From positions 1 to 64,000 of the IMG/VR virus record IMGVR_UViG_3300027141_000003: a stretch of DNA of 64,000 nucleotides; one strand, 5' to 3'. A program made the translations under genes and the position numbers. Below are positions 1 through 64,000 of the stretch, piece by piece. Origin of the DNA: a virus. The notes beneath the pieces are model-generated. The model saw only the letters and a list, made by a program, of their open reading frames with translations. It made no database searches and was not told the origin of the DNA. The stretch's first letter is position 1. Each line of letters starts with the position of its first letter.

Positions 1-29
1 TTTGGATTTACTGGCTAGTAATGTGAAAA

Positions 30-51
30 TGTCAGTGGGTTCGTGTATAAT
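30..51 (+). promoter_or_regulatory. Early promoter 1 (TGTCAG box + TATAAT)
   Basis: TGTCAGTGG starts at 30 and TATAAT at 46, so the two starts are 16 bp apart. A TG dinucleotide just before TATAAT makes an extended -10. A purine-rich ribosome-binding site with ACGAAAG follows before the ATG at 87. The same arrangement recurs 13 times on this strand. Confidence 0.75.
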
Positions 52-86
52 TCCATACATAACAACAAACGAAAGAAGGTCTGCCA

Positions 87-293
87 ATGGCTACCAAACT
101 ATACACAATCGAAAGCCTACTTGTAGGAAAAAACTATCGCTCAAACTCTCGCCACTTTTCAGGCGAAATTGTTTCTGCTGAACACCGCCCAGAAATTTGG
201 TATGGTGAAAAAACTGAAGCCTATCTAATCGAAATTCGTGCTGGTGGCTTGCGAAATAAATTTGCAACAATCGCAGTAAAGGTTGGTGAATAA
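87..293 (+). CDS. Small protein of unknown function, first gene of an early operon
   Basis: This 68-residue protein starts at ATG 87, about 35 nt after the TATAAT at 46-51 and behind an ACGAAAGAAGG ribosome-binding site, so the start is well supported. It has a mixed beta-rich composition with no recognised motif. The next gene starts 3 nt after its stop, so they are probably co-transcribed. Function unknown. Confidence 0.75.
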   Translation: MATKLYTIESLLVGKNYRSNSRHFSGEIVSAEHRPEIWYGEKTEAYLIEIRAGGLRNKFATIAVKVGE

Positions 294-295
294 TA

Positions 296-421
296 ATGGG
301 ATACATCGAAATTTTCCGAATGGACAACGAGGGTGCTGGCTGGGTAGATTTATCCGAAGCAACACCCGATGAATTATTCAACATCGAATTAGGATTATTA
401 GAGGAAGGTGCGTTCGAATGA
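296..421 (+). CDS. Short acidic protein, unknown
   Basis: This 41-residue acidic open reading frame (begins MGYIEIFRMD, ends EEGAFE) is translationally coupled on both sides. Its ATG lies 3 nt after the previous stop and its stop overlaps the next start as ATGA. Tight packing and codon content support it as real; no family recognised. Confidence 0.55.
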   Translation: MGYIEIFRMDNEGAGWVDLSEATPDELFNIELGLLEEGAFE

Positions 422-543
422 ACTTAGACGAATTCAAAAAACACGTGTTAGAAACACGTCAGGCAAGCAAGGCGGAAGCCTTGTCAGTGCTATCTGCTAC
501 AATTACAACTTCAACAAACGAAAGGGAAAACCTAAATGGCTAA
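418..543 (+). CDS. Short protein whose 3' end contains a promoter
   Basis: This 41-residue frame starts by ATGA overlap with the gene before it. Its second half (ALSVLSATITTSTNERENLNG) is exactly the stretch of DNA that forms the TGTCAG/TACAAT promoter at 482-503 and the AACGAAAGG ribosome-binding site of the next gene. Either the gene was extended through the regulatory DNA or the C-terminus has no selected function. Unknown role. Confidence 0.5.
   Translation: MNLDEFKKHVLETRQASKAEALSVLSATITTSTNERENLNG
482..503 (+). promoter_or_regulatory. Early promoter 2, inside a gene's 3' end
   Basis: TGTCAG starts at 482 and TACAAT at 498, 16 bp apart as in the other copies. It lies wholly within the preceding coding frame and is followed by AACGAAAGGG before the ATG at 536. 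Confidence 0.7.
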
Positions 544-679
544 AATGAAACAACTACTTGATGAAATTATAAATTGCGATTTATGTAATGGTAAAGGCTG
601 GCAATTTTTTGGCAACGCTACTGAATACGATGTAGAGGCTTGCGAATGTAATCCTAATGAATTAGAGGTAAATTACTAA
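536..679 (+). CDS. Small putative zinc-binding protein
   Basis: This 47-residue frame has a CDLC pair near residue 14 and a CEC pair near residue 36, giving four cysteines that could bind one zinc ion. It follows an AACGAAAGGG ribosome-binding site and overlaps its neighbours at both ends. Zinc binding is inferred from cysteine spacing only. Confidence 0.6.
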   Translation: MAKMKQLLDEIINCDLCNGKGWQFFGNATEYDVEACECNPNELEVNY

Positions 680-807
680 TGAGCGAAATTGCTGGAATGT
701 GGATTTGCGATAATTGCGATACTCTCGCCATTGTGTCAGTGGAAACTGATACAATACTTGTAACACAATGTAAATGCGTAACTAACGAAAGGGAAACTAA
801 TGTATAA
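679..807 (+). CDS. Small putative zinc-binding protein with promoter in its 3' end
   Basis: This 42-residue frame starts by overlap with the preceding stop (TAATG). It has CDNC near residue 10 and CKC near residue 31, a second small four-cysteine protein next to the first. Codons from about residue 18 on are also the TGTCAG/TACAAT promoter and ribosome-binding site of the next gene. Function unknown. Confidence 0.55.
   Translation: MSEIAGMWICDNCDTLAIVSVETDTILVTQCKCVTNERETNV
734..755 (+). promoter_or_regulatory. Early promoter 3, inside a gene's 3' end
   Basis: TGTCAGTGG starts at 734 and TACAAT at 750, the usual 16-bp phase. AACGAAAGGG lies at about 784-793 in front of the ATG at 800. Confidence 0.7.
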
Positions 808-1003
808 AATAACTTGCGCCTATGATAGCAACGCTCCACACTGGTCTGCCGAATACGAAAACGAATTCGGTGCGTGGGAAAGTTTTTTCCGTTTTACCGA
901 TTGGGGAATGGCTAACGATTACTCAACTGTAAATATATCAACGCCAACTGGCAAAATGTATACAAAGGTTTTTTATCGTAGCGGAATGGTGGCAGTAAGA
1001 TGA
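800..1003 (+). CDS. Small protein, unknown
   Basis: This 67-residue aromatic-rich protein begins MYKITCAYDS. It starts behind AACGAAAGGG and overlaps the previous stop in another frame. Trp/Tyr content and the short length suggest a small beta fold; no family recognised. It overlaps the next gene as ATGA. Confidence 0.7.
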   Translation: MYKITCAYDSNAPHWSAEYENEFGAWESFFRFTDWGMANDYSTVNISTPTGKMYTKVFYRSGMVAVR

Positions 1004-1191
1004 TGACCCGTAAAGATTATGTTGCAACCGCAGAAATTCTAAAGTATGCAAGCAATAAAATTCACCCCGCTGTTTTTTCTAAAGTCGTAAATGATTTCGC
1101 TGAAATGTTTGCAATTGATAATGAAAGATTTGATGTAAAACGATTTCACGAAGCGAGTGGATATAATGTTCCTAACTTCACTTCAAGATAA
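1000..1191 (+). CDS. Small helical protein, unknown
   Basis: This 63-residue protein (MMTRKDYVATAEILKYASNK) is coupled to the preceding gene by an ATGA overlap. Its alternating charged and hydrophobic residues suggest two or three helices. The start could be either of the adjacent methionines. Function unknown. Confidence 0.7.
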   Translation: MMTRKDYVATAEILKYASNKIHPAVFSKVVNDFAEMFAIDNERFDVKRFHEASGYNVPNFTSR

Positions 1192-1297
1192 AGTAAAACG
1201 CATTCAGGAATTGCGTCGCAGTAATGCGGCGCAACCTGTTCGCAATAAAAAAAAATACACACGCAAAATAAAACATAAAAATAAATTTGATCAATAA
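1166..1297 (+). CDS. Short lysine/arginine-rich peptide
   Basis: This 43-residue frame overlaps the end of the previous gene by 26 nt in another frame. Its C-terminal half is strongly basic (KKKYTRKIKHKNK), as in nucleic-acid-binding tails. No clear ribosome-binding site is visible, so this is a weaker call. Confidence 0.4.
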   Translation: MFLTSLQDKVKRIQELRRSNAAQPVRNKKKYTRKIKHKNKFDQ

Positions 1298-1316
1298 AAT
1301 TAATTTGTCGACAAAG

Positions 1317-1375
1317 CCCGCAGAGCTACGGGGTCGGGCGTGTCGTTACGGGTGTGATCTAAAACACCCTGAAAT
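1317..1375 (+). repeat. Operon-boundary element, copy A
   Basis: CCCGCAG at 1317, GTTACGG starting at 1345 and CCCTGAAAT with GAAAT at 1371-1375. The spacings (28 and 26 bp) match the other copies exactly. GGGTGT and ACACCC inside it could pair. It sits between the end of the first operon and promoter 4. Confidence 0.75.
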
Positions 1376-1395
1376 CCTGCGTGTCAATTAGATAA

Positions 1396-1417
1396 TGTCG
1401 GTCCATTCTGTTATACT
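1396..1417 (+). promoter_or_regulatory. Early promoter 4
   Basis: TGTCGG starts at 1396 and TATACT at 1412 with TGT before it. An ATG within this promoter (1395) is in frame with the next gene but is not its start; AACGAAAGG precedes the better ATG at 1446. Confidence 0.75.
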
Positions 1418-1445
1418 TACAACCTTACCAACGAAAGGCCAACTA

Positions 1446-2165
1446 ATGAAATTGAAACGCTCTAATGATAGAAAGGTGGCTAACCTTGTCACAAAAAATG
1501 GAAAGCAAGCCGCAATTGCGAACACGTTCGGCCTACCTGCAGGAAAAGACTTTTCTTGTCCTGGTGCAACGTCTATCTGTGAGACTGTTTGCTACGCAGG
1601 CAAATTGGAAAAACTATATAAGGCAGTAAAGGCTAATCTTTTACACAACTGGGAATTGTTACGCAATGCAGACAATGACACAATGGTGCGCCTATTAGAT
1701 GAGATGATTGTTGATTTTGTTGCTGATTGTGATAAGAAGAATGCGCCTAAGTTATTCCGTATCCACTGGGACGGAGATTTCTTCAATGATACTTATACTT
1801 ATGCCTGGAAGACTGTTATCGAAAATCATTCCGATATTCAATTTTGGGTTTATACACGTGTAAAGTCTGCAGCGCTTATTCTAAAGGATGTATCTAATCT
1901 ATCTCTTTACTATTCCACCGACGATGAGAATAAAGAAATCGGTCACGAACTAAAAGTAAACGAAGGTATTCGCCTTGCTTACTTAGGCAAAACATTCGCC
2001 GTAACCGAAAGCACAATGAAAGAATTGACGGGCAAGCCTGGTGCAAAATGTCCTGAGAATATGAAATCAATTCCACTAATTAGCAATGCAGGTTCTGCTT
2101 GTGTATCTTGTGGCTTGTGTGTTTATGGTAAAGCAGACATTCGATTTAGCGCAACTAAAAAATAA
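1446..2165 (+). CDS. GP88-family phage protein
   Basis: This 239-residue protein resembles the actinophage 'gene product 88' family. Visible family features are the N-terminal cysteine cluster (CPGATSICETVCYAGK, about residues 36-51), the central RIHWDGDFF motif (about residue 107), YTR soon after, and a C-terminal CVSCGLC cluster. Many conserved cysteines suggest metal or iron-sulfur binding, but the biochemical role of the family is not known to me. I place the start at ATG 1446 behind AACGAAAGGCC; the upstream in-frame ATG lies in the promoter. A 40-residue gene follows in the same transcript. Confidence 0.8.
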   Translation: MKLKRSNDRKVANLVTKNGKQAAIANTFGLPAGKDFSCPGATSICETVCYAGKLEKLYKAVKANLLHNWELLRNADNDTMVRLLDEMIVDFVADCDKKNAPKLFRIHWDGDFFNDTYTYAWKTVIENHSDIQFWVYTRVKSAALILKDVSNLSLYYSTDDENKEIGHELKVNEGIRLAYLGKTFAVTESTMKELTGKPGAKCPENMKSIPLISNAGSACVSCGLCVYGKADIRFSATKK

Positions 2166-2177
2166 GGAGAAATAAAA

Positions 2178-2300
2178 ATGGCCGAATTAAAATATTTAAA
2201 TGCGTTGCTAGCATCTGTTGTTGGTACTCCTGATCAAGCAAAAGCTGCAAAAGAATATTTAGCAGAAGTAGATCCCGACATATGGGGCCAGGAGGAGTAA
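2178..2300 (+). CDS. Short protein, unknown
   Basis: This 40-residue frame starts 13 nt after the GP88 stop behind AAGGAG, a good ribosome-binding site. The composition is helical and acidic at the C-terminus (DIWGQEE). No family recognised. Confidence 0.6.
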   Translation: MAELKYLNALLASVVGTPDQAKAAKEYLAEVDPDIWGQEE

Positions 2301-2304
2301 AAGG

Positions 2305-2363
2305 CCCGCAGTACTGCGGGGTCGGGCGTGTCGTTAAGGATGTGATAATAATCACCCTGGAAT
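2305..2363 (+). repeat. Operon-boundary element, copy B
   Basis: CCCGCAGTACTGCGGG at 2305-2320 is a perfect 16-nt palindrome. The TTACG-equivalent block (GTTAAG) starts at 2333 and CCCTGGAAT ends at 2363, with the same 28 and 26 bp phases as copy A. GTGAT and ATCAC inside it can pair. It begins 4 nt after the upstream stop codon. Confidence 0.75.
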
Positions 2364-2383
2364 TTTGGGCGGGTTGCCTAAAA

Positions 2384-2405
2384 TGTCAGTAGGATGTGTT
2401 ATACT
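2384..2405 (+). promoter_or_regulatory. Early promoter 5
   Basis: TGTCAGTAG starts at 2384 and TATACT at 2400, preceded by TGT. CAACGAAAGG follows before the ATG at 2434. Confidence 0.75.
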
Positions 2406-2433
2406 TCCATTATCCAACAACGAAAGGCTACAA

Positions 2434-2658
2434 ATGTCTAATCAAATTAAAGTTCCACACTCCGTAGTATTCGAGGCCATTATTGACCTTGATAAAATAC
2501 CTGCTAACTTACTTCCTGCATTACTAAAACTAAATGAAACAGATTTACTTACTATGTGTAAGGAAGCAACACTACACGCTCTTACTCAATCTAATTTATT
2601 GCAAACCGCTAATGAGTTTAATACTTGGGCTGAAGTAACTATCAAGGAAGGGGAATAA
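2434..2658 (+). CDS. Small helical protein, unknown
   Basis: This 74-residue protein begins MSNQIKVPHS. The reading frame is open upstream, but that part is promoter DNA, so I use ATG 2434 behind AACGAAAGGC. The sequence is Leu-rich and likely all-helical. It is coupled to the next gene by a 2-nt gap. Confidence 0.7.
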   Translation: MSNQIKVPHSVVFEAIIDLDKIPANLLPALLKLNETDLLTMCKEATLHALTQSNLLQTANEFNTWAEVTIKEGE

Positions 2659-2660
2659 TA

Positions 2661-2930
2661 ATGGGAAGCATAACTGCATTAGGTATTCAAGATAGCGTGT
2701 TAGATTTAGAAACACAATTAGCCTATCACTTACAGGGTAATCATTACCCACCCGTTCCACTTTCTATGGTGCAACCTTGCATAGATGCTATTGACGCATA
2801 CTATGATGAGGATTTTGATCGACAGATAAAGATGCCTGAAGGCGTATCTTATAAAGGATTAGATACAGCACCTGCCTCCGCAATTATTGACCAACACCAC
2901 CTAGAGTTTTGGCTACCTGAGTGTGATTAG
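2661..2930 (+). CDS. Conserved-looking small protein, unknown
   Basis: This 89-residue acidic protein begins MGSITALGIQDSV. It starts 2 nt after the previous stop with AAGGAAGGGGA upstream. It contains paired aromatic and Pro residues (HYPPVPLSM) and ends with a HHLEFWLPECD tail. No enzyme motif seen. Confidence 0.7.
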   Translation: MGSITALGIQDSVLDLETQLAYHLQGNHYPPVPLSMVQPCIDAIDAYYDEDFDRQIKMPEGVSYKGLDTAPASAIIDQHHLEFWLPECD

Positions 2931-2974
2931 TATCACACAATAACTTTCTCAAATAATGAGATACGGATACTAAA

Positions 2975-2996
2975 TGTCGGTGGTATCCGCTATAAT
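2975..2996 (+). promoter_or_regulatory. Early promoter 6
   Basis: TGTCGGTGG starts at 2975 and TATAAT at 2991. AAACGAAAGGA precedes the ATG at 3026. Confidence 0.75.
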
Positions 2997-3025
2997 ACTA
3001 CTACCAACCAAACGAAAGGAAACAA

Positions 3026-3184
3026 ATGACAAACGCAACACTAGAGGTAGGCAAGTCCTACACAACCACTCAAAGTGGTATCACAGGAATAATCAAGTCG
3101 GTAGATACTCTGCCTAACGGCACAAGTCGTATCCTGCTTGATGTAGAAGGCAAGGAACGCTGGACAAGCGCAACTGCCAACTAA
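3026..3184 (+). CDS. Small protein, unknown
   Basis: This 52-residue protein (begins MTNATLEVGKSY, ends WTSATAN) is beta-rich with a G-rich middle and sits behind a strong AACGAAAGG site with its own promoter. It stands alone between a promoter and a structured non-coding stretch. It vaguely resembles the layout of the first gene of the window (short beta-rich). Function unknown. Confidence 0.65.
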   Translation: MTNATLEVGKSYTTTQSGITGIIKSVDTLPNGTSRILLDVEGKERWTSATAN

Positions 3185-3235
3185 GGAGGCACACACCACT
3201 AATCGGGTGCTAAGCCACGAAACAGGGACAGTTTT

Positions 3236-3286
3236 GAGAGTGTTCTAGTCCAATGTCGTAAGTAAGAACTCTCCACCTTCGGGTGG
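3236..3286 (+). ncRNA. Possible structured RNA: two consecutive hairpins
   Basis: GAGAGTGTTCT (3236-3246) can pair with AGAACTCTC (3265-3273) with a small bulge. Directly after it CCACC (3273-3277), a TTCG tetraloop and GGTGG (3282-3286) make a very stable hairpin. No T-run follows, so it is not a standard terminator; promoter 7 begins 4 nt later. Confidence 0.45.
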
Positions 3287-3289
3287 AAA

Positions 3290-3311
3290 TGTCAGACCCC
3301 CCTGCTATACT
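3290..3311 (+). promoter_or_regulatory. Early promoter 7
   Basis: TGTCAGACC starts at 3290 and TATACT at 3306, preceded by TGC (extended -10). CCAACGAAAGGT precedes the ATG at 3347. Confidence 0.75.
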
Positions 3312-3346
3312 ATCCATAACAACAACCAACGAAAGGTAATAAATAA

Positions 3347-3763
3347 ATGAGCAGACAAATCACAGTAAAGGTCGCAACGACCAAAGTAATCAAGGCACTA
3401 GAAACTCGTCTAGCAACGCTAGAAAAAGACTATGCTTCACAAGAAGCAAAAGAAGCAAAGTTTCAGAAATCAGTAGAAGCGTGGCGCAAGGAAATTGGTA
3501 AGTGGGCTATTGCCAACTTCTCAAAGGCTGAGAACCTTCGCACAAACTATCGTGCTTGGAACAACACTCTCAATGTTGATTTTGACATTATCACAAAGGA
3601 AGGCAACTTCCCTACTGAACCTCAAAAAGATTTTGAGCAAATCCATCAGCACAGTTATCGTGAGATGAAAGAGGACATTACAAATGCTCTCACAATTCTC
3701 AAAATGACAGATGAGGAATTAGTCAATGCTTCTACAATGAAGCAGATTGCTAAGTATCTCTAA
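3347..3763 (+). CDS. Coiled-coil protein, unknown
   Basis: This 138-residue protein has a long Lys/Glu/Ala-rich heptad-like helix in residues 10-55 (ALETRLATLEKDYASQEAKE) and a mixed C-terminal part. It has its own promoter and ribosome-binding site and no partner gene. It may be a small oligomeric early protein; no family recognised. Confidence 0.75.
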   Translation: MSRQITVKVATTKVIKALETRLATLEKDYASQEAKEAKFQKSVEAWRKEIGKWAIANFSKAENLRTNYRAWNNTLNVDFDIITKEGNFPTEPQKDFEQIHQHSYREMKEDITNALTILKMTDEELVNASTMKQIAKYL

Positions 3764-3766
3764 ATA

Positions 3767-3838
3767 GGTTTTGGGGGGTTAGCACACAAAGTCTAGACAC
3801 CTAAACCCAAACAACCTGAGTAAGTTGCCAAACTGCTC
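3767..3838 (+). ncRNA. Possible structured RNA: long imperfect hairpin plus a second stem
   Basis: The segment 3767-3782 can pair over most of its length with 3801-3816 (GGTT/AACC, TTGGG/CCCAA, TTAG/CTAA). A second hairpin uses 3817-3825 with 3831-3838. The region is 4 nt after a stop codon and ends 12 nt before promoter 8. Not a T-tailed terminator. Confidence 0.4.
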
Positions 3839-3850
3839 ACCCTTTGGGGC

Positions 3851-3880
3851 TAGACAAACTCTAACTCCAAATGCTATAAT
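3851..3880 (+). promoter_or_regulatory. Promoter 8, canonical form without TGTCAG box
   Basis: TAGACA at 3851-3856, an 18-bp spacer and TATAAT at 3875-3880 with TGC in front. It lacks the TGTCAG box, which suggests that TAGACA is the usual -35 here and that TGTCAG is an added regulatory site. ACAAAGGA follows before ATG 3908. Confidence 0.7.
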
Positions 3881-3907
3881 TAAAATCCCTACTAACAAAG
3901 GAACAAA

Positions 3908-4150
3908 ATGAAAAATCGTTATCGTGTAGAAATTTATGACGAAAACAAGTTAAATGATTTAACTATCTATTCTGAGCAAGGTGTCGATAAGGAATACTTA
4001 ACTGAATTAGTATTTTCTAATCTCCGCCGTTTTAACGGAACAATTCGTGCTTACGTTTATGATAATCTAAAGAAAAAGAAAATCACAGCGCTATTTTTAC
4101 CAGAAGAATTTATTCCCAAGAAAACAAACTTAACTAATCTAGTTGGCTAA
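3908..4150 (+). CDS. Small protein, unknown
   Basis: This 80-residue protein (MKNRYRVEIYDENKLNDL) is beta-rich at the N-terminus with a KKKK patch near residue 56. It sits alone behind its own promoter and is followed by a hairpin and boundary element C. Function unknown. Confidence 0.7.
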   Translation: MKNRYRVEIYDENKLNDLTIYSEQGVDKEYLTELVFSNLRRFNGTIRAYVYDNLKKKKITALFLPEEFIPKKTNLTNLVG

Positions 4151-4155
4151 AAAGT

Positions 4156-4180
4156 TGCAGCGATCTTCTCTTTCGCTGCA
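4156..4180 (+). terminator. Hairpin after the 80-residue gene
   Basis: TGCAGCGA (4156-4163) and TCGCTGCA (4173-4180) form a perfect 8-bp stem with a 9-nt loop, 5 nt after a stop codon. No T-run follows, so it may protect RNA ends rather than terminate. Confidence 0.45.
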
Positions 4181-4185
4181 GCTGG

Positions 4186-4244
4186 CCCGCAGAGCTGCGG
4201 GGTTATCCACAGGGTTACGAGAGTTATCCACAATCCCTGGAAAT
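4186..4244 (+). repeat. Operon-boundary element, copy C, with two DnaA-box-like sites
   Basis: CCCGCAG at 4186, GTTACGA block starting at 4214, GAAAT at 4240-4244, in the same 28/26 phase as the other copies. Two TTATCCACA sequences (4203-4211 and 4224-4232) lie inside it, identical to the standard DnaA box. Confidence 0.75.
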
Positions 4245-4292
4245 TTGTGATAATGATCACATCACCCAATTCGGACATATTGTATCTAATCC

Positions 4293-4321
4293 TAGACAAT
4301 GTCAGTGGCAGATGTTATACT
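4293..4321 (+). promoter_or_regulatory. Early promoter 9 with visible -35
   Basis: TAGACA at 4293-4298, a 17-bp spacer and TATACT at 4316-4321. TGTCAGTGG starts at 4300, so this box lies in the spacer between -35 and -10, the position expected for an operator. ATCGAAAGGA precedes ATG 4351. Confidence 0.8.
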
Positions 4322-4350
4322 GAATCTAACAACCAATCGAAAGGAATAAA

Positions 4351-5358
4351 ATGGCTCATAATCTAGAAATGGAAAACGGCGAAGTTGCTTTTGCTCTTCG
4401 TGGTGCTCCTGCTTGGCACAATCTAGCAAATCGCATCTTTACAAAAGATGAGGAAGTTACAACTAGTCTAATGCTTGAAGAGGCAAAATTGGCTAATTGG
4501 AATGTTCGCTTATCACCATTGACTGACCACATTTCAGAATCTTGGAATGATGTATCTCAGGCATCTCTCGTCATTCGTGACAACCCATTCAACAAGGGAA
4601 TCGATGTTCTCGCAACTGTCGGCAAGCGTTACAAGCCTGTTCAGAATGAAGAATTGTTTGCATTCGCTGATGCAATTCACGATGCCAATGCTGATTGCCG
4701 TTGGGAATCTGCTGGCTCACTAAAAAAGGGTAAAGTTGTTTTCGGAACTGTGGACATTCCCCGCACAATGGTTCTTGACCCACAAGGCGCTAACGATGAG
4801 ACAAAACTTTATCTTATCGTATGGACATCACACGATGGTTCTGTTGCTGTTCAAGCAGCCGTTACACCTGTTCGTGTAGTATGCCAAAACACGCTAAACC
4901 TTGCAATGAAGAATGCTAAGCAATCTTTCAAGATTCGCCACACGCAATCTGTTGAAGGTCGCATTCAAGTTGCTCGTGAAACTCTTGGGCTTGCTCTTGG
5001 ATACTTTGATGAATTCGAAGTTCAAGCAAAAGCGCTTTACTCACAAGCAATCACCGATGCTGAATTCTCTAAGTTGATTCAGACAATCTATCCTAAGCCA
5101 GATAAAGATGCAGCAAAAGTTGCTCTTACTAAGTGGGAGAATAAGGTTGTTCTAATTGATGACCTTTATCATAACTCACCAACTAACGCTACAATCAAGG
5201 GAACTAAGTGGGGTGCGTTCAATGCACTAACTGAGCGCCTTGATTATTATCGTTCAGGTCGTGGCAATTCTGAAACACTAATGGCTGGTGCTTCAGGCTT
5301 TGACCCAATTCTCACCGCAGAAAAAAATAAGTTGTATCGAATGGTTGCAACTTTCTAA
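4351..5358 (+). CDS. DUF932-like phage/plasmid protein
   Basis: This 335-residue protein begins MAHNLEMENGEVAFALRG and contains PAWHNL near residue 20, the typical N-terminus of the DUF932 (phage/plasmid-like TIGR03299) family. A central part with VVFGTVDIPR, then VWTSHDGSVAVQAAVTPVRVVCQNTL (split here as WTSHDGS and TPVRVVCQNTL), also fits that family. The family role is unknown, though members occur widely on phages and plasmids. It is the longest gene of the early block and has its own promoter. tRNA-Asp follows. Confidence 0.8.
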   Translation: MAHNLEMENGEVAFALRGAPAWHNLANRIFTKDEEVTTSLMLEEAKLANWNVRLSPLTDHISESWNDVSQASLVIRDNPFNKGIDVLATVGKRYKPVQNEELFAFADAIHDANADCRWESAGSLKKGKVVFGTVDIPRTMVLDPQGANDETKLYLIVWTSHDGSVAVQAAVTPVRVVCQNTLNLAMKNAKQSFKIRHTQSVEGRIQVARETLGLALGYFDEFEVQAKALYSQAITDAEFSKLIQTIYPKPDKDAAKVALTKWENKVVLIDDLYHNSPTNATIKGTKWGAFNALTERLDYYRSGRGNSETLMAGASGFDPILTAEKNKLYRMVATF

Positions 5359-5397
5359 ATAATAAAAATCCTAGGCACGATTTAAAACTGCCCGCAA

Positions 5398-5471
5398 GAT
5401 CTCTTAGCTCAGTTGGTTAGAGCGCTACCCTGTCACGGTAGAGGTCACGGGTTCAAGTCCCGTAGGGGTCG
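5398..5471 (+). tRNA. tRNA-Asp (anticodon GTC)
   Basis: A complete cloverleaf is visible: acceptor 5398-5404 with 5464-5470 (several G-U pairs), D-stem GCTC/GAGC, anticodon stem CTACC/GGTAG around the loop CTGTCAC, T-stem ACGGG/CCCGT. The anticodon GTC reads Asp codons. CCA is not encoded. Confidence 0.93.
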
Positions 5472-5490
5472 CATCTCAAGATATGAGACG

Positions 5491-5549
5491 CCCGCAGACC
5501 TGAAGGCCAAATGTCCGTTTTACGGCTTTTATAAAAAAACCCCTGAAAG
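5491..5549 (+). repeat. Operon-boundary element, copy D
   Basis: CCCGCAG at 5491, GGCC at 5505, TTTACGG at 5519 and CCCTGAAAG with GAAAG at 5545-5549. All spacings equal those of the other copies (28, 14 and 26 bp). It starts 20 nt after the tRNA. Confidence 0.75.
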
Positions 5550-5559
5550 CTATTGTATA

Positions 5560-5581
5560 TGTCAGTGGGGCCTGGTACAAT
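5560..5581 (+). promoter_or_regulatory. Early promoter 10, probably leaderless
   Basis: TGTCAGTGG starts at 5560 and TACAAT at 5576. The first good ATG (5589) is only 7 nt after the -10 box and no ribosome-binding site fits between, so the mRNA would start at or next to the ATG. Confidence 0.65.
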
Positions 5582-5588
5582 TCTCTTT

Positions 5589-6254
5589 ATGACCAACGAA
5601 CTAGTATCAACTAAATATACATTTGCCTGTGACCCAGACGAATGCGATGTACTAATAGAACTAACATCATCTGACGGATTCGGATTCCCGTCGGGTGTGA
5701 CTGAAATCACTTGTCCGTGTGGCCGTAAGCCAGTCTTATTGTCAGTGGTCAATGCTACAATTGCTTCAACAACCCAAACGAAAGAGGAAAAAATGGAAGA
5801 GACAACAACACCTGCAGTAACAGTTCCTGATACATATAACCCTAATCTATTGGTAACTTACAAAGTTATCCGTGGTTACTCAGATGCTGAATATGCAACT
5901 GACAAGGTCACATCAATTGAATGGGACCTACACAATGCACGTCAAGCACAGAAGCACAATAGTGTTTACCAAGGCAAGATTGACACAGTCAAAGATATTA
6001 TCACTGAAGCATATGCTGATTCAGATGACCAAGAAACACTTCGTGCAATTGCTGAAGCGCTTTCAATTGAACTAATCAGAGAATTTGAATTTACCGCATC
6101 TATCGAGGTTAGCGGAACATATTCATATAACATTCTTGAAAATGATTATGACTTAGACCTTGAGTCAGAAGTTACAGATGCCCTCTTTGCTGATTCACAG
6201 AACGGTAACATTGAAATTACCGACCAAGAAGTATGCAACGTTAGTGAGCGCTAA
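5589..6254 (+). CDS. Cys-containing N-terminal extension fused in frame to an acidic protein
   Basis: From ATG 5589 the frame encodes 221 residues. The first 68 contain CDPDECD and a CPCG pair, like a small zinc ribbon. The rest is the acidic 153-residue protein that can also start on its own at 5793. Residues of the join (LLSVVNATIASTTQTKEEK) are encoded by the second promoter and ribosome-binding site. This could be a true fusion or two nested products with a shared stop. Confidence 0.55.
   Translation: MTNELVSTKYTFACDPDECDVLIELTSSDGFGFPSGVTEITCPCGRKPVLLSVVNATIASTTQTKEEKMEETTTPAVTVPDTYNPNLLVTYKVIRGYSDAEYATDKVTSIEWDLHNARQAQKHNSVYQGKIDTVKDIITEAYADSDDQETLRAIAEALSIELIREFEFTASIEVSGTYSYNILENDYDLDLESEVTDALFADSQNGNIEITDQEVCNVSER
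5740..5761 (+). promoter_or_regulatory. Early promoter 11, inside a coding frame
   Basis: TGTCAGTGG starts at 5740 and TACAAT at 5756. AAACGAAAGAGG follows and leads to ATG 5793, which is in frame with the surrounding reading frame. Confidence 0.7.
5793..6254 (+). CDS. Acidic phage protein, likely main product from internal start
   Basis: This 153-residue protein begins MEETTTPAVTV behind ACGAAAGAGG with its own promoter, so independent translation is well supported. It is acidic, with a Tyr-rich middle and long predicted helices. No family recognised. Its stop overlaps the next start (TAATG), beginning a five-gene coupled run to 7209. Confidence 0.7.
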   Translation: MEETTTPAVTVPDTYNPNLLVTYKVIRGYSDAEYATDKVTSIEWDLHNARQAQKHNSVYQGKIDTVKDIITEAYADSDDQETLRAIAEALSIELIREFEFTASIEVSGTYSYNILENDYDLDLESEVTDALFADSQNGNIEITDQEVCNVSER

Positions 6255-6466
6255 TGTACTTTGAGTTGACTGCTCCCGATAGGCTATCTATGGAGATGGC
6301 TTATTGGGATGCACAAATGATTGGGCTGGACCCAACTGCATTATCACCGTTGACATTCAACATCGGAACTGGTAGTATTGAGAAGGTGAGTCGCATTCGT
6401 GATAAGTATAACTTAATTGAAAGTTATACATCAGACTACGAGCCAACAGGATACACAAGGAGATAA
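6254..6466 (+). CDS. Small protein, unknown
   Basis: This 70-residue protein begins MYFELTAPDRLSME. Its start overlaps the previous stop (TAATG), so translation is coupled. No recognisable motif; a short N-terminal strand then a helix are likely. Confidence 0.7.
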   Translation: MYFELTAPDRLSMEMAYWDAQMIGLDPTALSPLTFNIGTGSIEKVSRIRDKYNLIESYTSDYEPTGYTRR

Positions 6467-6467
6467 G

Positions 6468-6614
6468 ATGTCAGATTACAAAGATGGTTTTGATGACGGG
6501 TATAAATTTGCTCGTGAAGAGATTATGGAAAAGTTATCAGAGATTGATATCGCAGACATAGACTCTTGGATCTTAGACCGTCTTTCAGAAATGATCGAAG
6601 GTGGGAAACTATGA
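6468..6614 (+). CDS. Small acidic helical protein, unknown
   Basis: This 48-residue protein begins MSDYKDGFDDGYKFAREE. I choose ATG 6468 behind AAGGAGATAAG rather than the in-frame ATG at 6417, which lies inside the previous gene. The repeated DG-Y/F pattern is common in small actinophage proteins of unknown role. Confidence 0.7.
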   Translation: MSDYKDGFDDGYKFAREEIMEKLSEIDIADIDSWILDRLSEMIEGGKL

Positions 6615-6805
6615 TGGCTGAATGGCTTAAGTGTGATCAATGTGCAGCTCAGGCTATGTGGGAAGCTAAAAAGGATACAGCATCCCTTTATTTCTGTGGC
6701 CACCACAAAAATAAACAGGGCGAGCCACTTGTGGACTGGGCCCAAGAAATGATACAATTGCTTAACTACGAGCAAGAACAACAACTAGAAAAGGCGGAAA
6801 AGTAA
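6611..6805 (+). CDS. Small putative zinc-binding protein
   Basis: This 64-residue protein begins MMAEWLKCDQCAAQAMWE and has CDQC at residues 8-11 and CGHH at 29-32, a possible Cys/His zinc site. The start overlaps the previous stop (ATGA). The C-terminus is a helix rich in Glu and Gln. Confidence 0.7.
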   Translation: MMAEWLKCDQCAAQAMWEAKKDTASLYFCGHHKNKQGEPLVDWAQEMIQLLNYEQEQQLEKAEK

Positions 6806-7209
6806 TGGGAGATAGAGCAAACTTCGTATTCGTGCAGCCAAACGGTCAATCGATTGTTTTGTACGGACACTGGGCTGGACATCAAATGCTACAACGTTTA
6901 GCAGAATCAGCAGTTAAGGCACAGGGCCGTTGGTCGGACCCTTCATATGCAACACGCATTACAATCAGCAATATGATTGGCGAAGGCTGGGCAATGGAGA
7001 CAGGCTGGGGATTATCTGTAAATGAAATTGCAGACAACGAGCACAAGATTCCTGTAATTGATTTTCAGCAACAGACATTTAGTCTTCACGAAGAGGCGCC
7101 GTATTCAGATGAATCTAATAAGATTCGTGGGATGAAGAATGAGGCAATCTTTACACAGGACCTAAGTAACTTCTGTGAGAAGTACTCAGACCAATTGGTT
7201 CGAGTATAA
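6805..7209 (+). CDS. Conserved-looking phage protein, unknown
   Basis: This 134-residue protein begins MGDRANFVFVQPNG and has YGHWAGH near residue 25. The N-terminal pattern (GDRANF, then a short strand pair and YxHW) recurs in many actinophage hypothetical proteins as far as I recall; function unknown. It ends the operon just before a structured RNA. Confidence 0.75.
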   Translation: MGDRANFVFVQPNGQSIVLYGHWAGHQMLQRLAESAVKAQGRWSDPSYATRITISNMIGEGWAMETGWGLSVNEIADNEHKIPVIDFQQQTFSLHEEAPYSDESNKIRGMKNEAIFTQDLSNFCEKYSDQLVRV

Positions 7210-7224
7210 CTAATTAATCTAAAG

Positions 7225-7343
7225 GTGCCTCTATAGTCTTCGCAGGCCAGGGGTTAACTAAAGCATCGGATTTTACTTTCGTTGGTTACCGATAGCAGCC
7301 TTAGTAAAGAACCCTGGATCATTAACGTGTCCAGGGCTTTTTG
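7225..7343 (+). ncRNA. Candidate structured RNA with a switch-like terminator
   Basis: After the operon stop at 7209 the sequence can fold in layers: CCAGGGGTT (7247-7255) with AACCCTGG (7310-7317); ACTAA (7257-7261) with TTAGT (7301-7305); ATCGG (7265-7269) with CCGAT (7289-7293). TTTACT in the inner loop (7272-7277) can also pair with AGTAAA (7303-7308), a possible pseudoknot. AACCCTGG can instead serve the terminator stem at 7312-7336, so two folds exclude each other. This looks like an attenuator or a free small RNA. No known Rfam class is recognised. Confidence 0.6.
7312..7343 (+). terminator. Intrinsic terminator
   Basis: CCCTGGA (7312-7318) pairs with TCCAGGG (7330-7336), followed by CTTTTTG. 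A 7-bp GC-rich stem plus T-run is a standard factor-independent terminator. Confidence 0.8.
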
Positions 7344-7346
7344 CTG

Positions 7347-7406
7347 CCCGCAACAGCTGAGGGGAATAAAGTCTATTTACGGATAACATATATAAATCCT
7401 GGAAAT
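7347..7406 (+). repeat. Operon-boundary element, copy E
   Basis: CCCGCA at 7347, GGGA at 7362, TTTACGG at 7376 and TCCTGGAAAT with GAAAT at 7402-7406. The 14- and 26-bp phases match; the first spacing is one base longer. It begins 3 nt after the terminator T-run. Confidence 0.7.
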
Positions 7407-7470
7407 TGGACATATTGGACATATATCTATCTGATCATAGCTTTTGTGGTGTGAATCACACGATATTGCA

Positions 7471-7500
7471 TAGACAAATGTCAGTGGTCCATTATATAAT
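7471..7500 (+). promoter_or_regulatory. Early promoter 12 with visible -35
   Basis: TAGACA at 7471-7476, TGTCAGTGG from 7479 and TATAAT at 7495-7500. As in promoter 9, the TGTCAG box lies in the spacer. TCAACGAAAGGA precedes ATG 7528. Confidence 0.8.
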
Positions 7501-7527
7501 TAGAACCTATCAACGAAAGGATATAAA

Positions 7528-8319
7528 ATGCCAAATTGGTGTTACAACACATTAACTATCCAAGGACCTAAGTCTGAGGTAGATATGATTAAAGATAGAT
7601 TGAATGCTCCATTTACATTAGCACAAGAGACATATGGTATGGGTGATATTAGTCTTTCAGGATTCCCCACCAAAATTGAACAGGTAAGTTATTCTAATCC
7701 TGTCTTTGCTTTCTTTAATATCCACTCATATAAAGATGAGGGAATTACTGATGAGGAATATGCCTGCCAGCCTTCTCGTGGTAACTATGATATACAAAAT
7801 GACCCTGATTGGTTCCGCAAGTCTGTTGAGTTCGCTAAGACTCAGAAGGATTGGTATTCTTGGAATAATTCTAATTGGGGAACTAAATGGGATGTAGCCG
7901 TCCGTGACGGTGATGAATATCCTGAAACAGAATTGCTTGAATATAAATCAGAAGGTGATGACAACTGGGTTATCTATAAGTATGAGACTGCTTGGTCACC
8001 TGCTGTAACTATCTTAACTAAACTATCTAATCTTGTTCCTAACTGCCTGCTTACTTTAGAGTTTGAGGAAGAGACAGGTTGGGGTGGGGAATATGAGATT
8101 GTTCGTGGTGAAGTAAAAGAACTAGTTGAATATGAAAATCGTTGTAATGAATGTGATTCATATGACACATTGTCTTATTGTGAGAATGACTGCGGTGAAT
8201 TCTGTTCTGAATGCGAGCACGGCTCTTGGAGAGACGAAGAGGCTATGAAAGAATGTCAGACCCATATGCTAACATTACCTATTAAGACCTACACACAGGA
8301 AGAGGCACTAAATGGCTAG
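7528..8319 (+). CDS. DUF1281/YubB-like protein with C-terminal Cys-rich region
   Basis: This 263-residue protein begins MPNWCYNTLTIQGPKSEV, the characteristic start of the DUF1281 (YubB ferredoxin-like) family found on phages and plasmids. Aromatic motifs such as SWNNSNWGTKWD (about residue 111) and the EEETGWGGEYEI stretch also fit that family. Beyond it lies a Cys-rich tail (CNECDSYDTLSYCENDCGEFCSEC), a likely zinc-binding module. Role unknown. It opens a coupled operon of at least five genes. Confidence 0.75.
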   Translation: MPNWCYNTLTIQGPKSEVDMIKDRLNAPFTLAQETYGMGDISLSGFPTKIEQVSYSNPVFAFFNIHSYKDEGITDEEYACQPSRGNYDIQNDPDWFRKSVEFAKTQKDWYSWNNSNWGTKWDVAVRDGDEYPETELLEYKSEGDDNWVIYKYETAWSPAVTILTKLSNLVPNCLLTLEFEEETGWGGEYEIVRGEVKELVEYENRCNECDSYDTLSYCENDCGEFCSECEHGSWRDEEAMKECQTHMLTLPIKTYTQEEALNG

Positions 8320-8536
8320 TTTCTTAGAAGATGTAAATCAAATGGTAATTGACGCTTGCTATCAAGATATAGCAGAACAATTACTTGAAGATTGGATTAA
8401 TAATAATCTTGACGAAGGGCAATATTATGCAGATAAGCAATTTGCTGAAATGTCAGGAGATAAGTTTGTTCAATCTGAATTTAATAAGTTCTATGAACTT
8501 AAAGAGGGAGATGAGGGTTACATTGACATACTATAA
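8312..8536 (+). CDS. Small acidic helical protein, unknown
   Basis: This 74-residue protein overlaps the previous gene by 8 nt and starts behind GAAGAGG. It is acidic and likely all-helical (DVNQMVIDACYQDIAEQLLE). No family recognised. Confidence 0.7.
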   Translation: MASFLEDVNQMVIDACYQDIAEQLLEDWINNNLDEGQYYADKQFAEMSGDKFVQSEFNKFYELKEGDEGYIDIL

Positions 8537-8693
8537 CTTTGTAATTAGATTACACGGTGCAGTTGGCGCTAATAGCGAACAAGAAGCAATTGAGAAAATC
8601 AATGGACACTTAGATGACCTAGGTGATGTTGAAAGTATTATTAAGTATGACTTAGGTTGGCCTGAGACATCTTGGGAATTGGAGGAAGCATAA
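8511..8693 (+). CDS. Small protein, unknown
   Basis: This 60-residue protein begins MRVTLTYYNFVIRLHGAVGA. The frame is open further upstream, but that part overlaps the previous gene; ATG 8511 behind AGAGGGAG is the sensible start. It has an N-terminal strand followed by EQEAIEKINGHL, like small domains that read as strand-helix. Unknown. Confidence 0.65.
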   Translation: MRVTLTYYNFVIRLHGAVGANSEQEAIEKINGHLDDLGDVESIIKYDLGWPETSWELEEA

Positions 8694-8875
8694 TGTTAGG
8701 ATATACGGAATCTGATCTAAATAGGATGATTAATGCTATACACGATTCAAAGCTTTTTTATCTTAGGACCCCGTCAGATTTAATGGACAAGGAGCCTTTG
8801 AGGAAAGACTTGGAAGACGCTGTTAGTTTCTTGCAAGGTTTGTGGGCGGAGGGTTACTTTGACTACACAAACTAA
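8693..8875 (+). CDS. Small helical protein, unknown
   Basis: This 60-residue protein begins MLGYTESDLNRMINAIHDSK. The ATG at 8693 overlaps the previous stop as TAATG and follows GGAGGA, which decides against the earlier in-frame ATG. It is likely a small helical bundle. Unknown. Confidence 0.7.
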   Translation: MLGYTESDLNRMINAIHDSKLFYLRTPSDLMDKEPLRKDLEDAVSFLQGLWAEGYFDYTN

Positions 8876-9044
8876 ATCTAGTAAGTTCATAGAGTATATG
8901 AAGATACATCTAATTAGTCTTAACCAGGACTTAGAGGGTGATTATAATGTTCAATCTAAGATTAATATCCAGGGACAAATTATGGCAACCGAACATTTAT
9001 TGTCAGTGGCGACTGATATAATGAATGAAAACGAAAGGGTCTAA
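8859..9044 (+). CDS. Small helical protein starting with TTG; promoter in its 3' end
   Basis: This 61-residue protein starts at TTG 8859, 6 nt after a strong GGAGG site, and overlaps the previous gene. It is helical with an amphipathic middle. The last 14 codons (LSVATDIMNENERV) are also promoter 13 and the ribosome-binding site of the next gene. Function unknown. Confidence 0.6.
   Translation: MTTQTKSSKFIEYMKIHLISLNQDLEGDYNVQSKINIQGQIMATEHLLSVATDIMNENERV
9001..9022 (+). promoter_or_regulatory. Early promoter 13, inside a gene's 3' end
   Basis: TGTCAGTGG starts at 9001 and TATAAT at 9017. AAACGAAAGGG follows and leads to ATG 9046. Confidence 0.72.
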
Positions 9045-9045
9045 T

Positions 9046-9324
9046 ATGGAAACTCTATATAAGGATGATGAACTTCCTTTGCACCTCCAGCGTTTAGTTG
9101 ACGCAGGTGTTAATGGATTAGATATAATGCACGGCGAACTAAAGAATCTAATGTTGATTGCCGAAGAGCAATTGGCTTGGGCTCAGGCAATTGAAGATGA
9201 GACCGAAGAGGCAATGGATTCAATGGCACGTACAGAGGCGGAAGGACGACTAGATACTCTAGTTGAACTATATAAACTAACATATGCTTTATCATTTGCG
9301 ATTGGAGCACGTAATGAAGCCTGA
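9046..9324 (+). CDS. Helical protein, unknown
   Basis: This 92-residue protein begins METLYKDDELPLHLQRL. ATG 9046 follows ACGAAAGGG; the earlier in-frame ATG lies in the promoter. The whole chain is predicted helical and acidic (EEQLAWAQAIEDETEEAMD). No family recognised. Confidence 0.7.
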   Translation: METLYKDDELPLHLQRLVDAGVNGLDIMHGELKNLMLIAEEQLAWAQAIEDETEEAMDSMARTEAEGRLDTLVELYKLTYALSFAIGARNEA

Positions 9325-9634
9325 AGATAAAGATAAACTAAACGAATGTTTGGCTATTCTAGATAAGACGGACCTAGGTCTATCCTTAGTTTGGCTATGG
9401 ACTTGGTCTACCATTAACAACATATTTGAGGATGAGACGTACAGGCAGAACTGCACCATAGATGAGATGTGGGACCACCTCTGTGAGGCTGTAGAGGCGG
9501 GCCAGGGCTTCTCTCTGGAGTACGGGGCAGAACAGCACAATGATGACGTCCTTGACTGGATGTTAAGCCGTGACTACATTGTTGACTCAATGTTTGAAGA
9601 AGAGGAAGAGGAGGAAGAAGATGAAGATGAGTGA
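9314..9634 (+). CDS. Protein with poly-Glu tail, unknown
   Basis: This 106-residue protein overlaps the previous gene by 11 nt, starting MKPEDKDKLNECLAIL. Its C-terminus is an uninterrupted acidic run (MFEEEEEEEEDEDE), which on the DNA level is the purine-rich ribosome-binding region of the next gene. An acidic tail can mimic DNA, but this is only a possibility. Confidence 0.7.
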   Translation: MKPEDKDKLNECLAILDKTDLGLSLVWLWTWSTINNIFEDETYRQNCTIDEMWDHLCEAVEAGQGFSLEYGAEQHNDDVLDWMLSRDYIVDSMFEEEEEEEEDEDE

Positions 9635-9758
9635 CACCTACATCAATGATCAGTTAAGTAAGGCCCAAGCTTTGTTATGGTCTGGATCTCTACACGAGGT
9701 AGACGAAGCACATAACATTGTATCTAATCTAATACAAGATAGGTTGGGCAATGAGTAA
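9627..9758 (+). CDS. Short helical protein, unknown
   Basis: This 43-residue protein begins MSDTYINDQLSKAQALL and overlaps the acidic tail of the previous gene. The purine-rich tract upstream acts as its ribosome-binding site. An in-frame ATG two codons earlier (9621) is also possible. Confidence 0.6.
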   Translation: MSDTYINDQLSKAQALLWSGSLHEVDEAHNIVSNLIQDRLGNE

Positions 9759-9918
9759 ATATAAAGTAAAGATAGAGATAGTAGGGGGAGTCCCATATGT
9801 TCTTGAATGCCCACCTGAAGTAGATGTTGAGATTAAACAGGTTAATCATTGGCAGAGGTGGCGTGAACAACAAAAACTAATTAAAGATAAGTTGGTAAAG
9901 GAAGGAGGGCAAAAATGA
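9751..9918 (+). CDS. Short basic protein, unknown
   Basis: This 55-residue protein begins MSKYKVKIEIVGGVPYVLE and has an N-terminal strand pair and a basic C-terminal helix (WQRWREQQKLIKDKLVKEG). It overlaps both neighbours. No family recognised. Confidence 0.6.
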   Translation: MSKYKVKIEIVGGVPYVLECPPEVDVEIKQVNHWQRWREQQKLIKDKLVKEGGQK

Positions 9919-10148
9919 CTCATTATGAGCCGAGCTTAGAAATCCTGGAAGTTGAGTATTCTTGTAGTCCAGGAGGAATTGATCTATTTGAAGTCTATGA
10001 TAAATCTGATATACCTTTATCTGTCCCAATATATGAGACAGAGAACTTGACCGATGCGGTCCTATTCTGTTACAATTTAGGTAAAGACTTTACTGTCAGG
10101 ACATTAGCGGAATGGAATGAAAGGGAGTTGGAGTATGCCTCTATATAG
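9915..10148 (+). CDS. Small acidic protein, unknown
   Basis: This 77-residue protein begins MTHYEPSLEILEVEYSC. It starts by ATGA overlap behind GGAGGG. The sequence is beta-rich and acidic. Unknown. Confidence 0.7.
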   Translation: MTHYEPSLEILEVEYSCSPGGIDLFEVYDKSDIPLSVPIYETENLTDAVLFCYNLGKDFTVRTLAEWNERELEYASI

Positions 10149-10335
10149 AGTGTTTGGTACCAAGTATAAAAACTACTACACAATTGTTTCGGCTGCCGAC
10201 GAATATCAAGCAGCGGAGATTGCAAACCTGCGTCCAGAAACTGATTGGGACGCAATTGTTACGGATGACGTCATTGAGGCGACAGACGTATTCTTAGATG
10301 AAGATACCGAGATAGATTTAAATCTCAACATATAG
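10135..10335 (+). CDS. Small acidic protein, unknown
   Basis: This 66-residue protein begins MPLYRVFGTKYKNYYT. ATG 10135 lies 4 nt after a GGAG site and overlaps the previous gene; the earlier in-frame ATG would overlap more. The N-terminus looks like a strand (YRVFGTKYKNYYTIVSA) followed by a helix, then an acidic tail (LDEDTEIDLNLNI). Confidence 0.7.
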   Translation: MPLYRVFGTKYKNYYTIVSAADEYQAAEIANLRPETDWDAIVTDDVIEATDVFLDEDTEIDLNLNI

Positions 10336-10343
10336 GCGGAAAG

Positions 10344-10375
10344 CTATTTACAATTTCGTAAATAGTTGATATAAT
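10344..10375 (+). promoter_or_regulatory. Strong promoter with palindromic operator
   Basis: TTTACA (10347-10352), a 17-bp spacer and TATAAT (10370-10375) form a near-consensus promoter. CTATTTAC (10344-10351) and GTAAATAG (10358-10365) make a perfect 8-bp inverted repeat across the -35 box, as a repressor site would. CTATTTACG is also the core of the boundary elements. Confidence 0.75.
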
Positions 10376-10407
10376 AAATATAAACATCTCTTGAAAGGGG
10401 ATCTAAA

Positions 10408-10554
10408 ATGGCAACAAAGCGTGAATATCTAAAGTCACAAGGAATTACAGTTGGCCTACGTGGGCGCTTCTCAGCTGCAGCAGTAAAAGCTCTATCAGAT
10501 GCACAGACCAAGGGCATCACATTCGAGGCGGAAACAAAGTCAGCAAAGAAGTAA
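10408..10554 (+). CDS. Lsr2-tail-like DNA-binding peptide
   Basis: This 48-residue protein (MATKREYLKSQGITVGLRGR then FSAAAVKALSDA) resembles the C-terminal DNA-binding module of Lsr2, the actinobacterial AT-rich DNA-binding nucleoid protein, in which a short helix, a G-x-R-G-R turn and a second helix bind the minor groove. Here the turn is GLRGRF. It would be a minimal one-domain form. Phage Lsr2 homologues can counter host silencing; that role is inference. It has a strong promoter with an operator and a GAAAGGGG ribosome-binding site. Confidence 0.6.
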   Translation: MATKREYLKSQGITVGLRGRFSAAAVKALSDAQTKGITFEAETKSAKK

Positions 10555-10589
10555 CTAATCTATTGTACGATCACGAGGGGCTGGCTAAA

Positions 10590-10611
10590 TGTCAGTCCTT
10601 CGTGCTATAAT
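10590..10611 (+). promoter_or_regulatory. Early promoter 14
   Basis: TGTCAGTCC starts at 10590 and TATAAT at 10606 with TGC in front. A GAGGCGGA tract precedes ATG 10638 instead of the usual AACGAAAGG. Confidence 0.7.
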
Positions 10612-10637
10612 CAAAGGTCATAGAGAAGAGGCGGAAT

Positions 10638-11048
10638 ATGAAAACCAAAGAAGAGCAAATCGGAGAACTTCTAGCAAATTCAGTAGAAGACCATTTCTTC
10701 AACCCTGCCGCTTTAGGCAGGTATCTAGCAGACCAACCGACATACACCTTAGACCGTGTTATGGAGGTAGTAGCGTGGGTTATAGAGAAGCAGGCAAGAC
10801 GATATGACCGAGAACTGGAAACGGGTGGGGCGATATCAGAAGGTCTTGCTATTGCTTCTAAGTTAGACTTAGTTATAGATAAGATAAGTCGGGAGAATGA
10901 ACTAAAGAATGTCAAATTGCCTATGACTCCAAATCAAAGGCGGGCGTTCATAAAGAGTCTCCCTAAAGAACAAGAACAATCATATAGATACTCTTGGCTA
11001 CACGAAACAAATAATCAATCTAATACATTTGTAAACCAGGGAATGTAA
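10638..11048 (+). CDS. Helical protein, last gene of the plus-strand block
   Basis: This 136-residue protein begins MKTKEEQIGELLANSV. It is predicted mainly helical with a basic stretch (NQRRAFIKSLPKEQEQ) near residue 100. No family recognised. It ends 28 nt before the DnaA-box-like sites and terminator of the convergence zone. Confidence 0.75.
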   Translation: MKTKEEQIGELLANSVEDHFFNPAALGRYLADQPTYTLDRVMEVVAWVIEKQARRYDRELETGGAISEGLAIASKLDLVIDKISRENELKNVKLPMTPNQRRAFIKSLPKEQEQSYRYSWLHETNNQSNTFVNQGM

Positions 11049-11076
11049 ATCTAAATAGATCTAATATAGCCCAGAA

Positions 11077-11097
11077 TTATCCACAGGTTTATCCACA
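11077..11097 (+). repeat. Two tandem DnaA-box-like sites
   Basis: TTATCCACA occurs at 11077-11085 and again at 11089-11097 in the same orientation, 12 bp apart. This is identical to the high-affinity bacterial DnaA box. Confidence 0.6.
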
Positions 11098-11113
11098 GCC
11101 TGTGGATTTTTTT
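11091..11113 (+). terminator. Intrinsic terminator of the plus-strand block
   Basis: ATCCACA (11091-11097), GCC loop, TGTGGAT (11101-11107) and a run of seven T to 11113. It overlaps the second DnaA-box-like site. Confidence 0.75.
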
Positions 11114-11124
11114 GTGAAAAAAAT

Positions 11125-11389
11125 GTGGGCCGAATTTTCCATTTACGACACATGAAAAAAAGTCCCTGAAATTGTGGGCCATATATTCCATTTACGACGA
11201 GCTATAAAAAATCCCTCAAATTCTAGGAAAAAGTATATCTAATCTAATATAATGTATATGGAATCATAGAGAACATATAATGAATCTGGCATAATATACC
11301 CAGAATTGGTCAAAATTTTTCTATAGAAATCTATTGACAATGTGGGCCAAATATGCTATTTACGAGGCTATTGACAGGATCCCTGAAAT
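11125..11389 (+). repeat. Three short boundary elements (copies F, G, H)
   Basis: GTGGGCC starts at 11125, 11174 and 11342. In each copy GGCC is 14 bp before TTTACGA (11142, 11191, 11359) and TCCCT follows 21 bp later (11163, 11212, 11380). The CCCGCAG arm of copies A-E is absent. No gene lies between these copies. Confidence 0.75.
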
Positions 11390-11720
11390 ATGATAGGCAT
11401 ATGGGGTCTATGTGGAGCAAAATGGATTAAAATGGGGGCTTATGGAGCCCTGCCCAATTACACATATAACTAAATAGATATAATATAATAGTAATTGCTA
11501 TAGAATTAGTAGTAATTATTCTGGTAGATCATCTCTAGAATATGCCAAATAAGGCTCTAGGAGGCTATATGAGAGGTGTTTAAATGCGGGGGGGATATAG
11601 GAGTGCTCTACTTGCAGATACTGCAATTCCTTGAGCGATATAGCTCCACTAGTGAGGATACTATGGCAATGGCTGATATACCTAACATTAGATAGATCCA
11701 GTATACGTACCAGATAGCCA

Positions 11721-11909
11721 TTATTTACACAACATACAGTAGAAAGGATTTCTCATATGATCTTTATGGATCACAAGGGTCTGAGCACATTTAGAGCATA
11801 CAGCATCTATATAATCTGTCTCTCTTTTGGGTATATTGACCTTTGGGTTTCTTGTATAGTATAGCTTGGTTATATACCATGTAATGGCTATTAGTAGTAG
11901 TTCTATCAT
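11721..11909 (-). CDS. Small membrane-anchored zinc-ribbon protein
   Basis: This 62-residue protein has an N-terminal hydrophobic helix (MIELLLIAITWYITKLYY) followed by a CSKC...CMLC pair (about residues 38 and 58) that can bind zinc. It is the last gene of the minus-strand block. It is probably anchored in the membrane with the zinc knuckle in the cytoplasm. Function unknown. Confidence 0.65.
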   Translation of the reverse strand: MIELLLIAITWYITKLYYTRNPKVNIPKRETDYIDAVCSKCAQTLVIHKDHMRNPFYCMLCK

Positions 11910-11921
11910 CGGTTCCCGCCC

Positions 11922-12143
11922 TTATCTATTTGGTCCCATAAATGGGGTTATTCTACTTTTACGACTACCCTTATAGCCGTCATCAAAATCTTTTAGTTCA
12001 TCATACCCATATCCTGCATTATTTAGATCTGGTTGGGGATTGGGCATATCATCGCCCATAGCACCACAATTAAAGCATGTAATTTGACCATCAAGGTCTA
12101 GTTGATAGTCACATCCATATTTAGTACAAATGGCATCGCTCAT
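11922..12143 (-). CDS. Small zinc-ribbon protein
   Basis: This 73-residue protein has CTKYGC (residues 6-11) and CFNC (about 23-26), a likely zinc ribbon, then an acidic linker and a basic C-terminus (KGSRKSRITPFMGPNR). Its start abuts the stop of the preceding gene. Unknown role. Confidence 0.65.
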   Translation of the reverse strand: MSDAICTKYGCDYQLDLDGQITCFNCGAMGDDMPNPQPDLNNAGYGYDELKDFDDGYKGSRKSRITPFMGPNR

Positions 12144-12353
12144 TTAATACCCTCCCATACATTCATTACGAGTATGATATAGCCTGATCTTATTCATAAT
12201 CTTCTTACTAGGAGCATATAGCTCTTCCCCACAGCAAGCAGTTTTTAGATGCCATTCTCTGGCAAAGAAGTCATACTTCATGCCCTTGAATTTGGCATAC
12301 TTGATTGCTACAAATGTAGCAAATGGATCAGGTATCTCTAGGTTCTGAATCAT
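12144..12353 (-). CDS. Small Cys-containing protein, leaderless
   Basis: This 69-residue protein begins MIQNLEIPDPFATFVAIKYA and has TACCGEE near residue 38 and a late Cys near residue 65. Its ATG is only 6 nt after a TATAAT box, with no ribosome-binding site, so it is probably translated from a leaderless mRNA. Function unknown. Confidence 0.65.
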   Translation of the reverse strand: MIQNLEIPDPFATFVAIKYAKFKGMKYDFFAREWHLKTACCGEELYAPSKKIMNKIRLYHTRNECMGGY

Positions 12354-12359
12354 ATAGTA

Positions 12360-12388
12360 ATTATACTATATCTGTCAGGTACTGACAA
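12360..12388 (-). promoter_or_regulatory. Leftward promoter with palindromic operator
   Basis: On the minus strand TTGTCA (12388-12383), a 17-bp spacer and TATAAT (12365-12360). TGTCAG and CTGACA (12373-12378, 12382-12387) form a 6-bp inverted repeat with a 3-nt centre that overlaps the -35 box. The half-site TGTCAG is the same word as in the early promoters. Confidence 0.75.
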
Positions 12389-12399
12389 GGGGGTTCTTA

Positions 12400-12421
12400 C
12401 CGCCGCACTTTTTCACTATTC
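12400..12421 (-). repeat. Short repeat, copy 1 (CCGCCGCACTTTT type)
   Basis: CCGCCGCACTTTTTCACTAT continues to 12421 and recurs at 13706-13731 with a four-base insertion. Both copies are between minus-strand genes. Confidence 0.5.
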
Positions 12422-12439
12422 GGGCCTATATAGTACTAT

Positions 12440-12610
12440 TTAACTACTTAAATCTTGAATATAGTGGCATTGGCATACCCCTATGACTGCGTAGCCTTGT
12501 TTAGCTATTTCAGCCACATCTGTATACTTGGCCTTATTTGTGCAGTAATGGCATTTCTCGTCCTTTGGATCAATATCCATATAGGCTTCAAGGTTGTCTA
12601 GTATTCCCAT
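12440..12610 (-). CDS. Small zinc-binding protein
   Basis: This 56-residue protein begins MGILDNLEAYMDIDPKDEKC and contains CHYC (residues 20-23) and CQCH (about 47-50), a plausible Cys/His zinc site of about 30 residues. AAAGGGGAACG precedes the start. It was found by reading the minus strand because it is shorter than 60 residues. Confidence 0.6.
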   Translation of the reverse strand: MGILDNLEAYMDIDPKDEKCHYCTNKAKYTDVAEIAKQGYAVIGVCQCHYIQDLSS

Positions 12611-12640
12611 TATCGTTCCCCTTTATTACATTAGATATCT

Positions 12641-12649
12641 ATTGTAGCA
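12641..12649 (-). promoter_or_regulatory. Extended -10 promoter
   Basis: On the minus strand TGC followed directly by TACAAT (12646-12641), the same AATGCTAYAAT form seen in front of several other minus-strand genes. It precedes the 56-residue zinc protein. Confidence 0.55.
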
Positions 12650-12654
12650 TTTAT

Positions 12655-12834
12655 TTATTCGTGGAGATCTGGACTCATCCATAGATCACCTATGATAATG
12701 GTATATCTTAATTTCAGTTGAGTAGAACTACATTTAAGACATTTAGGTATGTAGCTTATTTCGTGTGATAATTCTAAATACAACTCGGCTTTACATTTAC
12801 ATATAAAGGAATAAGTATAGTCTCCTGCTACCAT
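12655..12834 (-). CDS. Small zinc-ribbon protein
   Basis: This 59-residue protein begins MVAGDYTYSFICKCKAELYL with CKC near residue 12 and CLKC near residue 32, then ends in WMSPDLHE. It overlaps the end of the gene upstream by 7 nt, suggesting coupling. Zinc binding is inferred. Confidence 0.55.
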   Translation of the reverse strand: MVAGDYTYSFICKCKAELYLELSHEISYIPKCLKCSSTQLKLRYTIIIGDLWMSPDLHE

Positions 12835-13031
12835 AGCTCATCTGGATTGAATTCGGATCTATCCTTTACCCGCTTCCATTTACCATAAAGATTAGGTTCT
12901 TCTGATCCTATATACTCCTGACCCGTCTCTAAATCAATTAGAAGCCATTTACTTGGAGCCTTGGTATGTATTGTTAGGTCTACTGCTTTATCGGTTTCTG
13001 GAACTTCTGTTCCGTTTAAAAGCTTTCTCAC
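12828..13031 (-). CDS. Small protein, unknown
   Basis: This 67-residue protein starts at GTG 13031, which forms a 4-nt GTGA overlap with the stop of the gene before it; the upstream in-frame ATG at 13073 would overlap that gene by 46 nt. The sequence (RKLLNGTEVPETDKAVDL, then APSKWLLIDLETGQEYIG) reads as a beta-rich fold with a conserved-looking WLLIDLETG strand. Function unknown. Confidence 0.65.
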   Translation of the reverse strand: MRKLLNGTEVPETDKAVDLTIHTKAPSKWLLIDLETGQEYIGSEEPNLYGKWKRVKDRSEFNPDELW

Positions 13032-13168
13032 ACTGCTGGTTGCCTTGGTATGGTAACTAAACAATAAAGGCATACATCATAGTCTGAGCCAGTATAAGGG
13101 CAAGACCCTATGTGCTTTAGTCTATGGCCCTTAAATCGGCATACAATAGATTTAAGTCTATTAATCAC
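13028..13168 (-). CDS. Small zinc-binding protein
   Basis: This 46-residue protein starts at GTG 13168 by GTGA overlap with the preceding gene. It has GHRLKHIGSCPYTGSDYD and then CLYC, together a CxxC-type zinc site with a preceding Cys at residue 10. The HR...CPYTG...CxxC pattern is common in actinophage hypothetical proteins as I recall. Confidence 0.55.
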   Translation of the reverse strand: MINRLKSIVCRFKGHRLKHIGSCPYTGSDYDVCLYCLVTIPRQPAV

Positions 13169-13422
13169 TCAAAGTCCCTTTGGTTTTCCAATAGTTTATT
13201 TATGTCTAACTTTTTATCGTTAGACCAATGTATGTAAGATCTAATATAGACTATGGCATAGGCTATAGCTGAGAATATGAATCCATATTGATCAGTAATT
13301 AAAGCATATGCAATCCATAATACTTCATTGAATAGAAGCACAAACCATCCCCATATTGTCTTTCGACCAACAAAGTATATGCCTGCTACGCCAATAACGG
13401 CTAATACATATGACCACATCAT
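13165..13422 (-). CDS. Membrane protein with three helices
   Basis: This 85-residue protein has three hydrophobic segments (about residues 3-20, 24-41 and 45-65) and a charged C-terminal tail (NDKKLDINKLLENQRDFE). It overlaps both neighbours by 4 nt. It might be a PnuC-like or holin-like protein, but no signature confirms either. Confidence 0.65.
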   Translation of the reverse strand: MMWSYVLAVIGVAGIYFVGRKTIWGWFVLLFNEVLWIAYALITDQYGFIFSAIAYAIVYIRSYIHWSNDKKLDINKLLENQRDFE

Positions 13423-13694
13423 TTAGGTTCAGCCTCTTCTCTTGCCCACTGGTCTTCCCATAATCCCATCAATGATTCGTTTCCAATATCGTCAAAGTAA
13501 TAACGCTTGGCGTTACTGTTGTATGTCCAGCCATACCATCTATCGCCTTCCGCCCAAGTTAGATTAGTTGGTCCTTCTTCTTCGTGTTGTTTAAGGATGC
13601 GTAGCAATTCATCATTGTCATGAACAACCGCCTCAATTGCATCTCTGAGGCGCTTAGGACGCATAAGGTATTTTTCTACAAAATTAACTAACAT
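13419..13694 (-). CDS. Small protein, unknown
   Basis: This 91-residue protein begins MLVNFVEKYLMRPKRLRD. It has a basic N-terminal helix and an aromatic middle (WAEGDRWYGWTYNSNAKRYYF is the core, Trp/Tyr-rich). GCGGCGGGAAG lies upstream. It is coupled to the membrane-protein gene by ATGA overlap. Confidence 0.65.
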   Translation of the reverse strand: MLVNFVEKYLMRPKRLRDAIEAVVHDNDELLRILKQHEEEGPTNLTWAEGDRWYGWTYNSNAKRYYFDDIGNESLMGLWEDQWAREEAEPK

Positions 13695-13705
13695 TTTCTA
13701 TCTTC

Positions 13706-13731
13706 CCGCCGCACTTTTCTATTCACTATTC
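13706..13731 (-). repeat. Short repeat, copy 2 (CCGCCGCACTTTT type)
   Basis: CCGCCGCACTTTTCTATTCA and the following ACTATTC match copy 1 at 12400. This copy overlaps the last codons of the 46-residue membrane protein and serves as the upstream region of the 91-residue gene. Confidence 0.5.
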
Positions 13732-13866
13732 TAGGTCAATATCTTCTTCTATATCGAATAAATTATAATCGATATTCCTTAATTGATTAAAGCTAATATA
13801 TGCTAGATATCCCACAATAGCAATACCTGCTGCAAATGCCAAAAGGCTAATTGTTTTGTTATTCAT
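13726..13866 (-). CDS. Small single-span membrane protein
   Basis: This 46-residue protein begins MNNKTISLLAFAAGIAIVGY, one strongly hydrophobic helix, followed by an acidic cytoplasmic or external tail (FDIEEDIDLE). CAGGAAGAAG precedes the start. It lies behind a canonical promoter. Function unknown. Confidence 0.6.
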   Translation of the reverse strand: MNNKTISLLAFAAGIAIVGYLAYISFNQLRNIDYNLFDIEEDIDLE

Positions 13867-13894
13867 TGTGACAGTCTTCTTCCTGTAGTATTCT

Positions 13895-13924
13895 ATTATA
13901 TAACACTGTCTAGGACATTGTCAA
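13895..13924 (-). promoter_or_regulatory. Canonical leftward promoter
   Basis: On the minus strand TTGACA (13924-13919), an 18-bp spacer and TATAAT (13900-13895). It lies within the last codons of the 28-residue gene upstream and would drive the membrane-protein operon. Confidence 0.75.
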
Positions 13925-13982
13925 TAGCATCGTCTATTGTTTTGTCGTGCTCTTTTGAGCAATTACCGCATTCTTTACACAT
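13896..13982 (-). CDS. Very short Cys-rich peptide
   Basis: This 28-residue frame (MCKECGNCSKEHDKTIDDAI then DNVLDSVI) follows TTGGAG at good spacing. Three cysteines and a His in the first ten residues could bind zinc. Its 3' half encodes the promoter above, so the peptide may be incidental. Confidence 0.4.
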   Translation of the reverse strand: MCKECGNCSKEHDKTIDDAIDNVLDSVI

Positions 13983-13999
13983 AAAACTCCAATAAAGAT

Positions 14000-14032
14000 C
14001 CCCACCAGCCCTGCGTTTGCAGGGCAGTGGGG
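14000..14032 (-). terminator. Strong hairpin after the minus-strand gene at 14042
   Basis: CCCCAC (14000-14005) pairs with GTGGGG (14027-14032) and, inside, GCCCTGC pairs with GCAGGGC around GTTT. On the minus strand it is 9 nt after a stop codon and is followed by a short T-rich stretch. Likely terminator. Confidence 0.7.
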
Positions 14033-14041
14033 AATACTTAA

Positions 14042-14260
14042 TTAAACTTTCTTCGGCCTACCAGATTTCTTTTGACCAAGTACGGTTTCTCTTCTGATAC
14101 CGTGCTTATTTGTATCAACCTTGGTTGGTGGTCTTGGACCAGAAAACCCAGATTTAAATTTACCCTGTGTAGGCTTTTTTCTTTCTACTTCTTGAGATGT
14201 TACTGCGCCAGATGGTTGATTATTTGGCGGAGTAGCCATACCTGTGCCGTTTTCACTCAT
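14042..14260 (-). CDS. Basic, disordered small protein
   Basis: This 72-residue protein begins MSENGTGMATPPNNQPSGAV and is rich in Pro, Gly, Lys and Arg, with an end like an AT-hook (KKSGRPKKV: GRP flanked by Lys). It probably binds nucleic acid and has little fixed structure. It overlaps the upstream gene's stop in another frame. Confidence 0.6.
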   Translation of the reverse strand: MSENGTGMATPPNNQPSGAVTSQEVERKKPTQGKFKSGFSGPRPPTKVDTNKHGIRRETVLGQKKSGRPKKV

Positions 14261-14402
14261 TAATGAATTGTCTTGTCTGCTCAGGTGTTGAAGTCATGTT
14301 TAATGTTAAACCTGATTCACCATCTCTTGAAACATCATTGATAGTTACTGGAACAATACCAGTTTCGCTACCCAATGCTTCGCAACCACATTCAACGCAC
14401 AC
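14253..14402 (-). CDS. Small Cys-rich protein
   Basis: This 49-residue frame begins at GTG 14402 (VCVECGCEALGSETGIVPVT) and ends INE before the stop that overlaps the next gene. Three cysteines in CVECGC suggest metal binding. No upstream start codon is available in frame because a stop lies at 14411-14409. Confidence 0.5.
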   Translation of the reverse strand: MCVECGCEALGSETGIVPVTINDVSRDGESGLTLNMTSTPEQTRQFINE

Positions 14403-14404
14403 TA

Positions 14405-14563
14405 TTACTTACCGTTGTTTCCAAGTCCTGCGCCATCTTGTGATGACTTGTCTGTTGCTGGGAAAGCTGATGCTGGTGCCTGTCCTGTTGGATTTAGATC
14501 CAAGTTGTTTGTCGCTCCTGGCTTTGTTTCGTTAAAGCCTGTTAAGTTAATTCCGTCTGACAT
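14405..14563 (-). CDS. Small disordered protein
   Basis: This 52-residue protein begins MSDGINLTGFNETKPGATNN and is low-complexity in Gly, Ala, Asn and Pro. The start follows AGGAGAATAAC, a strong ribosome-binding site. It may be a small structural or scaffold-related peptide; no evidence beyond composition. Confidence 0.6.
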   Translation of the reverse strand: MSDGINLTGFNETKPGATNNLDLNPTGQAPASAFPATDKSSQDGAGLGNNGK

Positions 14564-14588
14564 GTTATTCTCCTATAGGTTTATTATT

Positions 14589-14628
14589 TAGATGGGTCTA
14601 GAAATCCATCTATATGACTATTATAGCA
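14589..14628 (-). promoter_or_regulatory. Extended -10 promoter with leader hairpin
   Basis: On the minus strand TGC-TATAAT (14628-14620), then a leader hairpin with TAGATGG (14612-14606) and CCATCTA (14595-14589). The same -10 plus GATGG/CCATC leader is in front of the probable SSB gene (45152-45183). Confidence 0.6.
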
Positions 14629-14644
14629 TTTATTTTTTAATAGA

Positions 14645-15262
14645 CTAAGTCCTAATTGAGTAGAATGTTATTAGATTTATTCTATTGCCAGAGGTAATTT
14701 CTGTTACCTGATGGGGTAGGGTATCGTCTCCCACAAAACAGATAAAAGTACCCTTTTTAGGCTTTATTGAAATGTTGTGTTGTGGGAACTCTAGGAGCCC
14801 GCCTTCATATTCATCGCTTAAATACAAAAGCCCAGAATGGTCATTAGCCTGATCTTCTAGCCAATTGTCGTGGTGCAAAGCATTGGCTGCCCCAGTTTCC
14901 ATAAAACAATACATCATATGCTTCATATATATATTTTTTTTAAATATATCAGACACTGCTTTTTCTTGTAAAAGCGCTACGCCAGTCAAGAGATCTTTTG
15001 CCAGATCATTATCTCCATCATAAGGTAGTATTTTATTATTTGCGGAAAGCTCTTCTTTCCGATAAGAATGTGCGTATGCTGGCCCCGCAGACATTCCTTT
15101 TTTCCAAAAATCTTTACTAGATCCAGCTCCATAGTCGCCATTTCCTTCTTCCCAGCTAGGACTATTTACTAAGTTTTTAGAAAAACTTTCTGCTAAAAAA
15201 TCACATGTTTGTTCTGATAAAAAATTTTCTAAAACAAAAACTTTATCAGATAGTATTTGCAT
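14645..15262 (-). CDS. 2OG-Fe(II) oxygenase, P4H-like, second of a tandem pair
   Basis: This 205-residue protein resembles the small prolyl-4-hydroxylase-like 2-oxoglutarate/Fe(II) dioxygenases. Visible residues are the HHDNW metal pair (His-x-Asp, about residues 128-132), the distal metal His in TLPHQV (about 184) and Arg in GNRINLITFY (about 194) for 2OG. Such enzymes hydroxylate proteins, sugars or nucleobases; the substrate here is not known. The start abuts the stop of its paralogue 15263-15787 with no gap, so the two are co-translated. Confidence 0.75.
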   Translation of the reverse strand: MQILSDKVFVLENFLSEQTCDFLAESFSKNLVNSPSWEEGNGDYGAGSSKDFWKKGMSAGPAYAHSYRKEELSANNKILPYDGDNDLAKDLLTGVALLQEKAVSDIFKKNIYMKHMMYCFMETGAANALHHDNWLEDQANDHSGLLYLSDEYEGGLLEFPQHNISIKPKKGTFICFVGDDTLPHQVTEITSGNRINLITFYSIRT

Positions 15263-15787
15263 TTATCCGATTACAGACAATCTTATTCTAGTTGGCCAAA
15301 AAAATCCAACAAAGGCATTTCTGCTGCCAGACTTAACAACTTTTACTTCGTGCATCAATGATTCTTCTCCTCTAAAAAATATAAAGGTTCCCTTTTTAGG
15401 CTTTATCAATAAATCTTGATCTGGAAAATTAAGCTCTCCGCCTTCATATTCTTCGTTAATATAAAACAAGCTTGACACATCTTCTTGCCCATTTTCAATA
15501 TAGTTGTCCCAATGCAATGGGTTTACTGCTCCAGGAACCATTACGCTATGAAATAATGTTTTAAGCTCCATTGGCTCCCCATAGTGATCCGATATCTCTT
15601 TGCCCATTCGTTTAACAATTTGCAAGAGGAGTGTATCCTTTTCATAAAACTCTTTAATTTCTTTTTCAGATATCCCGAATCCAGTTTTTACAAAAGGGTC
15701 TGCTGCGTCCCATATTTTCTTGTTGTAATGGTCAAAAAGATCATCACACTCTTGGGTAGATACAAAATTTTCTAAGACATTTATCAT
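15263..15787 (-). CDS. 2OG-Fe(II) oxygenase, P4H-like, first of a tandem pair
   Basis: This 174-residue protein has the same fold signature as its neighbour: LHWDNY (His-x-Asp, about residues 96-98), distal His in LMHEV (about 148) and Arg in SGSRNAFVGFF (about 157). Both share IKPKKGTFIxF just before the distal His. The two proteins diverge elsewhere, so they are an old duplication or two separate acquisitions. Substrate unknown; a virion protein or polysaccharide is possible. Confidence 0.75.
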   Translation of the reverse strand: MINVLENFVSTQECDDLFDHYNKKIWDAADPFVKTGFGISEKEIKEFYEKDTLLLQIVKRMGKEISDHYGEPMELKTLFHSVMVPGAVNPLHWDNYIENGQEDVSSLFYINEEYEGGELNFPDQDLLIKPKKGTFIFFRGEESLMHEVKVVKSGSRNAFVGFFWPTRIRLSVIG

Positions 15788-15906
15788 TTTCTATACTTTT
15801 CATGCCAACAATCTTCACAGATCATAATGTATTTACTTTCTGTGTTTGTTATTCGGGATGCAGTGTTGCTGCACCCCGCTATCTCACAAATTTGTTCTTT
15901 AGACAT
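15784..15906 (-). CDS. Small Cys-rich protein
   Basis: This 40-residue protein begins MSKEQICEIAGCSNTASRIT and has four cysteines (CEIAGC and CEDC), a likely zinc site. It overlaps the oxygenase gene as ATGA and the upstream gene as TAATG, so it belongs to this operon. Confidence 0.55.
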   Translation of the reverse strand: MSKEQICEIAGCSNTASRITNTESKYIMICEDCWHEKYRK

Positions 15907-16061
15907 TACTTCTTTTTAGTAGTATTTTTGACTGCAGTTTTCTTTGCTGTAGCCTTTTTCTTTACTGGGGCTTTCTTCTTGGCTGGCGCCTTCTTAGGCT
16001 CTTCTCCAAGCATTGCCTTTACTTGTTGCTCTAGCAACCATAATCTTAGCTTATTAAACAT
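15906..16061 (-). CDS. Histone-H1-like Lys/Ala/Pro-rich peptide
   Basis: This 51-residue protein has an amphipathic N-terminal helix (MFNKLRLWLLEQQVKAMLGE) and then PAKKKAPVKKKATAKKTAVK, the repeat style of bacterial histone-H1-like tails and mycobacterial HupB tails. It could coat phage or host DNA, or help attach another protein to it. The start overlaps the gene downstream as TAATG. Confidence 0.6.
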   Translation of the reverse strand: MFNKLRLWLLEQQVKAMLGEEPKKAPAKKKAPVKKKATAKKTAVKNTTKKK

Positions 16062-16214
16062 TTAATCCCTATCTATTTTGTAAGTAATATAGTCTATTAC
16101 TTGTTTTGGTGTCCAGTCATCTGGAAACTCAAAGTTATTTATTTGATCTACTATTGATTTAGTATATTTTTTTTGAAAATATTCTTCTAGTTTGTAGGTC
16201 TCATTTTCTGCCAT
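16062..16214 (-). CDS. Short helical protein, unknown
   Basis: This 50-residue protein begins MAENETYKLEEYFQKKYTKS and contains WTPKQVIDYITYKI, a helix typical of small phage head or tail accessory proteins. Function unknown. Confidence 0.55.
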   Translation of the reverse strand: MAENETYKLEEYFQKKYTKSIVDQINNFEFPDDWTPKQVIDYITYKIDRD

Positions 16215-16236
16215 ATCTTATTTTAGCATTTATACG

Positions 16237-16272
16237 TTAAAGGGGCAAGACCCTTGGGCCCCGCCCCTTTAA
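16237..16272. terminator. Bidirectional-looking terminator
   Basis: TTAAAGGGGC (16237-16246) and GCCCCTTTAA (16263-16272) form a perfect 10-bp stem. It lies after the stop of the 344-residue gene on the minus strand. Confidence 0.7.
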
Positions 16273-16281
16273 TTAAGTTAT

Positions 16282-17316
16282 TTACTTCTTTAGTGCAACC
16301 TTTAGCTTAGGGAACTTCTTGTTCCACTTTGTTGCCAAGGCATTGTATTCCGCCTTGTATGTAGCCTTAGCAAGATCTGCTGCTGCTTTTGCTGTTACTG
16401 CATCGGCTGCTGCTTTTGATGTTGCTGTAGCAGAATCTAATGCACGTCCAGCTTTTTCTGCTGCTAGAGCATCTTGTGCTGCTTTGAGTGCTGCATTAGC
16501 TGTTGCTAATTCTGCATTCTTTGCTGCTAGTTCTGCTAGAACATCACGCACTACAATTGTAGCACTTACAGAACCGACTGGCGCTGCTAAACCTGTTACG
16601 GCTGTTGCTACTGTTGCATACGCAACTACTGTTACTGAACCAGTTGCAGGTACTGTTACTGTCTGCTCTTTTGTTCCAACAGTTGCTACTGCTGTGTCAG
16701 TTGTTAGCGCTGTTGCCAGTGCTGCTCCAGAACTTGAAACCAAAGTATTAATTGTGGCTCCACCCTTTGCATTACCGAACACGTCAAATCCAGATACCTT
16801 AAGCACCTGTGATGTACCTGCTGCTGCTGATGCAGGAGCGGTTAGTGTAATTGAGTTCAAAGCACCTGCGGTACCTTGTACATAATAAACTGTTGTAGTT
16901 CCAGCACGAGTAATCGATACTGATCCTACTGCTGTACTTTTAGTATATACATAAAAGTCTGCTGATGTTCCAGTTCCTGTTGCAATTGATAGCGTTGAGG
17001 TTCCAGATGATGCTGTTACTGCTGCACCAGTTGCTGCTAGAGCAGGAACAAGTGTTGCATTTACTGCAACTGCTGTTACTGCTGTTCCAGTGTCTACGCC
17101 TGTTACGGCAATCTTCAATGCATCTGCTGCATCTACACTGTTATCTGCTGGTACTGGTAGTGATACAGGAGTTGTTACTACTGTTCCACCTGTTGCTGCA
17201 GTTCCCGCCACCGTTAGGGTGACAGTTCCAGCATTAGCCTGAGCTGCTGGCGATACAAGCATTGTGCTAGTCAGGGCTGCAGCGATGATTAGCGATACTT
17301 TCTTAAATGAGTTCAT
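16282..17316 (-). CDS. Secreted Ala/Thr/Val-rich surface protein
   Basis: This 344-residue protein has a clear Sec signal peptide (MNSFKKVSLIIAAALTSTML...SPAAQA-NAG) and a long beta-rich, Thr/Ala/Val-rich body (residues 30-255) like bacterial surface-layer or Ig-like proteins. The C-terminal third is a helix of Ala/Lys/Glu heptads (AELAAKNAELATANAALKAA) and a basic end (WNKKFPKLKVALKK). A phage-encoded secreted protein of this type is unusual; it may be displayed on the host surface before lysis or be part of a virion. GGAGAAC precedes the start. Codon use looks like the neighbours. Confidence 0.6.
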   Translation of the reverse strand: MNSFKKVSLIIAAALTSTMLVSPAAQANAGTVTLTVAGTAATGGTVVTTPVSLPVPADNSVDAADALKIAVTGVDTGTAVTAVAVNATLVPALAATGAAVTASSGTSTLSIATGTGTSADFYVYTKSTAVGSVSITRAGTTTVYYVQGTAGALNSITLTAPASAAAGTSQVLKVSGFDVFGNAKGGATINTLVSSSGAALATALTTDTAVATVGTKEQTVTVPATGSVTVVAYATVATAVTGLAAPVGSVSATIVVRDVLAELAAKNAELATANAALKAAQDALAAEKAGRALDSATATSKAAADAVTAKAAADLAKATYKAEYNALATKWNKKFPKLKVALKK

Positions 17317-17338
17317 TTAATTTGTTCTCCTTCTTACT

Positions 17339-17357
17339 CTAATTCTTTCTGAATTAG
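17339..17357. terminator. Inverted repeat between two minus-strand genes
   Basis: CTAATTC (17339-17345) and GAATTAG (17351-17357) pair perfectly around a 5-nt loop, 5 nt after the upstream stop. AT-rich stem and no clear T-run, so it is a weak terminator or an operator. Confidence 0.4.
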
Positions 17358-17361
17358 AATT

Positions 17362-17598
17362 CTAGTTTATGTATGAGTTCCGCCATTGTGACGGAGAGTG
17401 ATACTCTTCTATTTCTTTTTTCATTTCAATGCCATCATACATTCGAACAACGTGGATACATGGATCTTGACCTTCGTTAAATTCCGTATCTTCTTGCTCT
17501 GACATTGGTAGTCCATCGTGTGTGGTGCATACAGGAGGTCCGCACCAACCTTTATTAACCCCGTATGACATCCATTCATCAAACTCTAGTTCAGCCAT
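17362..17598 (-). CDS. Small Cys-containing protein, unknown
   Basis: This 78-residue acidic protein has WCGPPVCTTHDGLPMSEQE (about residues 18-36) and a later CIHVVRMYDG. The GPPVCxTHDGxP motif with a downstream Cys/His recurs in actinophage proteins as I recall; function unknown. It overlaps the thioredoxin gene by 13 nt, so co-expression is likely. Confidence 0.65.
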   Translation of the reverse strand: MAELEFDEWMSYGVNKGWCGPPVCTTHDGLPMSEQEDTEFNEGQDPCIHVVRMYDGIEMKKEIEEYHSPSQWRNSYIN

Positions 17599-17891
17599 TC
17601 TTCAAACTCCTTTAAAAGTTTATGCTTGGGCATTGCGCCTTGCACTTTGTGGACTGGCTTTCCATTCTTAAATAGTACCATAGTTGGAATTGATTGTACA
17701 GAGTATTCCTGTGTTTTTTCAGGATTCTCATCAACATTTAACTTTCCGACCCATAGACCACGCTCACTCGATATCTCGTCTAAGATTGGCGATACCATTT
17801 TGCATGGACCACACCATTCAGCCCAAAAATCAATAAGAACTAGCTTATGATTTTGTAGTACAGAATCAAAGGATTCATCTGTTACTATCAA
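17586..17891 (-). CDS. trxA: Thioredoxin
   Basis: This 101-residue protein is a full-length thioredoxin. It has the redox motif WCGPC at residues 26-30 in DFWAEWCGPCKM, the cis-Pro region SIPTMVLFKNGK (about residue 68) and normal family length. In the cytoplasm it would reduce disulfides, for instance as an electron donor for ribonucleotide reductase or, as in T7, as a polymerase processivity factor; neither partner is shown here. It overlaps both neighbours by a few bases. Confidence 0.9.
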   Translation of the reverse strand: MIVTDESFDSVLQNHKLVLIDFWAEWCGPCKMVSPILDEISSERGLWVGKLNVDENPEKTQEYSVQSIPTMVLFKNGKPVHKVQGAMPKHKLLKEFEEWLN

Positions 17892-18100
17892 TTTTTGTCC
17901 TTAAGGTCATCTGCTGCTTCGTTGAACTTATCCATAAACATTTTAACTACAAAATAAGAAGTTTCTGTAGCATTTTTATTTAGGTTAGCAATGCTTTCTT
18001 CCGACTGCTGATCTTGAGGCATAGCGTTAAACCACTTCTGGAATAACGCTGTGCCTACGTCCTGAATAATTGATTCAAGGACTGTCATTCTCTTATCCAT
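17888..18100 (-). CDS. Small helical protein, unknown
   Basis: This 70-residue protein begins MDKRMTVLESIIQDVGTALF. It is all-helical and acidic at the end (NEAADDLKDKN) and overlaps the thioredoxin gene by ATGA and the protease gene by 8 nt. No family recognised. Confidence 0.65.
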   Translation of the reverse strand: MDKRMTVLESIIQDVGTALFQKWFNAMPQDQQSEESIANLNKNATETSYFVVKMFMDKFNEAADDLKDKN

Positions 18101-19028
18101 TAATCGCCTTTGTTAAATCAAACAAGTTTCCAAAGGAAGCTGGAAACTTTTTACCTCTATTAATTTTTGTAGATGTTGAGTGTATTAAATCAGTTAACTG
18201 TTTAACTGTATATCCTGGCTTAGACTGCTTCAACGCAATCCATTGGGATGCAGCAATTTGAGCAGATACAGAAGTTCCAGCAGCATTTTTAATTACATTG
18301 CCTGGATATATAGCTTTAGTGTTGCCTAAAGAATAAAAATCTGTTAACAATTGATCAGAGTTACTGATTAAGTCTATGCCATTCTTAGAACCAGACCCAA
18401 TTGCAAATGATTCTGGGATACAAGAAGGCCAATCAATTCTATTGTAATTACGACCATTTCCTGTTGGGAAAAAAGATGGAATGCCAGAAGACAGCAGGTT
18501 ATTAATTGATTTTTGTGTATTTGGGGTAGATGGGCAGTAATGTCCTGCACCTGAAATATTGCTGTCGCCTAAAGACATAGAAACTGCTTGGATATTGAAT
18601 CTATCCTTGTTGGCATAAACCCAATCTAAAGCAGAGTATACTGTTTTTTCACCAGTAATTTGTCGATCAAGATTGATGTTCTGTCCGATAACTCTAACAA
18701 AAACAATATTCATGTTAGGGTTTGCAGCAATTGCTACTGAAGCCATTTGAGTTCCGTGATCAAATCCATTTTTTGTAATAGATGCCAGTGGAAGCGTTGA
18801 GGATCCTGGACCTTCCATAAAAGATTGTCCGTTTGGGCAAGTTGTCCACTCTAATATACAAACTTCGTATATGAGTTTTTCTTTAATAGATGGGATAGAT
18901 GTATCCAAAGCTGTGTCAAGAATTGCAAGAGTAGGGGTTGTAACAGTCCTATTCTTTATGTTAGCGTGTGATGTTGCTGGTACGGTTAATGCTAGGGCTA
19001 ATATGCCCACTACTATTTTTTTATTCAT
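18093..19028 (-). CDS. Secreted subtilisin-like serine protease (S8)
   Basis: This 311-residue protein carries a signal peptide (MNKKIVVGILALALTVPATSHA) and a compact subtilase domain. The catalytic triad is visible: Asp in LAILDTALD (about residue 38), His in DHGTQMAS (about 90) and Ser in GTSVSAQ (about 251); the oxyanion Asn is in PTGNGRN (about 192). The domain starts right after the signal peptide, so no long prodomain is present. It would cleave proteins outside the cytoplasm. A leaderless-type promoter (TTGACA-17-TATTAT) ends 6 nt before the ATG. Confidence 0.85.
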   Translation of the reverse strand: MNKKIVVGILALALTVPATSHANIKNRTVTTPTLAILDTALDTSIPSIKEKLIYEVCILEWTTCPNGQSFMEGPGSSTLPLASITKNGFDHGTQMASVAIAANPNMNIVFVRVIGQNINLDRQITGEKTVYSALDWVYANKDRFNIQAVSMSLGDSNISGAGHYCPSTPNTQKSINNLLSSGIPSFFPTGNGRNYNRIDWPSCIPESFAIGSGSKNGIDLISNSDQLLTDFYSLGNTKAIYPGNVIKNAAGTSVSAQIAASQWIALKQSKPGYTVKQLTDLIHSTSTKINRGKKFPASFGNLFDLTKAING

Positions 19029-19034
19029 ATGTAC

Positions 19035-19063
19035 ATAATACTAAATATGTTAAATCCTGTCAA
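19035..19063 (-). promoter_or_regulatory. Leaderless promoter of the subtilase gene
   Basis: On the minus strand TTGACA (19063-19058), a 17-bp spacer and TATTAT (19040-19035); the ATG at 19028 is 6 nt downstream, the distance expected when transcription starts at the A of ATG. Confidence 0.75.
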
Positions 19064-19068
19064 GGGGT

Positions 19069-19239
19069 CTACTTGTCTTTATTTAGTTTAGAGTTGTACC
19101 ATTTACCAGCGTCCATATCTGGGCCAGCCAGATTATTTTTATCTAATAATAATCCAATTGCTGCGTTTAAGTATTCAATCTGGAATTGCATTCTAAGCAT
19201 TTCCATTTCAAGGAGCCTGATTCTTTCAGATTTTCTCAT
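19069..19239 (-). CDS. Short coiled-coil protein
   Basis: This 56-residue protein begins MRKSERIRLLEMEMLRMQFQ with a strong heptad helix, then a short tail (LAGPDMDAGKWYNSKLNKDK). It overlaps the upstream gene as ATGA. It lies between the subtilase and a membrane-anchored zinc protein. Function unknown. Confidence 0.6.
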   Translation of the reverse strand: MRKSERIRLLEMEMLRMQFQIEYLNAAIGLLLDKNNLAGPDMDAGKWYNSKLNKDK

Positions 19240-19595
19240 TCTTCCATTCCATTTATATCTATAGGGGTAGGGGCTGTTGCTAAACTACCGCAGTTTGCAC
19301 ATTCCATATCTAAAAAATAAGTTGCAATCTCTCCGTCTTTAAAAATTGCTTTTAGGTCCCAAACAATACTTCCGCAAGGACACACGTGGGTTGGTGTGCC
19401 ACGAAGATCCATTGCATTATGATAATCGTTAGGTCTTAAACTATTTATATCTTTAGGGCCGTTTTCTTCACAATCTTCATCGTGTTCATCTTCATCGTTA
19501 ACAACAAGGATTCTGTTTCTTTCAAGCAAATCTTTGATTACTCCTAAAGTAAGTAATCCAAACATGAGGGCAGAGAAGCGGGAAAACCATTTCAT
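19236..19595 (-). CDS. Membrane-anchored zinc-ribbon protein
   Basis: From ATG 19595 this is a 119-residue protein with an N-terminal hydrophobic segment (MKWFSRFSALMFGLLTLGVI), an acidic linker (DEDEHDEDCEEN) and a C-terminal zinc ribbon with CPCG (about 72-75) and CANC (about 98-101). TATAAT (19607-19602) lies 6 nt before this ATG, a leaderless arrangement; a GTG at 19610 is an alternative start. Function unknown. Confidence 0.65.
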   Translation of the reverse strand: MKWFSRFSALMFGLLTLGVIKDLLERNRILVVNDEDEHDEDCEENGPKDINSLRPNDYHNAMDLRGTPTHVCPCGSIVWDLKAIFKDGEIATYFLDMECANCGSLATAPTPIDINGMEE

Positions 19596-19609
19596 AAATC
19601 TATTATACA

Positions 19610-20167
19610 CTAAACTTGAATATATGTATAGGGAGCAGACACGCTCATATTGAACTCAGTTGCTGCTTCTAATGCAGCTTTAAGTCTAAGTCTAGGGTTT
19701 CTTTGCTTCTTTGTTGCATGCAGTGCTCCTAGCGCTAGCATTCCACCACTGCCTTCCGCCATATAGTTAACTATGTTTTCTCCAACATGAAAGTCTTCGT
19801 CTACTGTAAAAAGCCTACCGCACACTCCAACAATAAAAATTCCACCTGTATCTTCTTCTGATGCCGAACCAACGCTTCCATAACCATGATCTTTAAATGC
19901 AACCTTGACAGAATCAATAAACTTGGTTCTCATAAACTTATCTAAGCCAGAGTTTGTTTTAGTTGGTGTATATTTTGGAGGAGTCCACATGTATTGAAGG
20001 ATTTGTCCCATACGGAATGAGTCTGTAAATGCAATTCCGTATTGACCATTCTTAAACACCTTGGGTTCTTTTCTTGCAAGAATCCAGCCAGTCTTGTCAT
20101 CCGAAGCGGCATGGTCGGACCCCATATAAACGACACCATTCTGGGCTATTGCTACTATACAGGTCAT
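19610..20167 (-). CDS. HslV/proteasome-like Ntn peptidase
   Basis: This 185-residue protein has the proteasome-superfamily pattern: after the initiator Met comes Thr2 (MTCIVAI), which would become the N-terminal nucleophile, then NGVVYMGSDHAASD (the catalytic Asp region) and KEPKVFKNG (a Lys at the position of Lys33). The length fits HslV/Anbu-like enzymes (about 175-200 residues). It should form a ring-shaped protease. No HslU-like ATPase is in the window, so it may use a host ATPase or act alone. A leaderless promoter precedes the ATG. Confidence 0.75.
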   Translation of the reverse strand: MTCIVAIAQNGVVYMGSDHAASDDKTGWILARKEPKVFKNGQYGIAFTDSFRMGQILQYMWTPPKYTPTKTNSGLDKFMRTKFIDSVKVAFKDHGYGSVGSASEEDTGGIFIVGVCGRLFTVDEDFHVGENIVNYMAEGSGGMLALGALHATKKQRNPRLRLKAALEAATEFNMSVSAPYTYIQV

Positions 20168-20173
20168 GCCTCT

Positions 20174-20202
20174 AGTATACTAAATTTAAAATTCCGTGTC
20201 CA
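20174..20202 (-). promoter_or_regulatory. Leaderless promoter of the HslV-like gene
   Basis: On the minus strand TGGACA (20202-20197), a 17-bp spacer and TATACT (20179-20174), with the ATG at 20167 exactly 6 nt further on. No ribosome-binding site fits. Confidence 0.7.
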
Positions 20203-20500
20203 GTTCGTCTAAATGATGCTCTGCATGGCTTACTCTAATTAAAGCATCTTCAAGCTCAGCCTTTACGGATATAAGCTCCTGAATGGTATTATAATATTTA
20301 TCTTTCCATTCAGTCAATTCTTTTTCAATTTTATACAATTCAATTTTAAGGTCTTTTAAATCTAATTTAAGGTGATCCTGCTCACGCTCATGACGCCTAT
20401 TTTTTTCTTTAACATTATCCCTGATTCCAGCAATAAAGGAGGTTGCTGCACCGCTTAATATAGCAGCAGAAATAGCAATAATAGCGGTAGTATAATCCAT
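20186..20500 (-). CDS. Membrane-anchored coiled-coil protein, possible spanin
   Basis: This 104-residue protein has one hydrophobic segment (MDYTTAIIAISAAILSGAAT) and then a long charged coiled coil to the end. This topology fits inner-membrane spanin components, though no Rz1-like partner is adjacent and hosts with thick walls rarely need spanins. TATAAT lies at 20515-20510, 9 nt from the start, with no ribosome-binding site. The spanin call is tentative. Confidence 0.5.
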   Translation of the reverse strand: MDYTTAIIAISAAILSGAATSFIAGIRDNVKEKNRRHEREQDHLKLDLKDLKIELYKIEKELTEWKDKYYNTIQELISVKAELEDALIRVSHAEHHLDELDTEF

Positions 20501-20529
20501 AATAAACTAATTATACCCTAAAATTAATT

Positions 20530-20766
20530 TTAAACTAATAGCTCTGATGCAGATATTTCATTGCCAATATATCGGCGTTTAATAATAAATTCCTTAACAT
20601 AATCTGACCCATTAGATCTCCCAGCCAATATAACTACCCATCTAGGCTCAAGCTTAGACGATATGCAGGTTTCGCATATCAATAGATTAATTGGTAGTAA
20701 GGCCGACTTCTTTGCCTCTAGTTTATTCTTGGATTTATTACAGCTATAACACAATATCTTTTCCAT
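20530..20766 (-). CDS. Small zinc-ribbon protein
   Basis: This 78-residue protein begins MEKILCYSCNKSKNKLEAKK with CYSC (residues 6-9) and CETC (about 32-35), a classic CxxC...CxxC zinc ribbon, followed by a beta-rich tail (RWVVILAGRSNGSDYVKEFI). It abuts the gene upstream. Such proteins are common in actinophages; role unknown. Confidence 0.7.
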   Translation of the reverse strand: MEKILCYSCNKSKNKLEAKKSALLPINLLICETCISSKLEPRWVVILAGRSNGSDYVKEFIIKRRYIGNEISASELLV

Positions 20767-20963
20767 TAGTTTGAGTCCTCAATATGCGTAAATACTATTT
20801 CATCTACAATTGTAAAATCTTCATTTTCCATAAGTTCGTTATACTCTATTCCGTTTTTGTTATAATTAACAATTGATGCGTATGCACCAAGTTTCTCAAC
20901 TGTTCCATGAAGATCTTCTGCGTGAATAAAAACAACATGGGTGATATCATAGTACTCTTTCAC
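20766..20963 (-). CDS. Small protein, unknown
   Basis: This 65-residue protein begins MKEYYDITHVVFIHAEDLHG and overlaps its upstream neighbour by 17 nt. Alternating hydrophobic residues suggest a small alpha-beta fold. No motif recognised. Confidence 0.65.
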   Translation of the reverse strand: MKEYYDITHVVFIHAEDLHGTVEKLGAYASIVNYNKNGIEYNELMENEDFTIVDEIVFTHIEDSN

Positions 20964-21273
20964 TAGGCTTGCCCTCCAGCTCGCATCTTACTCCATATGA
21001 CTCAAGCAGTCGCTTGACCTTTGTTACATAATCAATAACCATTTCTTTCTTGGTTCCCTCAAACTGTAAAAAATTGTCTTCATATAGTCGTAGTGCTAAA
21101 AACTGTGGATACATTACTATGTCCATTAAGAGCATAGAAGGCTTCTTTATTTGATGAACAGCCTTTTTCATCTCTGGGGTATAGAATACTGGCTTATTTG
21201 GTTCGCCAGTCCATTCGTTGACTCCGTATTTAAAATGCTCTTTTAGCCTGTCCTGGCTCTTATCAATAAACAT
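20947..21273 (-). CDS. Protein of unknown function
   Basis: This 108-residue protein begins MFIDKSQDRLKEHFKYGVNE and has long helices (DIVMYPQFLALRLYEDNFLQ). It starts inside the end of the WhiB gene and overlaps the gene downstream, so it is part of the same operon. Function unknown. Confidence 0.65.
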   Translation of the reverse strand: MFIDKSQDRLKEHFKYGVNEWTGEPNKPVFYTPEMKKAVHQIKKPSMLLMDIVMYPQFLALRLYEDNFLQFEGTKKEMVIDYVTKVKRLLESYGVRCELEGKPSERVL

Positions 21274-21574
21274 TTTTCTTCTTTAACTTCTTCCATAGGT
21301 CTTGATCTTTATGCAGATTCTTAGACTTATCAATTGATCCAGATGTCAAGTATACACCACCCCATACACCGTATTCATTTCCTTCAACTCCAGATTCATA
21401 GCACATGCTAATCACTGGACAACTTAAACACATCTCGTCTATGTTCTTTGCTATGTTAGAATCGGATTCATACTTCTCATAAAACAAATCAGTATTCATT
21501 CCTCTGCATATAGCAAGATGAAACCAATCTAAAGAATCTTGATCTATTCCTAAACTACTTAAAATGTCTGACAT
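21263..21574 (-). CDS. WhiB-family iron-sulfur transcription regulator
   Basis: This 103-residue protein has the four conserved cysteines of Wbl proteins (CRG near residue 23; CLSCPVISMC near 48-57) and the downstream G-V-W-G-G turn (EYGVWGGVYL), which binds host sigma factor. Wbl proteins carry a [4Fe-4S] cluster and occur only in actinobacteria and their phages, so this gene is strong evidence for the host. The start at ATG 21574 is chosen because 21616 lies inside the upstream gene. Target genes unknown. Confidence 0.88.
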   Translation of the reverse strand: MSDILSSLGIDQDSLDWFHLAICRGMNTDLFYEKYESDSNIAKNIDEMCLSCPVISMCYESGVEGNEYGVWGGVYLTSGSIDKSKNLHKDQDLWKKLKKKNVY

Positions 21575-21782
21575 ACTTTGTGGGCAGCTTCCATATTCCA
21601 TTGTTGGCAACTGCAATTCGTTCTGCTGTTCCCCAGGTGTTCTCTTTGAACATTCCTCTTATGCTGGTAAACCCGCCACTATCTTTCTTCCAAATGATAA
21701 GATCGTAATTGTCCCAGTACGGGGTTACACTCTTAGCCTTTTTAATAAAGACTTCGACACCTAGTTCTGTTAGATTTAACAT
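21555..21782 (-). CDS. Small basic protein upstream of whiB
   Basis: This 75-residue protein begins MLNLTELGVEVFIKKAKSVT and ends KLPTKYVRHFK. Its stop overlaps the WhiB start, suggesting coupled translation. Beta-rich and basic; possibly a small DNA- or protein-binding factor, but no signature supports that. Confidence 0.6.
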   Translation of the reverse strand: MLNLTELGVEVFIKKAKSVTPYWDNYDLIIWKKDSGGFTSIRGMFKENTWGTAERIAVANNGIWKLPTKYVRHFK

Positions 21783-21854
21783 TGTCCCTCAAACATAAAC
21801 CGCAGCATCCCACTGATATATATTATACAGTAGAAACTGCGGCTCTGTCAATGA

Positions 21855-22619
21855 CTATTTAAGAAAAGCTCCACCCCATATGGACTTATTTACTTCTTTT
21901 TCTGCTTCGTTAATTGGATCTTCATCTGCAGACTTTTTAATAGGAACACAGTTAGGGACTTTGCGTCCACCCTTGTCTTTCATTCCTTGCTGCTCATATC
22001 CTGACCAACAAGCTTTTTCCATATTATTCCATTTGTCTTCGTCTTCATTATCTGACTCATAGGACTTGCTCATTTCTTCTGAGCATTTAGGGCAATCTTC
22101 GCATTTTGTTCCGTTTGCTTTGCATTCTTCACAGTCACAGTCTTCAGATTTTTCCATTTCATCTTCTGGCTTAGGATCTATTGATTTTGCTAAATCATCC
22201 TCTGTAATTTCAACCACTGCCTCTATTGGATTTACTACATCTTCTAAGATGCCTTTAATTTCTTCTACCATTTCCTGCATTTCTAAATTCTTTTTCATGT
22301 TTTTCTCCCTTGTTACTATTTTTCTAGACCATGAGAACCCTGCGTCCCCACCCCAAGCCAACCACATAATTTTGCCATTAGATGGGTTTTCTGCATTATT
22401 AAAGTCTTTTCCTTTTTTATCTACCTCATGGCGTGAAAAAAAAGAATACATTCTTTTAACTGTTGATAAACTTAAAGTCTCTCCTCTTGCTAGCTGTCCT
22501 GCACGAGTCCAGCCTACTGCCGTTCCCGCACCCTTAGCCTTGCCTTCTTCTTTTAATTTAATTGCACGGCGGGCTGCAGATTGCATTCCTGAAGTTGGTT
22601 TGTATCCTTCAGTTGCCAT
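21855..22619 (-). CDS. Phage structural/head-related protein, multi-part
   Basis: This 254-residue protein has an N-terminal module with RMYSFFSRHEVDKKGKDF and IMWLAWGGDAGFSW (about residues 56-100), a pattern I know from phage head-maturation or capsid-associated proteins. An acidic, Cys-rich linker (CDCEECKANGTKCEDCPKC) follows, and the C-terminus has WSGYEQQGMKDKGGRKVPNC, another phage-typical motif. This could be a prohead protease-linked or scaffold-like protein, but no capsid gene is in the window. Function uncertain. Confidence 0.6.
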   Translation of the reverse strand: MATEGYKPTSGMQSAARRAIKLKEEGKAKGAGTAVGWTRAGQLARGETLSLSTVKRMYSFFSRHEVDKKGKDFNNAENPSNGKIMWLAWGGDAGFSWSRKIVTREKNMKKNLEMQEMVEEIKGILEDVVNPIEAVVEITEDDLAKSIDPKPEDEMEKSEDCDCEECKANGTKCEDCPKCSEEMSKSYESDNEDEDKWNNMEKACWSGYEQQGMKDKGGRKVPNCVPIKKSADEDPINEAEKEVNKSIWGGAFLK

Positions 22620-22762
22620 TATTTCTCCTTAACGCTAACTACTTTAACGTTTTTAATTTCATCGTCTACGCCAAATATATCATTAGCATAATCTAGAGCA
22701 TCGCTTTCATCAAAGGCTTCTACTTCTGCCGTTACTTCAAGCTTAACTTTGTATGTGTTCAT
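22619..22762 (-). CDS. Small acidic protein
   Basis: This 47-residue protein begins MNTYKVKLEVTAEVEAFDES and continues DALDYANDIFGVDDEI. It overlaps its downstream gene as TAATG and abuts the endolysin gene. Function unknown; a small beta-alpha fold is likely. Confidence 0.6.
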   Translation of the reverse strand: MNTYKVKLEVTAEVEAFDESDALDYANDIFGVDDEIKNVKVVSVKEK

Positions 22763-23332
22763 TTACTTACCGCAGGTTGGGCATACTTTTGTTTTAGCTT
22801 TAGCAGGCTTTTGTTCTGCAATTGGTGCTGCTGCTTTAAACTTTGGACGACCAAATCCAACAATAGATATTAAAACTCCTGCTTTGTTTTTCTTGTAGGC
22901 ACGGAGTTGTTTGCAAACTTCTCCGCCATTTCTTTGGCTCCCAGACTTCTTTGAAGATGTGTTTCCTTCAATACACCAAACGGTTCCGTCTTCATTGTCT
23001 TTAACAACAATACCTACGTGAGAAACCCTATCGACGCCATCTGAAGGGAAATCAAAATAGGCTATATCTCCTGGTTCTGGATCTGCAATATCTCCATCAA
23101 TCCATGCGTTAGCTTTTTTAAATGCTGTTACTCCTGCTGGAGTATAAACTGTATTAGGAATCTTTACGCCAGATTCGTTCCCGCACCAATTTACGAAACT
23201 TCCGCACCATGGTTGGAAATTAGCTTTAGTGTAAGCACCATACTTTGTTTCGTTATCCTTTGGACCTTCAATAGTCCCAATCTCTGCTGTAGCAACTTCG
23301 ATTAAACGTGCTGCTGTGCCTTGGTCTGCCAT
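22763..23332 (-). CDS. Endolysin, CHAP domain
   Basis: This 189-residue protein is a CHAP-type peptidoglycan hydrolase, with the catalytic Cys in QPWCGSFVNWC (about residue 42), the His in RVSHVGIVV (about 100) and the Asn/Glu region IEGNTSS (about 118). It would cleave peptide bonds in the cell wall at the end of infection. A Lys/Ala/Pro linker and a CPTCGK zinc-knuckle-like end follow and may bind the wall. ATG 23332 overlaps the holin stop as TAATG, so the ATG at 23347 is less likely. Confidence 0.8.
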   Translation of the reverse strand: MADQGTAARLIEVATAEIGTIEGPKDNETKYGAYTKANFQPWCGSFVNWCGNESGVKIPNTVYTPAGVTAFKKANAWIDGDIADPEPGDIAYFDFPSDGVDRVSHVGIVVKDNEDGTVWCIEGNTSSKKSGSQRNGGEVCKQLRAYKKNKAGVLISIVGFGRPKFKAAAPIAEQKPAKAKTKVCPTCGK

Positions 23333-23742
23333 TATTCTTTGTCCCAATCTGTATCAACTGGTTGTTCTGCTGGCATCTCTCCGTCTGGCTTTGCCGCTAA
23401 ACGTGCTGCAGTTGCATCAATTTCTGCTTCAAGCTTCTTGTCTGCCTGTGTATTCTTTGCATCTACTTCTTTATTTTGTATTTGGGCCGCCATAATATCC
23501 TTGGCACCTGAATTGCCAATCAAAATTCCTGCAAGTGTGCCTGTAATAAATGTTGCAATACTACCTAGAACATTAAAGAACATCTTGTCATTTTCTGACT
23601 GAGCTCCTATGGGCTGTGTTACAAACAATAGTCCGTAAATAATTCCGACTGCTGTTAGAAACAGGATGCTTCCAAGAGTTATTCCTAGAATAAACTTTAA
23701 ACGAGCATCTAAGTCTGCTGGGGTTAGCTTTTGTTTAGCCAT
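23332..23742 (-). CDS. Two-span membrane protein, holin candidate
   Basis: This 136-residue protein has two hydrophobic segments (about 17-42 and 57-78) and a charged, Ala/Lys/Glu-rich C-terminal tail ending in DTDWDKE. Its position directly before the endolysin with overlapping stop/start is what holins show. It may form membrane lesions that release the endolysin. Confidence 0.65.
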   Translation of the reverse strand: MAKQKLTPADLDARLKFILGITLGSILFLTAVGIIYGLLFVTQPIGAQSENDKMFFNVLGSIATFITGTLAGILIGNSGAKDIMAAQIQNKEVDAKNTQADKKLEAEIDATAARLAAKPDGEMPAEQPVDTDWDKE

Positions 23743-23950
23743 TTGTTATTTCCTGTTCTGGTGTTGTAGGTGTAATTTTTATTACATCATTTGTGCAAGT
23801 CTGTGAAGCTTCACATACTGGAGGATTACATTCTGCAATTTCCCAATTTTTAGGATCTTGACATGGGTATCTATAGAATCCACTATAGCCACATGAACTC
23901 AATGATACCATTAATAGTCCAGCTAAAGCAATAGCAGTTATTTTCTTCAT
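23735..23950 (-). CDS. Small lipoprotein
   Basis: This 71-residue protein has a lipoprotein signal (MKKITAIALAGLLMVSLSSC, lipobox LSSC), so Cys20 would be lipidated after export. The mature part has five further cysteines. It sits inside the lysis cluster between two membrane-protein genes and may act as an outer-layer spanin or lysis aid, which is inference. A TATAAT lies 6 nt before the ATG. Confidence 0.7.
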   Translation of the reverse strand: MKKITAIALAGLLMVSLSSCGYSGFYRYPCQDPKNWEIAECNPPVCEASQTCTNDVIKITPTTPEQEITNG

Positions 23951-23956
23951 ACTACT

Positions 23957-23962
23957 ATTATA
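23957..23962 (-). promoter_or_regulatory. Leaderless -10 box of the lipoprotein gene
   Basis: TATAAT on the minus strand (23962-23957) with the ATG at 23950 six nucleotides downstream and no ribosome-binding site. No good -35 match is visible. Confidence 0.55.
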
Positions 23963-23964
23963 CC

Positions 23965-24147
23965 CTATTCTGAGTTTCTATTTCTGATAGGACTAGTTAC
24001 TATCCATAGAGCAGTAGTAGCTATAATGCCATAACCGACTATATCTTTAGCACTTCCGTCCAAAACAACCCAAGCAATAAACATACCAAGAAGGGTCCAT
24101 GCTTGGTCTACCATATCTTTTAGGATATTCTTTATTATTCTTACCAT
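23965..24147 (-). CDS. Two-span membrane protein, second holin candidate
   Basis: This 60-residue protein begins MVRIIKNILKDMVDQAWTLL and has two hydrophobic segments (about 15-30 and 37-52) with charged ends. Short two-span proteins next to endolysins are typical class II holins. It starts by overlap with the end of the 921-residue gene. Confidence 0.7.
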   Translation of the reverse strand: MVRIIKNILKDMVDQAWTLLGMFIAWVVLDGSAKDIVGYGIIATTALWIVTSPIRNRNSE

Positions 24148-26906
24148 TTTCTTCTTCCTCCTCGACCTGGTGAATTAGCTCCTGAGCCTCCACCAGAATT
24201 TCCTCCGCCTCCTGTGCTACCCCCTGTGGCTCCTCCTGTTGCAACTGCTGCTGCGTTAATTGCTGCACCTGCTGCTACAACTGTTGCTACAACCATTTCA
24301 GTTGCCTCTTCTCTTTCGCCTTCTGTCATATCTGCACCTATGCTTCCCAAGGCCTGTAGGGCTGCTCCTGGGTCATTAAATAACTCTTGTGCAAATGCCG
24401 CTGGGTCAGATATTAATTCTACTTGTACTGCAACTTCTGCAGTAATTACAACCGAGTCACCATTTTCAGATGTTCTAACATCAACTGGTGTGCTTGCTGG
24501 CAAATCTGATAACTTAATTCCAGCTTCCGCTACCTGTTCTTTAGTAAGATTTTCACCTTCTGGAACAGATTGAATTAATGCATCGGCAACAATATCTTTT
24601 TCTGCTTCAGATAATTTACCATCTGAGTTAGCTAATTCAACAATGGCTGCAACATCCTCTTTTGAAACTTCGCCGTCTGACGCAAGTGCTTCCAGAACTG
24701 CTTCTTGATCTGCTACAGAAACTTTTCCATCTTCTGCCAATGCTTCAATTAACTGATTAGTTTCTTCTGCATCAATTTCACCATCTGCAGACATAGCTTC
24801 TGCAATTGCTTCAACTTCTGTACTATCAATTTTACCATCTTCCAATGCATCATCAACTGTATTTGTTACATCTTCTTCTGATCCCGTCACAGGCTCTGTA
24901 TCAACTGGTTCTGTTTCCACAGGTGTGGTATCAACTGGTTCTGTTTCCACAGGCTCTGTGTCTACTGGTTCTGTTTCCACAGGTGTGGTATCAACTGGTT
25001 CTGTTTCCACAGGTGTGGTATCAACTGGTTCTGTTTCCACAGGCTCTGTGTCTACTGGTTCTGTTTCCACAGGCTCTGTGTCTACTGGTTCTGTTTCCAC
25101 AGGCTCTGTGTCTACTGGTTCTGTTTCCACAGGTGTGGTATCAACTGGTGTGGTAGTTACTGGTGTAGTGTCTACAGGTGGCACGACTACGGGTGTAGTG
25201 TCTACAGGTGGCACGACTACGGGTGTAGTGTCTACAGGTGGCACGACTACGGGTGTAGTGTCTACAGGTGGCACGACTACGGGTGGTTCAACTGGTGCAG
25301 GTGGAGCAGGGGCTGGCAAGGGCGCTGGTGCAGGAACTGCATCAATTACTGTTTGAGCTGCTGCCACTATTGTAGGTGCTGTAGTTACTTTTTCTACGGC
25401 TGTAGAAACAATTGCAAGGTCTGCCACCTTTTCAGTCAATGTTGTGCTTGCTGTTGATAATGCCGTTACAGTATTTTGTGAAACAGTTGCAATTGGTGCA
25501 ATAACTGTATTTGTATTTGCTGTATTTGTTGCAACAATAGCAGTAACTGCTGAGTTTAATGTAGCAATTTGTGCATTTGCTGTATCAATTGCTGCCAAGA
25601 CTGTTGAATTGTCTGGATCAGGGGTGGGAGTAAATGCAGCGCCTTGACTAATTGTTCCAGTAAATCCCGTAGTAGTGCTTGTATTACTAATATTTGTTAC
25701 GGGACCATTTGTAGTTTCTCTTACGTTAAATCTAGCACCATTTGGGATTGGTCCAGTCACGCTTACATCTGCCTGCCAGGCACCATCTGAAGGATTAACA
25801 TCCGCATTAAATCTAACTTGAGTCATTTGTGTTTCTGCTGTTTGCAAAGGATAAACTCTAAGATCCCAAGCAACGCTAAGTGTATTGGTAGTTGTTGAGT
25901 ATGTAATTCCAGATCCATTACTCCAAGTAGTCCAGTCATACCCTGCTATAGAAATGGAAGGTGCATTAGGTGTAGAATAATAATTTGCACCCTCATTTAC
26001 TCCAAAGGTGATTGTCGCATTAGATCCTACAAAAACATTATTATATGTGACTCCGCCCATCTGTAAATTAAATGGAAGATTCATGCGAACACCAGCATCA
26101 TCTACATTAGATAAAACATTTGTGGTTGTACCAATAGTTGCAGCAAGGGCATTGACTGCATCTTGAGCATTATTAATTGCTACGTTTGCTTGAGTTAATT
26201 GTGTTTGAGCCTCTGTCCGTGCAGGAGTTACTGCTGCTACAGCCGTAGTTGCTGTTGCTACTGTGGCCGTTGCGGTATCTATTGCCGCCTGAGCTACCTG
26301 TATTGCAGTAGAAGCTGTTGCAGCCTGTGCTACTTCTGTTGTAATTGCGGTTGCTACTTGAGTAACTGTAGTGGGGGTTTCAGGCATTAAAGGGGATGCT
26401 GTTGCTATAACCGTTGCAGTTGCAGATTCAATAACGGGAACCGCTGCTGTAACAGCTACTTGTGCTGTAGCAACTTCTGGTGTTTGAGTTGTAGCACTTA
26501 CTGGAATTGCTGCTACCGCTTGTGTAACGGATGCTACCGTTGAAGTAATTGTTTGAACAACCGCTGTCGCTGTTTCTACGGCTGTGGACACATTAGACAC
26601 TTCCGCCACTGCTGTAGTTGCTGCAGTCACAGCCGTTGTTGCGGCAGTTACTGCGGCATTAGATGCTGTTACTGCCTGTACAGCTGTTGCTGTTGTGACA
26701 GTGGACGTATCTGATGCTGCTATGGCCTGTGCAACTTCTGTAGTTGCGGTTGCAATGGCTGTATTTACTGCCTGCTGTGCAGGGCTTACAACAACTTGCT
26801 CTGAGGGGGCTGGTGGCTCATTAGCATTAGCAAAGTTAGGACTAAAAAGGAAAAGCCAGCCGATTATAAAAAGGCTGGTTAAAAAATACTTTAACTTTCT
26901 AGTCAA
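24141..26906 (-). CDS. Large secreted repeat protein at the head of the lysis cluster
   Basis: This 921-residue protein starts at TTG 26906 behind AGGAGATACC. Parts in order: signal peptide (MTRKLKYFLTSLFIIGWLFL to ANA, residues 1-28); Ala/Thr/Val-rich helical repeats to about 255; a globular beta domain of about 160 residues with YNNVFVGSNATITFG and AWQADVSVTGPIPNG; another Ala/Thr stretch; 10-residue repeats VDTTPVVVPP and VETEPVDTEP (about 540-670); an acidic domain with repeated A-DGE/DGK units (ADGEIDAEE, EDGKVSVAD, SDGEVSKED, SDGKLSEAE), EF-hand- or dockerin-like in look; a Gly-rich end with GRGGRRKW. It is probably exported. Role in lysis or adhesion unknown. Confidence 0.65.
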   Translation of the reverse strand: MTRKLKYFLTSLFIIGWLFLFSPNFANANEPPAPSEQVVVSPAQQAVNTAIATATTEVAQAIAASDTSTVTTATAVQAVTASNAAVTAATTAVTAATTAVAEVSNVSTAVETATAVVQTITSTVASVTQAVAAIPVSATTQTPEVATAQVAVTAAVPVIESATATVIATASPLMPETPTTVTQVATAITTEVAQAATASTAIQVAQAAIDTATATVATATTAVAAVTPARTEAQTQLTQANVAINNAQDAVNALAATIGTTTNVLSNVDDAGVRMNLPFNLQMGGVTYNNVFVGSNATITFGVNEGANYYSTPNAPSISIAGYDWTTWSNGSGITYSTTTNTLSVAWDLRVYPLQTAETQMTQVRFNADVNPSDGAWQADVSVTGPIPNGARFNVRETTNGPVTNISNTSTTTGFTGTISQGAAFTPTPDPDNSTVLAAIDTANAQIATLNSAVTAIVATNTANTNTVIAPIATVSQNTVTALSTASTTLTEKVADLAIVSTAVEKVTTAPTIVAAAQTVIDAVPAPAPLPAPAPPAPVEPPVVVPPVDTTPVVVPPVDTTPVVVPPVDTTPVVVPPVDTTPVTTTPVDTTPVETEPVDTEPVETEPVDTEPVETEPVDTEPVETEPVDTTPVETEPVDTTPVETEPVDTEPVETEPVDTTPVETEPVDTEPVTGSEEDVTNTVDDALEDGKIDSTEVEAIAEAMSADGEIDAEETNQLIEALAEDGKVSVADQEAVLEALASDGEVSKEDVAAIVELANSDGKLSEAEKDIVADALIQSVPEGENLTKEQVAEAGIKLSDLPASTPVDVRTSENGDSVVITAEVAVQVELISDPAAFAQELFNDPGAALQALGSIGADMTEGEREEATEMVVATVVAAGAAINAAAVATGGATGGSTGGGGNSGGGSGANSPGRGGRRKW
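24901..25290 (-). repeat. Tandem 30-bp coding repeats
   Basis: Eight 30-bp units (24901-25140) encode VETEP-VDTEP/VDTTP, and after a short transition about four 30-bp units (25171-25290) encode VDTTPVVVPP. Phase is kept through the array, so copy-number change would keep the frame. Not a CRISPR: no spacers. Confidence 0.9.
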
Positions 26907-26917
26907 CTAGGTATCTC

Positions 26918-26956
26918 CTAAGTAATGCAATATCTTTGCTTACTTAGTTAATTATA
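26918..26956 (-). promoter_or_regulatory. -10 box and inverted repeat before the large secreted protein
   Basis: On the minus strand TATAAT (26956-26951), then CTAAGTAA (26947-26940) and TTACTTAG (26925-26918), a perfect 8-bp inverted repeat. Its downstream arm runs into the AGGAG of the ribosome-binding site, so a hairpin here would hide it. It could also be an operator. Confidence 0.5.
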
Positions 26957-26964
26957 CCATGTTG

Positions 26965-27150
26965 TTATTTAATATTATCTGTTTTGTAGAAGCCATTGCC
27001 TTTAAACTGTATACCAAAAGAACCGTAATGTCTCTGCATTTTTTTACCACATAGGTTACACAAGTAGTTTGGCTCAACAGAATTTATAGATCTTTCTTTT
27101 GATACAATATCTTCTGGAGAACATTCGCATTTGTATTCATAGATTGGCAT
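26965..27150 (-). CDS. FmdB-like zinc-ribbon protein
   Basis: This 61-residue protein begins MPIYEYKCECSPEDIVSKER and has CNLCGKKM near residue 32 and a Phe/Gly C-terminal part (GSFGIQFKGNGFYKTDNIK). MPxYEYxC...C...C...CGxxM...GxGFYxTD is the FmdB family pattern. Such proteins are zinc ribbons of uncertain role, usually regulatory. It abuts the oxygenase gene upstream. Confidence 0.75.
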   Translation of the reverse strand: MPIYEYKCECSPEDIVSKERSINSVEPNYLCNLCGKKMQRHYGSFGIQFKGNGFYKTDNIK

Positions 27151-27741
27151 CTATTCCCGCACCTCTTTATATCTGAATGCTATAGCTGCTCTTGAAACAT
27201 GTGGGTTTAATCCATGGAATACTCCCCTGGGAACAACGATTATATCTCCTGGTTCCACTGTTACTGTCTGTATTGGTTCTATCCCTCTACCCTGATCATC
27301 TTTGTTTAAAAATACTTGCCAAATTGTTGATCCTTGACATTGCCAAAACACGCTGTCTACATCATCTACATGCGTTGGAACCATCATGCCGTTGCCAACT
27401 ATATTCAAGAATGTTCCACCTCCGTTAGTTTTTTCGTCATACACTTCGTTGAAAAAATTAACCACATCTTTACATTCTGGGAAAAAAGTAAACTCACCCT
27501 TTGATGTTGCTTCTCTGACATGGAAATAATAACCAGTTTTAGCAACAGTCCCATTATGTATTGTGTGCCATTCATCAGACTCTTCTTGAGGGCCTTCTGG
27601 CGTAGTGTTAAAATGATAATCTAAATGATTAATGAATTGATCCCACTTTGGCACATTAATAAACATCGATTTTATCTGCAGGATCTTCTTGTCAGACCTG
27701 GCCTGCTCAATCATTTGACTTACTTCATCTTTAGATATCAT
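27151..27741 (-). CDS. Cupin/JmjC-like 2OG-Fe(II) oxygenase
   Basis: This 196-residue protein has PTHVDDVDSVFWQCQGS (His-x-Asp, about residue 120) and a later PRGVFHGLNP (His, about 175), the metal triad of JmjC/cupin-type 2-oxoglutarate oxygenases, plus a typical VEPGDIIVVPRG strand. It overlaps the luciferase-like gene by a few bases. Substrate unknown; bacterial JmjC-like enzymes often hydroxylate proteins or small metabolites. Confidence 0.65.
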   Translation of the reverse strand: MISKDEVSQMIEQARSDKKILQIKSMFINVPKWDQFINHLDYHFNTTPEGPQEESDEWHTIHNGTVAKTGYYFHVREATSKGEFTFFPECKDVVNFFNEVYDEKTNGGGTFLNIVGNGMMVPTHVDDVDSVFWQCQGSTIWQVFLNKDDQGRGIEPIQTVTVEPGDIIVVPRGVFHGLNPHVSRAAIAFRYKEVRE

Positions 27742-28537
27742 TTATTTTTTTTACCATTCTGTGTATTCGATAGTGCTCATCATCCATCTGAGCTCTGCTT
27801 GCTAAAATATCCGTTATTCCTTCTTTTCCCATATTTTTTATCTGTTCTATTATCTCATTTTCTGTACCAAAAAGGCAAGACCCTTTAATCATATTGTTTG
27901 GCAATTGATTATATATATCCTCTGCCTCTTCTTTAGTATCACGTATTATTATTGGCCCAGAGACTATTTTTTTGTTTGTTTTAATTAAATCTTTTAACCC
28001 ATCTTTATAGCTAGAGTACATAGATAGGTGTGCATCGGCATAATTATTGGCATTTACAATAGTTTCTTTAGATGTTCCGCTTATAACTATTTCTGGTTTA
28101 TTTTTTAGCAAGGTCAGGTTTGTAAATTTTTCTAACCACTCAGAAGTATATTTTACCCTATCCTCATGCGTTGTTAAAAGATTTGATATTGCAACAACAT
28201 CAGATACGCTAGTTTCGTCAGACTGTATATCTCCAGCAGCAATATTTAATATCAGCCTGTTGGGGGACAGCTCATTAAACGCTTCACACATCATTGCACA
28301 GTATTCTGGGCTTATTGCATATGTTCTCATTGCAATCATATACTTTAATTTATGGTCTGGATTAATTATATTGGCTATCTTGATCCAATAGTCAGGAATT
28401 TGTGAGTGATATACGGTTAAAGTAGAGTAATATCCAGCAAACTCTAGTACGTTAGATAAAGTTTTGAGTTCTTCTGGGCTACCCCCATCAAACCTCTGCA
28501 TCCAATGAATATTTGGCTTGCCATTTACAGCCATCAC
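27731..28537 (-). CDS. Luciferase-like monooxygenase (flavin or F420)
   Basis: This 268-residue protein resembles the luciferase-like TIM-barrel family (SsuD/methylene-H4MPT reductase type). Signs are LEFAGYYSTLTVYHSQIPDY, then an AMRTYAISPEYCAMMCEAFN stretch and LSPNRLILNIAAGD, which occupies the place of the family's GR-x-x-LG-x-x-G loop, and GTENEIIEQIKNMGKEGITD at the C-terminus. Family members use FMNH2 or F420. The length is shorter than the usual 300-350 residues. Phage-borne members are rare to my knowledge. Start: GTG 28537 or ATG 28534. Confidence 0.7.
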   Translation of the reverse strand: MMAVNGKPNIHWMQRFDGGSPEELKTLSNVLEFAGYYSTLTVYHSQIPDYWIKIANIINPDHKLKYMIAMRTYAISPEYCAMMCEAFNELSPNRLILNIAAGDIQSDETSVSDVVAISNLLTTHEDRVKYTSEWLEKFTNLTLLKNKPEIVISGTSKETIVNANNYADAHLSMYSSYKDGLKDLIKTNKKIVSGPIIIRDTKEEAEDIYNQLPNNMIKGSCLFGTENEIIEQIKNMGKEGITDILASRAQMDDEHYRIHRMVKKINDI

Positions 28538-28941
28538 TTACCGCTCTTTTTTCTCTTCTCTGCTAAGGCTACAAAATCTTTAACCTTAGTTTCGCCCATG
28601 TATCCCCAAGCGTATCCATCTTCAATCATCTGTTCGTTAATAGACTTTGTGTTGCCGTCTATGTAAATCCAGCCAAGTATGCGACCATACTTTTCTGTGC
28701 TGTCTGGCTTTTCTGTTTTTACAACAATAACATTTGCGTCTTTAAACTTAGACTTAAGATATTCTTTTGATTCGAGACCTAATGTCTTTTCAAGTTTATC
28801 GGTAGTTCTAGACTCTGGGGTATCAATTCCTGCCAGTCTAAGTCTTTGAGCATATGAAATGCTAAATCCTAAATCTATGTCGACATCTACTGTGTCTCCA
28901 TCTACAATTTTTGTTACTTGCTTAATTCTGTACTCAAACAT
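28534..28941 (-). CDS. Staphylococcal-nuclease-like thermonuclease
   Basis: This 135-residue protein has the SNase pattern: VDGDTVDVDIDLG (Ca-binding Asp, about residues 13-25), RLRLAGIDTPE (catalytic Arg and Asp, about 34-44) and KYGRILGWIY (catalytic Arg, about 87). It hydrolyses DNA and RNA with Ca2+. No signal peptide is present, so it should act in the cytoplasm, perhaps on host DNA. AGGAGAATA precedes the ATG. A structured leader lies just upstream. Confidence 0.88.
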   Translation of the reverse strand: MFEYRIKQVTKIVDGDTVDVDIDLGFSISYAQRLRLAGIDTPESRTTDKLEKTLGLESKEYLKSKFKDANVIVVKTEKPDSTEKYGRILGWIYIDGNTKSINEQMIEDGYAWGYMGETKVKDFVALAEKRKKSGK

Positions 28942-28961
28942 TATTCTCCTAAAATATTAAA

Positions 28962-29041
28962 GAGCAGTTTGCGGACGTGCTCAGGTCCATCTTTCGGGTA
29001 GCGACCCGAATAGTCTGCGACTCCCCAGTGACGGGGTGCAG
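28962..29041 (-). ncRNA. Structured leader RNA of the nuclease gene (three hairpins)
   Basis: On the minus strand, from 5' to 3': CTGC/GCAG enclosing CCCC/GGGG (29041-29015); TTCGGGT/ACCCGAA (29010-28993), a perfect 7-bp stem; GGAC/GTCC (28988-28973). The last can be replaced by GAGCA (28982-28978) with TGCTC (28966-28962), giving two alternative folds. It ends about 20 nt before the nuclease ATG. Riboswitch-like leader or independent RNA; no known class recognised. Confidence 0.55.
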
Positions 29042-29047
29042 ATCTCC

Positions 29048-29053
29048 ATTATA
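29048..29053 (-). promoter_or_regulatory. -10 box before the structured leader
   Basis: TATAAT on the minus strand (29053-29048) just ahead of the three-hairpin leader; transcription would start near 29041. It lies beside the stop of the Hsp20 gene. No clear -35 match. Confidence 0.5.
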
Positions 29054-29056
29054 CTA

Positions 29057-29476
29057 TTATTTAATTTTTATGGTCTTTGGCTTCTTGTCTTCTGGGACTA
29101 AGCGGCTAATACTGATATTAAGCATGCCGTCCTTTAGAGAAGCGCTAGATACTTCCATGTACTCTCCGAGGGCAAAAGACCTTGTAAATTTACGTGCAGC
29201 AATTCCTTTATGTAAAACTTCTGCATCTGTAACTTCAGTAATTTCTCCAGAAATAACTAATGTACCGTTATCTACAGATAGATTAATGTCTTCTTTTGTG
29301 AATCCTGCCACTGCAAGAGATACTAAGAATGTATCCTCATCTAGCTTTAATACATCGTATGGTGGATATGACTGACGAGATGCAGCACTGTGCACGTTAG
29401 ACATTCTTTCAAGTTCACGATTAAAGCCAATAAAAAAAGGATCCTTGAAAAGATCCCATGTATATGTTGTTACCAT
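29057..29476 (-). CDS. Small heat-shock protein (Hsp20/alpha-crystallin)
   Basis: This 139-residue protein has a central alpha-crystallin domain with YPPYDVLKLDEDTFLVSLAV (about residue 37), VAGFTKEDI, KGIAARKFTRSFAL (about 89) and the end motif LKDGMLNISISRLVPE, with a short C-terminal tail (KPKTIKIK, I-K-I for oligomer contact). Such proteins hold unfolding proteins in oligomers. T4-like and cyanophages carry them too. AAGGAGGAATAAA is a strong ribosome-binding site; TATAAT lies at 29541-29536. Confidence 0.88.
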   Translation of the reverse strand: MVTTYTWDLFKDPFFIGFNRELERMSNVHSAASRQSYPPYDVLKLDEDTFLVSLAVAGFTKEDINLSVDNGTLVISGEITEVTDAEVLHKGIAARKFTRSFALGEYMEVSSASLKDGMLNISISRLVPEDKKPKTIKIK

Positions 29477-29548
29477 TTTATTCCTCCTTCAAGCGAATAA
29501 GTTAATTTATAGGCCCCTATTGGCGACCTAGTGTAATTATACCATATT

Positions 29549-29875
29549 CTAGTCGTTTGGAATATCTTTATTAAATTCCATTTCGATTAAACCTTTTTCT
29601 TTAGCTATTTTTTGACCTTCTGGACTAATATGAAAAGTTGCCTCTAGGTTCTCATCGTATTCAACTTCAACCAAGCCCTGCTCATACAGTTCAATCAAAG
29701 ACCTATCTACATATTCAGTATGAGATTGCCACAATTCTGGAGCTAAAGTCTCTGCGTCTTCGCTAATAGAATAAATAAGCTCTCCGCTTTCATCTACGCC
29801 CTCTAAACTAACGGCACCTATTTCTATATAATACGCCAGTCTATCTGAGTCATGCTGATCTTCTTCTTCTGTCAT
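29549..29875 (-). CDS. Winged-helix-like acidic protein
   Basis: This 108-residue protein begins MTEEEDQHDSDRLAYYIEIG. From about residue 50 it reads as a helix-turn-helix/winged-helix (HTEYVDRSLIELYEQGLVEV then EATFHISPEGQKIAKEKGLI), the pattern of small transcription or replication accessory proteins. GGGGAGG is 4 nt before the ATG at 29875; the frame is open to 29896. The tRNA-Met gene lies immediately upstream. Confidence 0.6.
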   Translation of the reverse strand: MTEEEDQHDSDRLAYYIEIGAVSLEGVDESGELIYSISEDAETLAPELWQSHTEYVDRSLIELYEQGLVEVEYDENLEATFHISPEGQKIAKEKGLIEMEFNKDIPND

Positions 29876-29888
29876 ATTGCCTCCCCTG

Positions 29889-29962
29889 TGCAACAAGTAG
29901 GACTTGAACCTACGATTACCGAATTATGAGTTCGGGGCTTTAACCAACTAAGCTATTGTTGC
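29889..29962 (-). tRNA. tRNA-Met (anticodon CAT)
   Basis: On the minus strand the cloverleaf is complete: acceptor GCAACAA/TTGTTGC, D-stem GCTT/AAGC, anticodon stem CCGAA/TTCGG around CTCATAA, T-stem GTAGG/CCTAC. Anticodon CAT reads Met; the gene could alternatively be tRNA-Ile2 if C34 is modified to lysidine. No CCA is encoded. Confidence 0.92.
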
Positions 29963-29971
29963 CTAGTTTTA

Positions 29972-30220
29972 TTATAACTGAACGTTTTCAGTTTTGTCAA
30001 TAGTGTTCTCTACTACTTGCTGAACATAATCAGAAAAATGTTTTCTTATGCTTCCGCTTGGTCGGCCACCAATAGATTTCCAAATTCTTTTATATTCAAG
30101 AACATTTGCAAAGCTTGTTGGGCACAAAATAACCCCCTGATACTCTTTTAATGTGGTTGGTAGAGGAACGTGCTTACCACAGCACTTACACTCTTTAGCT
30201 TGCTCTTGATATATACTCAT
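29972..30220 (-). CDS. Small zinc-binding protein next to terL
   Basis: This 82-residue protein begins MSIYQEQAKECKCCGKHVPL with CKCCG (about 11-15) and a later CPTSF (about 33), plus YKRIWKSIGGRPSGSIRKHF, a basic helix-turn-helix-like stretch. It overlaps the terminase gene by 4 nt, so it may assist packaging, but nothing proves it. Confidence 0.6.
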   Translation of the reverse strand: MSIYQEQAKECKCCGKHVPLPTTLKEYQGVILCPTSFANVLEYKRIWKSIGGRPSGSIRKHFSDYVQQVVENTIDKTENVQL

Positions 30221-32007
30221 ATTATTTCCATTCCTTCTAGTGCATTTGATAAGTTTTGAGGCATTCTTGGTGCTCTTATCATATTTAAAACAGTTGTGTC
30301 GTCTTCATCCTGCCTATCCCATTTCAAGGAACTGTAGGTGTGAATATCTATTTCTTCATTGTTGTCGGGCCTACTTCTTTTAATTGCATTAAATATAGAT
30401 CCGCATACAGCGTCAGCTAAGTCTTTAGATCCTTTTCTAGGGTGATCAACTCTATCTCTCATAATTTTAAGTTGAAGCAATTCATCTATAAGCAGAGGAA
30501 TGTGTGGGCCATCCAGCCTATCTTCTGCCACAACCATTGCCATATCGTCGTAATGTTTTTTGGCAACAGATAGCGTTTCTGTATTAATTCCATACTGCTT
30601 TAGTTGCTGCATCATATCGTGTGAGTTCCACCTGTCAAATGTACAAACTTTTACCTTAAACCCTTTAGACCTTAAAGACAATATGTAATCTTTTACTTCT
30701 GTAAAATCTACAGACTTATCTGGAGTTGGTGTCCAATATCTTACAACGTCTACTTCAACAATAGGTGCTGGCTGAGAATATGTATCTGTCACCTTAACAT
30801 TAACCCACTTTTTTACGTGTGACATTGCTACTGCACAATGGTCATGCTTTTGTGCAAGGTCGACGTGTATAAAATATTCTTTATCTGGGTCTGGTGCAAA
30901 CCAGTCTTCAAATCTTCCAAAGTTATCCACAGCTAAGGCTGTGTTCTTAAATGCATTCTCAATTTTTTCTCTGGATTTAAAAAATGCATCTACTGCATCT
31001 GTTGGCATGCAGGCAAATCTTCCCAAGGCATCTGGTGCATTCTTGTAGAACGCAACCTTAAAGTCTTCAATCTTTCTTACTGGATTTACTTCCCATGTGG
31101 GTCTTTTAAGCGCATACATTTTAGGATACTTGTACGAGATGATGTGGTCTTCTTCCCACTCAATATCAAATTCGTTACCTTCTGTTCCATCTGGAAGATC
31201 ATCGTCTAGCTTAAAATGATGAGTTCTAGTTACAACTTCTTTTTCCGCCACAACATCATTATATCTTTGCTGAATATAATCATTTTTATATCTAGGAAAT
31301 GACAGAAGAATAACTTTACCAAAGTCTGGAAAACGTGAGTCTACCGATGCTCTATACATATCATATATAGCTCCACCAGTTTTAGCTTGCTCATGACCAG
31401 TTGTATTCTCTGTAGCAAAGCCTGAAATTTCATCGAGAATGATTACGATAACGTTATAACCTTCCCACGCTTCACGCTCTGAGTGTCCTGAGTGTACTGT
31501 TATGGCCTTATCAAACTTCATTTCAGAAGCTTTTGCTTCGTATTTTCCAGTAAACCATGGAGACTTATCTATTCGTGTTTTAAATCCCTTAAAGAAAACA
31601 TTGTTTGCTTGCTGAGAGTTAATAGCAATATTAATAATATCAATTGAGTCCCCAGGAGGCTTGCCATAATAGGTTGCTGGATCTTTAAGGCACAACAGTA
31701 AATATACTATATACGCTACTGATATTGTAGAGCAGTAATCTTTTCCAGAACCCTTGCCAAGCTGGGCAACAACTTCGTTAGCTGTTTGCTTAAACATTCT
31801 GACGCCTTCATCTTCACCAAAAAGCTTAATCAGTGTAGACTCTTTATAAATCTGTGAACTTTTTTCAATGAGGGTATGCTGATATTCAGACAATGGTGGG
31901 AGACCTAAATATTCTGGACTCTGCACAAAAGTTCTTAGGTCTACTGGTCTTTCTTCAAACTCTTCTCCATCTAATATATCAATTAGATTGCTAAAATCAA
32001 ATTCCAT
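30217..32007 (-). CDS. terL: Terminase large subunit
   Basis: This 596-residue protein is the packaging ATPase/nuclease. Walker A is VAQLGKGSGKDYCST (about residue 85), Walker B is VIVIILDEISGF (about 195), and the nuclease metal ligands are Asp in YFIHVDLAQKHDH (about 395), KVCTFDRWNS (about 455) and KDLADAVCGS (about 545). ATG 32007 is preferred because GGAG lies just before it; 32022 would be earlier in the frame. It translocates DNA into proheads and cuts concatemers. The small subunit is at 35690, split from it by two glycosyltransferase genes. Confidence 0.93.
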   Translation of the reverse strand: MEFDFSNLIDILDGEEFEERPVDLRTFVQSPEYLGLPPLSEYQHTLIEKSSQIYKESTLIKLFGEDEGVRMFKQTANEVVAQLGKGSGKDYCSTISVAYIVYLLLCLKDPATYYGKPPGDSIDIINIAINSQQANNVFFKGFKTRIDKSPWFTGKYEAKASEMKFDKAITVHSGHSEREAWEGYNVIVIILDEISGFATENTTGHEQAKTGGAIYDMYRASVDSRFPDFGKVILLSFPRYKNDYIQQRYNDVVAEKEVVTRTHHFKLDDDLPDGTEGNEFDIEWEEDHIISYKYPKMYALKRPTWEVNPVRKIEDFKVAFYKNAPDALGRFACMPTDAVDAFFKSREKIENAFKNTALAVDNFGRFEDWFAPDPDKEYFIHVDLAQKHDHCAVAMSHVKKWVNVKVTDTYSQPAPIVEVDVVRYWTPTPDKSVDFTEVKDYILSLRSKGFKVKVCTFDRWNSHDMMQQLKQYGINTETLSVAKKHYDDMAMVVAEDRLDGPHIPLLIDELLQLKIMRDRVDHPRKGSKDLADAVCGSIFNAIKRSRPDNNEEIDIHTYSSLKWDRQDEDDTTVLNMIRAPRMPQNLSNALEGMEII

Positions 32008-33139
32008 GGTACTCCAATACATACTTTGTCATAGCCTCAGATACACTTCCATCAATAATTTCTGGTAACAATACATTATCAACTTCTATTCCATTGTTTG
32101 TTAAAATAACATTATAGTAGCTTAGAAGATCATTTTCTTTTTTAGTTGCCAGGACTGTTACCTTTGTATTTGGTTTACCATAATACAGATTAACTATAGA
32201 TGATCCTACATGACAGGCTATATCAGTGCACTCCCTGACAAGCTTTATTTGTTCTATCGGATTCATATCTTCCATGCATACCGACTGATAACCTTTAGAC
32301 AAAAAATGACTTTCTATTTCTTTTTCATTAGGGTGAACCCTTGAGTAATTTTTTCTAGATATGTATATTTTTTTGTCAGCATCAGAAACTATGGACTTTG
32401 ACTCTACCTGTTTAGTTATATACGGACGCACCCAGTCAACTGTTTTCCCGTCTATATCTGAACTGCCTCTATCTAAAGTAATTGAAACAAAATATTCTTT
32501 CCCGTCCACCTGCACGGGCGAGCCATTAAGCATTACTGAATCATATGCATCGCTACCACTTCTCTGTTTCATAAAGGAATTTTCGTAAAAAACATATGCG
32601 TATTCAAAATCTAAATTCATAGATTCTAAATCTTTTAAATTAAAGCACACATAGTCAATCTCTAGTAAATCAAGCCAAAATTTAAATGAAGATCCATCTT
32701 CTTCCCTGCCGTGCTCTGCATTTCCCTTTAACCCTAAAAATATTCCATCTGTATCTTTATCTTCGTTAGAAAAAAGAAGTAACTTAAAGTTTGGGTCTTT
32801 TTCTTTTAAGAAAAATATTTTAGGCAGATGCTCTAGCATGAAATGAAAAAATCTAGGAGTATAAGCAATTAAATATACTGATCTTCCATCAAAAGATTTT
32901 TTAGGATTGTCGTGTATTTTGTCGACAATTGGATTGATCATGGGGGAAGTTGGGCAAAGTGGATCTTTAATACTTTCAGGCAAACTCATTGCTTTATTTG
33001 CTTTGTCCCACCTGGTAGGAGAATTAGGCCTCCTGTGCATTAATTCATAAAACTTAAACGACGGGTTTTTATACTTTAAACAAACTTCGTCGTCATTCAT
33101 TTTGTATACGTCAACTACGCCCTTAAGGTTCACATTCAT
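31997..33139 (-). CDS. GT61-type glycosyltransferase
   Basis: This 380-residue protein resembles the C-terminal GT61 (DUF563) family. Diagnostic stretches are KIYISRKNYSRVHPNEKEIE (about residue 262), then CMEDMNPIEQIKLVRECTDI (about 290) and CHVGSSIVNLYYG. GT61 enzymes add sugars (xylose, N-acetylglucosamine and others) to protein or polysaccharide. It is homologous to the C-terminus of its neighbour 33141-35693. Its stop overlaps the terL start. The pair is inserted between terS and terL and is AT-rich. Confidence 0.75.
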   Translation of the reverse strand: MNVNLKGVVDVYKMNDDEVCLKYKNPSFKFYELMHRRPNSPTRWDKANKAMSLPESIKDPLCPTSPMINPIVDKIHDNPKKSFDGRSVYLIAYTPRFFHFMLEHLPKIFFLKEKDPNFKLLLFSNEDKDTDGIFLGLKGNAEHGREEDGSSFKFWLDLLEIDYVCFNLKDLESMNLDFEYAYVFYENSFMKQRSGSDAYDSVMLNGSPVQVDGKEYFVSITLDRGSSDIDGKTVDWVRPYITKQVESKSIVSDADKKIYISRKNYSRVHPNEKEIESHFLSKGYQSVCMEDMNPIEQIKLVRECTDIACHVGSSIVNLYYGKPNTKVTVLATKKENDLLSYYNVILTNNGIEVDNVLLPEIIDGSVSEAMTKYVLEYHGI

Positions 33140-33140
33140 T

Positions 33141-35693
33141 TTATTCCTGCAACAATTTCGATAAAGTTGGGTTAGTATGCCTGTACTCCATATCTGCAGG
33201 AATATTTAATAATTTAATCTTTATGTGATCTCCAAACTGTCTACTTTCCGATGTAATCAGATCTGAATAGTGGTTATACATTTGTTCAACAAATCCTGCT
33301 TGGTTAGGATCATCTAAAGCTAATACTGTAATGTTAACTTCACGATCATCTAGTGGGTCCAAATAATACAAATTAACCATTCCTGATCCTACATAACAAA
33401 CTATGTCTGATGCTGATCTGCAGATATTTATCTGTTCTTCTGGAGTAAAATCTTCCATGCATATAGCCTCAAAACCCTTCCTGCGATAAAAATTTTCAAT
33501 AGCTACTTCGCTAGGGTGTACTCTTTCGTAGTTTTTCCTAGAGAAATATATTTTTTTTCTTATATTTTTTTTATTTTTAAAAAATAACTCTATTTCATTT
33601 CTTGTATAAGTTATTGCATCTATTTCAGGTGCGCCAGTGCTTCTATGATAAATCCAAGTAGGAATATATTCTATTGAATTTAATTTAATGCTGGGGTTTA
33701 ACCATTTTTCACAATATGCTTTTTTAGAATCTAGAATTGTTTTGTCTAGTTCTAAAGTCGGAGCTACTGTTTCCATTTTTTCATAGAACACATATGACTT
33801 TTCAAATGTTAAATTGGTTCCTGCAAAACTTTTCTTGTCAAGGCATTCAAATTCTATGTCTAAAGCATCAAGCCAGAACTTTAAAGAGGCACACTCTTCT
33901 TCTCTGCTTGGAAGTATATTTAAATTTTTAAGGTCCATCCCAATAAAATTTTTATTTTTGTCAAGTTTGTGGTCTCCTAAAAGAATTACTTTAAAATCAG
34001 GGTCTATTTTTTTTAAGAAAAATAGTTTTGGAAGAACTTCTAAGTATATGTGATAAAATCTTGTAGTATAAACTATTAAAAAAACAGATTTTTCATTTTC
34101 TTTTTTAACGTAATCGTTGTCTATTGAAGTGATTACTGGGTTAAAAGAAGGATGCCTGTAGCCTTTTATTAAATTTAAGGCGTTGACAAATTTGCCCTCT
34201 TCATCCTGATCAAAAACTTCGTATTTAGCATTTTTGTAAGATATACAAATTTCTGAAGGAGTCATCCTAAATATATTTTCAACATAGGAGTCATTGTTTT
34301 TTGGCAAATTATCTGAGTTGTTAAAAAAATATTTATTTTTATCTTCAGGTTTAAATGATGGAAGGCTGCCCAGGACAAACTTTTCTAGATCCTCTGGGGT
34401 TCCAAGGCCACGCATCTCTTTTACCCTTGAATAAGATATAATCTTACCATCTCCTATTGCTTGGTTATAAACTGGAGCTACATAAAATTCATTATTAGTT
34501 TTTATTCCTTTTTCAATCATCATTTCAGCGTACTTTACAAAATCAGATCCAGACTTCCAGTAATATATGCCGCAAGTTGCTTCTTGGCCAACTACTATTT
34601 TTTCATGAACCTGCTTAACAAAATAATCTTTTATTTCTGCATATGACCATTTATTTTCATTAGATAAAAAGGTTAGTACGGATCCATCTATCCCTGATTG
34701 AATCCAGGAGTCCAATTCTTTTTTAGAATTCCATCTAACATACTGATCTGAATTAGCAATTATTAAATGGGAATCATTATTAATAAGATCTTTTGCCAAA
34801 AGAGATGATAGTGCAGCTCCATCCAACTTGTTATCCTGTGGAATAATAGTAAAATCTTTACAGAATTCGCTTATATGTTTTTGTAAATTAAATTCTTCTA
34901 TATGCTCTGATTTTGCAATAAAAATATAATGGGCGTCTAAATCTATAGAGTCGTAAACTAAATTAATCATTGATTTCCCATGAATTTCAATCAAGGGCTT
35001 CGGTATAGCATATCCCGCTTCAGTAAATCTAGAGCCTTCACCAGCCATTGGGATAAGAACATTTATTTTTTTTCTTTTTGGGTTTAAATATTCTAAAACA
35101 AGTTTAGATGTCAAATCAATTCTGCTGTTAATACTTGCTAATGTAGCACCACTTGCTAAGGCTGCAGTGCGCCCAATCAAGCTGTCCTCAAAAATAACAG
35201 TGCTCCATTTATCACTACCTAATTCATCCATACACCTCAAATATATTTCTGGACTAGGCTTTGGGTAAGCAACATCTTGATTTCCTAAATAAAAATTTAC
35301 TTCATTGTAAATGCCTAAAGATTTAAGGCAGGTCTCAACCGTGTCTCTAATACAGTTACTTGCTACGGCAATATCTACACCGTAGGATTTAATCATTTTA
35401 AATATTTGAATTAGTTCATCGTCTTCAGGCAAATCTTGAAAAAACTGAATTGATTTTTTTTGTTTTAGACCCCATATTTTTTCATGATCTTCTTCTGGTA
35501 GACCACGAGTTTCGCTTAATATTTTTAGTTTTTGATTTGTACTTAATCCTTCAAAAATTTGTGCATGATCTTCTTCTGATATAACATATTTTTCATCTAT
35601 CTCTTTTAGGGCAAGGTTTAATGAATCAAAATGTATTTGTTTGCTGTCTACAAGAACGCCATCTAAATCAAATACGAAAAGCCTGTTGCTCAT
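33141..35693 (-). CDS. HAD phosphatase + nucleotidyltransferase + GT61 fusion
   Basis: This 850-residue protein has three recognisable domains. Residues about 1-205: HAD-superfamily phosphatase with FDLDGVLVDS (motif I), VASNC, YPKPSPEIY and VIFEDSLIGR. Residues about 207-450: sugar-1-phosphate nucleotidyltransferase with IPMAGEGSRF and YAIPKPLIEIHGKS. Residues about 470-850: GT61-like with IYFSRKNYERVHPSEVAIEN (about 690) and CMEDFTPEEQINICRSASDI. It could prepare an NDP-sugar and transfer it. It is AT-rich with long T/A runs relative to adjacent packaging genes. Start overlaps the terS stop (ATGA). Confidence 0.75.
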   Translation of the reverse strand: MSNRLFVFDLDGVLVDSKQIHFDSLNLALKEIDEKYVISEEDHAQIFEGLSTNQKLKILSETRGLPEEDHEKIWGLKQKKSIQFFQDLPEDDELIQIFKMIKSYGVDIAVASNCIRDTVETCLKSLGIYNEVNFYLGNQDVAYPKPSPEIYLRCMDELGSDKWSTVIFEDSLIGRTAALASGATLASINSRIDLTSKLVLEYLNPKRKKINVLIPMAGEGSRFTEAGYAIPKPLIEIHGKSMINLVYDSIDLDAHYIFIAKSEHIEEFNLQKHISEFCKDFTIIPQDNKLDGAALSSLLAKDLINNDSHLIIANSDQYVRWNSKKELDSWIQSGIDGSVLTFLSNENKWSYAEIKDYFVKQVHEKIVVGQEATCGIYYWKSGSDFVKYAEMMIEKGIKTNNEFYVAPVYNQAIGDGKIISYSRVKEMRGLGTPEDLEKFVLGSLPSFKPEDKNKYFFNNSDNLPKNNDSYVENIFRMTPSEICISYKNAKYEVFDQDEEGKFVNALNLIKGYRHPSFNPVITSIDNDYVKKENEKSVFLIVYTTRFYHIYLEVLPKLFFLKKIDPDFKVILLGDHKLDKNKNFIGMDLKNLNILPSREEECASLKFWLDALDIEFECLDKKSFAGTNLTFEKSYVFYEKMETVAPTLELDKTILDSKKAYCEKWLNPSIKLNSIEYIPTWIYHRSTGAPEIDAITYTRNEIELFFKNKKNIRKKIYFSRKNYERVHPSEVAIENFYRRKGFEAICMEDFTPEEQINICRSASDIVCYVGSGMVNLYYLDPLDDREVNITVLALDDPNQAGFVEQMYNHYSDLITSESRQFGDHIKIKLLNIPADMEYRHTNPTLSKLLQE

Positions 35694-36238
35694 GACACTT
35701 CCGTTTCTATGACATCCGCCTCTATAAATACTGGCTCTACTATGCCAGTAACCTGAGACAATCTTTTTGCTACATCCATTTTACATTTTGAGCAGCTTGC
35801 GGTAACCTCTTTTAGTATTTTGACAAGTATGTCTTGCTTTCTTTCTGTCTCTGCAATCTGGTTAGCTAGCTCAGCGTTATCCAGCAATCCTATTTCTTGC
35901 AGCATGCCGATTCTTTTTCCTTCAATATCTGCAATAAGCTTTAATGCTGTTGATTTAACATTTAGTTGTCCTTGTGCGTCTGCATCTTCTACTGTTTTCC
36001 AGGCTTCTTTAATAAGCATTGCGTAATGACGGTCTGCCCCAGAGATAGCCTCTTTTGCCCTGTCACGGGCCGCTGTGTCGTTGTGGACAACACTCTTCCA
36101 CTCTTCTACTAGCTCAACTACTTCGGCTCTTTTAAAGCCTGTAATGGTTGCTATTTGGGTGGGGTTGTTTCCTTTAAGTAATTCTGATACAACGGTATTC
36201 ATACGGTCAAAATGATTAGTTAACTCTATCTCAGACAT
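35690..36238 (-). CDS. terS: Terminase small subunit
   Basis: This 182-residue protein fits a small terminase subunit: an N-terminal helix-turn-helix (GNNPTQIATITGFKRAEVVE, about residues 18-37) and a helical body (SGADRHYAMLIKEAWKTVED) typical of the phage family, with a late CSKC pair. It would recognise the packaging site. A promoter with a palindromic spacer lies 7 nt ahead of the start. Its separation from terL by the GT61 genes is odd. Confidence 0.7.
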   Translation of the reverse strand: MSEIELTNHFDRMNTVVSELLKGNNPTQIATITGFKRAEVVELVEEWKSVVHNDTAARDRAKEAISGADRHYAMLIKEAWKTVEDADAQGQLNVKSTALKLIADIEGKRIGMLQEIGLLDNAELANQIAETERKQDILVKILKEVTASCSKCKMDVAKRLSQVTGIVEPVFIEADVIETEVS

Positions 36239-36245
36239 ATACTAG

Positions 36246-36274
36246 AGTATACTCTCAGTCGACTGAAAGTGCAA
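36246..36274 (-). promoter_or_regulatory. Leaderless-type promoter of terS with palindrome
   Basis: On the minus strand TATACT (36251-36246) lies 7 nt before the ATG; TTGCAC (36274-36269) is a fair -35 at 17 bp. CAGTCGACTG (36256-36265) is a perfect 10-bp palindrome within the spacer. Confidence 0.6.
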
Positions 36275-36596
36275 CTTTGTTGGCTATTTTAAGCAATATT
36301 AGGTAGCCAATTAAATCATCAATATCATTGTCTCCTGGAAATGCCTGATCATTTTGAATCCTATTTAGCTTATCATCAATTCTTACACGGATCTGCTCTG
36401 TTGAATCCGCCTTTGAAAATATACGGATTGGCTCTAGCGCAGAGTTTCCGTATGATATATTCTTTTCAATTAACATTCCTGCTATTTCAAGGCACTCTGT
36501 AATAATCTTTTGACCAGATGGTGCCTTTGTTGCTATTAGCTGTAAGTCTGTAACCCACATCTGATAGCCTTTATCTTTTTCTGGATATCCCGCCAT
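36255..36596 (-). CDS. DUF6378-like protein
   Basis: This 113-residue protein begins MAGYPEKDKGYQMWVTDLQL and has EKNISYGNSALEPIRIF then RVRIDDKLNRIQND and PGDNDIDDLIGYLILLKI. This reads like the DUF6378 family (all-helical, possibly related to MazG-like nucleotide pyrophosphohydrolases) in conserved YG, DDK and DLIGYL positions. The catalytic role is not proven. Confidence 0.6.
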   Translation of the reverse strand: MAGYPEKDKGYQMWVTDLQLIATKAPSGQKIITECLEIAGMLIEKNISYGNSALEPIRIFSKADSTEQIRVRIDDKLNRIQNDQAFPGDNDIDDLIGYLILLKIANKVALSVD

Positions 36597-36601
36597 TATG
36601 T

Positions 36602-37147
36602 TTACCTCTTATTTAGTGTTGCAATAAAATGATCATCAATAGGGCTATTGGGATCTCTTGAATATTCTATCGTATCAATTATAAAATATTTTTCTACAAT
36701 TGGCAATACCTGTGAAGCTGAATGATCAATCCATGTTCTGCTATGAAGAACTAATCTGTCCACTATCTGAGACAAGTCATTTAGGTATGAATCTAACTCT
36801 GAATCTTCAATATGCTGAAATACAAGACTTGCCAGTACTATATCAAATTTAAATTCTTTAACATACTCCCAGTCTGTTGTATATGATATGTTACTTAGTT
36901 TATTTTCTTGTGGAACTAAATCAATCATGCTGGGAAGATCAAAGGATATTACCTTGCCGTATGTCTCTGCAAGTGCTACCGAGTTTCTTCCAACACCACA
37001 ACCAAAGTCTAGAGCAATAGATCCGTTTCCAAATAAAGACTTAACTTCATTGTACACTGGCATGTCTTTAAACGGACCAACATATCCAGTAAGAATAAGG
37101 TCTCCAGCAGTTTCTTCGTTAGCCTCTAACCATATGTCCTTGCTCAT
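36602..37147 (-). CDS. SAM-dependent methyltransferase
   Basis: This 181-residue protein has the Rossmann-type motif I (IALDFGCGVGRNSVALAE, about residues 45-62), an acidic motif II (VISFDLP) and LASLVFQHIED (motif IV region). It is a class I methyltransferase; the substrate is not indicated. No DPPY or NPPY motif is seen, so adenine-N6 DNA methylation is unlikely. It overlaps the small HTH gene by ATGA. Confidence 0.7.
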   Translation of the reverse strand: MSKDIWLEANEETAGDLILTGYVGPFKDMPVYNEVKSLFGNGSIALDFGCGVGRNSVALAETYGKVISFDLPSMIDLVPQENKLSNISYTTDWEYVKEFKFDIVLASLVFQHIEDSELDSYLNDLSQIVDRLVLHSRTWIDHSASQVLPIVEKYFIIDTIEYSRDPNSPIDDHFIATLNKR

Positions 37148-37290
37148 CGTTTTTTAACCAACCCAAACTTGTCTAATGCTCTCTGTATAGTCATAGCAGA
37201 AACCTTACACTCTTCGGCAATTTCAGTTACCGTTTTCTTTTGAACAACATATCTTCTATACATCCAGGTCTGGCTTTGATATAGTTTCAT
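37144..37290 (-). CDS. Small helix-turn-helix protein
   Basis: This 48-residue protein contains TVTEIAEECKVSAMTIQRAL (about residues 20-39), a clear helix-turn-helix, with a basic end (KFGLVKKR). It overlaps both neighbours by ATGA. It may be a site-specific DNA-binding protein linked to the resolvase. Confidence 0.7.
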   Translation of the reverse strand: MKLYQSQTWMYRRYVVQKKTVTEIAEECKVSAMTIQRALDKFGLVKKR

Positions 37291-37853
37291 CGTTCTGTCA
37301 ACACCTTATTGGCATAGTGAGCAATTCCAAATGAATCTGCCACATCAAAATCGTTTACCACAATATTATACTTATCATTAAAATAATTTGCAGTTCTTTG
37401 TTTACGCATATTGCGTAGTTGATTTTTATACCAGGAGTCTGCATATCCTGGGTTTGCTAATCTTATTGCAGACTTTTCATCCTTTGTCGGATTTTTGTTG
37501 CCAATGTACGCCTGCCACGAGGATGGACTAATAGTAATAACCTTAGCACCAGTAGACATAAGCTCAGCAATAACAACTCCATAGACATAAGACAATTTTA
37601 TCACAGCATCGGGGGATCTGACAAGTATGGCACCCTCTACTGCTATATAGTCACTCTCCAATTCATTTAGCATAGCATGCATTTTAACCTTAGCATCATA
37701 TATTTTTTCATAAATGTCGGCACCGCTAAGTTCTATTTTGCCCCATTTAATCGGGACATTATTCTCCATGAGGCAAAAAGCTATCGAGTTTGTTGAGGCA
37801 TCTATACCTAAAACCCTATTAGCTTTAGTTTTTATTAGCTCAGCTAATTTCAT
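37287..37853 (-). CDS. RuvC-like Holliday junction resolvase
   Basis: This 188-residue protein has the RNase H-fold pattern of RuvC: Asp in RVLGIDASTNS (about residue 18), Glu in YIAVEGAILV (about 73) and Asp in FDVADSFGIAHYA (about 172), with SPSSWQAYIG in between. It would resolve branched recombination or replication DNA before packaging. Normal length for the family (about 170-190). Confidence 0.82.
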   Translation of the reverse strand: MKLAELIKTKANRVLGIDASTNSIAFCLMENNVPIKWGKIELSGADIYEKIYDAKVKMHAMLNELESDYIAVEGAILVRSPDAVIKLSYVYGVVIAELMSTGAKVITISPSSWQAYIGNKNPTKDEKSAIRLANPGYADSWYKNQLRNMRKQRTANYFNDKYNIVVNDFDVADSFGIAHYANKVLTER

Positions 37854-38118
37854 TTATTCTATCCAATATGCTAGATCTTTTGCCGACATCTGTCTTTTTT
37901 TGACATGAAGCACACAAAAGAGTGTCATTGTATCTGCTTAGCTGAAAACCACATTTTTTACAACCACGGTCCGCACCTTGCCTAATAGCTTTTTTCTCAT
38001 AATACTTTTCCATAATGCGTCTGTTTGTAGCAACTCTGCAGCATTCATCGTTATGATACTTTTGGTTATGTGTTTTAGGCTCAAACTCTATGCCGCATTC
38101 TTTATTAGAGCATATCAT
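37840..38118 (-). CDS. Zinc-ribbon protein with two Cys clusters
   Basis: This 92-residue protein has CSNKECG near the N-terminus, CCRVATNRRI (about 26) and a C-terminal CKKCG...CASC ribbon (about 53 and 69). The N-terminal part resembles a recombination endonuclease-like or FHA-type zinc motif, but the match is only partial. It overlaps the resolvase gene, suggesting a shared role in DNA processing. Confidence 0.55.
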   Translation of the reverse strand: MICSNKECGIEFEPKTHNQKYHNDECCRVATNRRIMEKYYEKKAIRQGADRGCKKCGFQLSRYNDTLLCASCQKKTDVGKRSSILDRINEIS

Positions 38119-38906
38119 TATTTTGGTATCTCAAACAATTCTATTTGAACTGTTCCTGTTGGAGTTTCTTTTGAGTAGCACTCTTTCTTTACTGGACAGT
38201 ATGTGCAGGGAAGTTTGTACTTAGACGCTCCCGCTGGCTTCATTGGAAGATCTCCGTCTTTAAAGTTGTCCCACACTTCCATCATCCAAGTAAATGTGTC
38301 TTCAATTATCTTAGTATTTTTTTCGTTCATTGAAATTGGAATAACTATAATCTCTTGAGTATTTTTATTCTCGTATAAAAAGAATCCTTCTTTTGCTTTT
38401 TTTAATTTCATATAAGTTAAAAGCTGAAGCATATGATTTGGTGTTGGCTTCATCTCAGATTGACGAACATCCCAAACTTCTTGTTTAGCAGTTTTAATTT
38501 CACCAATTACTGTTTCACCATCGTATTCCATAATTAGATCTATAAAGCCACGAATAGGAGGGTATTCATTAACAATTTCCTCTTCCTCTGCTTTCCATTC
38601 TGGCATAGTTTTAATTAAATTTTGTAATCTCTCGTGAGCCTGTGTTCCTTGTGCCATATTAGCAACCGCAACGGCATCGTTGTCATCAATAAACATTGCC
38701 CCGCTAAATGCCATATACCAATATCTAGGGCAAGTTCCATGGCCATACCCTAAAGAGCTAGGACTAAATGACTTCTTGGTCATGTCTCCATCAGGACGCT
38801 TTGTATTTCTGTATGCTTCATCAAGCAGTGTGGCAAACTTTTCTGGATCAAAAAACTTTCCTGTATGCTTTTTAAATTTAAGATTCTTTACTATGTCTCT
38901 GCCCAT
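38118..38906 (-). CDS. Cas4-like PD-(D/E)XK exonuclease
   Basis: This 262-residue protein reads as a RecB/Cas4-type nuclease: Cys in GTCPRYWYM (about residue 58), His in GTQAHERL (about 88), Asp in IRGFIDLIM (about 119), EIKTAKQ (about 135), Gln in MLQLLTY (about 160) and a C-terminal CTYCPVKKEC cluster for [4Fe-4S] binding. It would degrade single- or double-stranded DNA ends, probably in recombination with RecA. No CRISPR array is present, so it is not a CRISPR adaptation gene. Confidence 0.8.
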   Translation of the reverse strand: MGRDIVKNLKFKKHTGKFFDPEKFATLLDEAYRNTKRPDGDMTKKSFSPSSLGYGHGTCPRYWYMAFSGAMFIDDNDAVAVANMAQGTQAHERLQNLIKTMPEWKAEEEEIVNEYPPIRGFIDLIMEYDGETVIGEIKTAKQEVWDVRQSEMKPTPNHMLQLLTYMKLKKAKEGFFLYENKNTQEIIVIPISMNEKNTKIIEDTFTWMMEVWDNFKDGDLPMKPAGASKYKLPCTYCPVKKECYSKETPTGTVQIELFEIPK

Positions 38907-39244
38907 TATGAATTATACCTAACGACATACTTAAGTGCATCTACAAGTTTGTCTATGGACTCCTTTAGTGAGTAATAAACATTCTTTTTATTGTTATTTG
39001 TGGTTCCAGCTTTATCTTTTGCAATGGTTGAATAGTACGAAGCCATAACAGCAAACTTTGTTGACATTGCCTGTAACTCCATAATAAGCATAGGGGATTT
39101 AGCGGACGGAACATCTGGATTTAATAATAGCTTTACTACAATAGCCAAGGCCTTATCTAGGTGTTCATCCTTCATAAACTCGTGTAGATCATTAAACTCT
39201 GTGATCTGACTTATTAATTCAAGGGTGTTTTTATCTTCCGCCAT
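38906..39244 (-). CDS. Helical protein, unknown
   Basis: This 112-residue protein begins MAEDKNTLELISQITEFNDL. It is all-helical (LMELQAMSTKFAVMASYYST) and starts behind AGGAAG. It sits between a Cas4-like nuclease and a basic protein, suggesting a role in recombination. No family recognised. Confidence 0.65.
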   Translation of the reverse strand: MAEDKNTLELISQITEFNDLHEFMKDEHLDKALAIVVKLLLNPDVPSAKSPMLIMELQAMSTKFAVMASYYSTIAKDKAGTTNNNKKNVYYSLKESIDKLVDALKYVVRYNS

Positions 39245-39335
39245 TTTTAATCTTCCTATCCCATCTATCTATAAACAGGCCTAGCCCGTAACCAATTACA
39301 AAACAAACTAATGAGCTTAGTAGAATAGCGGTCAC
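39231..39335 (-). CDS. Short single-span membrane peptide
   Basis: This 34-residue frame starts at GTG 39335 by GTGA overlap and reads MTAILLSSLVCFVIGYGLGL then FIDRWDRKIKNGGR: one hydrophobic helix with a basic tail. It overlaps the next gene by 14 nt. Possibly incidental. Confidence 0.4.
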   Translation of the reverse strand: MTAILLSSLVCFVIGYGLGLFIDRWDRKIKNGGR

Positions 39336-39460
39336 TTTTTTACCTGCTTGTGTTTTGGTGTGTATGGACCAACTACTGATTTTATTGTGCCGTCTTTGCG
39401 AATCTTTATAATCATACCGTTTTTAATAATAGTATCATTAAACCTACGCTTGTTCGCCAT
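39332..39460 (-). CDS. Short basic protein, unknown
   Basis: This 42-residue protein begins MANKRRFNDTIIKNGMIIKI and is basic throughout (KHKQVKK end). GGGAGGATAAC precedes the start. Beta-rich and perhaps RNA- or DNA-binding; unknown. Confidence 0.55.
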   Translation of the reverse strand: MANKRRFNDTIIKNGMIIKIRKDGTIKSVVGPYTPKHKQVKK

Positions 39461-39758
39461 TGTTATCCTCCCAAAACTGGATCAGCTCTTCTAAAACTGC
39501 CCATTCAATAATTCCAAGTCGTACCTTAGAATCTTTTCCTATAATAATTTTTAATGCTGGGTGCATATCTCTATTTACTTTAAATGTGTCTGTGCAAATT
39601 TTTGCCCAGTTATCTTTATTTAAATTAAATGATGACCCTGCTTCTTTATAATCAACAAGAAACTGTTTCCATTGAGCATCACCCTTTTGATAGTCTCCAC
39701 GTCCGCTATTCTTTTGGGCCCTAGCCCTGTCTCTTTTTACTTCTGATCTTTCAGACAT
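39444..39758 (-). CDS. Basic helical protein, unknown
   Basis: This 104-residue protein begins MSERSEVKRDRARAQKNSGR with an extremely basic N-terminus and a helical body (WAVLEELIQFWEDNN at the end). ATG 39758 forms an overlap with the upstream stop; a TTG three bases earlier is not needed. Function unknown. Confidence 0.65.
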   Translation of the reverse strand: MSERSEVKRDRARAQKNSGRGDYQKGDAQWKQFLVDYKEAGSSFNLNKDNWAKICTDTFKVNRDMHPALKIIIGKDSKVRLGIIEWAVLEELIQFWEDNNGEQA

Positions 39759-39943
39759 CAATTAACCTTGAATGAATTCTTGTGCCCATCTGGACACTCC
39801 CAAGTCATTGTCAATAAAGATGCATTCCAAAAATATTCGTCTGCATCTTTATCGCACTGGGAGCAAGGCTTCTTCCCACCAATCTTTTCCAGTTCTGGAG
39901 GATAAATTTTTTCTGAGTATATAAACTCATTAAGATTTGGCAT
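39758..39943 (-). CDS. Small zinc-binding protein after recA
   Basis: This 61-residue protein begins MPNLNEFIYSEKIYPPELEK and has CSQCDKD near residue 28 and CPDGHKN near 50. I place the start at ATG 39943, overlapping only the last codons of recA; the earlier in-frame ATG would overlap it by about 100 nt. Zinc ribbon inferred. Confidence 0.6.
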   Translation of the reverse strand: MPNLNEFIYSEKIYPPELEKIGGKKPCSQCDKDADEYFWNASLLTMTWECPDGHKNSFKVN

Positions 39944-40934
39944 TAATTGCCTCACGAAGTTCATCCACAACCTTCGGATTGTCTTTAAGATATTGAACTG
40001 CTTTAGCTCTACCTTGAAGTCTTTCTCCATTTACTGTATACCATGCTCCACCCTTTTCTACAACACCACACATTTCTGCAACGTCTAGAGTTTCGCCTAC
40101 ACCATCTACACCAAGAGTTTCCCCTTGGTAATAAAAGTCGTACTGTCCCGATAGATTTGGGGGACCGAGTTTGTTGTAATCAATAATCCAGTTAACTGGC
40201 CTGCCAACTCTTTGTTCAATGATCTTGTCGCCAACTTTAACGCCAGCCTTAATAGCATTCGCCTCAGCCTCAGACGACCAGAGCTTAATGACCGTGGAAG
40301 AAAAGAACTTGACTGCCATGCCACCTGTGGGGATGTGACTAGCATGCATAGATCCAAACTGATTTCGCTGTTGTGAGATGAGTACAAGTAGTGTGTTTTT
40401 GTTTGCATAGTTTAACATCTTGACTGCGTGGGTCATATCCTTTGCTTCAGCGCCGATCTGCTTAGTGTCTTGCAGATCTTTCATTTCATTTCCATCTTTT
40501 TCAAAATAAATTCCTGGCAATAATGCAGATATAGAATCGACAACGATCATATCTACTCCAGCCTCCATAAGTTTTACTCCAACATCAACCATATCGTTAA
40601 CTGTTTTTGCCGAAGAATAAATTAACTTAGATGAGTCTACGCCTAAAGACTCTGCCCATGCCTGATCGTAAGAAGCTTCAGAATCAATCCATGCACAAGT
40701 TTTGCCTTCTTTCTGGGCAATTGCTATCATCTGCAAACAAAAAGAAGATTTCCCAGCAGACTTATTACCCCATACAAGGACCTGTCTGCCATAACCTAGG
40801 CCCCCACGAAGAGCCATGTTTAATCCAATGCTTGGGGTCTTTTGTTTTTCAACAACAACATTTTGTGCTGACTGAACTCTTGCTCTTGTTTTTGGATCTA
40901 GTTTTGCTAGTATATCGTCTAGTGAAATTTTCAT
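39930..40934 (-). CDS. recA: RecA/UvsX-like recombinase
   Basis: This 334-residue protein has Walker A WGNKSAGKSSF (about residues 55-65), Walker B DMIVVDSISALLPG (about 130), an LVLISQQRNQFGSMH stretch and GGMAVKFFSSTVIKL (DNA-binding loop region). It forms filaments on single-stranded DNA for strand exchange and repair. A weak extended -10 (TGC TACAAT, 40967-40959) lies before the start, within the gene upstream. Confidence 0.88.
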   Translation of the reverse strand: MKISLDDILAKLDPKTRARVQSAQNVVVEKQKTPSIGLNMALRGGLGYGRQVLVWGNKSAGKSSFCLQMIAIAQKEGKTCAWIDSEASYDQAWAESLGVDSSKLIYSSAKTVNDMVDVGVKLMEAGVDMIVVDSISALLPGIYFEKDGNEMKDLQDTKQIGAEAKDMTHAVKMLNYANKNTLLVLISQQRNQFGSMHASHIPTGGMAVKFFSSTVIKLWSSEAEANAIKAGVKVGDKIIEQRVGRPVNWIIDYNKLGPPNLSGQYDFYYQGETLGVDGVGETLDVAEMCGVVEKGGAWYTVNGERLQGRAKAVQYLKDNPKVVDELREAINAKS

Positions 40935-41170
40935 TATTGCTCTATTCTCTCTTCATCTATTGTAGCATTTAAATTAGTTTTTGTCTCTCTTAAACTAAAT
41001 GTAAATGATGGGTCCTTTTCATCATAGTCAATAACTAATTCTTTTTCTGAATTTCCCGCATCTAAAAATCTTAAAGTAGGAACTGTTAATTTGCCGTACT
41101 CTTCTAGAATGGCAACCAAAACCTGATTGATACTTATAGATGTTACTAGACCTTCGATATCGTCTGTCAC
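40934..41170 (-). CDS. Small protein between dnaE and recA
   Basis: This 78-residue acidic protein begins MTDDIEGLVTSISINQVLVA and overlaps both genes by one to four bases. The beta-rich middle (KLTVPTLRFLDAG, then PSFTFSLRETKTN) suggests a small beta fold. A polymerase- or RecA-associated factor is a guess from position. Confidence 0.6.
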   Translation of the reverse strand: MTDDIEGLVTSISINQVLVAILEEYGKLTVPTLRFLDAGNSEKELVIDYDEKDPSFTFSLRETKTNLNATIDEERIEQ

Positions 41171-44100
41171 TTTATCTCCTTTACCATTAAAGTACCGTCG
41201 TCTAGTTTAGATAAAACTACCTGACATACCATACCCTCACGCATTTTTGCTAGGGCAATTTTATACATACTAGAGAAAACAATAGCTCTAGTTAAATTCT
41301 TATCTTTATCTGACATTACTATATGAGCCATAGTCTTCCCAGCCTTTGTCTTATATGGAGTAAAGTCTACTACGAAGTATTGATTCTCTTCAAGGTCGTA
41401 TTCTTTTCGATACAGGAAGTCTACAAAAGAATCTTTAGACTGCGGATTAATATCTTGAACCTTTACATATCTTGCAATTCTATTATCTCCTACTAATATA
41501 AAATACATTTGATTAGTTTCAATTGGAGTCTGCTCATTATGAAATAGACCAATAGATCCTGTCTCATCTACCAATTCAATTCTTGCCCATCCATTTCCTC
41601 TTTTAATTGACTTTGCCATTCCAAACATTACAAAGGAACCTAAATCATCAAACTCTTCAATTGGTTTTGCTTGCGCTTTAATCCTTGGCGGTATTCCTTC
41701 AAGGTTAAACGTAGGGATACCCAAGTATTCATAGTAAGATTCTTTTTCTTTACCGCTACGTGGATTGTCTTCAAATGCCGCTCCGCCAATTGAATTTAAT
41801 GCAGCAACTGCCCGACTATTAATCCCGCTTCCCTTTGCAGAAGCTTTCTGTATAAAATCGGTGTAACTATCATAAGGCCTTTTGCTTATAATTTTATTTG
41901 CAATGCTATCTGAAATAAACTTTATCTCTGCTAATCCAAACTGAATCCTATCTTCCTTTAAAGAAAAATACAATTCAGACTCATTAATGTGAGGAAGAGA
42001 TACTCTCAGACCCAGTCTTTTTGCTTCAATTAAATATCCCGTTCTAGCATCTTTGTCGTTTTCGTTTTTAAGGATGGAGAACATGAATTCCAGTGGGTAA
42101 TAAGTTTTGAGCCAAGCAGTATAATAAGAAAGCATAGAGTAAGCAACAGCGTGGGAACGATTGAACGAATACCCAGCATGCGCCTCAAATGTGTGCCAAA
42201 GTGTTTCTGCTTGCTTCTTAGAAATATGTTTTGAAGCACCTTCAATAAACCTATCTTTAAACTCATCAAATTCTTTTGCATCCTTTTTCTTTCCAATAAT
42301 TTTACGAACTTTATCAGCTTCTGACCAAGTCATACCTCCCAAGTGTACGCAAGCCTGCATAACCTGTTCCTGATAAATAATAACCCCATATGTATTTTCT
42401 GTAAAAGGCTTCATAATTGGGTGAATAAATTGAACTGCTTCATCTCCGTGCTTACGTTTAATATAAGAGGCGCCTACAGTATTCATGGCTCCAGGTCGAA
42501 CCAATGCGTTAGATGCAGCCAAGTCTTCAAACTTATCTACACCCATCTTAATTAAAAGATTAGTGTAAGGGGTTGCTTCTGCTTGGAATACACCTTTTGT
42601 ATATCCCTCGCTTAAAGTTTTATAAACAGACGGGTCATCTAAAGTAAGCTTTGCAAGATCTATATCTTTACCGTGACGATCTTTAATAGACTTTACAGTA
42701 TCAGAAATTACAGACAAAGTTTTTAATCCCAAAGCATCTAGCTTAATAAGACCAATGTCCGCAATTGTATCCATATCGTATGCCACAACTGGAATTCTTC
42801 CAGAAACCTCATCGTTTGCGTCTGCTCTAGATTCAACTGGAGCATATTTTCTTAAATCATCTTTAGCAACAACTACACCAGCAGCATGCACTCCAACTGA
42901 CCGAATCTTGCCACGTAATCTATCAGCCAACCAAAATACCTCTGGATACTTTGTTCTAAATTCTTTTGTGTTGGGAGAACTTACAAAGTCCTCGAACGTG
43001 TCGATTGATTTTAATGCACGGTTTACTTCTGAAAGTGGAACCATAAACACACGAGCAGCATCTCTAATTCCACCCTTATCTTTGAAATAAGTGTATGTAG
43101 AAATAGAAGCAACAAACTTAAACTTCTTCTTTAAATAATCTTTAACCTCTTTACGACGACGATCTTCAAAGTCGGTATCAATATCTGGGAAGTCATTGCG
43201 CTCAGGGTTAATAAATCGGAAGAAGAGCAAGTCATATTTAATTGGGTCTACGCTTGTAATCCCTAACGAATAGCATACCAGGGAGCCAGCTGCCGAGCCT
43301 CGGCCTGGGCCAACCATAATATTATTTTCTTTTGCCCAGTTAACCATATCGGCTACAACCAAGAAATATGAGGCAAAAGACTTATCTTTAATTATAGATA
43401 ACTCTTCCTGAATTCTGTCATAATAGACCTTGTCTTCTAGCAGACCTAGCCTTTTAAGGCCTTCTAGGGCCATCTCAGACAGTTTCTGGTCGGCATTGGT
43501 CTTAGGGACTGGCAGGAGGTCTAGACCCCTGTTAAAGTCGTATTCCTCAATTTTTTTGGATATATCCATAGTATTTTCATAAATATCTTTTCTAGAAATA
43601 CCAACCAGATTAAAATCATTTTCTATTTCTTCTCTGGATTGAACCCACAAATTCTGTCCCTCAAAGGTCATTTTCCTATCAGGATATAAATAATTTAATC
43701 TTTCTTTTATGTCTTTAATTTCTTTAGACATTTCAAAATCTGCATCCTTGCTAGATTTAGGAGAGGTGGATAAGACTAACATTGCTTCTACAAGAACTTT
43801 GTCTTCTTCGTGGGCAAAGTGGCAGTCCCCAGTTGCTGCTGGTTTAATATTTAATTTATCTGCTAACTCTAATAGTTTTGCATTTAGCTCTGGTGGATTA
43901 TGAGCTTGAACTTCTATATAAAAATCATTGCCAAAAACTTCTTTAAACTTTGTAAATACAGATTCTGCTTCTTCAAAATTATTTTTTTCAATTAGCTTAG
44001 ACATTAATCCGTTCATGCACCCAGACAAGGCTATCACGCCTTCGCTATATTTAAATAAAATCTCTCTATCAATTCTAGGCTTGTGGTAAAACCCTTCGTT

Positions 44101-44436
44101 CCAAGCCAACTCTTGAAGTATTCCAATATTCTCTAAGCCCTTTTTATTTTTGGCTAGTAAAGTAATGTGGTTATAGTTTTGAATTGTTTTATCTGTTTTA
44201 GAGGATCTATCAAATCTGTCTGTTGGAGAAATGTAAGCTTCTACTCCAAGGATCGGTTTGATTCCATTTTCTTTGCAGGCAACTTGAAATTCTCTATGTG
44301 AGGATAAGGTTCCGTGGTCCGTGATTGCCATTGCAACCTGCCCAGATTTTTTTGCTGCTGCCACTAGGTCGGCAGGAGAATTAAGGCCATCCATTAATGA
44401 ATAGTATGAATGCACATGAAGATGTGTGAATGACAT
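41167..44436 (-). CDS. dnaE: DNA polymerase III alpha subunit (DnaE-like)
   Basis: This 1089-residue protein has the PHP domain start MSFTHLHVHSYYSLMDG, TDHGTLSSHREF and a later TGDCHFAHEED; the palm motifs VGPGRGSAAGSLVCY and PDIDTDFEDRRR (catalytic Asp residues, about 400); then FQAEATPYTNL, a helix-hairpin-helix region near SGINSRAVAALNSIG and a C-terminal OB region (GWARIELVDETGSIGLFHNE). It would be the replicative polymerase. Phages more often carry family A or B, so a family C enzyme is notable but known in actinophages. Confidence 0.92.
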   Translation of the reverse strand: MSFTHLHVHSYYSLMDGLNSPADLVAAAKKSGQVAMAITDHGTLSSHREFQVACKENGIKPILGVEAYISPTDRFDRSSKTDKTIQNYNHITLLAKNKKGLENIGILQELAWNEGFYHKPRIDREILFKYSEGVIALSGCMNGLMSKLIEKNNFEEAESVFTKFKEVFGNDFYIEVQAHNPPELNAKLLELADKLNIKPAATGDCHFAHEEDKVLVEAMLVLSTSPKSSKDADFEMSKEIKDIKERLNYLYPDRKMTFEGQNLWVQSREEIENDFNLVGISRKDIYENTMDISKKIEEYDFNRGLDLLPVPKTNADQKLSEMALEGLKRLGLLEDKVYYDRIQEELSIIKDKSFASYFLVVADMVNWAKENNIMVGPGRGSAAGSLVCYSLGITSVDPIKYDLLFFRFINPERNDFPDIDTDFEDRRRKEVKDYLKKKFKFVASISTYTYFKDKGGIRDAARVFMVPLSEVNRALKSIDTFEDFVSSPNTKEFRTKYPEVFWLADRLRGKIRSVGVHAAGVVVAKDDLRKYAPVESRADANDEVSGRIPVVAYDMDTIADIGLIKLDALGLKTLSVISDTVKSIKDRHGKDIDLAKLTLDDPSVYKTLSEGYTKGVFQAEATPYTNLLIKMGVDKFEDLAASNALVRPGAMNTVGASYIKRKHGDEAVQFIHPIMKPFTENTYGVIIYQEQVMQACVHLGGMTWSEADKVRKIIGKKKDAKEFDEFKDRFIEGASKHISKKQAETLWHTFEAHAGYSFNRSHAVAYSMLSYYTAWLKTYYPLEFMFSILKNENDKDARTGYLIEAKRLGLRVSLPHINESELYFSLKEDRIQFGLAEIKFISDSIANKIISKRPYDSYTDFIQKASAKGSGINSRAVAALNSIGGAAFEDNPRSGKEKESYYEYLGIPTFNLEGIPPRIKAQAKPIEEFDDLGSFVMFGMAKSIKRGNGWARIELVDETGSIGLFHNEQTPIETNQMYFILVGDNRIARYVKVQDINPQSKDSFVDFLYRKEYDLEENQYFVVDFTPYKTKAGKTMAHIVMSDKDKNLTRAIVFSSMYKIALAKMREGMVCQVVLSKLDDGTLMVKEIK

Positions 44437-44460
44437 TAATTCTCCGCCTTTAACCTTGTG

Positions 44461-45132
44461 TTACCAGTCTACGCTGCTACTTGAAGCAGAAGACTCTTCT
44501 TGCTGTCCACCTTCGCCCATATAGAAGCCTTCTTGTTCCGCATATGTAACGTGACGCACTGCTGTTTTTTCTAGGTCATACAATTCTAGCGAAGTGAAAT
44601 CAAATGGGGTTTCGTCTTTTGCTAATGGAATAATTGTATAACTTGTGTCTGTCTTTGAACCATTGCGCTTAATTCTCCACATCAGGTTAGTGATGCTTCC
44701 CATCTCGCCAGCGTATTCAATTAGGGTAGGAGTAATTGTTTTACCGCTAGTACCTTGTGAAAGAATTGCAACATATGGCTCTTCTTTACCATCGTCTACT
44801 AAGACGTTGATATATAGGCGGGTCCTGGCTTTCCAGCCAGCCTTTGGATCCTTGCGATGCTGTTCATTAGCCCAGTCACGTCCTTCTGTTTCCATTGTGT
44901 CTAGAGCCTTGCGACGATAATCTTTTGGATTCGTGTGCTCTAACGCAATAAAACCGCAACCTAGCTTGTCGTTGTATGTTGGTGAATCTGGATCAAGTTC
45001 TTGCAAGAACCTAATCTTTACGCTTTCGCCGTCTTCAATCTTTAGCCAACGGCCTTTGTTTTCGTCCCCACCACTGTAGGTAGGCTTATCTAGTGCCTTG
45101 TTTAGGTCTTTTAGACCCTTTACTATACTCAT
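44461..45132 (-). CDS. Probable single-stranded DNA-binding protein
   Basis: This 223-residue protein sits between primase and polymerase and ends in a low-complexity acidic/serine tail (GGQQEESSASSSSVDW) like SSB-type C-terminal tails. The body has SVKIRFLQELD and YRRKALDTMETEGRDWANEQ, which reads like T4 gp32-type phage SSBs in layout. The fold is inferred, not proven. AAAGGAGAAATAT precedes the start and the promoter lies at 45152-45183. Confidence 0.6.
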   Translation of the reverse strand: MSIVKGLKDLNKALDKPTYSGGDENKGRWLKIEDGESVKIRFLQELDPDSPTYNDKLGCGFIALEHTNPKDYRRKALDTMETEGRDWANEQHRKDPKAGWKARTRLYINVLVDDGKEEPYVAILSQGTSGKTITPTLIEYAGEMGSITNLMWRIKRNGSKTDTSYTIIPLAKDETPFDFTSLELYDLEKTAVRHVTYAEQEGFYMGEGGQQEESSASSSSVDW

Positions 45133-45151
45133 ATATTTCTCCTTTATAGTT

Positions 45152-45183
45152 GATGGTATAAATCCATCTGTATTTTTATTATA
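45152..45183 (-). promoter_or_regulatory. -10 box and leader hairpin before the SSB gene
   Basis: On the minus strand TATAAT (45183-45178), then GATGG (45168-45164) and CCATC (45156-45152), a 5-bp hairpin about 9 nt after the -10. The promoter at 14589-14628 has the same order and the same hairpin words. Confidence 0.55.
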
Positions 45184-46182
45184 TCACGAGTTCCAAGATC
45201 TGTATTCCATATCGGGTACAGAATTTTTAATGCATGCCTTAATTTCTTCGTCCGTTAAATCACCAGCATCTTTTGCATCATGTGGATATATCTTACCATA
45301 TTCACACGAAGCCCACAAGAGGTCCTTGAACTTTAATTTAGTAACAATACTTTTGCCTAGGTCTCTTCCAGCCTGATCGGCATCAGTCATAACAGTTATC
45401 TTGTTAAAGTGTCTGTTTAGTAGGCTGTGCTGTTCCTTAGAAAGAAATCCTCCTAGGGTAGCCACTACATTAGGAAACCCAGCTTGATGGACACGAATTG
45501 CATCAAAGCTAGACTCTACCACTATTACGTGGTCACCAATTTTCTTGGCACGATGAATGTTGAATAACGTCTTGCTCTTAGGTAAGTTTGTACTGTTCTT
45601 AAAAGACTTACCCTCAATTGATCTTCCAACTATTCCTATTGCCATTCCGTCAGGGCTATGTACTGGAACAGTAACCATATTCATATTACTAGAATATCCA
45701 AGACCGAAATCAATTATTGATTGTTGATTTATTCCCCTAGAAAGAAAGTATTCTTTACCAGGGCTTGTTGTAATTAAATCAGTATATAGTTTTTTTAAAG
45801 TCTCTTCTGAAAACTCTTTAAACAATGGCTTGTCTTCCATTGCTTCTGAAAGCATTTCATCAAAGTTTTCTAGTGACTCTGCCTCTTTTGAAGATATAAA
45901 CCTCATAGCCTGAAAATCATTTTTGTTTAGTACTCGCTTAACAAGTTCTTGTAGGGTTCCAGCTTCCCCGCAAGATGGGTTAAAGCATATGAATGCACCC
46001 TTCTCACGGCTAACGCTAAAGCTTGAAGTATGTCTGTTAGAGTGAAATGGGCAGTAGCATAGAAAGTCATTACCAGTTTCGCCAACTAACTCAAGACCTA
46101 TAGATCTTAGGATAGATTTAATATGGTTTGGCGTGTAGTGCGTGGTATCGACTTCCCTTGCGTTATACCCTCTGATTGCCAT
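45184..46182 (-). CDS. dnaG: DNA primase (DnaG-like)
   Basis: This 332-residue protein has a zinc-binding domain (CYCPFHSNRHTSSFSV about residue 43; CFNPSCGEAGTL about 66) and a TOPRIM core with VVESSFDAIRVHQAGFPN (Glu) and VMTDADQAGRDLG (Asp-x-Asp). It makes primers for DnaE and works with the DnaB-type helicase next to it. ATG 46182 is preferred; the overlapping ATG at 46233 would run further into the gene upstream. Confidence 0.88.
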   Translation of the reverse strand: MAIRGYNAREVDTTHYTPNHIKSILRSIGLELVGETGNDFLCYCPFHSNRHTSSFSVSREKGAFICFNPSCGEAGTLQELVKRVLNKNDFQAMRFISSKEAESLENFDEMLSEAMEDKPLFKEFSEETLKKLYTDLITTSPGKEYFLSRGINQQSIIDFGLGYSSNMNMVTVPVHSPDGMAIGIVGRSIEGKSFKNSTNLPKSKTLFNIHRAKKIGDHVIVVESSFDAIRVHQAGFPNVVATLGGFLSKEQHSLLNRHFNKITVMTDADQAGRDLGKSIVTKLKFKDLLWASCEYGKIYPHDAKDAGDLTDEEIKACIKNSVPDMEYRSWNS

Positions 46183-46409
46183 GCCTTCTTCTTTCCCACA
46201 TATACTCCGTGAATGCTCATTAAGAACTTCCACGTCTCGCCAGTAAATTCTACCGAAAATGCTGGATCTATGTCAAGCACTCTTACGTATCCTTTACCCC
46301 TCATATCCTGAACCAAAAGGTTTTCGTACTGAGGCCTTAAACTTATTAGCTGAGAGTTGTCATGAAACTCTACATCTATTTGAAATCTTTTAATTCTTCG
46401 ATGCGTCAT
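46107..46409 (-). CDS. Small protein between helicase and primase
   Basis: This 100-residue protein begins MTHRRIKRFQIDVEFHDNSQ and has a beta-rich body (RVLDIDPAFSVEFTGETWKF). It overlaps the primase gene by 76 nt and the helicase gene by 20 nt, so it must be expressed from the same mRNA. It might couple the two, but that is only position. Confidence 0.6.
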   Translation of the reverse strand: MTHRRIKRFQIDVEFHDNSQLISLRPQYENLLVQDMRGKGYVRVLDIDPAFSVEFTGETWKFLMSIHGVYVGKKKAWQSEGITQGKSIPRTTRQTILNLS

Positions 46410-47634
46410 TTGCAAATGGGTTCTCGTAAATTTCTTTGATAATACCTCTGTTAATTTCCCAATCTAAAAAGACATTGAAATCCATTCCGTGACGATTCTT
46501 TCTGCTAACAACCTCAATCATATTGGTATCAGTGTACTTGTGAATAGCAATAGCCATATCTGCATCATACTCAATAGCCTTAGACCAAGCAACTTGGCTA
46601 AGCATAGGTGGTGCATCTTGGTCTGTAATATCATCCATAGTTGCTGCAGTGATATCAATAACTGGAATATTGTTTGTCATAGCAAGCATTTTAAATTCAC
46701 GAGATACGTTCATGTTACGCTCTGTTGCACCTGAACTCCGCTTATTATCAGAAAACAATTGGTGATAATCTAAAATAACTAAGTCTGGTTTATGCTGATC
46801 TATCTTAGACTGAATAGTATTAGCGTTAACTTCTCCCATACCTTCATTAGATACCAGAATGAATCCGTTTTTATTCTCAAATCTCTTCTGACCCCATGAA
46901 CGGAATGTGTCTACATTTACGTCACCTCTTGCAAAGTCTGAAGCACGAAATAATCCTGAGCCCATCATTGTATAAATACGATCACGCATATTTTCTGGAG
47001 ACATTTCAAGGGATACAATCATAGGCTTAAAGCCCTGCTCCCACGCCTTACAAGCAAGGTAGGATGTAAACCATGTCTTACCACGTCCTGGCCAGCCAAT
47101 AGCCACTATGAGGTGCCCTGGAGCCATACCAGTAGGATACGCTTTGTCTATAGCATCAAAGCCTGTAAGAATTCCTGGAGCCCCTCCCATAATTACTGAG
47201 CGCTCCTTGACTGCTAGGAAATGTTTTTCTGCTAACTCAATGTCTGTTACGTCTACGTCACGAACATGATTTGTAAACTTAGAAAGCTGAGACAACTTAG
47301 CCTGAAGATCTCCCAATACTCTAGAGGCTGCATCTTCTTTTAAAGCAGAGCCACTCTGAATAATAATATTTTTTAGTCTGCCAGTTAGGTATTCATTCTT
47401 TAGTTTATCTAAATAATAGCCAGTCTCTGCTTTTGTTTCTACTGGCTCAAAGTCCTTGAATCTTTCCATAAGGATTCCAGCTTCTGGAACTGCCTTGAAC
47501 TTATAATAATAAGACTTTAATGAATCCCAGATATCTTTATGTGAAGTAAATATCTCATCTACATTGTCTGCAAGCAGGGTGCTGATGTCTTTATTCTTAC
47601 ATACTGCTGAGATTAACTCGGCTTCTGTATTCAT
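46390..47634 (-). CDS. dnaB: Replicative DNA helicase (DnaB-like)
   Basis: This 414-residue protein has Walker A GWPGRGKTWFTSYL (about residue 181), an acidic Walker B PDLVILDYHQLF (about 275) and a C-terminal region with SQVAWSKAIEYDADMA, typical of the DnaB C-terminal domain. It opens the fork for DnaE. It is shorter than bacterial DnaB (about 450-470), as in phages. Confidence 0.85.
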   Translation of the reverse strand: MNTEAELISAVCKNKDISTLLADNVDEIFTSHKDIWDSLKSYYYKFKAVPEAGILMERFKDFEPVETKAETGYYLDKLKNEYLTGRLKNIIIQSGSALKEDAASRVLGDLQAKLSQLSKFTNHVRDVDVTDIELAEKHFLAVKERSVIMGGAPGILTGFDAIDKAYPTGMAPGHLIVAIGWPGRGKTWFTSYLACKAWEQGFKPMIVSLEMSPENMRDRIYTMMGSGLFRASDFARGDVNVDTFRSWGQKRFENKNGFILVSNEGMGEVNANTIQSKIDQHKPDLVILDYHQLFSDNKRSSGATERNMNVSREFKMLAMTNNIPVIDITAATMDDITDQDAPPMLSQVAWSKAIEYDADMAIAIHKYTDTNMIEVVSRKNRHGMDFNVFLDWEINRGIIKEIYENPFANDASKN

Positions 47635-47951
47635 TCATTCCCGCCTTCAACTAGTTCTTTCGTTGCCTGTAGTAGCAATTTACGATGCATTGCATCTTTT
47701 TCTCGTTCTGTTTTTAAATAGTCTAGCTTATCAAAGTTATAAAAGAAGAAACTAAGAGGGTGGCCTGACTTGGTTGTCTTGAAGTAGTATACCAAAAGTT
47801 CCTTTGCTTTGTCCATACCAACGCTATCTATAACATCTTGCATTGCCCACTTTTCACGAAATTTATTTATCCTAGGCTTTTTATTATATCTTTCAAGATA
47901 GAGGTTCTCGTATAGTCCAATTAGAACATATGGCAGTTTTTCATTTGCCAC
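47631..47951 (-). CDS. Helical basic protein, possible helicase loader
   Basis: This 106-residue protein begins MANEKLPYVLIGLYENLYLE and has NKKPRINKFREKWAMQDVID (basic helices). Its place directly before the helicase and its size fit helicase loaders, but no loader motif is visible. Its stop overlaps the helicase start. Confidence 0.5.
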   Translation of the reverse strand: MANEKLPYVLIGLYENLYLERYNKKPRINKFREKWAMQDVIDSVGMDKAKELLVYYFKTTKSGHPLSFFFYNFDKLDYLKTEREKDAMHRKLLLQATKELVEGGNE

Positions 47952-48147
47952 TGCTTAGCTCTTTCTCTACTTCACGAGTCTTCTCTATTAATTTATTTTC
48001 TACAAACGCATACACTCTCTCTGTAGCAGAGTCTACGTTCTCTCCACTACGGACATCATCTTCTACGCCTATGTTTATTCTAATGCTCTCGTAGTTTCCT
48101 AGATTGCGTGTGAATGACAAATCCACCTTTACTCTTGTTTCTGACAT
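47941..48147 (-). CDS. Small protein of replication operon, unknown
   Basis: This 68-residue protein begins MSETRVKVDLSFTRNLGNYE and ends EVEKELSSGK. It reads like a short strand-helix protein. ATG 48147 coincides with the previous stop. The in-frame ATG at 48162 lies in the gene upstream. Confidence 0.6.
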   Translation of the reverse strand: MSETRVKVDLSFTRNLGNYESIRINIGVEDDVRSGENVDSATERVYAFVENKLIEKTREVEKELSSGK

Positions 48148-48629
48148 TACTCCGCCTTCCATACAGGTACAAATTTTCCGTCTTCTGTCTTAGTATACAT
48201 TATTAAATTGTGTTTGAGAAGAGCCTGCAATTCTGATCTTGAAGGCAGGTCCCTAATATGACCTGCATCAATAATAAACTCATGAATGTCCAGAATGTCC
48301 GATTCGCTAAGCATATACTTAGACCAAGCACTTTCTGGATTACTAATTGGATATACTTTTTGGGGCTGCTTGATTTTGCCCTGCAAAATATATTCCTCTA
48401 TAGTCACCTTATGCCTTCCTAAAATTTTGCCAACTTCTGTTATGGTGTATGCCTTCTCCATATTTTTATCTACTTGAGAATAGGAATACATCATTCTTTT
48501 TTTATCTAAATAGGACCATGCTACAACTTCGTCTTTAGCCCTAGATAGCCTTAGCACCTTATGGATTTTACCATTTAAGAAGAAATAGACGAATCTTTTG
48601 CGTAGTCTTTGTCTGTTTTCTCTAGCCAT
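48147..48629 (-). CDS. Protein with MerR/excisionase-like HTH
   Basis: This 160-residue protein has YTITEVGKILGRHKVTIEEY (about residues 61-80) followed by KIKQPQKVYPIS, the helix-turn-helix-plus-wing pattern of excisionase/MerR-like DNA-binding domains. A basic N-terminus (MARENRQRLRKRFVYFF) may add DNA contact. It may recognise the origin or regulate the replication operon. Confidence 0.6.
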   Translation of the reverse strand: MARENRQRLRKRFVYFFLNGKIHKVLRLSRAKDEVVAWSYLDKKRMMYSYSQVDKNMEKAYTITEVGKILGRHKVTIEEYILQGKIKQPQKVYPISNPESAWSKYMLSESDILDIHEFIIDAGHIRDLPSRSELQALLKHNLIMYTKTEDGKFVPVWKAE

Positions 48630-48763
48630 TTTCCGAAGGCACTCGTTTCTTTATTGATCATCCATCGCTTACCGCAAAGAATGCAAAACAACTCTGTGTG
48701 CAGCTTTTGAGAAAATACTCTATCTACAAAAACCCTACCTGAACATTTTTGGCATTTCATCAT
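48575..48763 (-). CDS. Small zinc-ribbon protein
   Basis: This 62-residue protein begins MMKCQKCSGRVFVDRVFSQK with CQKC (residues 4-7) and a later CILCGKRW (about 31), a CxxC...CxxC ribbon. ATG 48763 overlaps the upstream stop by ATGA. It overlaps the HTH gene by about 55 nt. Confidence 0.65.
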   Translation of the reverse strand: MMKCQKCSGRVFVDRVFSQKLHTELFCILCGKRWMINKETSAFGKWLEKTDKDYAKDSSISS

Positions 48764-49560
48764 AGCGAGAATGTTTTTCCATCTACAACGCATGAGTAGT
48801 CTGGAGCAATGTGGATCATTTGAATGTGTGGATAATCATTTACGATGTGAGCCACAGCAAAACCTTTTTGCCAGTCGTGGTGCTGAGTATATTTCATACC
48901 TGGCCCCTTTTCGTCACACATGTGACCAATCTCATATCCACGAAGGGTTTCTCCTTCGCCATCGTTTCTTAATTCATATGTTACCATATGTGAAGCAATT
49001 CTATGTGAGTGTCCTCTGATTAAAGATACTTGTAGGTCTTCCATATCTTTTCTGACTGACCCAGTTGCCGATATCGAAATTCCGTGGTGTACGTGCACAT
49101 CGCCAAAGCGACGTTTTGGTAAAGAGTCATAATAGATATAATCATAACCTAAAGAATCTAAACTCCATAGTGCCTCTGGTGTTACCTCAGAAATGTAATC
49201 TGGAAGCTTTGCATCAACGTAATTAAATACTCTAATGTCGTGGTTTCCTAGTGCTGAGAACAGCTGTGCATCTGGCAACATCTCTCTTGTTTTAGCATAA
49301 AAATCTCTTGCACCCTTTGCCTCGTGGCGCATCATCGGAACAATTAGATCTTTGCTATCATTTTTATGATAGTTTAAAAACTCAGCTGATCGTCCCTCAG
49401 TATATTTGCTGTAACATGCTTGATCGTCTGTATCGCCAAGGTAATCAACTACGTCTGGCTTAAACCATTTCATTACCTTAAACCACAGGGCAATCATCTT
49501 ATCGTCTTGATACGGAAATTGCTGATCAGATGACAGCATCCATTTTAAATCGTTTGTCAT
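48760..49560 (-). CDS. Calcineurin-like metallophosphoesterase
   Basis: This 266-residue protein has VVDYLGDTDDQ (GD motif, about residue 37), FSALGNHDIRVF (GNHD, about 104), VHVHHGIS (about 153) and LIRGHSHRIAS (GHSH, about 182). These are the dimetal-site motifs of calcineurin-like phosphoesterases. Such phage proteins are nucleases or phosphatases; the substrate is unknown. It starts the replication operon behind a strong promoter. Confidence 0.8.
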   Translation of the reverse strand: MTNDLKWMLSSDQQFPYQDDKMIALWFKVMKWFKPDVVDYLGDTDDQACYSKYTEGRSAEFLNYHKNDSKDLIVPMMRHEAKGARDFYAKTREMLPDAQLFSALGNHDIRVFNYVDAKLPDYISEVTPEALWSLDSLGYDYIYYDSLPKRRFGDVHVHHGISISATGSVRKDMEDLQVSLIRGHSHRIASHMVTYELRNDGEGETLRGYEIGHMCDEKGPGMKYTQHHDWQKGFAVAHIVNDYPHIQMIHIAPDYSCVVDGKTFSL

Positions 49561-49582
49561 TAATGTCCCTGCGTAAAGATAG

Positions 49583-49642
49583 GGCCACAGAATTGTGGCC
49601 TTAATATTATCTAAATTGTAGCATATTGAGCTACGGTGTCAA
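49583..49642 (-). promoter_or_regulatory. Strong leftward promoter with leader hairpin
   Basis: On the minus strand TTGACA (49642-49637), a 16-bp spacer and TACAAT (49620-49615) preceded by TGC. A leader hairpin GGCCAC/GTGGCC (49600-49583) follows, then the metallophosphoesterase ATG at 49560. Confidence 0.7.
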
Positions 49643-49646
49643 GAGT

Positions 49647-50060
49647 TTAGCTATATACTGCTACGAAATAAACTCTTCCCTTGCCAGCCTTACCTGTAGC
49701 AGGACACTTCACTCTGCATTTAGCAGAGGTTGCATCCATAGATCTTACCTGTGGCATATAAATTAAAGCATCATTGCTGCTAGTGTACACTTGACCAAAG
49801 GCAATTGCTGTTGGCTTTACCCCAAGATTGTGTTCAATTGTAAAGTCAACATATGTCCCTGGTGTAAAAGTTATTTGATCAGAAGATCCTCCAAAAAACT
49901 TTGCAACTCTGGCATCTGCGCCTGTTTTTGGAGCAAGATTTATAGTTGAGCCAGCAGATGCACCTTGTAGGGCAATAGATTCAACCTTTGCAAGTCTCTC
50001 CAGCAACTGCTGTAGTGATGCTGCATCAATTGGGTCGCCGTCATTAAATGTACTAGCCAT
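49647..50060 (-). CDS. Small structural protein, probable tail or fibre part
   Basis: This 137-residue protein begins MASTFNDGDPIDAASLQQLL and has a helical start and a beta-rich rest with RVYFVAVYS at the end. FTPGTYVDFTIEHNLGVKPT is the kind of beta stretch seen in receptor-binding or tail-fibre tips. It starts by direct overlap with the gene before it. Role inferred from the tail-gene context. Confidence 0.55.
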   Translation of the reverse strand: MASTFNDGDPIDAASLQQLLERLAKVESIALQGASAGSTINLAPKTGADARVAKFFGGSSDQITFTPGTYVDFTIEHNLGVKPTAIAFGQVYTSSNDALIYMPQVRSMDATSAKCRVKCPATGKAGKGRVYFVAVYS

Positions 50061-50536
50061 TATAAATTTTCTCCTAAATCGTGTGCTGCAATTTCTTTAT
50101 CAGACACTTCTATTACCTTAGATCTATCTAAACCATACAGCCCAAACGAGTCTGGACTAACTATATGCCTTAACTTATTCTGTGATACTAAATACATTTT
50201 ACCATCTGCCAGGTTTTTTATCAAGGATCCATCTCTGAATCCAAGCTTTCCTACCAGCTTAATTCCTGATAATGCTGCTTCAGTTGCCAATACAGTAGTA
50301 AAGCTCCAAGACTCAGCGGCCCTATTAGAAATTAATTTATACCTTTTGCCGTCTTTGATCCAGTAGGTATCTTTGTCTGTTTTTACAGCAATACCTGAAG
50401 GGAAATTAGTCGGCTGTGATATCGTTAAGATGCTCTGAGTAGTCTTGAATAGCCGCACTCTTTGCCTCTTTCTCTTCCACAAGTTGGGTAATTTCTGCTC
50501 GAAAAACTGCAATCTGCGTTTCATAGTTAGAGACAA
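50060..50536 (-). CDS. Beta-rich protein lacking a clean start; possible frameshift partner
   Basis: From about position 50430 on, the frame encodes a coherent domain (YWIKDGKRYKLISNRAAESW, then YLVSQNKLRHIVSPDS). The part before it, read from ATG 50536, is basic and antiparallel to the 61-residue coiled-coil gene at 50406-50591 and is unlikely to be real. No ATG/GTG/TTG start fits near the end of that gene, so this domain may be joined to it by a +1 frameshift, or the start may be unusual. Confidence 0.5.
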   Translation of the reverse strand: MSLTMKRRLQFFEQKLPNLWKRKRQRVRLFKTTQSILTISQPTNFPSGIAVKTDKDTYWIKDGKRYKLISNRAAESWSFTTVLATEAALSGIKLVGKLGFRDGSLIKNLADGKMYLVSQNKLRHIVSPDSFGLYGLDRSKVIEVSDKEIAAHDLGENL

Positions 50537-50591
50537 TTTCTCCTATACGTTGCTGTAATGCAGTGATAATTAGTTCTGCTTTTTCTGCCAC
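50406..50591 (-). CDS. Coiled-coil protein
   Basis: This 61-residue protein begins MAEKAELIITALQQRIGEIV and is a continuous heptad coiled coil (FRAEITQLVEEKEAKSAAIQ) ending NDITAD. It may form a trimeric stalk. Its 3' end sits at the open frame of 50060-50536, which may be its continuation. Confidence 0.6.
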   Translation of the reverse strand: MAEKAELIITALQQRIGEIVSNYETQIAVFRAEITQLVEEKEAKSAAIQDYSEHLNDITAD

Positions 50592-50602
50592 TTATATTCC
50601 TA

Positions 50603-50815
50603 CTATTCTAGTGTTGCTGCTTCTGATTCCAGAGCAGTTCTTTTTGCCGTTAAAGCATTCATTCTAGTATTAAGCGTTGCAACAGAATCTGAATTTACTG
50701 GTGATTCAGCATTTGCTTCAATTAGATCTAGTTCTAGATTATATGCTTGATAATCAATACTCTTAATGTGTTGATCTATAAGGTTTAACTTATCTGCGTT
50801 TGTTAATAATGTCAT
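50603..50815 (-). CDS. Coiled-coil protein
   Basis: This 70-residue protein begins MTLLTNADKLNLIDQHIKSI and is helical throughout, with NTRMNALTAKRTALESEAAT at the end. AGGAGGAAT precedes the start, and TGC-TATAAT (50841-50833) is a likely extended -10 within the gene upstream. It is one of three short helical genes in a row after the tail-fibre gene. Confidence 0.6.
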   Translation of the reverse strand: MTLLTNADKLNLIDQHIKSIDYQAYNLELDLIEANAESPVNSDSVATLNTRMNALTAKRTALESEAATLE

Positions 50816-50833
50816 TTTATTCCTCCTTTCATA

Positions 50834-50995
50834 TTATAGCATTTCAAGCATATTAGTCAATGCTTGAATTTTAGCCTGAAGGTCTTCTAAGGACTCTCCA
50901 GAATCTTCTTCCGTCCCTATTAAATTAATTCTTCCCTTTAAGGATTTAATTTTAGAATTAATTAGGTACTCCTTGTGTATTTTTTCTAGATTCAT
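50834..50995 (-). CDS. Short coiled-coil protein
   Basis: This 53-residue protein begins MNLEKIHKEYLINSKIKSLK and ends in LEDLQAKIQALTNMLEML. The start at ATG 50995 is just past the stop of the 1311-residue gene; the longer frame from 51070 would run inside it. It may chaperone or brace fibres. Confidence 0.6.
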   Translation of the reverse strand: MNLEKIHKEYLINSKIKSLKGRINLIGTEEDSGESLEDLQAKIQALTNMLEML

Positions 50996-50996
50996 C

Positions 50997-53900
50997 TTAT
51001 AACCACGCCGAGTAAGCGCTATAGTATGTTGTTCCATTTGAACCCAGCATCTTAACCCTTCCTCTACCATATCTTGCGGAAGAGCTATATGTTATGTCTC
51101 CGTCAGTTGTACCCATTCTAAATGCCCAAATGGTTCCTCCAGCGCTGTACGGATATGATCCTGCTCCTGGATAGGATCTGGTTCCGCTTGCAAGAAGCGT
51201 TCCGCCTCCAGCAGTGGTTCTAATTTCAAACTCCATTCCAGTAATGGTACCATTACCTGATATTGAAGGATAATCACAATACCATTGCAAGTGTGTTGTG
51301 GCTGTTGTTTTTCTTGAAAACTGCATAGATGGTGCGGGAGATGTAGGGGCTACAAATACAACATTCCATATTGCTGTTGCTGTTGCATTTGCAGACCCGA
51401 ATGTGTAAGAGCCACCTGCAGAATATGTAGTGCCTCCAATAGTCCATCCTCCAAATGTATACCCAGATAGTGTTCCAGCACTTGAAGCTAAAGTTATTGA
51501 AGCCCCCTGAATACCATTTTGTGTAGATGGTGTAGATGATCCACCATTAGCAGAATATGTAAGGCTATATGTTGGAACTATATTAGATGTTCCAGATGCT
51601 GTGGCGAAAGCGTTGTTGTATCCAGAAACAGATTTAGTAACTATAACTGAAGTGGTAGTATTAGAAGCTAATCCTGTTGTCGTTACTGTTCCAGTTGAAG
51701 AATTTATTGTTCCAGTTCCCGAAGATATAGAGTACGTTGCTCCCGACTGGGCAGTAACTACAGTGGCTGACCAGCCACCAGATGCACCAACTCCTGGGTT
51801 ATATGAAAATGCAACGGCATCTGCGTTAGCTGAAGTAATCTGATTACTGTAGAAATAATACGTTGTTCCATTTATACCAACAACTGTGTCTCTTACTGCA
51901 AATACATAGGGGGTTCCTGCGGGATCGTTAGTTTGAATTACATATGGATTTGATGTTCGAGTTGAGGTGTTTGTATTTCCGCCTGGGGAAACAAGGTTTG
52001 CTGTATTTGTGCTAAGTGCATATAAAAGAACTGATGTTATAGATGCGGCATTAGTATAGCTACCAGTTGTCCAAGTTATGCTATCCAAATACTTGACAGT
52101 AGATGTAGAAAAAGTATTAGTTGCTCTAGTTGTTGGCGCACTGTTTTGTGAAACTGCAGTAGAGGTCATATTAAATGATACTCCAGCACTCCAAGCACTT
52201 GCTGTAGTTGATTCTCCTGCAGATGTATCACCTACGTTTGTAACCGATCTAACATACATGTATTGTGTTGCCGTAGATGATGGTCCAGTATTATCTGTTA
52301 ATGGGCTTAAAGAACCAGTTTGATCTGGAGTCACTTGGCCTGTTGGGGCTGTTGCTGATCCATACCAATACATTTGATAACTTGGTCCAGATCCTCCAGA
52401 AAAAGTAGCAGTAACTGGGCCACCTTGTGGACCTGGAGTCACCGTAACCGATGTTGGAGGAGTTAAACGCAAATTAGTTAGTCCAGATGTTCTAACATAA
52501 GGAGTCCATGTTGTTCCATTTGCAGATGCAGATACATAAAAATAATAACTACTTCCCAATGATGGGTTGTTATTATTTCTATCTGGATCTCCAGGACCCC
52601 ATGCCCAAGAACCAGCAGATGCAGTAATAGTACTTCCATCTACAACTTTTTGTTCATCATAACTTACTCCTGGATCTGTTGGTGCCGTGGGGCTACTACT
52701 CCAATAAATTCTATAATAAGCTGCATATGTTGCACCAGACCAAGATACGGTAATTGTATTTGAGCTACCATTATTTGATGCAGTAACTGAAGTAGGTGCA
52801 GTTGCTACTTGAGGTATTGTAACTTGAACTCTAGTTGTACTGTAAGAGCTTACATTTACATTAGATGTATTTGAAGTAGACTCTAATGCAGATCTGACCC
52901 AGAAATAATATGTTCCTCCAGGTGTTGGATTAAATCCAGGAGTGTAAGTTATTGTACTTGTGTTTTGTGTTGCAGACCCTGAATCATATCCAGTTCCATC
53001 TGATGGGTATGTAGTGTTGTCAACTCTATACCAACTCTGAAACCATGGGCCTGATCCACCTGTATAGGATATAACAAAAGATGTACCGTTCCACACAACT
53101 CCAGTTGGATTTGGTGCAGATAATGCTGGAGAAATTACAACGCTTGTAGAGCCATTTGAATAGTCTGGTATTGTTTGAAAGTATGGATAATATTCACCAG
53201 CATTAGAATACTGTTTTATATTTGTAAAGGATGGTTTATTTGTGCCATAGGACCATTCTCCTACTGGCAGCCATCCGCTATTATTTCCATCCCCGTAGAT
53301 AATTTTATATTGTCTTGGGTATGAGTTTCCTCCACCTAGAGCACCAATTGATCCAGAAAATGTTACATCTGTATTTACTTGAGCAGTAGTAGGAGATGCA
53401 CTAAGTAATAAATTTGCTGCTGGTCTAGAAATATACCAAAGAGCTCCTCCCACAAGATCTGCATAATATTTTCTTATTGAATTCTTTAAAACACTGACCT
53501 CTATATCAATACTCCATCTATCAGTACTTGTAGTACTGCCTGTTGGGGTATAAGTTGTTGATCCAAACAGAGATGAGCTTATTACTTCATTGTGGGTTAA
53601 TGTAGCGGTATTGCCAGAAATTGAAATTTCATTAATATATGTTCCGCCGTAGCCAAATTGTGTGCTTGAACCAGTGTAAGTAGTCCATGCACTAGAAGCA
53701 GATGCTCCATAATTTGTTCCAGCCATTGAATAGTAGCTACTGGTTTGCCAGTTATACATTCTATATCTAATTCTATATGTTGTACTTCCATCAACCCCTG
53801 TAACATTAGATCTAATTTTCATCAGACCGCCTACTGGTATATAGCCCCTGTTATCTGTACCCTCATTGCTATAGTAATCTAAAATATCTAATGAGGTAAC

Positions 53901-54932
53901 TTCAAGCGCCGAGCCTGGGGCTGTAGAATCTTCTGCAGTAAATGGGCTGTTTGGGGTAAAGCCAGATACAGGAATTACTGGAGATTGAGTATTTGAATTA
54001 TTTAAAGTAAGTCTGGCAGCATAAAATTTATTTGGCTGTATAGCATAATAGCTTGCTGTACCAGATTTTGTTGTTGTGCCAGTTACGGACAGGGTATATA
54101 GATCTTGAATCTCTACCCGATTGCTTGCTGTTAGCGTTTCGGAGGCAGAATCTACAGCAAACCATTCTATATAAGAATCATAGAGGTCTGGCTTTCTGTA
54201 CCACTCATCTTTATAGGTAAAGTTTGCATATAAAGTTTCTGGAACATCTACGTTAGTATTTGTTAAATCTATTGTTCCGCTAGGTCTTTGTCTTATAATG
54301 TATACAGGAGCACTTTCAGAAAAAACTGGTCCACCTGCTGAATTTGATGCTCCAACTCTGAATGTAAGAAAGTTTTTATCAAAGTAGTCTCCGTCGTCAT
54401 ACCCTAAATAACTTTCAGAGTTTGTCAACATATCTGCTCTTCCAGTTGAAGAAGTATTTCTTGAACTTGATGTGCCTGAAACATAGAATTGTGGATCAAA
54501 TATATTGTCGTTTGAATCACCAGTAGTATTATATAGCCATTGATAAATAAATGTTATGGTGCTTCCGTTACCAGAAGTCCATGTTCCATCATACCCCCAC
54601 AGATGATTACCTAAGCTGGTGCTTGGCCAACCTGTTGTAGGAGTTGTTGTGGGAGGGCCCATCTGCTGAACTGGAGGAGCTTCAACTACTGGGTTTACTG
54701 TTCCAGCAACAGAGCTATTAGTTCTAAATGTATTAAGTCTTATCTTTGGTATATCGGTACCAACAAATGGCCTATTGCTTGCGGTATCATATATCTTTTG
54801 CCAGGTATAAGTGCCAGTTTTTATATAAGCTTTTCTTATTGCCTGCCAAGTAATACCACCAGTTTTTAAATATACTTTTTTGACTCTTGACCAAGTATAT
54901 TCCCCAGTTTTAATATAAGTTTTACCAGCCAT
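50997..54932 (-). CDS. Large tail-fibre/adhesin-like protein
   Basis: This 1311-residue protein begins with three tandem units of the type YIKTGxYTWxxI (residues 5-45), a likely virion-attachment or trimerisation motif. A Pro-rich linker and Ig-like/fibronectin-III-like repeats follow (for example PTSVTASNNGSSNTITVSWS and PTSVTVTPGPQGG), with a PKD-like part (DVTFSGSIGALGG). Near the C-terminus is an InlB/Listeria-Bacteroides-type repeat (YSANGGSSTPSTQNG, then GYTFGGWTIGG). Such proteins decorate tails and bind surface sugars. It is the last large tail gene before the coiled-coil cluster. Confidence 0.75.
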   Translation of the reverse strand: MAGKTYIKTGEYTWSRVKKVYLKTGGITWQAIRKAYIKTGTYTWQKIYDTASNRPFVGTDIPKIRLNTFRTNSSVAGTVNPVVEAPPVQQMGPPTTTPTTGWPSTSLGNHLWGYDGTWTSGNGSTITFIYQWLYNTTGDSNDNIFDPQFYVSGTSSSRNTSSTGRADMLTNSESYLGYDDGDYFDKNFLTFRVGASNSAGGPVFSESAPVYIIRQRPSGTIDLTNTNVDVPETLYANFTYKDEWYRKPDLYDSYIEWFAVDSASETLTASNRVEIQDLYTLSVTGTTTKSGTASYYAIQPNKFYAARLTLNNSNTQSPVIPVSGFTPNSPFTAEDSTAPGSALEVTSLDILDYYSNEGTDNRGYIPVGGLMKIRSNVTGVDGSTTYRIRYRMYNWQTSSYYSMAGTNYGASASSAWTTYTGSSTQFGYGGTYINEISISGNTATLTHNEVISSSLFGSTTYTPTGSTTSTDRWSIDIEVSVLKNSIRKYYADLVGGALWYISRPAANLLLSASPTTAQVNTDVTFSGSIGALGGGNSYPRQYKIIYGDGNNSGWLPVGEWSYGTNKPSFTNIKQYSNAGEYYPYFQTIPDYSNGSTSVVISPALSAPNPTGVVWNGTSFVISYTGGSGPWFQSWYRVDNTTYPSDGTGYDSGSATQNTSTITYTPGFNPTPGGTYYFWVRSALESTSNTSNVNVSSYSTTRVQVTIPQVATAPTSVTASNNGSSNTITVSWSGATYAAYYRIYWSSSPTAPTDPGVSYDEQKVVDGSTITASAGSWAWGPGDPDRNNNNPSLGSSYYFYVSASANGTTWTPYVRTSGLTNLRLTPPTSVTVTPGPQGGPVTATFSGGSGPSYQMYWYGSATAPTGQVTPDQTGSLSPLTDNTGPSSTATQYMYVRSVTNVGDTSAGESTTASAWSAGVSFNMTSTAVSQNSAPTTRATNTFSTSTVKYLDSITWTTGSYTNAASITSVLLYALSTNTANLVSPGGNTNTSTRTSNPYVIQTNDPAGTPYVFAVRDTVVGINGTTYYFYSNQITSANADAVAFSYNPGVGASGGWSATVVTAQSGATYSISSGTGTINSSTGTVTTTGLASNTTTSVIVTKSVSGYNNAFATASGTSNIVPTYSLTYSANGGSSTPSTQNGIQGASITLASSAGTLSGYTFGGWTIGGTTYSAGGSYTFGSANATATAIWNVVFVAPTSPAPSMQFSRKTTATTHLQWYCDYPSISGNGTITGMEFEIRTTAGGGTLLASGTRSYPGAGSYPYSAGGTIWAFRMGTTDGDITYSSSARYGRGRVKMLGSNGTTYYSAYSAWL

Positions 54933-54934
54933 CT

Positions 54935-57856
54935 TTAATCCCTTGTGCTTAAGATTATGTCGCCAATTAAGCCCACGTTATAGAAGTTGCCGCCACTGGT
55001 TATAGCAGTTTCTGAGCTTCCAGATTTAAATATAGTTCTACCAACGGACACTGTGCCGTCACTTTTTATCATAAGCATTGCGGCTTTTTCATCTCCGTAA
55101 TAATTGTTGTGTGCTCGGCCTGACAAGTTTTTAAAAACATACGCACCAGCAGTTGCGGAATTTAAAACTATTCCAGTGCTTGTTGCTGAAATATAAGAAG
55201 ACCCAGCTCTTAAAAGTGCTGATATTGGATTTTGGCTTAAGGTTAAAGCCCCTCCAGATGTAACTCCAGCAGTTGCTTTTATGGAAATAGTTGATGATGT
55301 TGTTGATGCAGAAGCAGCTGATGAGCTGGCGTAAACAGAATTTGGATCGTCATCTTCATCAAGTGTACTTGCTGCTTTATTTTCAGTTGTAATTGTAGGT
55401 ATTGAAACTGTGTCTTGATCTATTTCATACCCTTGCTTAAATGTAATTGTTTGATCTGAAGAGTCAAGTATAAGTCCGCTAGAAGATAGAGATGTGTCAT
55501 CAATTGTCCATCCAGCAATTTTACTAATTCCACTTTTTGACAACTCAAATTTTGGCGTAGCTACTCCGCTTGTATATGCTGCAATTCCACCAGAGTTAAT
55601 TAAAATTCTATCTCCAGAACTAGCGCTTGCTCCTATAAAAAATGTTCCAGTAATATCTAAGTTGCCAGTAATGGTTCCAGAATTTGCTGTAATCTTTCCA
55701 GTAATTTCTGCATCTGTAGATATAAGTTTTCCAGTAGATGCTGCAATTGAAGATGCTCCTACTGTCAAAGAGCCTCCTGTAATTGTTATATCTGAAGCTG
55801 TAACTGCTCCAGCTGGAGTAACAGAAAATTTGGCTGATGAGTTTCCAGCAGATACTGGAGACCCTGCCCAAATTGCATACGTGCCAGATGAACTTATTCC
55901 AGTGTATGTACCAGTAGTTCCTCTTTCAAATTTAGATGAATCAATTGTCCACCCAGCAATTTGTCCATACTGTGCATAAATTCCACCATCTGAAGTATCA
56001 AGTCTTAATTGAACTGCGCCTTTTTTAATTGCAAGCCCGCCACTATTTAACAAAAATCCGTCGCTAGTTAAATTTCCAGACACATTTAATGTTCCTTGAA
56101 AAATAGAAGCCCCAGATGCTCCCATAGAAATATTGCCACCAATGGTTGTTCCGCCTGCAACTCCCAAATCTCCATCAATAGATAACTTAGTTCCATTCCA
56201 AGAAACAAAGTTGCTAGATGCTCCACCTATTTTAAATAATGCAGATTGAGCAGAATCAATGTACCAATAGTTATTTGGATTTAAAACAAGACCACGTTTG
56301 CCTGTGTCTACTCCGTATCCAAACTTAAATGTTCCAGTATCAGTTCCGCTTACTCCAGCTTCAAAGTATCCAGTGGTTGAAACATTTGTGCCAACAAATG
56401 GGGATCCGCTTACCGCAATGTTTGGAGAAAGAGCGGTATATGCAGAAGAAGTATTATTAAATTCATCATAAGAAGCAATGCCAACTTCGTAAGTAGTTCC
56501 TAAAGCTAATCCTGCAAGCCTATATGTTGTTGCATTACCTGGCGAGTCTACATAAGAATAATTTTCAAATGGCGCTGATGCTTTGTATGGCCTAAATCTA
56601 ATTCTATATCCACGAAGAGTTGAATCGGATACTCCAGTCCAAGAAATATTTACAACTCCATTGAATCCAATTGTTCCAGTGCTATCTGTTCCTGCTGTTG
56701 CAGATATTGTTGAAGGAGCAGCAGGTGCATTTACGTCTGCAGCGATTGCATCAATTGGAGTAACAGATTGCTCTGCTGACCACGAAGATGTAAATCCATC
56801 ATCTGTTATATATCTAATTTTAACATATCTAAGAGTGTATACGGTCTTCTTTATAATTGCTGGGCTTGCTCCGCTAAAAACTAAATCTAATTCTGTTGGA
56901 TTGCCAGCCCCCCAAGAACTTCCACTTTCGTAAACCTTAGCAAAGGAAGCTCCAGGTGGCAACGTCCAGGTTGCAGTGTATCCATTTGTAATTGCAGTTA
57001 ATGTAAATGTAGGAACTACTCCAAGCAAAACATTTGTTTTTTCAGATACAGTAAACGATACGCCAGAGTCACGATTATCTAATGAATCTGCTGAAACAAA
57101 TAAGCCAGTAAACGATGTAAAGTACTGTCCAAATGTGTTATATAGTTCTTGCTGAGTAATTAAAATTGATTGTGATGTTCCAGATGTGCTTGGAAATTTT
57201 GTAAAGAATCCATTGTTAGATCCGTTTGTTAATCTTATAACAAACTTTTTAGCGTCCGCAGATACTGTTGCTGTTATTAATATATTATTTCCAGACCAAG
57301 ATGCGGTGATTCCAGATGCTGGAGTAGGAGGAGTAACATCTAATGCTGCTGCTACTGGATCTACTGGTGTTACTGAAACTGGATCAGAGTATGCAGTATT
57401 TCCTGAAATCTTATCTATTAGCTTTATTCGAACCCATCTCTTTAAAACATCACCAACTGTTACTGTTGTTGGGTTAGTAGAAGTTACTTTAACCTCTGTC
57501 CATCCAGTAGTTGGAGCAGTATTAGAATTAGAAACAGATTCTTCAATAATTGCATGCTCAAAATTTTTGTCAGTTTGTTTAGTAAAAGAAACTATATACC
57601 CTAAAGATGATGGGGTTACTGTAATCGTTGGCTTTGTTAATTTTGTTGTATAGGAAGCTGTAGTTACTGTATAGCCATCTGACCACTTACTTCTAGTTCC
57701 GTCTGGGAAAACCCATTGAAAATTAAATGCATGTGGAGTGCCTGGTGTTAAATTTAAAATTGGTATAATAAAATAATCTTGTTCTGTGGTCTTTGAATTA
57801 TTTTTATCTAAGTCTTTAGGGAAATAGCTTAATCTTTCTTCGTATGCGCCAGCCAT
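54935..57856 (-). CDS. Tail protein with FN3 and IAGWTI repeats
   Basis: This 973-residue protein has repeated fibronectin-III-like domains (PTITVTPSSLGYIVSF; NISWTGVSDSTLRGYRIRFR, about residue 430) in the first half and beta-helix-like repeats in the second (GQIAGWTIDSSKF, then SKIAGWTIDDTSL, with TSDGFLLNSGG and ITGNLDITGTFFIG). IAGWxI motifs are typical of central tail or fibre proteins. It is probably part of the tail tip. It starts 1 nt after the previous stop. Confidence 0.75.
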   Translation of the reverse strand: MAGAYEERLSYFPKDLDKNNSKTTEQDYFIIPILNLTPGTPHAFNFQWVFPDGTRSKWSDGYTVTTASYTTKLTKPTITVTPSSLGYIVSFTKQTDKNFEHAIIEESVSNSNTAPTTGWTEVKVTSTNPTTVTVGDVLKRWVRIKLIDKISGNTAYSDPVSVTPVDPVAAALDVTPPTPASGITASWSGNNILITATVSADAKKFVIRLTNGSNNGFFTKFPSTSGTSQSILITQQELYNTFGQYFTSFTGLFVSADSLDNRDSGVSFTVSEKTNVLLGVVPTFTLTAITNGYTATWTLPPGASFAKVYESGSSWGAGNPTELDLVFSGASPAIIKKTVYTLRYVKIRYITDDGFTSSWSAEQSVTPIDAIAADVNAPAAPSTISATAGTDSTGTIGFNGVVNISWTGVSDSTLRGYRIRFRPYKASAPFENYSYVDSPGNATTYRLAGLALGTTYEVGIASYDEFNNTSSAYTALSPNIAVSGSPFVGTNVSTTGYFEAGVSGTDTGTFKFGYGVDTGKRGLVLNPNNYWYIDSAQSALFKIGGASSNFVSWNGTKLSIDGDLGVAGGTTIGGNISMGASGASIFQGTLNVSGNLTSDGFLLNSGGLAIKKGAVQLRLDTSDGGIYAQYGQIAGWTIDSSKFERGTTGTYTGISSSGTYAIWAGSPVSAGNSSAKFSVTPAGAVTASDITITGGSLTVGASSIAASTGKLISTDAEITGKITANSGTITGNLDITGTFFIGASASSGDRILINSGGIAAYTSGVATPKFELSKSGISKIAGWTIDDTSLSSSGLILDSSDQTITFKQGYEIDQDTVSIPTITTENKAASTLDEDDDPNSVYASSSAASASTTSSTISIKATAGVTSGGALTLSQNPISALLRAGSSYISATSTGIVLNSATAGAYVFKNLSGRAHNNYYGDEKAAMLMIKSDGTVSVGRTIFKSGSSETAITSGGNFYNVGLIGDIILSTRD

Positions 57857-58783
57857 TTAAAACTCCAGCAATAACTTGTATTCAATGTCTACGGGTCTTC
57901 CTGGCTTCTTTATTAACGGGGTAGACAATACGGATCTACTAATTATTCCATATCCTGGATCAAAGGTATCTTCATCATTAACTCTAATGCCATCAAAGTA
58001 GACTGTTGTGTTCCCGCCAGCTGCTGTTACGGCAACTCCTATTTTTGTAATAGATGCAGGATCTGGCAAGTTTGGAGAAGCAGTATAATTTGAAAAAAGG
58101 CTGTTCATTGACAGACTTTGTATTCTATCTCCTGAGCCAGTTGCGGGAGTAAAATCAACATAGTAGTATGCTGTTGGAGAACTATAAAACTTTACTCTAA
58201 TGTTAGATAAGTTATTGTCTGATTTTTTGTAAGCGATAGATATAGTATCATTAATGCTATAGCCTGAGATATCATAAGAATCTAAAGAGTTAGTGTATTC
58301 TTTTGTTGTACCAGAAGTTGCATCTACTCTAATCATGCTATCATCAATTTTTGATAAAAATGTGTAGTTCCCAGAAGCATCCTGGGTATTACTCTGAATA
58401 GTTGGATTGAGTATTCCGTCAAACCAATTAAAATTATTTGTAAAAGAAGAAATAAACTGACTATCATAGTTGTTGAAAGAAGATCTACCTCCAGGATAAA
58501 GACCTATTTCTGACACTACACCAGACACATCTTGTGGAATTGTTGAGGAATAAACAACATTATATTGAAATACTGGATTGTTGCTTCCATCTACCCCAGT
58601 TTGAATTACGTCAAAACTTGATAAGAGGACGGGCAATCTATAAAATTCAAACTCTAGTTTAGTATCATTCCCATTAGCATCGACAGGAGTAGAGCCTATT
58701 CCTAATGCTAGCTCTCTGCCAGAAGAAGAATTAACCCCTGCCAGTTGACCTGCTAAAAATCTTTTACCAAATTTAGTTATCAT
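57857..58783 (-). CDS. Tail/baseplate protein
   Basis: This 308-residue protein begins MITKFGKRFLAGQLAGVNSS. It is beta-rich with regular Gly/Asn/Asp turns. DVSGVVSEIGLYPGG and VTAAGGNTTVYFDGIRVND are in the style of phage tail-tip proteins that join the tail tube to fibres. The gene abuts its neighbours without gap. Exact role unproven. Confidence 0.65.
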   Translation of the reverse strand: MITKFGKRFLAGQLAGVNSSSGRELALGIGSTPVDANGNDTKLEFEFYRLPVLLSSFDVIQTGVDGSNNPVFQYNVVYSSTIPQDVSGVVSEIGLYPGGRSSFNNYDSQFISSFTNNFNWFDGILNPTIQSNTQDASGNYTFLSKIDDSMIRVDATSGTTKEYTNSLDSYDISGYSINDTISIAYKKSDNNLSNIRVKFYSSPTAYYYVDFTPATGSGDRIQSLSMNSLFSNYTASPNLPDPASITKIGVAVTAAGGNTTVYFDGIRVNDEDTFDPGYGIISRSVLSTPLIKKPGRPVDIEYKLLLEF

Positions 58784-59169
58784 TTTTTCTCTACTCTCAT
58801 ATCAATTGCTTTTAACATTTTACCACTGCTATTTTTTACTTTAAAAACTATTTTTGCAGAAGGTATTCCAGCCAAATCAAAAACCACTTCGTTAGAAACA
58901 ATTTCTATATCTGATAATTTGGGCCTGTCATTACCTTCAGGGGGATCTTCAGGTTCTTCTGGATCGTCTGGATCATCTGGGTCTTTTGGTTCTTCTGGGT
59001 CATCTAGCCCATCATTAGCCTGCTTACCACCAAATCTGGCTGCAGCAACATTTGGCTGTAAATATGCTAGATAGTTTGAGTTGGCAACAACGTCTATATC
59101 TGAACCAGCAACCGTAACAATTGGGGCTGTTACTGGAGAGGAGCTTGCAGACTTCTTGGAATTTTTCAT
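58780..59169 (-). CDS. Tail protein with acidic Pro-rich linker
   Basis: This 129-residue protein has a low-complexity acidic stretch with repeated D/E-D/E-P (DDPEEPKDPDDPDDPEEPED, about residues 55-80) and a C-terminal beta domain (VVFDLAGIPSAKIVFKVKN). Such linkers act as flexible spacers. It overlaps the downstream gene by ATGA. Confidence 0.65.
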   Translation of the reverse strand: MKNSKKSASSSPVTAPIVTVAGSDIDVVANSNYLAYLQPNVAAARFGGKQANDGLDDPEEPKDPDDPDDPEEPEDPPEGNDRPKLSDIEIVSNEVVFDLAGIPSAKIVFKVKNSSGKMLKAIDMRVEKK

Positions 59170-59186
59170 CTTTTTTATTATACCAT

Positions 59187-62100
59187 TTACTGACTATAAA
59201 TAGATCTAGCAGTTATTTTAGTATTAAGCCCTCCCTCAAAGCTGTTATTTATATTAGATACTATAAACTTCTGTGTTCCGTCGAATCCATTTGCAGGATA
59301 GTTAATTGTAACAAGATCTCCCACAGAAATCAAGGGGTTGGAGAATACTTCTAGTTCGCAAACTGACTGCTTTTTAGACCATTGCTGTTTAATCCACTCA
59401 GATAAGCTCTTAGCATCCGACTCCCTTTGTATCCAGGCCGACTCGAAAGTTGCCTGCTCTGGAGTAGTAAATTCATTTATTGTTTTATCCAGATATTCAT
59501 TTTGGCCAGACTGAACAATAGTGTTTCCTAGGATAGTAAAAGAGGCAAACTGAGAGTCATCTAGCGGAACAAACGTACCCGCATTATTTACAACATAAAC
59601 TTCGGCTCCAAAAGACGTTAGCCTTGATCCTAAAACTTCTACATACTGGCTTAGCCCAACGCTTGCAAAAACTGGGAATGCGGGCCTAGAGTCAAATTTA
59701 ATATCTATCTTTTTTAGCTCTCTTGCAACTGTGCCAAATTCATCTACCGTTCCGCCAGAAACACCAGTGTTGTCAAAATTACTTGTAAGCTTGTCTCCAT
59801 AAAGAAAATCTAGTGTTGTACTTCCAAATCTTCCGTAATACTGATCTTTAAATAAACCCTTGTCATACTGATCTTTAGTTAAGGGGATTGCATATACGTA
59901 ATCAAAGAAGGTAGTTCCTGTTCTTGAGTATATAGCTATATTTGGAGTGGGAACAATAATATCGTCTGCGTCAGCTGCTGTAATCTTAAATCCATTAATA
60001 AATACGTCTATAGCAATAACCTCATTGACTGTATCATGCTTTACACGTATGTCAACCTTATAAGAAGTAGATCCTGATAAAAATGCTAATGTTTTATTTA
60101 TATCCGACTGCGAATCAGTAAGAGATGTCATAATGCCATCTTTAACTTTAAATACCCCTAATGACTTATCTGATCCGCTTTTTGCTAAATTAGCTGTTGT
60201 TTCTAAAGAGACATAATATCCATCATCTCCATTAGCACTTGTAAAGAATCCAATTCCCCCAGCCGCTGATACATCCTTGACGGTGCTTTTAAAAAACATT
60301 CCTGTTCCGAAAGTGTAGTAATCTCCAGAGTAATCTATGGCCATATTTTTTACAGCCACAGAGTATAGTTGCTTGTTGGTAGAATCAGATGTTATTTTAA
60401 ATAAAGACTTTTGAATTTCTTTAACCGACGAATTTGTTTCTGTTGGAACTGAATCTAAAGATGGTGGATTTGCTACAGATGCTAAAATATCAGATGACAC
60501 AGAGCTTGGTGCCAGAGGGTCTGAGTTGGCTTTAAATACATTATTGTATCCTGACCACCCAATTTTAGCGTTTGCCCCAGCAGCTGTATGCGCTGCTATA
60601 GCTGTGCCCAATGCGCCTCTAGTTTTAATTCTTATTCTTCCAGTTTGTCCTATAGATTTATTAGCAGCTTTTGTTGTTGTCATATCGTTTGCAATTTTTT
60701 GCAAGTCGCTCTGCTGCTTGATGTCAATCTTTTTTATAGTATCATTGGCGCTGTAATACTGATACTCAACTGCGTCATACTCTATAATTTCAGAATCAAT
60801 AACTAAATATCCAGAGTAGCTATAAATAATTTGTTTTTGTTCTTGATTAACTATGATAGGAGATAGGCTAATATACTCTCCTGCTCCTGCGGTTGCTGAC
60901 AATGCGGTATTAAGCGAGTATGCTCCTAGATATGCAGATCCTGACTTCCATAAAGGCTGGGCGCTACCAAGCAATTCGCTGGCTGTTACTGGATTCCATA
61001 ATACTTTTACTTGGTTAATTGCTGGTAAATCTATTTTATTTAAAGACATTATGTTAGGTAAAATGGTTCCGTCTTTTGCATACTTAAAGTTCCAGTGTGC
61101 AGTAGTTTGAGAAAATAAGTAGTCTCTTGTATAAAATTGAAGAACGTTGTTTTCATCAAAGGTCGCCACCATTTGCGAATCTCTACAGAGTTCCTGTATG
61201 GCATTCCAAACACTTTCACTGTCATCTGTCCACCAATATATAGGACTGAGTATAGATTCATCTTTTACTGTACCCACCGTTGGCTTGTAGTTTATATTAT
61301 AGTTGGTAAAGCCTACATTATCTAAAAGCCTTCTTATAATTCCTATTGCCGAAGTGTCCTTGCAAACCATTCCTGGAACGATTATGTCTTGCAAAGCTTT
61401 AGCACCATCTAAGGCTGTTAAATTAATATTGCCAAATTCAGATGTATTCCAGCTATCAATATAAAATGTTCCCTGCTTTACCCTTTGGTGTGTACCCTTT
61501 GAATCACTAAATGGCGCAGCTGAATAATAAACTTTTATATATGGCTTTAGCTCGGCACCCTTATACATATACAAATATGATGAATTGAATGCTGTTCCCT
61601 TTTCGTATGAAACAATTTTTCTTGGGGATTCATAAGAAAGCAAAGAGGCCGACATTGAGTTTGCTGAAACTTTTCCAACTGGCAATATATCATCAGCGCT
61701 AGTAGATGATTCTTGGGATGTAGAAAAACTTATCATGCTATCAGTTAGGTCTGCTACCCATCTAGGAGATAGCTCAATGACTCCAACATGTGCATTAGTT
61801 ACGCCTGCTGTTGTTAGCCTTAAAGATGTTATAGGCACAGGAGCTGATAATGTTGAAGGCTCCGTAGTTGTCCAAGATGTTCCGTTATAGTATAAAGTTA
61901 GAGTTCCTGCATCGTAATTTTTTGTTCCGCTAGTAGTGAATGGTTTGATTGCAGAACTTGACCCTGTTGCAAGTTGAACATTTCCTTCTTTAAATATTGT
62001 CCATGTGCCTGGAGTTGAATGTGATATCTCAAACCTAACAATAATTTTATTTGTTAATATTGTTTGTCCATTATATGTAATTGTTATATCTGCCCCTACT

Positions 62101-62447
62101 CCTTTTTGAGTAAGATGATATTTGTAGTACGTATCTATGCCAGGGTAATAGGTTCTGTAGTTTAGTCCGTAATCTACGTTCTTGGGATCCAGCCAAGTTT
62201 TGCTAGGAACGTCTCCAAAAACTCCATATTTAACTCCAGCTCCAACGGGCCTAAAAGCTTTTGTAACAGAAGACAATGGAAACAATTTCTTGTAAGGTTT
62301 TGACTGATCGCCTTTAGTGTACTCGGTACCTGTAACCGTAATATTATCTACCATTGAGTTCATATTATATTCAATGGTGCAGCCGACATTAGCTTCAATT
62401 GTAGTATTCTGTTCTATAATGTCTTTAACTGCTGGTAAATTAATCAT
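59187..62447 (-). CDS. Large minor tail protein
   Basis: This 1086-residue protein starts at ATG 62447 (MINLPAVKDIIEQNTTIEAN), which overlaps the previous stop (TAATG). It has a long chain of beta domains with repeated turns. The part QRVKQGTFYIDSWNTSEFGN, then LTALDGAKALQDIIVPGMVC, reads like the tail-associated/receptor-related domain of siphophage tip proteins. It is probably a tail tip or hub protein. AT-rich but otherwise like its neighbours. Confidence 0.7.
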   Translation of the reverse strand: MINLPAVKDIIEQNTTIEANVGCTIEYNMNSMVDNITVTGTEYTKGDQSKPYKKLFPLSSVTKAFRPVGAGVKYGVFGDVPSKTWLDPKNVDYGLNYRTYYPGIDTYYKYHLTQKGVGADITITYNGQTILTNKIIVRFEISHSTPGTWTIFKEGNVQLATGSSSAIKPFTTSGTKNYDAGTLTLYYNGTSWTTTEPSTLSAPVPITSLRLTTAGVTNAHVGVIELSPRWVADLTDSMISFSTSQESSTSADDILPVGKVSANSMSASLLSYESPRKIVSYEKGTAFNSSYLYMYKGAELKPYIKVYYSAAPFSDSKGTHQRVKQGTFYIDSWNTSEFGNINLTALDGAKALQDIIVPGMVCKDTSAIGIIRRLLDNVGFTNYNINYKPTVGTVKDESILSPIYWWTDDSESVWNAIQELCRDSQMVATFDENNVLQFYTRDYLFSQTTAHWNFKYAKDGTILPNIMSLNKIDLPAINQVKVLWNPVTASELLGSAQPLWKSGSAYLGAYSLNTALSATAGAGEYISLSPIIVNQEQKQIIYSYSGYLVIDSEIIEYDAVEYQYYSANDTIKKIDIKQQSDLQKIANDMTTTKAANKSIGQTGRIRIKTRGALGTAIAAHTAAGANAKIGWSGYNNVFKANSDPLAPSSVSSDILASVANPPSLDSVPTETNSSVKEIQKSLFKITSDSTNKQLYSVAVKNMAIDYSGDYYTFGTGMFFKSTVKDVSAAGGIGFFTSANGDDGYYVSLETTANLAKSGSDKSLGVFKVKDGIMTSLTDSQSDINKTLAFLSGSTSYKVDIRVKHDTVNEVIAIDVFINGFKITAADADDIIVPTPNIAIYSRTGTTFFDYVYAIPLTKDQYDKGLFKDQYYGRFGSTTLDFLYGDKLTSNFDNTGVSGGTVDEFGTVARELKKIDIKFDSRPAFPVFASVGLSQYVEVLGSRLTSFGAEVYVVNNAGTFVPLDDSQFASFTILGNTIVQSGQNEYLDKTINEFTTPEQATFESAWIQRESDAKSLSEWIKQQWSKKQSVCELEVFSNPLISVGDLVTINYPANGFDGTQKFIVSNINNSFEGGLNTKITARSIYSQ

Positions 62448-62893
62448 TAAACTTCTTCCAGTGAAATAGATACGTCCCAAAATGCTTGTGCTGTATCCGC
62501 CGCTTTTCCCTTTACATTTCTTTTGATCATATTAAATGAGCATGAAGTAAAGCTTGCAACAAAATCTTCAGTTCTAGCTGAGTTATAGGCTATTCTTACA
62601 TTAAATGTTCCTTGGCCTTTAGCGCTTAAATAAAACGTTTTTATATCTTCTGCTCCCCAGCCTGAATCTACAGTCATAGAAGAGTATGAAGGGATATTGT
62701 TCCAAGAGGTAGAAACATTCTTCTTGTCGGCTATAAATAGCTTTCTAAGGCTTCCATTAGACATTCTGGCTGTTTGCTCAATACGTTCTACGTTTATAGA
62801 TACTGGGGCTCTATTATGCTCAGTTAATTTTTGCCACGTACCAACGGCATCCTGTATAAATAATGCCGAACCTACTGGTAAAGTTATAGCCAT
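62447..62893 (-). CDS. Small tail protein
   Basis: This 148-residue protein begins MAITLPVGSALFIQDAVGTW and is beta-rich, with WDVSISLEEV at the end. It lies between the probable tape measure gene and the tip gene, as distal tail proteins do. Its start follows the previous stop without gap. Confidence 0.65.
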   Translation of the reverse strand: MAITLPVGSALFIQDAVGTWQKLTEHNRAPVSINVERIEQTARMSNGSLRKLFIADKKNVSTSWNNIPSYSSMTVDSGWGAEDIKTFYLSAKGQGTFNVRIAYNSARTEDFVASFTSCSFNMIKRNVKGKAADTAQAFWDVSISLEEV

Positions 62894-64000
62894 TAAACAC
62901 TTCCTCCTATTCTTCTGCCGACTCCTTCTTTTGCATTAATCAAAGACAGCTCCTGCTTAAAGCTACGCATTACGTCATCTACTGTAACAGTTGTTCCATT
63001 TAATGCTATATCAATATTGTAAACATTATTGCTGCTTGGGCTATTACTAATATTAACCCCAGACATTTTAGTTCCAGAAGGTATATCATACCTTGGCATG
63101 GTAGCAGCATTTGGATAAATTATTCCTGAAAACTTAGGCTCAATAAGAATTCCTTCTTGTTGTGCACCCAATGGATTAATTCTATCATTGATCTCCATAA
63201 GTTGTCCAGCAGCAAATCGTCCGCCCAAAGAACTCTGCCTTACTGCTTCTTTAGGACCAATTCCAAATCTTTTTTGTACCTTGTACTTAACTCCATTAGG
63301 ATCTTCAATTATATCGCCAACTTCTAATTGATCTCCAGCAATTACTGCTTTTCTTGCATCATTCGTCAAGTATCCGTCCTTGCCATAAGGATTTTTAAGA
63401 GTGGCATCACTTGCGTTACCATCATACATTGCTGAATAAAGGTCTCCCGCAGTAGCATACTTACCCTTCATTCCGTCTTTTACCTGATCGGTATAAATTG
63501 TAACGTATGGGGCATTAATTCCATTTTTTAAAGCATTAAGAATTTCATCTACAACTCCAGTAGCTGGTTTTTCAATTCCAAGTTTCTTGCCCAGAGTTTC
63601 TAAAGCAGACATAGTCTCTGTAAACTCTTTAGTCATTTTAAACTTGTCGCCTTCAGTTTGAAGTTTATTAATTATGTTAGATAGGTTAGTGCTATATGTA
63701 GTCAAATCTTTATTAAGATTGTCTGCTTTTGTTTGAAGAACTCCTAATTTATCTCCAGCTAAAGCTGCCTTGTCTGCAAGCTTTGTGTTCTTGGCAGTAA
63801 GTGAATCTATTTGATCTTGTAAGGGTTTAATCTCAAGCTCTGCTTTGAGGGTAATTGCCTCTTCTGCTGATTTACGATTAGATTCATTTAGTATCTGCTC
63901 TATACTCATTTGCTCTTCTGCATAGGCTGTCATGTTGCCAGTTGCAAGAGCTTGCTGTGCTCTTAGTTGAGCCTTCTGAATTTCTAGCTGAGCGTTTTCT
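62893..64000 (-). CDS. Tail protein, truncated at the window edge (probable tape measure C-terminus)
   Basis: The frame is open from the right edge to 62893, so the gene continues outside the window; an internal ATG at 63933 is not its start. The visible 369 residues are mostly helical and coiled coil (QDQIDSLTAKNTKLADKAAL is typical) with a C-terminal beta part (NVYNIDIALNGTTVTVDDVM) and the end GVGRRIGGSV. Long helical tail proteins next to the tip genes are usually tape measures. The phase of the truncated codon is uncertain by one base. Confidence 0.7.
   Translation of the reverse strand, partial: ENAQLEIQKAQLRAQQALATGNMTAYAEEQMSIEQILNESNRKSAEEAITLKAELEIKPLQDQIDSLTAKNTKLADKAALAGDKLGVLQTKADNLNKDLTTYSTNLSNIINKLQTEGDKFKMTKEFTETMSALETLGKKLGIEKPATGVVDEILNALKNGINAPYVTIYTDQVKDGMKGKYATAGDLYSAMYDGNASDATLKNPYGKDGYLTNDARKAVIAGDQLEVGDIIEDPNGVKYKVQKRFGIGPKEAVRQSSLGGRFAAGQLMEINDRINPLGAQQEGILIEPKFSGIIYPNAATMPRYDIPSGTKMSGVNISNSPSSNNVYNIDIALNGTTVTVDDVMRSFKQELSLINAKEGVGRRIGGSV

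Follow-up and report, generated by a model that had tools for sequence, protein, structure and literature searches.

Several RNAs encoded by phages are known to act on phage messages by base-pairing. In the C4 antisense RNA of P1/P7 and the sar RNA of P22, loops base-pair where ribosomes bind on a phage mRNA, whose translation is thereby blocked, and lambda OOP and aQ also act on phage mRNAs by base-pairing (PMC12197685). For the phage sRNAs VpdS and PreS, action on several mRNAs, or on mRNAs of the host, has been proposed or shown; where the same review treats phage sRNAs with targets in the phage, these are directed at a single phage gene or at genes of the host (PMC12197685). Here, we describe a locus at positions 7225-7343 of a stretch of 64,000 nt, the window, which is part of a virus record of 109,912 bases. 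The phage is a freshwater relative of the Stanwilliamsviridae Streptomyces phages; its terminase is 62% identical to the Francob and Gilson terminases. The locus sits between a small gene at 6805-7209 (phrog_31860, to which phrog assigns no function) and a gene with a DUF1281_C domain at 7528-8319, and positions 7217-7343 encode a predicted structured RNA of about 125 nt.

Like C4 and sar, this is a phage-encoded structured RNA with a loop complementary to a phage ribosome-binding region, here the AACGAAAGG leaders; unlike them, with their single phage target ant, it has one loop that matches about nine early leaders sharing the same tag. OOP and aQ are described as antisense to a single gene each (cII and Q), whereas the RNA found here would act in trans, with a short loop, and at many places. 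Descriptions of VpdS and PreS mention Hfq, and their targets belong to the host or are mixed, whereas our RNA folds into a conserved three-way junction and is predicted to target early leaders of the phage itself. Among bacterial RNAs, staphylococcal RNAIII is a multi-target sRNA that directs C-rich loops against Shine-Dalgarno sequences. The phage RNA resembles RNAIII in its exposed pyrimidine loop complementary to the ribosome sites of many mRNAs and differs in being encoded by a phage; the likeness comes from description, and no sequence or structural kinship was seen. No description of this RNA was found in the literature covered, that is, outside subscription papers.

Fold, conservation and transcription signals

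The MFE fold of the full putative transcript (7217-7345) was a three-way junction followed by a separate terminator hairpin, and shorter folded segments agreed in part with this junction. The features of the locus are listed below.

7205-7210, +: TATAAC, the likely -10 box of the small RNA gene, read from the sequence; it overlaps the stop codon of the upstream gene
7222-7302, +: three-way-junction RNA core, from models R1/R2, covariation in the 91-sequence alignment and the MFE fold of 7217-7345
7222-7226, +: 5' strand of P0, AAGGU, which pairs with GCCUU at 7298-7302 in the fold
7227-7254, +: P1 hairpin, GCCUCU (7227-7232) with AGGGGU (7249-7254), showing two-sided compensatory changes
7236-7239 and 7244-7247, +: P1b, apical in P1, GUCU with AGGC, showing two-sided compensatory changes
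7255-7262, +: junction strand UAACUAAA, 8 nt, consensus UAARUAAR, unpaired and nearly invariant in the alignments
7263-7296, +: P2 hairpin, GCAUCGG (7263-7269) with CCGAU-A-GC (7289-7296), a covarying helix
7270-7288, +: large loop within the P2 hairpin
7276-7286, +: antisense loop CUUUCGUUGGU, complementary to ACCAACGAAAG, from leaders, enrichment, co-variation and duplex ranking
7312-7343, +: intrinsic-terminator-like hairpin CCCTGGAT...GTCCAGGG plus T tract, from the sequence and a script match

Homologues were collected from viral contigs as intergenic stretches beside homologues of both neighbouring genes, and nearly every such stretch held a conserved RNA of about 60-84 nt. In a 19-sequence alignment, from which the tested structure was itself written, 98.8% of the pairs were standard and covariation was 0.405, as compared to 0.133 when shuffled and at most 0.159 when slid. 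With the covariance model built from this alignment, 71 matches were obtained in 77 sources, and no source had more than one. With 91 sequences, 98.8% of the pair cells were standard, 11 of the 17 pairs had two-sided changes, and covariation was 0.395, as compared to 0.110 ± 0.007 after shuffling (0/500) and a maximum of 0.087 after sliding; alignments A1 and A2, which misplaced short P1 hairpins or the loop, were left out of the pair counts. The compensatory changes that the initial annotation had proposed to seek by covariance search in viral contigs were found, and conservation was not confined to the terminator: the junction was conserved and the terminator sequence varied. The reality of the RNA rests on this covariation, folding energy alone being weak evidence (z-scores of -2.2 with the terminator, -1.4 for 7240-7320 and -0.4 for 7218-7304). 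The covariance-model match in the window spans 7224-7300 with 69.5 bits (R1), a score that is partly given by construction, the window sequence being one of the seeds, which does not apply to the covariation. In homologues, an extension of P0 into the flanks was stronger for own than for swapped flanks (-7.74 vs -3.13 kcal/mol, p ~4e-27, relatedness not corrected); it was weak in the window itself (-2.7 kcal/mol).

A different, nested arrangement of stems had been annotated initially. All its letters lie where they had been placed (CCAGGGGTT at 7247-7255 and AACCCTGG at 7310-7317, ACTAA at 7257-7261 and TTAGT at 7301-7305, ATCGG at 7265-7269 and CCGAT at 7289-7293), and ATCGG/CCGAT proved to be a real covarying helix, P2; the long outer stem was not conserved.

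The three-way junction with P0, P1, P1b, P2 and the UAARUAAR strand is a new conserved phage RNA family, and the window RNA has these covarying helices together with the strand. It adds a family missing from Rfam, where no match was found at the gathering threshold in the window, at E up to 10 in 7100-7550, or in 13 homologous loci, in keeping with the earlier impression that it belongs to no recognised RNA class. The C4 antisense RNA of Rfam likewise gave no match at the gathering cut-off (window, 7100-7550 and 13 homologous loci). The weak Rfam matches ohsC and NsiR1 were rejected, both being below the gathering score and mainly on the terminator hairpin. ARAGORN and Rfam placed no tRNA or tRNA-like gene at the RNA site; the tRNA genes of the window are tRNA-Asp(GTC) at 5398-5472 (+) and tRNA-Met(CAT) at 29888-29962 (-).

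The predicted RNA is conserved in hundreds of phages of actinobacteria. An exact pattern search found it in at least 120 viral contigs, and a model search found the same junction in the cultured Streptomyces phages Gilson, Phredrick and Samisti12, where it is intergenic and near a DUF932 gene. A wider model recovered it in Samisti12, Phredrick and Faust with E values of 2e-5 to 9e-5, these three sequences being already in the alignment of that model, and the independent find is that of the Gilson, Phredrick and Samisti12 search only. Nucleotide BLAST of the window RNA against phages gave nothing relevant, and the Streptomyces copies were found later by the covariance model; BLAST with the Gilson and Samisti12 copies then retrieved 25 and 83 phage records, that is, 108 of Stanwilliamsviridae type, nearly all unannotated at this place. 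In these copies, P0, P1, P1b and the junction strand are all retained, compensatory changes included, and the P2 loop is GUCGG. With the fold in an intergenic region of more than 100 sequenced Streptomyces phages, many of which were isolated on laboratory strains, its expression and function are directly testable. Unannotated GUCGG-loop copies lie at NC_042012.1:779-835 and 123823-123879 (-) and at NC_048742.1:107949-108005 (+), and the Boydwoodruffvirinae have a conserved ACCUUUCAAU after P0. Neither R1 nor R2 matched Weasels2 (Rhodococcus) or Mandalore (Coruscantvirus). As a candidate host or prophage copy, the single GTDB pattern match (L221) was rejected; it had no GGUGC/P1 part and was judged by eye to be a chance match.

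From the TATAAT/C box present within 90 nt upstream in 69 of 77 homologues, we infer that the RNA is transcribed separately. In 27 of those 69, GTC(A/G) precedes the box by 10-12 nt, and a strong -35 is absent for the RNA of the window. The terminator-like hairpin with its T tract at 7312-7343, already noted in the initial annotation, is present, and its loop is longer than 8, which is why a strict terminator scan misses it. A terminator-like hairpin lies within 100 nt after the RNA in 65 of 78 homologues, the other 13 having no recognisable one, and the terminator sequences are unrelated between homologues. Together with the covarying fold, these hairpins support the earlier suggestion of a stable small RNA with its own terminator. 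Along 480-9040, most early genes are preceded by a promoter-like TGTCAGTGG, with a TATAAT-like box a few bases on; the spacing of about 11 from GTCA to TATAAT in these elements is unlike that of an ordinary sigma-70 -35/-10 pair.

Loop complementarity to early leaders

The most telling feature of the RNA, which the initial annotation missed, is that its loop is antisense to the phage's own early leaders. The freshwater phages have CUUUCGUU in the P2 loop; it is the antisense of AACGAAAGG, and the latter is the ribosome-binding leader of about nine early genes in the window. The window contains 8 copies of AACGAAAGG where 0.35 would be expected, every one of them on the + strand and within 517-9038; each is just ahead of a start codon, most after the promoter-like TGTCAGTGG...TATAAT, and the rest of the genome outside the window holds one ACGAAAGG more. 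When duplexes were ranked over the whole genome, the early leaders were among the top sites, along with some intragenic off-targets of similar strength. The predicted targets, with their duplex energies, are the following.

517-525, +: leader AACGAAAGG of the gene starting at 536, -12.3 kcal/mol
784-792, +: leader of the gene starting at 800, -19.9 kcal/mol
1430-1438, +: leader of the GP88-family gene (PF17338) starting near 1446, -16.9 kcal/mol
2419-2427, +: leader of the next gene, -13.0 kcal/mol
3011-3019, +: leader of the gene starting at 3026, -14.3 kcal/mol
3328-3336, +: leader of the gene starting at 3347, -18.4 kcal/mol
4338-4345, +: leader of the DUF932 gene at 4351-5358, CGAAAGGA variant, -14.3 kcal/mol
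5592-5600, +: first codons of a leaderless-looking gene, ATGACCAACGAA, -16.8 kcal/mol
7512-7520, +: leader of the downstream DUF1281_C gene at 7528-8319, -14.3 kcal/mol
9030-9038, +: weaker target, leader of the next gene, -9.9 kcal/mol

Short complementarity to several separately encoded mRNAs at their ribosome sites, as expected of a trans-acting base-pairing sRNA, was thus found for the window RNA. The early gene within 5585-6254 has its start codon about 10 bases after a TACAAT box, hence its leaderless look, and its first codons, ATGACCAACGAA, match the loop.

The same relation was observed among relatives. In the records of 24 of them, AACGAAAGG occurs 3-14 times on one strand except in G004, where there are 2 copies, and the reversed control occurs 0-4 times. 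Across 78 loci (815 kb), 410 9-mers antisense to the own loop were counted, against 62 and 78 in controls, and 380 of these 410 sites (93%) lie no more than 14 nt 5' of a start codon. The loops vary at their edges between genomes. GGAA follows the CGAAA core in 154 of 268 leaders of genomes with a UUCC loop, as compared to 35 of 203 in genomes with a UUAC or UUUC loop, and own loop/leader energies beat permuted ones (double-centred -0.546 vs a permutation sd of 0.160, p = 0.0003), statistics of co-variation in which phylogeny was not corrected. Moreover, a leaderless-looking early gene starts with ATGACCAACGAA in most CGUUGG-loop genomes, and in two contigs the loop CGUUUGAC pairs up with the gene start ATGTCAAACGAA.

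Loss of the loop was observed twice, each a single event. In a clade of four (L050, 7259-7317; L059, 7107-7166; L064, 4138-4196; and L246), the junction is kept and the P2 loop is almost gone. The one near-complete genome of this clade, G004, has 14 GAAAGG-N-ATG on the early strand, as many as loop-bearing relatives, and only 2 AACGAAAGG, which is background. In L045, the antisense loop is gone from the junction RNA, yet AACGAAAGG leaders persist; at L045:7360-7394 there is another perfect hairpin of 11 bp, whose 13-nt loop UUCCCUUUCGUUG is exactly antisense to the leader CAACGAAAGGGAA of the same contig, and the sequence of this hairpin was found in no other viral contig. As a side observation, P1b of the loop-less clade carries a new loop, GAUUGUCU.

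No such relation was found in Streptomyces phages: their GUCGG loop had no target that we could find, and in Samisti12 the P2 loop, the P1b loop and the 3' flank, each taken as leader antisense, showed no enrichment at start sites. The early region of Samisti12 (L222:9604, 10111, 13763 and 14326) has a recurrent leader, ACAUCGAAAGGG, ahead of early genes, with a small hairpin of the GGGAG...CUCCC type after it.

Proposed function and alternative readings

The RNA is probably a trans-acting antisense sRNA of the phage, about 125 nt long, that pairs with early leaders and lowers their translation. The three-way junction would present the large loop CUUUCGUUGGU, and this would pair with the extended ribosome-binding leader (ACC)AACGAAAGG, common to most early transcription units. 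Such pairing would cover or abut the Shine-Dalgarno sequence, and translation of the whole early set would fall at once. The sRNA probably acts as a feedback or timing brake, since many homologues have their own promoter-like box inside the early block. The fold is conserved, with one copy per genome, and the enrichment of the leaders, their position and their co-variation with the loop were directly observed; from these sequence comparisons, we infer pairing in the cell and repression as its outcome. The ribosome site could account for part of the complementarity, because the core of the leader, GAAAGG, is a Shine-Dalgarno sequence in its own right and a CGAAAGG leader is also found in Streptomyces phages whose RNA lacks this antisense loop. 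In addition, the junction must be of use for something other than the antisense loop, because it also occurs in Streptomyces phages, where it bears another loop and no targets of that loop were found.

A broader proposal, to which we give even chances, is that of a master antisense RNA. One junction chassis would be shared by the Stanwilliamsviridae and their freshwater relatives, with the loop exchanged between lineages; the freshwater loop would pair with a common tag on nearly all early operons, and one RNA would time the entire early programme. If true, this would make the RNA a post-transcriptional counterpart of a phage repressor, addressing an entire early regulon by way of a leader tag that its members share.

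All the evidence for pairing is neutral as to its sign, and the same antisense pairing might activate or protect early mRNAs, e.g., against nuclease. Some loops, of the UUAC and UUUC types, leave part of the Shine-Dalgarno GG unpaired, as this would allow; but the leaders are short, with no obvious inhibitory hairpin to relieve, and pairing overlaps the ribosome site, which by inference only speaks against activation, and we regard this outcome as unlikely. There is also a small chance that the junction binds a protein or the ribosome, with the CUUUCGUU loop as an anti-Shine-Dalgarno mimic or decoy and not a regulator of chosen mRNAs. Conservation of the UAARUAAR strand exceeds that of the loop, and the strand is still present in the Streptomyces phages and in the loop-less clade, which speaks for such binding. 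However, the complementarity is not limited to the Shine-Dalgarno core but extends to AAC, and it changes together with the letters of the leader; in the loop-less G004 AACGAAAGG is down to background while the GAAAGG sites stay. These observations speak against a mimic or decoy.

Very unlikely is the cis-acting attenuator or riboswitch of the initial annotation, with the RNA as leader of the 7528 gene toggling from a fold like that of an aptamer to the terminator and back: early arrest of transcription would leave the right arm AACCCTGG able to pair with CCAGGGGTT, and the frequent terminator-like hairpin after the RNA would suit it, but this long stem appeared only when folding ended before the right arm of the terminator, the stretch over which the left arm of the terminator can pair with the RNA's 5' half was no longer, and the match no better, in own than in swapped pairs, the pseudoknot TTTACT/AGTAAA was kept in 1 of 78 homologues, no conserved mutually exclusive terminator/antiterminator was seen across these 78, the junction stays while terminators are unrelated in sequence or missing, a promoter-like TAGACA-18-TATAAT at 7471-7500 separates the RNA from the 7528 gene, and many distant genes have leaders to which the loop is complementary.

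Between the RNA and the 7528 gene, a non-coding block at 7346-7465 is conserved among the freshwater relatives. It contains GCCCGCAA...GAGGG..., TTTACG, and, near the promoter, the palindrome GTGTGAATCACAC, which is perhaps an operator.
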